Below are positions 1 through 12,001 of a stretch of 12,001 nt of DNA, one piece after another. The position numbers were made by a program, and so were the translations under genes. This DNA is from Planctomycetaceae bacterium (GTDB lineage Bacteria > Planctomycetota > MHYJ01 > SBBU01). How positions within the stretch are numbered: position 1 is the first letter of the stretch; each line of letters begins with the position of its first letter. The DNA is taken from positions 1-12,001 of the forward strand of contig SBBU01000202.1 of NCBI GenBank assembly GCA_005239585.1, written 5' to 3'. The notes below the pieces were generated by a model. It was not told where the DNA came from. It was given only the letters and a program-made list of their open reading frames with translations, and made no database searches.

Positions 1-25
1 CATGATGCTCATCTATGTCGTTCAT
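1..25 (-). CDS. Possible 5' end of a gene leaving the window
   Basis: On the minus strand an ATG at 25-23 opens a frame reading MNDIDEHH that stays open to the window edge. Upstream on that strand is a GAGAAGGA stretch about 10 nt before the ATG, a usable ribosome binding site. The gene would be divergent from the selenoprotein gene at 183, and the roughly 157 bp between them would hold both promoters. Only eight codons are visible, so no function can be proposed, and the frame could be chance. Confidence 0.3.
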
Positions 26-107
26 AACCTTAAAATCCTTCTCAGATTAAAAGTCGCTCTAGGCCTACGTTTCCCCTTTCCGATTTTTTGGACAAGCTCG
101 TGACACA

Positions 108-136
108 TTGACATGTACCCTGAAATCGTCTAAACT
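108..136 (+). promoter_or_regulatory. Sigma-70-type promoter for the selenoprotein gene
   Basis: A perfect -35 hexamer TTGACA (108-113) is separated by 17 bp from TAAACT (131-136), a 4/6 match to TATAAT. Transcription would start near 143 and give a leader of about 40 nt containing the ribosome binding site AAAGGAG (171-177), which sits 5 nt before the ATG at 183. Confidence 0.5.
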
Positions 137-182
137 ACTAATTGAATTTCAGAGGTTTAGCGTATTATTAAAAGGAGATGCC

Positions 183-1556
183 ATGAAGGTGAAAACTTGC
201 GGCTTGCTGGCGGCTCTCACTATATGCTCATCAATCCTCATCAACTTTCAAGATAAAAACCAAAAGGGCGAGGGCCCCAAAGTAGGAGAGAATGCCCCGG
301 ACTTTAAACTCAAAGTGCTCACTAATAGCAAGACAGAGATTAAACTCTCGAGCTTTAAAGACAAAAAGCCGGTTGTTCTTATATTCGGAAGCTACACCTG
401 ACCACCATTCCGCAAGCAAGCGGATGCGCTTGAAAAGATGTACCTTACATACAAAGACAAGTCTGAGTTTTTCATAGTTTACATACGTGAGGCACATCCC
501 GATGACGGCTGGCAGATGGATGTCAATAAAAAAGACGGGATTGTATATAAACAGCCAAAGACGGAAGAGGGGCGCAATAAAGTTGCAAGTGACTGTGTGA
601 AAAGCCTGAAACTCAGCATCCCTACCCTCATAGACAACATGGATGACTCAACTGAGGAAAACTATGCAGGCTGGCCAGACAGAATTTACATCATTGGCAA
701 AGACGGCAAGGTGGCATACAAAGGTGATAAGGGTCCGCGCGGATTCAGGCCGCAGGACGCAGAGACTGTCCTAAAAAAAATCATTGGAAAGGACGAGCCT
801 GAACAAACATCGCAGCCGACAGATCTAAAGGACTTGAAGCTGGAAAAGGACGAAAAAAATTCAGATGGTGAGATAGCGGCTTTTAGATTCAAATATAAAT
901 ATAGCGAAAAGGACGAGGTTAAGGGTGTTTTGGCCAGACCCAGCGGGAAGGGCCCCTTCCCTGCTGTTATTATCAATCATGGTAAAGGCGGAAATGCAGA
1001 GGGTGTTAGCAAGTTTCTTGGAGCTTTGTTAATCAAGCAAGGCTACTCCGTCATCGCATGCGATCTAACTCACGCAGAGAAAGATGGCGACACCAAGACA
1101 TTTGCAGGGAGCAAGGAGAATGCAGACCGAATTATAATGTGCATAAAGATACTTGAGAGTCTCCCCTACATTGACTCAAAAAAGATCTGCATGCTCGGTA
1201 TCAGTATGGGCGCCTTTGCGACTGTAGCCGCCTGCACTCAAACTGACAAAATCAAGGCTGCAGCGGTGGTTTCAGGCGGAATCCGTGACAAGGGGGGTCT
1301 TGACTCGGAAGAATACATTGAAAAAATCACAGCACCCGTCATCATAATTCACGGCGGAGATGACAAGACAGTAAAGCCTGAGCTTGCACAAAAACTAAAA
1401 GAGGCCCTTGACAAGCATGGTAAGACATCAGAGCTTAAAATTTTCGATGGTGTAGGCCATTCTGTAATCAAAGACAAGCGCGACGAGGCCATGGAGCTCA
1501 TCTTCAAGTTCTTTGAGAAACACTTGAAAGGACAAAAGAAAGGGGATAGAGACTAG
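183..1556 (+). CDS. Selenoprotein: deiodinase-like thioredoxin-fold domain fused to a dienelactone hydrolase-type domain
   Basis: One frame of 457 residues is read through an in-frame TGA (codon 73) as selenocysteine. ATG 183 is preceded by AAAGGAG. Residues 5-21 are hydrophobic with a basic N-terminus, indicating a signal peptide or membrane anchor; there is no good lipobox. Residues 35-205 match the iodothyronine deiodinase family (thioredoxin fold): GENAPDF, then GSYT-U73-PPF at the catalytic site, YIREAHPDDGW at about 100-110, and GWPDRIYIIGKDGKVAYKG near 163-181. Residues about 225-450 form an alpha/beta hydrolase of the dienelactone hydrolase kind with nucleophile motif G-I-S-M-G (Ser341), Asp393 or Asp394 after HGG, and His426 in GVGHS. 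Family knowledge suggests redox or dehalogenation chemistry for the first domain and ester or lactone hydrolysis for the second. Bacterial substrates are unknown, and a thyroid-hormone role is not implied. A Cys-to-TGA nonsense mutation is the main alternative, but uninterrupted coding on both sides argues against it. Confidence 0.85.
399..401 (+). other. In-frame TGA read as selenocysteine (Sec73)
   Basis: This TGA is the only stop codon in the frame from 183 to 1556. It falls between GSYT and PPF, which is exactly the position of the catalytic selenocysteine in deiodinases (GSxT-U-PxF). The codons immediately after it translate to PPFRKQADALEKMY, continuing the family motif in the same frame with no need for a frameshift. 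Confidence 0.85.
413..432 (+). promoter_or_regulatory. Candidate bacterial SECIS hairpin
   Basis: CAAGC (413-417) pairs with GCTTG (428-432). A two-base bulge AA (418-419) follows, then a GC:GC upper stem (420-421 with 426-427) closing a GGAT loop (422-425). The loop guanines lie 21-22 nt after the TGA, within the range known for bacterial SECIS elements. The layout of lower stem, 5'-side bulge, GC:GC and GG-containing loop resembles that of E. coli fdhF. It would recruit SelB with Sec-tRNA. A competing hairpin at 406-426 (7 bp with a bulged T408, loop AAGCAA) is also possible and probably more stable, so the functional fold is uncertain. Confidence 0.5.
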
Positions 1557-1569
1557 TCAAATCGATCAC

Positions 1570-1598
1570 TTGTTGCGCAAATCAGTCAAAGCTATTAA
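1570..1598 (+). promoter_or_regulatory. Weak sigma-70-type promoter before the glycosyltransferase gene
   Basis: TTGTTG (1570-1575) and TATTAA (1593-1598) are 17 bp apart, matching consensus at 3/6 and 4/6. A start near 1605 would leave only about six bases before the ATG at 1611. No Shine-Dalgarno sequence is visible there, so the transcript would be almost leaderless. Alternatively the gene is transcribed from the selenoprotein promoter, since no terminator is seen in the 54 bp between the two genes. Confidence 0.25.
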
Positions 1599-1610
1599 TC
1601 TATTCGTATC

Positions 1611-2519
1611 ATGAAGGTTTCTATAATTATCCCGACCCACAATACCAAAGAAATAACTCTCAATTGTTCCAAGTCGGTCATGTCACTTGGAGAAGTCGTT
1701 GTCATAGATAACGGGTCAACGGATGGTACGGTGGTTGAACTCAAAAAACTTGGAGTTAACGTCGTAGAGAACAGCAAAAATCTCGGGTATGCAAAGGCAG
1801 TAAATGCAGGGGCAAAAGCCTCGAATGCGGAGCTTCTTTGTTTCTTAAATAGCGATGCAATCTTGACGAAAGAATCTCTCGATATAATGGTTGATTTTAT
1901 ATCCAAAAACCCAGATACGATAGTAGGGGCCGACCTCGTAAACCAGCGCTCGTTCGCCAAGATCCCAAGCTTCGCCAATCAGATCCTCCCCAGATCAATC
2001 TTTCGCCAAAAAGGCATCTTGAGTGAAAACGACATGACTATTGAAGTGGAATCGCTTGTTGGTGCCTGCATGATGACGACACGAGTTACTTACGAAAAGC
2101 TACAGGGCTTTAACGAAGATTACTTTGTATTCCTTGAAGAGACCGACTTTTGTTTCCGAGCCCATAAAATAGGCATCAAAAGCTATGTTGTAAAAGGAGC
2201 TCGTGTCGAGCACATACAGGGGGCTACAAAGAAAAAATTTCGTACACAGGCCAAGGTAGAGTATACAAGATCGCTTTTTACCTTCTTTAAGAAGAACAAA
2301 TCTTACTTTGAGTACTCGATGCTGAGACTCTTTTATCCACCCAAAATTTTTCTGTCTGCGTTTGGACTCTTAATAGCAAATGTGGTCACATTTGCTCTGC
2401 TGAAACCGTTGCGTGAACGATTATCCACTTATTGCTGGTTGTTCATGTGGCTCTTAACGTTTTGCCCTCGCACTATGGGGCTCGATCCAAGAGGCAATCG
2501 ATCGTTGAAGACGCGATGA
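1611..2519 (+). CDS. Family 2 glycosyltransferase (rhamnosyltransferase-like)
   Basis: The 302-residue protein would transfer a sugar from a nucleotide donor to a cell-surface polysaccharide or lipid-linked acceptor at the cytoplasmic face of the membrane. The N-terminal half is a GT-A fold. SIIIPTHN occupies residues 4-11, VIDNGSTDGT (31-40) binds the nucleotide, FLNSDA (78-83) is the metal-binding DxD-equivalent, and EETDFCFRAH (176-185) carries the likely catalytic acid. The pattern matches the WbbL-like rhamnosyltransferase group, but the actual sugar cannot be read. Two hydrophobic stretches near the C-terminus (about 246-264 and 272-284) may anchor it in the membrane. No ribosome binding site precedes ATG 1611, but the sequence MKVSIIIPTHN fixes the N-terminus. 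The last 66 bases overlap the 3' end of the convergent peptidase gene. Confidence 0.88.
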   Translation: MKVSIIIPTHNTKEITLNCSKSVMSLGEVVVIDNGSTDGTVVELKKLGVNVVENSKNLGYAKAVNAGAKASNAELLCFLNSDAILTKESLDIMVDFISKNPDTIVGADLVNQRSFAKIPSFANQILPRSIFRQKGILSENDMTIEVESLVGACMMTTRVTYEKLQGFNEDYFVFLEETDFCFRAHKIGIKSYVVKGARVEHIQGATKKKFRTQAKVEYTRSLFTFFKKNKSYFEYSMLRLFYPPKIFLSAFGLLIANVVTFALLKPLRERLSTYCWLFMWLLTFCPRTMGLDPRGNRSLKTR

Positions 2520-4163
2520 ATGATCAAGCGGCACTATCTTGTACTCAAGCTCATCCTTCCCTCCCAATTCAACCACAACATTACAAAGTAAATGATTTCT
2601 AAAGAGTGTAAAGCACACCTTATCACCCACAGTTTTTTGATAAAGCTGTTTATCCCAGCTCTCAGGACTCACCCTGTACCCGTCTATGGCAACAATCTCA
2701 TCACTTGCTGACAACCCGTCGCGCATTGCAGGGGAACCCTCAAGTACATTTGTGATTGTTACTTTCTCAGCGTATTTAGTTACTACAGCCCCAAGATAGG
2801 CCCTGTTTTTCATCGGCCCCTTTTCATCTTTTTTTAGCTGCCTCGTGAGTCTATATCCTGCATATGCTAAAAATTTGCCAAAATCAACTTCTTTAGCACC
2901 AAACACGTAATCATCAAAGAACTTGTCAAATGACTTGCTCGTCAGATCTGCCACAATCTGCTGAAGACCATCCTCAGGAATAGACCTATTAAACTTGTAA
3001 AGCTCTCTCATGCAGTGATCAAGAGTTTTTCGATTCTTGGTGGCCTGTCTAAGCGCAAGATCCAGAGCAAACCCAACAAGCAAACCTTTATGATAATAGG
3101 AGATCGTAGAGTTTATTGACTGTTCATTAGGTTGATACTGCTTTATCCACGTATCAAAGCTTGAGTCATAAAGACTTTGCACTTTGCTGCCGGGGCGTTC
3201 CTCGTATGATTTTATCTTACTTGCAATGTCCTCTAAAAACTTTTCTTTAGAGACTATCCCAGCTCGAACAAGAAGCAATGATGCATAATAATCTGTAACG
3301 CCCTCCATAAGCCATAAAAGGCCAGTGTGCATCTCCTTTTCGTAATCGAACGGATATAGCTTCTCGGGGATAATTCTTTTCACATTCCAAAGGTGAAAAA
3401 ACTCGTGTGCGGCAGTGTGAGCAAAATTTACATATCTTGAATGTGGCTCAAAATCAAAGAATGTATACTGAAGACTCGTAGAGTTTGCGTGTTCCAGCCC
3501 ACCGCCCCAGGAGGAAGTAAGATGAACTATAAATGTATAATTTTCATATGGAAGCTCCCCAAATATTCCTTCACACTCCCTAATAATTTTTCCCGTGTCG
3601 CTAATCAGTTTCTTTTTGTTGTAATTTCCCTTGCCATGAAAGACAAATTCGTGCCTTTTACCTCGATATTCAAAACCAAAGCTGTCAAAGTTTGATATCT
3701 CAATTGGTGAATCGGCGAGTGCGTCGTAATTCTGTGCAGAATAGGTTGAGGAGCCCGCCTTTCGAAGCGAGGTTGCAACCCTCCAGTTGCGCGGCTTGGT
3801 TATCCTGAGGGATACCGCGGAGTTTCGCTGACTTTCTGGATACATAAATACAGATGTGCCGTTTATGTAGGCATGACTATTATCGAGGTGGCTGGTTCTA
3901 ACAGAGAGCTCAAACGCATAGGCCTTGTAAGAAACTGTAGGGTTGTGACCAAAGACTCGCCATCTAGATTTATCAATCTTCTTAAAGGGTTTATTCGATG
4001 TAAACCCTTCTACATTCTTTGCAAAGTCTCTGATCTTGTATGAACCGGGCGTCCATGCAGGCATTATAAAATCAGTGTGCGATTCCCAGGTTTCTACTTT
4101 GATCGTAACCAGAAACAGATGGTTATTCGGCCGTGGAAAGCTAAGGTAGTATCTTACTGCCAT
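2454..4163 (-). CDS. M61 family glycyl aminopeptidase-type metalloprotease with C-terminal PDZ domain
   Basis: The 569-residue protein belongs to the zinc-dependent M61 peptidases (PF05299), which remove N-terminal residues, preferring Gly or Ala in characterised members. Residues 1-160 are the beta-rich N-terminal domain, including the typical MPAWTPGSY motif (34-42). The catalytic domain contains GGGLEH (220-225), the zinc motif HEFFH (253-257) in the family signature HEFFHLWNVKRI, and the third zinc ligand Glu287 in WLMEGVTDYY. A PDZ domain occupies about 455-535 (AVVTKYAEKVTITNVLEGSPA). No signal peptide is seen, so it is probably cytoplasmic. Its ATG shares one base with the TGA of the EIIA gene (TGATG), which indicates translational coupling. 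The tail after the PDZ domain is encoded where the gene overlaps the glycosyltransferase gene. Confidence 0.94.
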   Translation of the reverse strand: MAVRYYLSFPRPNNHLFLVTIKVETWESHTDFIMPAWTPGSYKIRDFAKNVEGFTSNKPFKKIDKSRWRVFGHNPTVSYKAYAFELSVRTSHLDNSHAYINGTSVFMYPESQRNSAVSLRITKPRNWRVATSLRKAGSSTYSAQNYDALADSPIEISNFDSFGFEYRGKRHEFVFHGKGNYNKKKLISDTGKIIRECEGIFGELPYENYTFIVHLTSSWGGGLEHANSTSLQYTFFDFEPHSRYVNFAHTAAHEFFHLWNVKRIIPEKLYPFDYEKEMHTGLLWLMEGVTDYYASLLLVRAGIVSKEKFLEDIASKIKSYEERPGSKVQSLYDSSFDTWIKQYQPNEQSINSTISYYHKGLLVGFALDLALRQATKNRKTLDHCMRELYKFNRSIPEDGLQQIVADLTSKSFDKFFDDYVFGAKEVDFGKFLAYAGYRLTRQLKKDEKGPMKNRAYLGAVVTKYAEKVTITNVLEGSPAMRDGLSASDEIVAIDGYRVSPESWDKQLYQKTVGDKVCFTLFRNHLLCNVVVELGGKDELEYKIVPLDHSSRLQRSIASWIEPHSARAKR

Positions 4164-4630
4164 CAGGGTTTGGCTTCTTCTTTTCGCAGAGTGCTCATTA
4201 CGTCAGCTGCAGTCTTTGATTTTAATAAAGTATCGCGCATCTCTTTGGAGTTGAGGAGCTTCGCGATTGCGGCAAGCGTCTTGATATGAACCTGGATTTT
4301 TTTCTTTGGCACCACTAGGAGCATAATCAGGGTTGCAGGGATATTGTCCTGTGTTTGAAATGGAACCCCCTGCGGCGATATTGCAAAGGCACAAAGTGCG
4401 TCATCTATCTCATCAACCGAGGCATGTGGGAGGGCCACACCATGCTCCATACCTGTCGATGCTATATTTTCTCTGGTCAAAAGTGCGTCGAGCACGGTTT
4501 TTTTATGCTCCATTTTAAGCTTTCCTTTTGTGACAAATCCATTGACCAGCCTATCAATAGTCTCCCATTTGTCTCTAGCCTTGAAATTCAGGTGAATTGT
4601 ATCTTCAGCTAAAACATCGCTTATTTTCAT
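4163..4630 (-). CDS. ptsN: PTS EIIA domain protein of the nitrogen/fructose type (EIIA-Ntr-like)
   Basis: The 155-residue single-domain protein fits the PTS EIIA type 2 family (PF00359). It has the N-terminal MKISDVL start, STGMEHGVALPH (58-69) with the phosphorylatable His69, and LLVVPKKKIQVHIKTLAAIAKLL in the C-terminal half, the usual 'H..L..lA..l' helix. With no fused transporter domains and no sugar genes nearby, it is likely a regulatory EIIA-Ntr. Such proteins receive phosphate from EI-Ntr and NPr and regulate nitrogen, potassium or envelope processes. The ptsN symbol rests on domain type and length, since rpoN is not next to it. AAAGGG lies just before the ATG. The gene lies between valS and the M61 gene and is coupled to the latter by TGATG. 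Confidence 0.9.
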   Translation of the reverse strand: MKISDVLAEDTIHLNFKARDKWETIDRLVNGFVTKGKLKMEHKKTVLDALLTRENIASTGMEHGVALPHASVDEIDDALCAFAISPQGVPFQTQDNIPATLIMLLVVPKKKIQVHIKTLAAIAKLLNSKEMRDTLLKSKTAADVMSTLRKEEAKP

Positions 4631-4728
4631 TCCGCCCTTTTGACTAGCTCTACACTAGCTCCTTCTACTAAAATCTGTCTCATATATCCTATCTTACTGT
4701 TTCTGCCGGTCGAAGGAGAGAGATGCAT
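4627..4728 (-). CDS. Possible small ORF between valS and the EIIA gene
   Basis: On the minus strand, 9 nt after the valS TAG, an ATG at 4728 opens 33 codons. They end in a TGA that overlaps the EIIA start as ATGA. The frame begins MHLSPSTGRNSKIGYM and ends ELVKRAE. AGTGGGG lies just before the ATG and could serve as a weak ribosome binding site; an internal ATG (codon 16) follows AGATAGGA. The spacing and overlap are typical of operon genes, and it fills almost the whole gap. The sequence is not a family I recognise. It may be a leader peptide coupling valS to EIIA translation, or an open frame arising by chance. Confidence 0.3.
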   Translation of the reverse strand: MHLSPSTGRNSKIGYMRQILVEGASVELVKRAE

Positions 4729-4737
4729 ACCCCACTT

Positions 4738-7338
4738 CTAGACGCTATGGGAAGACAGATCTCTTATCGCGGATTCTATCTCCTTGAGTTGCCTCTTTAT
4801 TTCTTCCAACCTTTCCTCCTCTTCTTTAACAACCTCGGGAGGGGCCCTTCTTATAAAGTCCTTATTACTAAATTTTCTCTCAACTGCATCCAGTTTGTCA
4901 AGCAAATCCGACTTTCTTGACTCCTGCCTTTTGATCTCCGCCTTGATGTCTATCTTCCCCTCCAGAGGCACGTACATTTGAAATCCGGACGAGACATAGC
5001 TGGCAGAGGCCCTGGGTTTTCCCTTTCGAAATTCGACTCTGTCAAGCTTTGCTAGGAAGATTATAATTGGCTTGAATTTATCAAATTTGAAATGAGCTGC
5101 CTCGGTCGCGTCTATTACCACGGAAAGCCTTGTTATTGATGGAATATTCATTTTGTTCCGAATATCCCTCACTGCCCTTATTGCCTCGAAACATAGGGCC
5201 AAGTTGTCTTCCAACTCACGATCTCTCTTCTTTTCATCCGGCCGAGGCCACGCTAAGGTAGCAAGCACCTTCTTGCCAAATCTCTGCCAGATCGCTTCGG
5301 TTGCAAATGGAATCAATGGATGGAGTAGCTTTAGGATTGTGAAAAGCATATGGCGAAGAGTTTGTTGCGTGGTTTCTGATTTTAAATCACGCTTTGAAAG
5401 TTCTATATACCAATCGCAGTATTCATCCCACACAAAGTGATACAAAAGCCTTGCGGCGGCACCAAATTCATATAAATCTAAAAGTTTGGTATATTCCTCG
5501 ATCACGGTCTGAAGCCTTGAAACTATCCATCGATCTTCTAGAGAGAGAATCGATGGCAGTTCCTCTGAATAATTTGTAGAGTTTGTAAAGACAAATCTGG
5601 CTGCGTTCCAGACCTTGGTGATAAAATTTCTCGCCGTCTCGATCTTGTCAGGGGAAAACCTTATATCCTGCGACTGCGTTACCTGAATAACAAGACCAAA
5701 TCTTAGGGCATCCGCCCCATATTGATCCATTATTTCAAGGGGATCAACTCCCGTTCCGAGCGATTTGCTCATTCGCTTCCCCTCGAGTGTCTGAATCATT
5801 GGATTTATTACAACATCAGAGAATGGTTTTTCGTGCAAAAACTCAAGGCCAGTTGTCACCATCCGTGAAACCCAAAGATTTATGATATCCCGGCCCGTCA
5901 CGAGCGTGCTTGTTGGATAGAATCGCTCAAGACTTTGTGTGGCGGCAGGCCAGCCAAGCGTCGCAAAGGGCCACAGCGCACTTGAAAACCATGTATCAAG
6001 TACATCTGTTTCCTGTACGAGATCAGTCGACTTACATTTTTCACATGCATTGAGTTTCTCTATTGAGGCCGCTTGCGCCTGGCAACTCTTGCAATGCCAC
6101 ACTGGAAGCCTATGACCCCACCAGATTTGTCTGGATATACACCAGTCCTTAATGTTTGATAGCCAATCGAGGTAAACCTTTTTGAATCTGTCCGGGAAAA
6201 ATTTCACATCTCCGCTTTCAACTGCTCTTGCTGAAGCTTTCGCCAAGGGCTCCATCTTCACAAACCACTGCAGTGACAGATACGGCTCAGTGACGGTACT
6301 GCATCTGTGGCAGCGAGATAGTGTTACTGTATACTCTTCTGTTCGTTCCAGCAGATTCTGTGTTATAAGCTCTTCTATGATTTTCTTCCGCGCGGCAAAT
6401 CGATCCATGCCAGCAAATTGACCACCGTTAGTATTGATAATGCCTTTTTCATCCATCACGCAGATTCTTTGTAGGTTATGTCTTTGACTGCACTCAAAAT
6501 CATATGGGTCGTGTGCCGGTGTAATTTTCACGGCGCCTGTGCCAAAACTAGGATCCACAAAATTATCGGCAATGATCTCTAGTCCCCGGTTAACCAGCGG
6601 TAGTCGAACCTTTTTACCGACAAGTTGCATGTATCTTTCATCCTTTGGGTTTACTGCTACAGCCACGTCACCTAACATCGTCTCCGGGCGTGTTGTTGCT
6701 ACTACAACGTGACCGCCACCGTCAAGATGCGGATACTTTATAAACCAAAGACCGCCCTTCTCTTCCTTCCGTTCAAGCTCAAGATCAGAGAGGGCCGTCA
6801 GGCACCTTGGACACCAATTCACAATGTACTCTCCTCGGTAGATCAAGCCCTTGTTGTAGAGCGAAACAAAAGCGACCCGCACGGCATGTGAGTAACTTTG
6901 ATCCATCGTGAAGCGGAGTCTTGTCCAGTCGCACGAGCAACCCAGTCGCTTGAGCTGACTTACTATAGTGGCTTCATACTTGTCTTTATGGAAAAGAGTT
7001 CGCTCGACGAACTTGTCACGGCCAAGGTCAAACCTTGTAAGTTTTTCCTTGGCAAGCTCTTTCTCTACTACAAACTGAGTTGCGATCCCTGCATGATCCG
7101 TGCCCGGCAAGTACAGGGCCTCGAAACCTGACATTCTCTTATATCTTGTCAAAAGGTCCTGTAGCGTATTATTGAGCGCATGCCCGATGTGCAGTGAACC
7201 TGTAATATTTGGCGGTGGGATTACAACCGCAAATGGTGGTTTGGACGAGTTTTCATTGGCCTTGAATGCCCCTGCCTCTTCCCAGAGCCTATAGATCTCC
7301 GGCTCTATTTCCTTAAAATTAAATCTGGTCTCAAACAT
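4738..7338 (-). CDS. valS: Valyl-tRNA synthetase
   Basis: The 866-residue class I aminoacyl-tRNA synthetase charges tRNA-Val with valine in the cytoplasm. The HIGH motif is at 50-53 in PPNITGSLHIGHALN. The CP1 editing domain lies about 200-350 and includes TTRPET (215-220) and ITPAHDPYDF (272-281), which clear mischarged threonine. The KMSKS loop is RMSKS at 522-526. Cysteine pairs at 176/179, 343/346, 416/419 and 432/435 look like zinc knuckles. The anticodon-binding helical domain follows, and the last 65 residues form the ValRS tRNA-binding coiled coil. Length is normal for the family. No Shine-Dalgarno precedes the ATG at 7338, but MFETRFNFKEIEPEIY is the expected N-terminus. It is the first gene of the likely valS-EIIA-M61 operon, and no T-box leader is visible. 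Confidence 0.98.
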   Translation of the reverse strand: MFETRFNFKEIEPEIYRLWEEAGAFKANENSSKPPFAVVIPPPNITGSLHIGHALNNTLQDLLTRYKRMSGFEALYLPGTDHAGIATQFVVEKELAKEKLTRFDLGRDKFVERTLFHKDKYEATIVSQLKRLGCSCDWTRLRFTMDQSYSHAVRVAFVSLYNKGLIYRGEYIVNWCPRCLTALSDLELERKEEKGGLWFIKYPHLDGGGHVVVATTRPETMLGDVAVAVNPKDERYMQLVGKKVRLPLVNRGLEIIADNFVDPSFGTGAVKITPAHDPYDFECSQRHNLQRICVMDEKGIINTNGGQFAGMDRFAARKKIIEELITQNLLERTEEYTVTLSRCHRCSTVTEPYLSLQWFVKMEPLAKASARAVESGDVKFFPDRFKKVYLDWLSNIKDWCISRQIWWGHRLPVWHCKSCQAQAASIEKLNACEKCKSTDLVQETDVLDTWFSSALWPFATLGWPAATQSLERFYPTSTLVTGRDIINLWVSRMVTTGLEFLHEKPFSDVVINPMIQTLEGKRMSKSLGTGVDPLEIMDQYGADALRFGLVIQVTQSQDIRFSPDKIETARNFITKVWNAARFVFTNSTNYSEELPSILSLEDRWIVSRLQTVIEEYTKLLDLYEFGAAARLLYHFVWDEYCDWYIELSKRDLKSETTQQTLRHMLFTILKLLHPLIPFATEAIWQRFGKKVLATLAWPRPDEKKRDRELEDNLALCFEAIRAVRDIRNKMNIPSITRLSVVIDATEAAHFKFDKFKPIIIFLAKLDRVEFRKGKPRASASYVSSGFQMYVPLEGKIDIKAEIKRQESRKSDLLDKLDAVERKFSNKDFIRRAPPEVVKEEEERLEEIKRQLKEIESAIRDLSSHSV

Positions 7339-7368
7339 AAACGTGTAAAAACAATCTTTATCAGGGTA

Positions 7369-7424
7369 GGTATTTTACCAGAATAATGTTACTTTTTGTA
7401 ACTACAATTGTTACCCTTGGTAAC
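7369..7424. promoter_or_regulatory. Array of inverted repeats, candidate regulator binding sites
   Basis: Three inverted repeats are regularly spaced: GGTA-TTT-TACC (7369-7379), GTTAC-TTTTT-GTAAC (7388-7402) and GTTACC-CTT-GGTAAC (7410-7424). Their centres, 7374, 7395 and 7417, are 21 and 22 bp apart, about two DNA turns, placing them on one face of the helix. Extra GTAAAC half-sites occur at 7435 and 7451. The two stronger repeats lie about 120-155 bp upstream of the predicted sigma-54 start near 7545, a normal position for an enhancer-binding protein. They also overlap the valS promoter. The cognate regulator is not in the window, and the motif is not one I can assign. Confidence 0.45.
7372..7401 (-). 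promoter_or_regulatory. Likely sigma-70 promoter for valS, extended -10
   Basis: Read on the minus strand, TTACAA (7401-7396) is followed 18 bp later by TAAAAT (7377-7372), a 5/6 match to TATAAT preceded by TGG, the extended -10 TGn element. Transcription would start near 7365 and leave a leader of about 27 nt. The -35 hexamer overlaps the inverted repeat centred at 7395 and the -10 overlaps the one centred at 7374, so a protein binding these repeats could block or steer valS transcription. Confidence 0.45.
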
Positions 7425-7518
7425 CTCCAAACGGGTAAACATAACATTTCGTAAACCCTTTCTTACTCGACTGTTTCACTGGCAAATCTGATTTTTTTCA
7501 CCCCTGCTTTCTTCTACG

Positions 7519-7534
7519 TGGCACAACTCTTGCT
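7519..7534 (+). promoter_or_regulatory. Sigma-54 promoter (-24/-12) for the DUF2851 gene
   Basis: TGGCACAACTCTTGCT matches the sigma-54 consensus TGGCACG-N4-TTGCW at every defined base except the seventh (A instead of G). The GG and GC elements are at the required 12-bp spacing (G7520 to G7532). Transcription would begin near 7545, just before the ribosome binding site AAAGAGG (7547-7553) and the ATG at 7561. Sigma-54 promoters need an ATP-driven activator bound upstream, and the inverted repeats at 7388-7424 are natural candidates for that site. Confidence 0.7.
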
Positions 7535-7560
7535 CACTCATAAGTTAAAGAGGTCGACAA

Positions 7561-8754
7561 ATGAAGAGAGTGAATGATCTTATAAAAGAAAGTGATCTAC
7601 ACCTTATATGGTCATTAGGGCTGTATCATAATGACAAATTAATGACAGAGGATTCTGCGCCTGTACTCGTTGAGTTCCCCGGAATTCCATCTGCGGAGGG
7701 TGGCCCTGACTTTCGCTTTGCTCGGATCTTTATTGGCGGTGAGCTGCGCATCGGCAGCGTTGAACTTCATCTATACCATAACGGGTGGACGGCCCACCAG
7801 CATCAAAACAATCTTCAGTATTCTAATATAGTGTTGGAGGTTTGTCTATTCAGGTCTGAAGTTGTTGCGCGTGGATCGATTCCTGTGCTTATCCTTGAAC
7901 CATATCTCAAAGAAAGCCTGTTTGACGTCGCTTCGCATTTAACCCAAATATATCCACAGGATAAAAAATCACATCCGAGCATAGGAAGGATACTAGATGC
8001 CTATGGGGACACGCGTATAAGAACAAAAATAAACCATCTTAAGCTACTCCTCGAATATACGCCTTTAGATGAACTTCTTTATCGCGAATTAATGGCCACT
8101 CTAGGATATAAACACAACAAGGCCCAGTTTTATGAGCTAGCAAAGCTTGCGCCATATGAAGCAATTCGAACCCTTTCGGCTGAGCAAATTGAGAATCTCC
8201 TTTTAGAAAAATCAGGACTGAGACTATCTTCTTCGCACAATGACACTGATCACTCTAAAATGGCTCATGTACTCTGGAGAAAGCATTGTGTAAGACCAAC
8301 CAATTATCCAGAGCACAGGATTAAGGCGGCCGGTAAATTGTTCTCAAACGTAAACTACAAGGGGATTAATAACTCCTTCAGTGATTTGACAAACATTAGA
8401 CCTCGAAAGTTTGTTGCTGAATTAACATCTTCCATACGAACCAGCTCTGACAACTTGATTGGGAAAGCACGCGCTCAGGAGATGGTATTTAACGTGATAA
8501 TTCCATTTTTCATTGCACAGGCTGAATGCAAGCAAGATTTTGAACGAGCAAAAACGCTCTATAATCTTTACAAGACCTCAGGCCCTCCCTCTGATAATTT
8601 TGTGACTCGGTACATGAAAAATATGATCTATACAACTAGGCCAAAAATTGATAACGTACGCCAATACATGGGTCTTTTGCAGTTATACTCTGGGGTAACT
8701 ATGGCCAGTGCGCCTAAAGTTGCTGTCTCTGGCATCAGTGAAGAGATAAGATAG
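7561..8754 (+). CDS. DUF2851 family protein
   Basis: The 397-residue protein belongs to DUF2851 (PF11013), whose function is not established. The diagnostic N-terminal block is clear: PSAEGGPDFRFARI (43-56), GSVELHLYHNGW (65-76), then H79 and H81 and NIVLEV (89-94). The C-terminal part has FNVIIPFFIAQAE, the family's usual late helix. The arrangement of G-P-D50 and E68-x-H70 recalls the PD-(D/E)xK nuclease active site with His replacing Lys; that is my inference from pattern only. AAAGAGG lies 7 nt before ATG 7561. No signal peptide or membrane segment is seen, so it is probably cytoplasmic. It stands alone behind a sigma-54 promoter and converges with plsC, so its expression is probably conditional. 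Confidence 0.87.
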   Translation: MKRVNDLIKESDLHLIWSLGLYHNDKLMTEDSAPVLVEFPGIPSAEGGPDFRFARIFIGGELRIGSVELHLYHNGWTAHQHQNNLQYSNIVLEVCLFRSEVVARGSIPVLILEPYLKESLFDVASHLTQIYPQDKKSHPSIGRILDAYGDTRIRTKINHLKLLLEYTPLDELLYRELMATLGYKHNKAQFYELAKLAPYEAIRTLSAEQIENLLLEKSGLRLSSSHNDTDHSKMAHVLWRKHCVRPTNYPEHRIKAAGKLFSNVNYKGINNSFSDLTNIRPRKFVAELTSSIRTSSDNLIGKARAQEMVFNVIIPFFIAQAECKQDFERAKTLYNLYKTSGPPSDNFVTRYMKNMIYTTRPKIDNVRQYMGLLQLYSGVTMASAPKVAVSGISEEIR

Positions 8755-8781
8755 CGTCTGGGCAGAACCCTTTTTTTCGAA

Positions 8782-8797
8782 GCTCGGCTAGTCGAGC
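8782..8797. repeat. Small hairpin between convergent genes
   Basis: GCTCG (8782-8786) and CGAGC (8793-8797) form a 5-bp stem with a 6-nt loop in the 78-bp gap between the DUF2851 stop and the plsC stop. No T-run follows it on either strand (the T-run precedes it on the plus strand), so it is not a standard intrinsic terminator. It may still weakly pause or protect transcripts. Confidence 0.25.
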
Positions 8798-8832
8798 ATG
8801 GAACCCTGCACCAAGACTGCTCATCCACAGAT

Positions 8833-9450
8833 TTACAGTTGCGGCTCTCTGGTACGTGGTAGATTCTGACGCCAAGTTTCCTTGAGCGACGACACAATCT
8901 GATCGAGCAGTTTTCTTCTGTCAGAGTCTGGACTGACAGACTCCAGAAAGAACACTCGTACTCTGCCCGGGCAAGGAAGAAATCTTCCTCTGGGCAAAAT
9001 CTGGTATGCCCCCATCACAAGCGTAGGAACAATAGGTACATTTGCCTCTTGCGCAATTAGCGTAAAGCCCCCTCTAAAGTGGGATAGCTTACCATCTTTC
9101 GTCCGCGTACCCTCCGGGAACATCATAACCGGCATTCCTGATTTGAGAGTCTTTACTGTCTCCTTGATAGCAGAAAGATCCGCCTCTGCACGTCTTATAC
9201 TTATCCTTCTAAATGGAAATGTTAGGATCCGGAATATAAAACTTTTAAACAGCTCTTCCCTTACTAAATAAGTTATCTCGCAACCAAGACAGGATGTAAT
9301 TAAAAAAAGGTCTAGATAACTTTGATGGTTTGAAACCAAAAGAAACGGCCCCTTGTTCGGTACGTTCTTTCTACCAAATGCAGTCAACCCAAAAAGCACT
9401 ACTGACAATAGTCTGCATGGGTTAACCAGCAGCCTATACCATAACCTCAT
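8833..9450 (-). CDS. plsC: 1-acyl-sn-glycerol-3-phosphate acyltransferase
   Basis: The 205-residue enzyme acylates lysophosphatidic acid to phosphatidic acid, the second step of phospholipid synthesis, at the inner membrane. With the ATG at 9450 the protein begins MRLWYRLL. The catalytic NHQSYLD (H-x4-D) lies at about residues 41-47 and the substrate-binding FPEGTRT at about 111-117, followed by FRGGF. A hydrophobic N-terminal stretch (about 8-22) would anchor it. Length is normal for the short PlsC form. An upstream TTG at 9459 would add three residues, but I prefer the ATG, which has AAGG at a reasonable distance. The gene begins 17 nt inside the 3' end of cmk, indicating translational coupling. 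The cmk-plsC order is seen in several bacterial groups. Confidence 0.92.
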   Translation of the reverse strand: MRLWYRLLVNPCRLLSVVLFGLTAFGRKNVPNKGPFLLVSNHQSYLDLFLITSCLGCEITYLVREELFKSFIFRILTFPFRRISIRRAEADLSAIKETVKTLKSGMPVMMFPEGTRTKDGKLSHFRGGFTLIAQEANVPIVPTLVMGAYQILPRGRFLPCPGRVRVFFLESVSPDSDRRKLLDQIVSSLKETWRQNLPRTREPQL

Positions 9451-10060
9451 TTTTTGCAAACCTTAACATCCTTTGTAAAACTTTATTTATTGAACGACCT
9501 GTGCTGTCAATGTAAATCATATCCGCTTCCCTCACTAAGGGCCCTGCCTTTCTTGTTCTGTCTCTTCTATCTCTCAGTCGAAGATCGCTTACGACTTTGA
9601 GCCTTGTACCTTTAACCTCTTTCTGTCGCCTAGCTGCCCTTTCACTTAATTTTGCATCGAGAAAAAATTTAACCTGCGCGCGTGGAAAGACCACGCTCCC
9701 CTGATCACGCCCTTCTGTAACAATACCTTTGCTTTTAGATGAAGCCAATCTGCGAATCAGTTTATTAATCTCGCCCCGCAGCAACGAATTGTTTGCCACT
9801 TTAAACGCGTTACGGGTAACGTGTTTAGATCTTATCGCCCTGCCCGTTGGCTGTCTCTTGAGTTTTATAGATCTGATTAATCTTATCATCTCGCCCGTGT
9901 TCTCGAGGTCTAATCTTTTTCTCAGCCCGACGAGCGTGACGTATCTATATATCGAACCCATGTCTAGATAGTTTAGACCGAGATTTTTTGCCAGGAGTTT
10001 TGCCATCGTTGTCTTGCCGGCCCCCGCAGGCCCATCAATTGTTATTATAAACTTTTTCAT
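9434..10060 (-). CDS. cmk: Cytidylate kinase
   Basis: The 208-residue P-loop kinase phosphorylates CMP and dCMP to the diphosphates using ATP, recycling nucleotides in the cytoplasm. The Walker A motif GPAGAGKT is at 10-17. LDMGSIYR (32-39) is the NMP-binding strand, usually LDTGAMYR. TEGRDQGSVVFP (115-126) matches the family signature EGRDIGTVVFP, and RDRRDRTRKAGPLVREAD (164-181) carries the lid and base-binding residues. At 208 residues it is slightly shorter than the common 220-230. Its ATG follows a good -10 box by about ten bases with no Shine-Dalgarno, so the transcript may be leaderless. plsC overlaps its 3' end. Confidence 0.95.
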   Translation of the reverse strand: MKKFIITIDGPAGAGKTTMAKLLAKNLGLNYLDMGSIYRYVTLVGLRKRLDLENTGEMIRLIRSIKLKRQPTGRAIRSKHVTRNAFKVANNSLLRGEINKLIRRLASSKSKGIVTEGRDQGSVVFPRAQVKFFLDAKLSERAARRQKEVKGTRLKVVSDLRLRDRRDRTRKAGPLVREADMIYIDSTGRSINKVLQRMLRFAKNEVMV

Positions 10061-10069
10061 CTGGCAGTT

Positions 10070-10098
10070 ATAATATTAAACTCGCTTTGTAACGGCAA
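10070..10098 (-). promoter_or_regulatory. Sigma-70-type promoter for cmk-plsC
   Basis: On the minus strand TTGCCG (10098-10093, 4/6) and TATTAT (10075-10070, 5/6) are 17 bp apart. The -10 ends only nine bases before the cmk ATG at 10060, so a start about seven bases after it leaves a leader of two or three nucleotides. It faces away from the tRNA promoter. Confidence 0.5.
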
Positions 10099-10109
10099 AC
10101 TTGTTTAGA

Positions 10110-10138
10110 TTTAGTTTTTGGAATTTTTTTGATACTAT
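10110..10138 (+). promoter_or_regulatory. Tentative promoter for the tRNA-Leu gene
   Basis: TACTAT (10133-10138) lies in the context GATACTATTT and is a fair -10 box. The element 17 bp upstream, TTTAGT (10110-10115), is a poor -35. A start near 10145 would give a 5' extension of about 25 nt before the mature tRNA at 10170. Confidence 0.28.
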
Positions 10139-10169
10139 TTGAGCCTTGGATTTGGGTTTTCCCAGAGAC

Positions 10170-10254
10170 GCCGGAGTGTTGGAACTGGTAGACAAGCCGG
10201 TCTCAAAAACCGGCGGCCTTAACGGCCGTAAGGGTTCAAGTCCCTTCTCCGGCA
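10170..10254 (+). tRNA. tRNA-Leu, anticodon CAA
   Basis: The gene folds as a class II tRNA. The acceptor is GCCGGAG/CTCCGGC (7 bp, no mismatch). The D arm has stem TTG/CAA and a GG-containing loop. The anticodon stem CCGGT/ACCGG closes the loop CTCAAAA with anticodon CAA at 10204-10206. The long variable arm pairs CGGCC with GGCCG, and the T arm AAGGG/CCCTT carries TTCAAGT. The discriminator is A at 10254 and CCA is not encoded, so it must be added by nucleotidyltransferase. It reads UUG codons. The long variable arm could suggest Ser or Sec, but the anticodon excludes both. Confidence 0.97.
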
Positions 10255-10370
10255 CATTAGCATGATTGGTCTGGCAAGTGTAACTGAGGAAATGATATGG
10301 TTAGGAGACCGAGGAAACGGGTTGCATATTCCTGATCAATTGCCCTCCCATTGTAAAGACTTTTATCTAC

Positions 10371-10376
10371 TATAAT
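10371..10376 (+). promoter_or_regulatory. Possible -10 box before the VOC-family gene
   Basis: A perfect TATAAT lies 13 nt before the ATG at 10390. The nearest -35-like hexamer, TTGTAA (10351-10356), is only 14 bp away, too close for a standard promoter, and nothing better is found at 16-18 bp. The GAAGGTG ribosome binding site (10379-10385) would lie around the start site, so promoter use is doubtful. Confidence 0.25.
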
Positions 10377-10389
10377 TTGAAGGTGTGCT

Positions 10390-10733
10390 ATGGAGATAGA
10401 TAAGCTCAACTCTCGAATGGTATACTTTGAATTTTCATCGAAAGATCCAGCGGCGCTTGGCGAGTTTTACAAGCGATTGGGATATAAAACTTGGCCTGCT
10501 AAGGGCTATCTTCAAGTAAAGCTAGGCAATCACCCGTTAATCGGTTTCGCCGAGTCGCAGATCTCAAGCCAAACGAGTTTCTACCTTCACGTCGATGACG
10601 TTCAGGTGGCCTATAGCACTCTGTGCGAACTAGAGCTTGATCCATCTCCCGTCTCAACAGAGAACTGGGGCACCCTTCAACATCAATTACTGATCCGGAT
10701 GGCAGAGCCCTAGTATTTACCAAAGAGCAATAA
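10390..10733 (+). pseudogene. VOC/glyoxalase superfamily protein with a one-base frameshift near the 3' end
   Basis: ATG 10390, preceded by GAAGGTG, opens a single-domain vicinal oxygen chelate protein. MVYFEFSSKDPAALGEFYKRLGY, SFYLHVDDVQVAY and the loop ENWGT match small glyoxalase-like proteins, which bind a metal and act on diverse small substrates or resistance targets. In the original frame it then reads LQHQLLIRMAEP and stops at 10713. In the next frame, from 10686, the expected family ending appears: ITDPDGRALVFTKEQ, with a stop at 10731-10733. Restoring one A near 10686 (CAT CAA ATT ACT GAT) joins the two parts into a normal 114-residue protein with the usual spacing between W-G and DPDG. 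It is either a recent disabling deletion or a sequencing error; no slippery heptamer suggests programmed shifting. The substrate cannot be inferred. Confidence 0.8.
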
Positions 10734-10742
10734 TGATAACTC

Positions 10743-10771
10743 GGTTAACAGCTCTCTTAACTTGGTTAACA
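10743..10771. repeat. Two GGTTAACA repeats upstream of nth
   Basis: GGTTAACA occurs at 10743-10750 and 10764-10771, exactly 21 bp apart, with a partial copy CTTAAC (10756-10761) between them. GTTAAC is itself a palindrome. Two helical turns of spacing suggests a pair of regulator sites upstream of nth, but nothing identifies the protein. Confidence 0.28.
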
Positions 10772-10803
10772 TTACTTTTACCTGCTTAAATGAGTTGAAA
10801 AAT

Positions 10804-11442
10804 ATGTTTCACGTGAAACAACGGGCCAAAAGGATCATTACACACTTGGGCAAGGAATATCCTGATGCAAAATGCGCACTGGAATACAGCAATGATGTCC
10901 ATTTGCTCGTAGCAACGATACTATCGGCGCAGTGCACGGATAAAAGGGTCAATATAGTTACAAAGACACTATTTAAAAAATACAAAACTGCCTTTGATTT
11001 TGCCCGTGCCAAACTAGATACTTTTCAAGAAGAAATACGCTCTACGGGGTTCTACAGAAACAAGGCAAGGAACATCATAAACTCATGCAAGATCCTCGTT
11101 GCCAAGTCCAAGGGCAAGGTACCAGATAGTATGGATGGGCTTCTAGAGTTGCCGGGTGTCGCCAGAAAGACAGCTAATGTAGTCCTAGGGACGTGGTTTA
11201 AAAAAGCAGAGGGGGTTGTAGTTGATACTCATGTTTCCCGGCTTTCAAAGAGACTTGGGCTAACTCAAAACGAAGACCCAGTTAAGATTGAACAGGACCT
11301 TATGGAGGCGGTAGCCCGCAGGTCATGGATAGATTTCTCACATATGCTAATCCTGCATGGAAGGGCAGTCTGCAAGGCACGAAGACCTTTATGTGATCAG
11401 TGTGTGCTCAACAAGATTTGCCCCTCGGCCTTTAAGGTTTGA
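10804..11442 (+). CDS. nth: Endonuclease III (DNA glycosylase/AP lyase)
   Basis: The 212-residue base-excision repair enzyme removes oxidised pyrimidines and nicks the resulting abasic site. The helix-hairpin-helix LELPGVARKTANVVL carries the catalytic Lys122, and VVDTHVSRL holds the catalytic Asp141. The C-terminal C190-x6-C197-x2-C200-x5-C206 binds the [4Fe-4S] cluster. Length matches E. coli Nth (211). I chose ATG 10804 (MFHVKQRAKRI) over a TTG at 10762 in the same frame because the family starts here; the ribosome binding site is weak (GAG, 9 nt upstream). The first six codons coincide with a perfect parS site, so the N-terminal residues may be shaped by that element. It converges with the downstream gene, leaving only 8 bp between the stops. 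Confidence 0.96.
   Translation: MFHVKQRAKRIITHLGKEYPDAKCALEYSNDVHLLVATILSAQCTDKRVNIVTKTLFKKYKTAFDFARAKLDTFQEEIRSTGFYRNKARNIINSCKILVAKSKGKVPDSMDGLLELPGVARKTANVVLGTWFKKAEGVVVDTHVSRLSKRLGLTQNEDPVKIEQDLMEAVARRSWIDFSHMLILHGRAVCKARRPLCDQCVLNKICPSAFKV
10805..10820. other. parS chromosome partition site
   Basis: TGTTTCACGTGAAACA is a perfect 16-bp palindrome identical to the consensus bacterial parS (TGTTNCACGTGAAACA). ParB binds it, spreads along DNA and loads condensin, with ParA driving origin segregation. It is embedded in codons 1-6 of nth and encodes MFHVKQ. Most chromosomal parS sites lie near oriC, so the window is probably origin-proximal. A 16-bp match like this is not expected by chance in 12 kb. 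Confidence 0.9.
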
Positions 11443-11450
11443 CCTCCTGC

Positions 11451-12001
11451 CTATTTGATCCTTACCTTGACCGTCGCTGCTCCCAAGATAATGAGGTCTC
11501 GTCGCTCCTTGTTCCTAATAGTCATATTCGTCAGCAAGGCATCCTCTGTCAGGGATGGAAAAAGGCAGGCTATCTCGGTAAGCGGAATACTCTCTAGCAT
11601 CTTGCCCTTGTACATGAAGCTAAAAGCCTCTAGCGTTGTCTGGGCTATAAGGTCCTTGTTATTAAAACCAATTTGAAAGGCTTCAATCATGCTATCAACG
11701 TCATGATAGGGCGGAATATCTGGCCTTATATAGTCACCGCCGCCTACCATGATCGTAACCTCCTGATTCTTCTTTAGCCCCTTTGGAAGACTCAGAGAAA
11801 TCTCCTGGGTCTCATCTGGCAAATAACGCTTCTTTAAGAGGAGTTTTATTCTGACTGTGCCCCCATCTGGCACCTCATTCTCGACTGGCCACGCCTCTTT
11901 TAGCCAGAAATTCCTCAACTTGTTCTTCAAATTCGTTGAACCACCCAGTTTCACAAACAGCAGGTACACCTCGGGAAGCCAAGAAGGGCTTCCGAAAGGC
12001 A
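11451..12001 (-). CDS. C-terminal part of a protein resembling SpoIVB (S55) domain proteins, open at the window edge
   Basis: The minus-strand frame ends at TAG 11453-11451 and stays open to the window edge (183 codons visible), so the start lies outside. A GTG at 11969 is in frame, but the preceding codons are also open and it need not be the start. The visible part has an Ig-like strand pattern (PDGGTVRIKLLLKKRY, then EISLSLPKGLKKNQEVTIMVGGG). After that comes a segment of the form 'S-M-I-E-A-F, N-N-K-D-L, LESIPL', and it ends in GAATVKVRIK. This order resembles the C-terminal region of S55-peptidase-domain proteins, in which a 'dosage-like' beta domain is followed by a 'lP.s....l' segment. 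The catalytic S55 domain would lie upstream and is not visible, so the assignment is tentative. Confidence 0.5.
   Translation of the reverse strand, partial: PFGSPSWLPEVYLLFVKLGGSTNLKNKLRNFWLKEAWPVENEVPDGGTVRIKLLLKKRYLPDETQEISLSLPKGLKKNQEVTIMVGGGDYIRPDIPPYHDVDSMIEAFQIGFNNKDLIAQTTLEAFSFMYKGKMLESIPLTEIACLFPSLTEDALLTNMTIRNKERRDLIILGAATVKVRIK

Follow-up and report, generated by a model that had tools for sequence, protein, structure and literature searches.

Frame and annotation of the interrupted gene

The gene at positions 183-1556 of the window (the whole stretch of 12,001 nucleotides that was analysed) raises the question of whether the TGA within its frame ends a gene or is read as selenocysteine (Sec). 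Translation of the forward strand gave 457 codons followed by a TAG stop at 1554-1556, with the TGA at 399-401, codon 73, as the single in-frame stop ahead of the terminal TAG. A sequence-only reading of this DNA, which had reported a 458-codon frame, was right that this TGA is the sole internal stop, but its count included the terminal one. The frame is open for 384 codons after the TGA, and the probability of a 385-codon open run in random DNA of the same base composition is about 5e-10. The motif around the TGA is GSYT-U-PPF, and YIREAHPDDGW and GWPDRIYIIGKDG lie 3' to it in the same frame, in agreement with the earlier observation that family motifs continue on both sides of the TGA in one frame. 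We consider it very probable that the TGA is recoded as Sec in one fused protein of 457 residues, with the following features.

173..177, forward strand: AGGAG, likely serving the full-length gene as ribosome-binding site (TATTATTAAAAGGAGATGCC ahead of ATG 183)
183..1556, forward strand: very probable selenoprotein gene, deiodinase-like domain plus DLH-type hydrolase, 457 aa, TAG stop (translation, Pfam)
183..257, forward strand: putative signal peptide or membrane anchor at the N-terminus, residues 1-25 (judged by eye; the model has a low-confidence helix at 8-26)
276..779, forward strand: deiodinase-like thioredoxin-fold domain, residues 32-199, PF00837 (Pfam, structure alignment, model)
399..401, forward strand: in-frame TGA, very probably read as Sec73 (translation; TGA conservation in homologues)
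417..432, forward strand: SECIS-like hairpin, stem CAAGCG (417-422), loop GATG (423-426), stem CGCTTG (427-432) (folding, covariation, redraws)
489..497, forward strand: codons of Glu103-Ala-His105, deiodinase relay residues (homologue counts; compare Dio2 Glu160/His162)
594..596, forward strand: codon of Cys138, proposed resolving cysteine (homologue counts)
921..1484, forward strand: DLH-type alpha/beta hydrolase, residues 247-434, PF01738 (Pfam, fusion alignment, model)
1203..1205, 1362..1364 and 1458..1460, forward strand: codons of Ser341, Asp394 and His426, likely hydrolase triad (GxSxG motif, invariant columns)

ATG 183 has the AGGAG 5 bases upstream, and ATG 438, the start of the downstream piece, is without a comparable site. 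P0001, the corresponding database protein, consists solely of the downstream 372 aa; standard gene calling has thus split the gene in two, as the sequence-only reading predicted, leaving a database entry without the active site.

The neighbours at 1611-11999 look ordinary, comprising genes for a glycosyltransferase, an M61 peptidase, PTS EIIA, valS, a DUF2851 protein, an acyltransferase, cmk, tRNA-Leu(caa) and nth; the ORFs at 10390-10710 (forward strand) and 11454-11969 (reverse strand) had no Pfam or NCBIfam match. These neighbours bear on one alternative, namely that TGA is a sense codon throughout this genome, read as Trp or Gly with no selenium involved. Such a code would fit protein P0014, which has Trp at the Sec column (GSSTWLPF), possibly encoded by TGG or by TGA under another code in the source annotation. 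However, the glycosyltransferase, EIIA and nth frames all terminate at TGA, indicating that TGA is not sense genome-wide here and already contradicting this alternative. In addition, the window's valS is full length relative to its homologues with no TGA inside, homologues of the interrupted gene have U or C at the column, and SelA and SelB accompany the TGA form (see below). We regard a genome-wide sense TGA as having a negligible chance of being correct.

Domains and predicted structure

The match to PF00837 (T4_deiodinase) covered residues 32-199, across the TGA, with an E value of 2e-30 and 106.3 bits against a gathering cut-off of 27. The piece after the TGA alone scored 65 bits, and the 72-aa piece before it had no PF00837 match and weak AhpC-TSA/Redoxin matches. 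The spanning match, together with the TGA at the same column in homologues, bears out the earlier placement of the TGA at the catalytic column of deiodinases. The best NCBIfam match was NF038285 (deiodinase_rel; residues 29-197, E 6e-65), yet its score of 219.9 bits was below the model cut-off of 250. By sequence, the closest solved structures to the first domain were Dio3 (E 2e-19) and Dio2 (E 1e-17), and the AlphaFold model (pLDDT 90.8, pTM 0.69) aligned with the mouse Dio2 core 9h48 with a TM score of 0.80 by target, an E value of 2e-13 and 30% identity. The first domain is genuinely related to the iodothyronine deiodinases.

PF01738 (DLH) matched residues 247-434 with 75.5 bits against a cut-off of 21. 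The gene had been expected to yield a hydrolase lacking its N-terminus; a hydrolase is present, but Pfam shows it to be a separate DLH domain that follows an intact deiodinase domain in the fusion. Structural matches of this second domain were acetyl xylan and ferulic acid esterases, dienelactone hydrolases and S9 peptidases; the pdb_via structure rows span residues 217-451 and hardly bear on the first domain. The domain carries the motif GISMG with Ser341, and Ser341, Asp394 and His426, invariant in four aligned fusions, likely form its catalytic triad. By eye, the N-terminus resembles a signal peptide, suggesting that the protein is probably exported.

TGA at the selenocysteine column in homologues

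A TGA-specific DNA pattern found at least 119 stretches in species-representative genomes. Among the matches listed, 117 were judged from their translations to be homologous, with TGA at the same codon, and the 113 of these that were scanned all matched PF00837. Among 80 matches listed, the TGA-form loci include members of Acidobacteria, Planctomycetota, Chloroflexi, Proteobacteria, Verrucomicrobia, Actinomycetota and Myxococcales. One of the 117, L080, has a frame that departs from the family soon after the TGA. Two genome matches were set aside: L105, a chance match, and L089 (minus strand), whose deiodinase-like motif holds a second stop, TAA/TAG, two codons ahead of the TGA; the frame beyond the TGA is short there, and the locus may be a pseudogene. 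The viral match of the pattern, L001, was also a chance one, with several in-frame stops. Full-protein peptide-pattern scans of genome_contigs and viral_contigs revealed no relative. Alignment A1 contained the window and 113 of the 117 locus proteins; L041, L056, L086 and L119, truncated by the end of a contig or locus, were omitted. Alignment A5 excluded L135, whose row was on the wrong strand.

Because the pattern fixed F-G-x-x-T-U-x-P-F together with the opening bases of the codon that follows, and barred Cys at position 71, conservation of those columns in the pattern set is partly selection; residue counts were therefore repeated on 25 Sec homologues found without the pattern. When no TGA was required, 96 of 392 Planctomycetota genomes matched at E<=1e-20, and by our own count TGA was present in 107 of the 121 matches listed. 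With at least 117 loci from the pattern and this proportion in Planctomycetota, Sec deiodinase homologues are common in environmental bacteria. The sequence-only reading had suggested counting Cys and Sec at the catalytic column, and among 30 Planctomycetota loci fetched from the protein search there were 25 with U, two with C and three outside the motif definition. L125, L140 and L150 hold two TGAs, the second of which follows the domain and looks like a true stop. A search among database proteins returned Cys homologues and some proteins missing one side of the Sec column. In G508:C262, a stop-free deiodinase homologue lies about 2 kb from a TGA one (4623-5735 and 7781-8911), a possible Sec/Cys duplication.

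The tree used 130 of the 140 Sec sequences, those that passed a length and identity filter. The six rows of the starred clade that contains the window are without exception TGA forms, and L121 is 63% identical to the window. At least six changes between Sec and Cys were needed, three of them forced by starred branches, suggesting that Sec/Cys exchange in this family has probably been repeated.

These data also bear on the possibility that a Cys-type deiodinase gene has acquired the TGA by nonsense mutation or through an error of sequencing, with the frame after it being a decaying remnant or a separate gene starting at ATG 438. TGA is one base from TGT and TGC, and Cys homologues do exist, as this explanation would need. 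However, the TGA recurs at the same codon in at least 117 genome loci and in the 25 loci from the protein search, the nearest rows of the tree are TGA forms, the 384 codons after the TGA are intact, and the SECIS-like hairpin described below is weak in Cys forms. Moreover, some database proteins break at this place: the metagenome protein P0003, like P0050, begins at the Met that corresponds to ATG 438, downstream of the codon, and P0012 stops at the codon with ...FGSYT, although these are proteins only and a contig end is possible. We consider a mutation or error highly improbable.

SECIS-like hairpin after the TGA

In the window, the hairpin CAAGCG-GAUG-CGCUUG has G as the first base of its loop; L122 has an identical stem with the loop GCUG. 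When the 36 bases after the TGA were folded and compared with synonymous redraws, the mean z was -1.21 for 140 Sec sequences (25 from the protein search and 114 from the pattern, in addition to the window) and -0.27 for 32 Cys homologues (Sec versus Cys, p 9e-7), the Cys controls being related, with 30 of 32 loci from one order. The same Sec genes gave a mean z of -0.14 both 30 and 50 codons further on. Of the sequences with a hairpin, 135 of 139 Sec and 5 of 27 Cys ones had G in the opening two bases of the loop.

The helix covaried. In 63 distinct sequences of one register, 93.9% of cells were paired and 109 two-sided changes were observed, against 33.5 +/- 4.0 after shuffling, with a covariation score of 0.69 in register and at most 0.28 when slid. 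In 45 sequences of two other registers, which include the window, 84.9% were paired, with 24 two-sided changes against 7.0 +/- 1.8. Rows were grouped by pairing register, which favours the paired percentages and, less, the compensatory counts.

Taken one by one (the window and 116 of the 117 loci), 31 of 117 sequences had a folding energy below the 0.05 level, and the 42-nt region of the window was not significant by free energy (p 0.085). By a hairpin score of our own, chosen after the hairpin had been seen, the window's hairpin was equalled by 92 of 20000 synonymous redraws, and the same score was equalled at 32 of 3254 codons of the window's genes. Rfam at gathering scores identified only a tRNA in the window.

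Selenocysteine machinery in related genomes

SelB was above cut-off in 35 of the 39 genomes holding loci L002-L040, compared with 2 of 14 control genomes. A second set comprised 44 Planctomycetota genomes: 29 with the TGA form, 11 without it and four kin picked by their valyl-tRNA synthetase. Both classes, TGA and no-TGA, were hand-drawn from search rows, out of 84 and 12, respectively; the match of G110 begins after the Sec column, leaving its class unsure, and G307, in which the same is true, was counted with the kin. In this set, SelB was found in 25/29 TGA-form genomes, 4/4 kin and 5/11 genomes without the TGA form, and SelA in 28/29, 3/4 and 5/11, respectively. tRNA-Sec was counted at 65 bits or above, because the gathering score fires in 5 of 14 controls, and was found in 24/29, 2/4 and 4/11. 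The four TGA-form genomes without SelB, and the one without SelA, are perhaps incomplete assemblies.

Six genomes (G292, G125, G408, G251, G262 and G086) had neither SelA nor SelB, and none of them had a TGA match in the Planctomycetota search. Within the no-TGA class, G251 does show a single TGA in a longer match, but the motif of its locus L184 carries Cys. The valS of the window itself had matches of up to 69%, with Planctomycetota matches at 54% and 53%.

By clustering, 8 of the 147 loci contain a selB-like gene and 5 contain a selA-like one; NCBIfam confirmed one of each. The selB-like genes lie near the Sec deiodinase gene in L010, L011, L022, L040, L070, L073, L107 and L112, and selA-like genes are also present in L010, L022, L040, L070 and L073.

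With TGA conserved in homologues, a covarying hairpin linked to the TGA, and SelA, SelB and tRNA-Sec in related genomes, a Sec-containing deiodinase homologue, as first proposed from the letters of the DNA, is the best reading of the gene. In this organism, UGA 399-401 would be decoded as Sec by SelB and tRNA-Sec, aided by the hairpin at 417-432.

Fusion of deiodinase and DLH domains

Two fusion searches were run on a set of 5.8 billion proteins, with about 8000 candidates scored in each and with 98 and the best 120 of 141 listed. Among the matches listed, PF00837 and PF01738 were both present in P0001 (the window), P0002 (68% identical) and P0003 (44%). P0012 has the reverse order, with the DLH domain first, followed by a stretch that by eye is like the start of a deiodinase domain. 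The occurrence of the same domain pair in two orders suggests that the deiodinase and DLH domains are functionally linked, and such fusions hint at a metabolic partner for the deiodinase-like family in bacteria. P0006 and P0007, considered as further fusions, were dropped for want of a PF00837 match.

When 114 Sec proteins were scanned, DLH was found in the window protein only, and EF hands in up to 11. A search of 392 Planctomycetota genomes with the DLH domain at E<=1e-30 gave no match, which by itself shows nothing. The joining of deiodinase and DLH domains appears to be rare and undescribed. A second esterase partner for the family was observed in L113:367-2505, a fusion in which a Sec deiodinase homologue is combined with a PDZ domain and with a carbohydrate esterase of the SASA type.

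Catalytic residues and possible mechanism

Relay residues Ser, Thr, Tyr, Glu and His have been described for Dio2 and Dio3 in the available passages of PMC11592359, and S70, T72, U73, Y100, E103 and H105 of the window protein align with the deiodinase relay residues. Glu103 and His105 were present in all 112 Sec homologues compared, and Ser70, Thr72, Tyr100, Glu103, His105, Asp151 and Arg167 in all 25 Sec homologues found independently of the pattern. The position of the second relay His (Dio2 His182) is occupied by Pro125, with Pro in 92 of 111 homologues and in 23 of the 25 pattern-independent ones. The proximal Cys two residues before Sec (DIO1 Cys124) recycles DIO1, according to the part of PMC9141512 available. 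The corresponding position is Tyr71 in the window protein and was Cys in 0 of the 25 pattern-independent Sec homologues; the 114 pattern-found sequences are uninformative on this point, Cys codons having been excluded there. Cys138 was present in 96 of 109 Sec homologues of the larger set (absent in 13) and in 24 of the 25 pattern-independent ones.

On these residues and the predicted fold, the product is most likely one exported, peroxiredoxin-like Sec redox enzyme tied to an esterase. In the peroxiredoxin-like fold of the first domain, the selenolate would attack an oxidising or halogenated substrate. A selenenylsulfide may then form between Sec73 and Cys138, with Cys138 probably as the resolving residue, and would be reduced by a cellular thiol system; we give this Cys138-resolved redox cycle an even chance. 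The second domain would act as a serine hydrolase, esterase-like, on the same or a linked substrate. Peroxide, sulfenate and halogenated compounds are all candidate substrates.

A more specific form of this explanation, rather than an alternative to Sec, is that the Sec domain reductively dehalogenates small aromatics, whether iodinated or carrying another halogen, and that the hydrolase opens a lactone or ester product. Ser70, Thr72, Tyr100, Glu103, His105 and Trp110 match residues named for Dio2 and Dio3, the fusion partner is a member of the dienelactone hydrolase family, and the reversed fusion also exists. However, the second relay His is replaced by Pro125, with Pro in most homologues, and the DIO1-type proximal Cys by Tyr71, with Cys in none of the 25 homologues; the fusion, moreover, indicates linkage rather than substrate. 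Dehalogenation is therefore an unlikely activity, and we are still more doubtful of the fuller proposal of a bifunctional exported selenoenzyme whose deiodinase domain would dehalogenate an aromatic and whose hydrolase would open its ester or lactone. If the latter were true, the protein would represent bacterial detoxification or foraging chemistry from which, or beside which, the animal thyroid-hormone enzymes arose.

Comparison with known systems

The statement of the sequence-only reading that bacterial Sec deiodinase homologues are little characterised is true of their biochemistry, but Sec bacterial deiodinase-like proteins were named in 2005. In the Sargasso Sea data, both Sec and Cys deiodinase-like proteins of bacteria were reported with a bacterial SECIS, and four Sec sequences were tabulated (PMC1088965, as far as the available text goes). 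The window protein shares with that family PF00837, Sec at the catalytic column, a bacterial SECIS and the existence of Cys homologues, and differs in its hydrolase domain, which is unmentioned for that family in the available text. Two reviews, in the parts available, give the motif of the family as UxxC (PMC13188914, PMC9312934), whereas the motif in the window is UPPF. A fusion selenoprotein of a deiodinase-like domain and an EF hand was reported in 2021 (PMC9402790, available in part); there, too, the family is fused to a partner, which in the window protein is a C-terminal DLH-type hydrolase.

Searches of open-licence papers found no selenoprotein in print that combines a deiodinase with a dienelactone hydrolase, and no paper on a bacterial or Acidobacteria deiodinase selenoprotein or on iodothyronine deiodinase with Planctomycetes selenocysteine; for deiodinase with planctomycetes, only cattle-feeding and algal-selenoprotein papers were returned, judging by the listing. 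The Sec bacterial deiodinase-like kind is thus already known, and the DLH architecture was not found in print among these papers.

Compared with vertebrate DIO1-3, the window protein has the same fold, the same GS-x-T-U-PPF motif, the Glu, His and Trp of the EAHxxDGW segment, and Arg167. It differs, however, in being without the proximal Cys and the second relay His and in carrying the fused hydrolase. In the alignment, Cys138 precedes the column that holds the vertebrate distal Cys by eight residues, and this conserved residue, in place of the vertebrate proximal Cys, may offer a testable recycling mechanism for the family.
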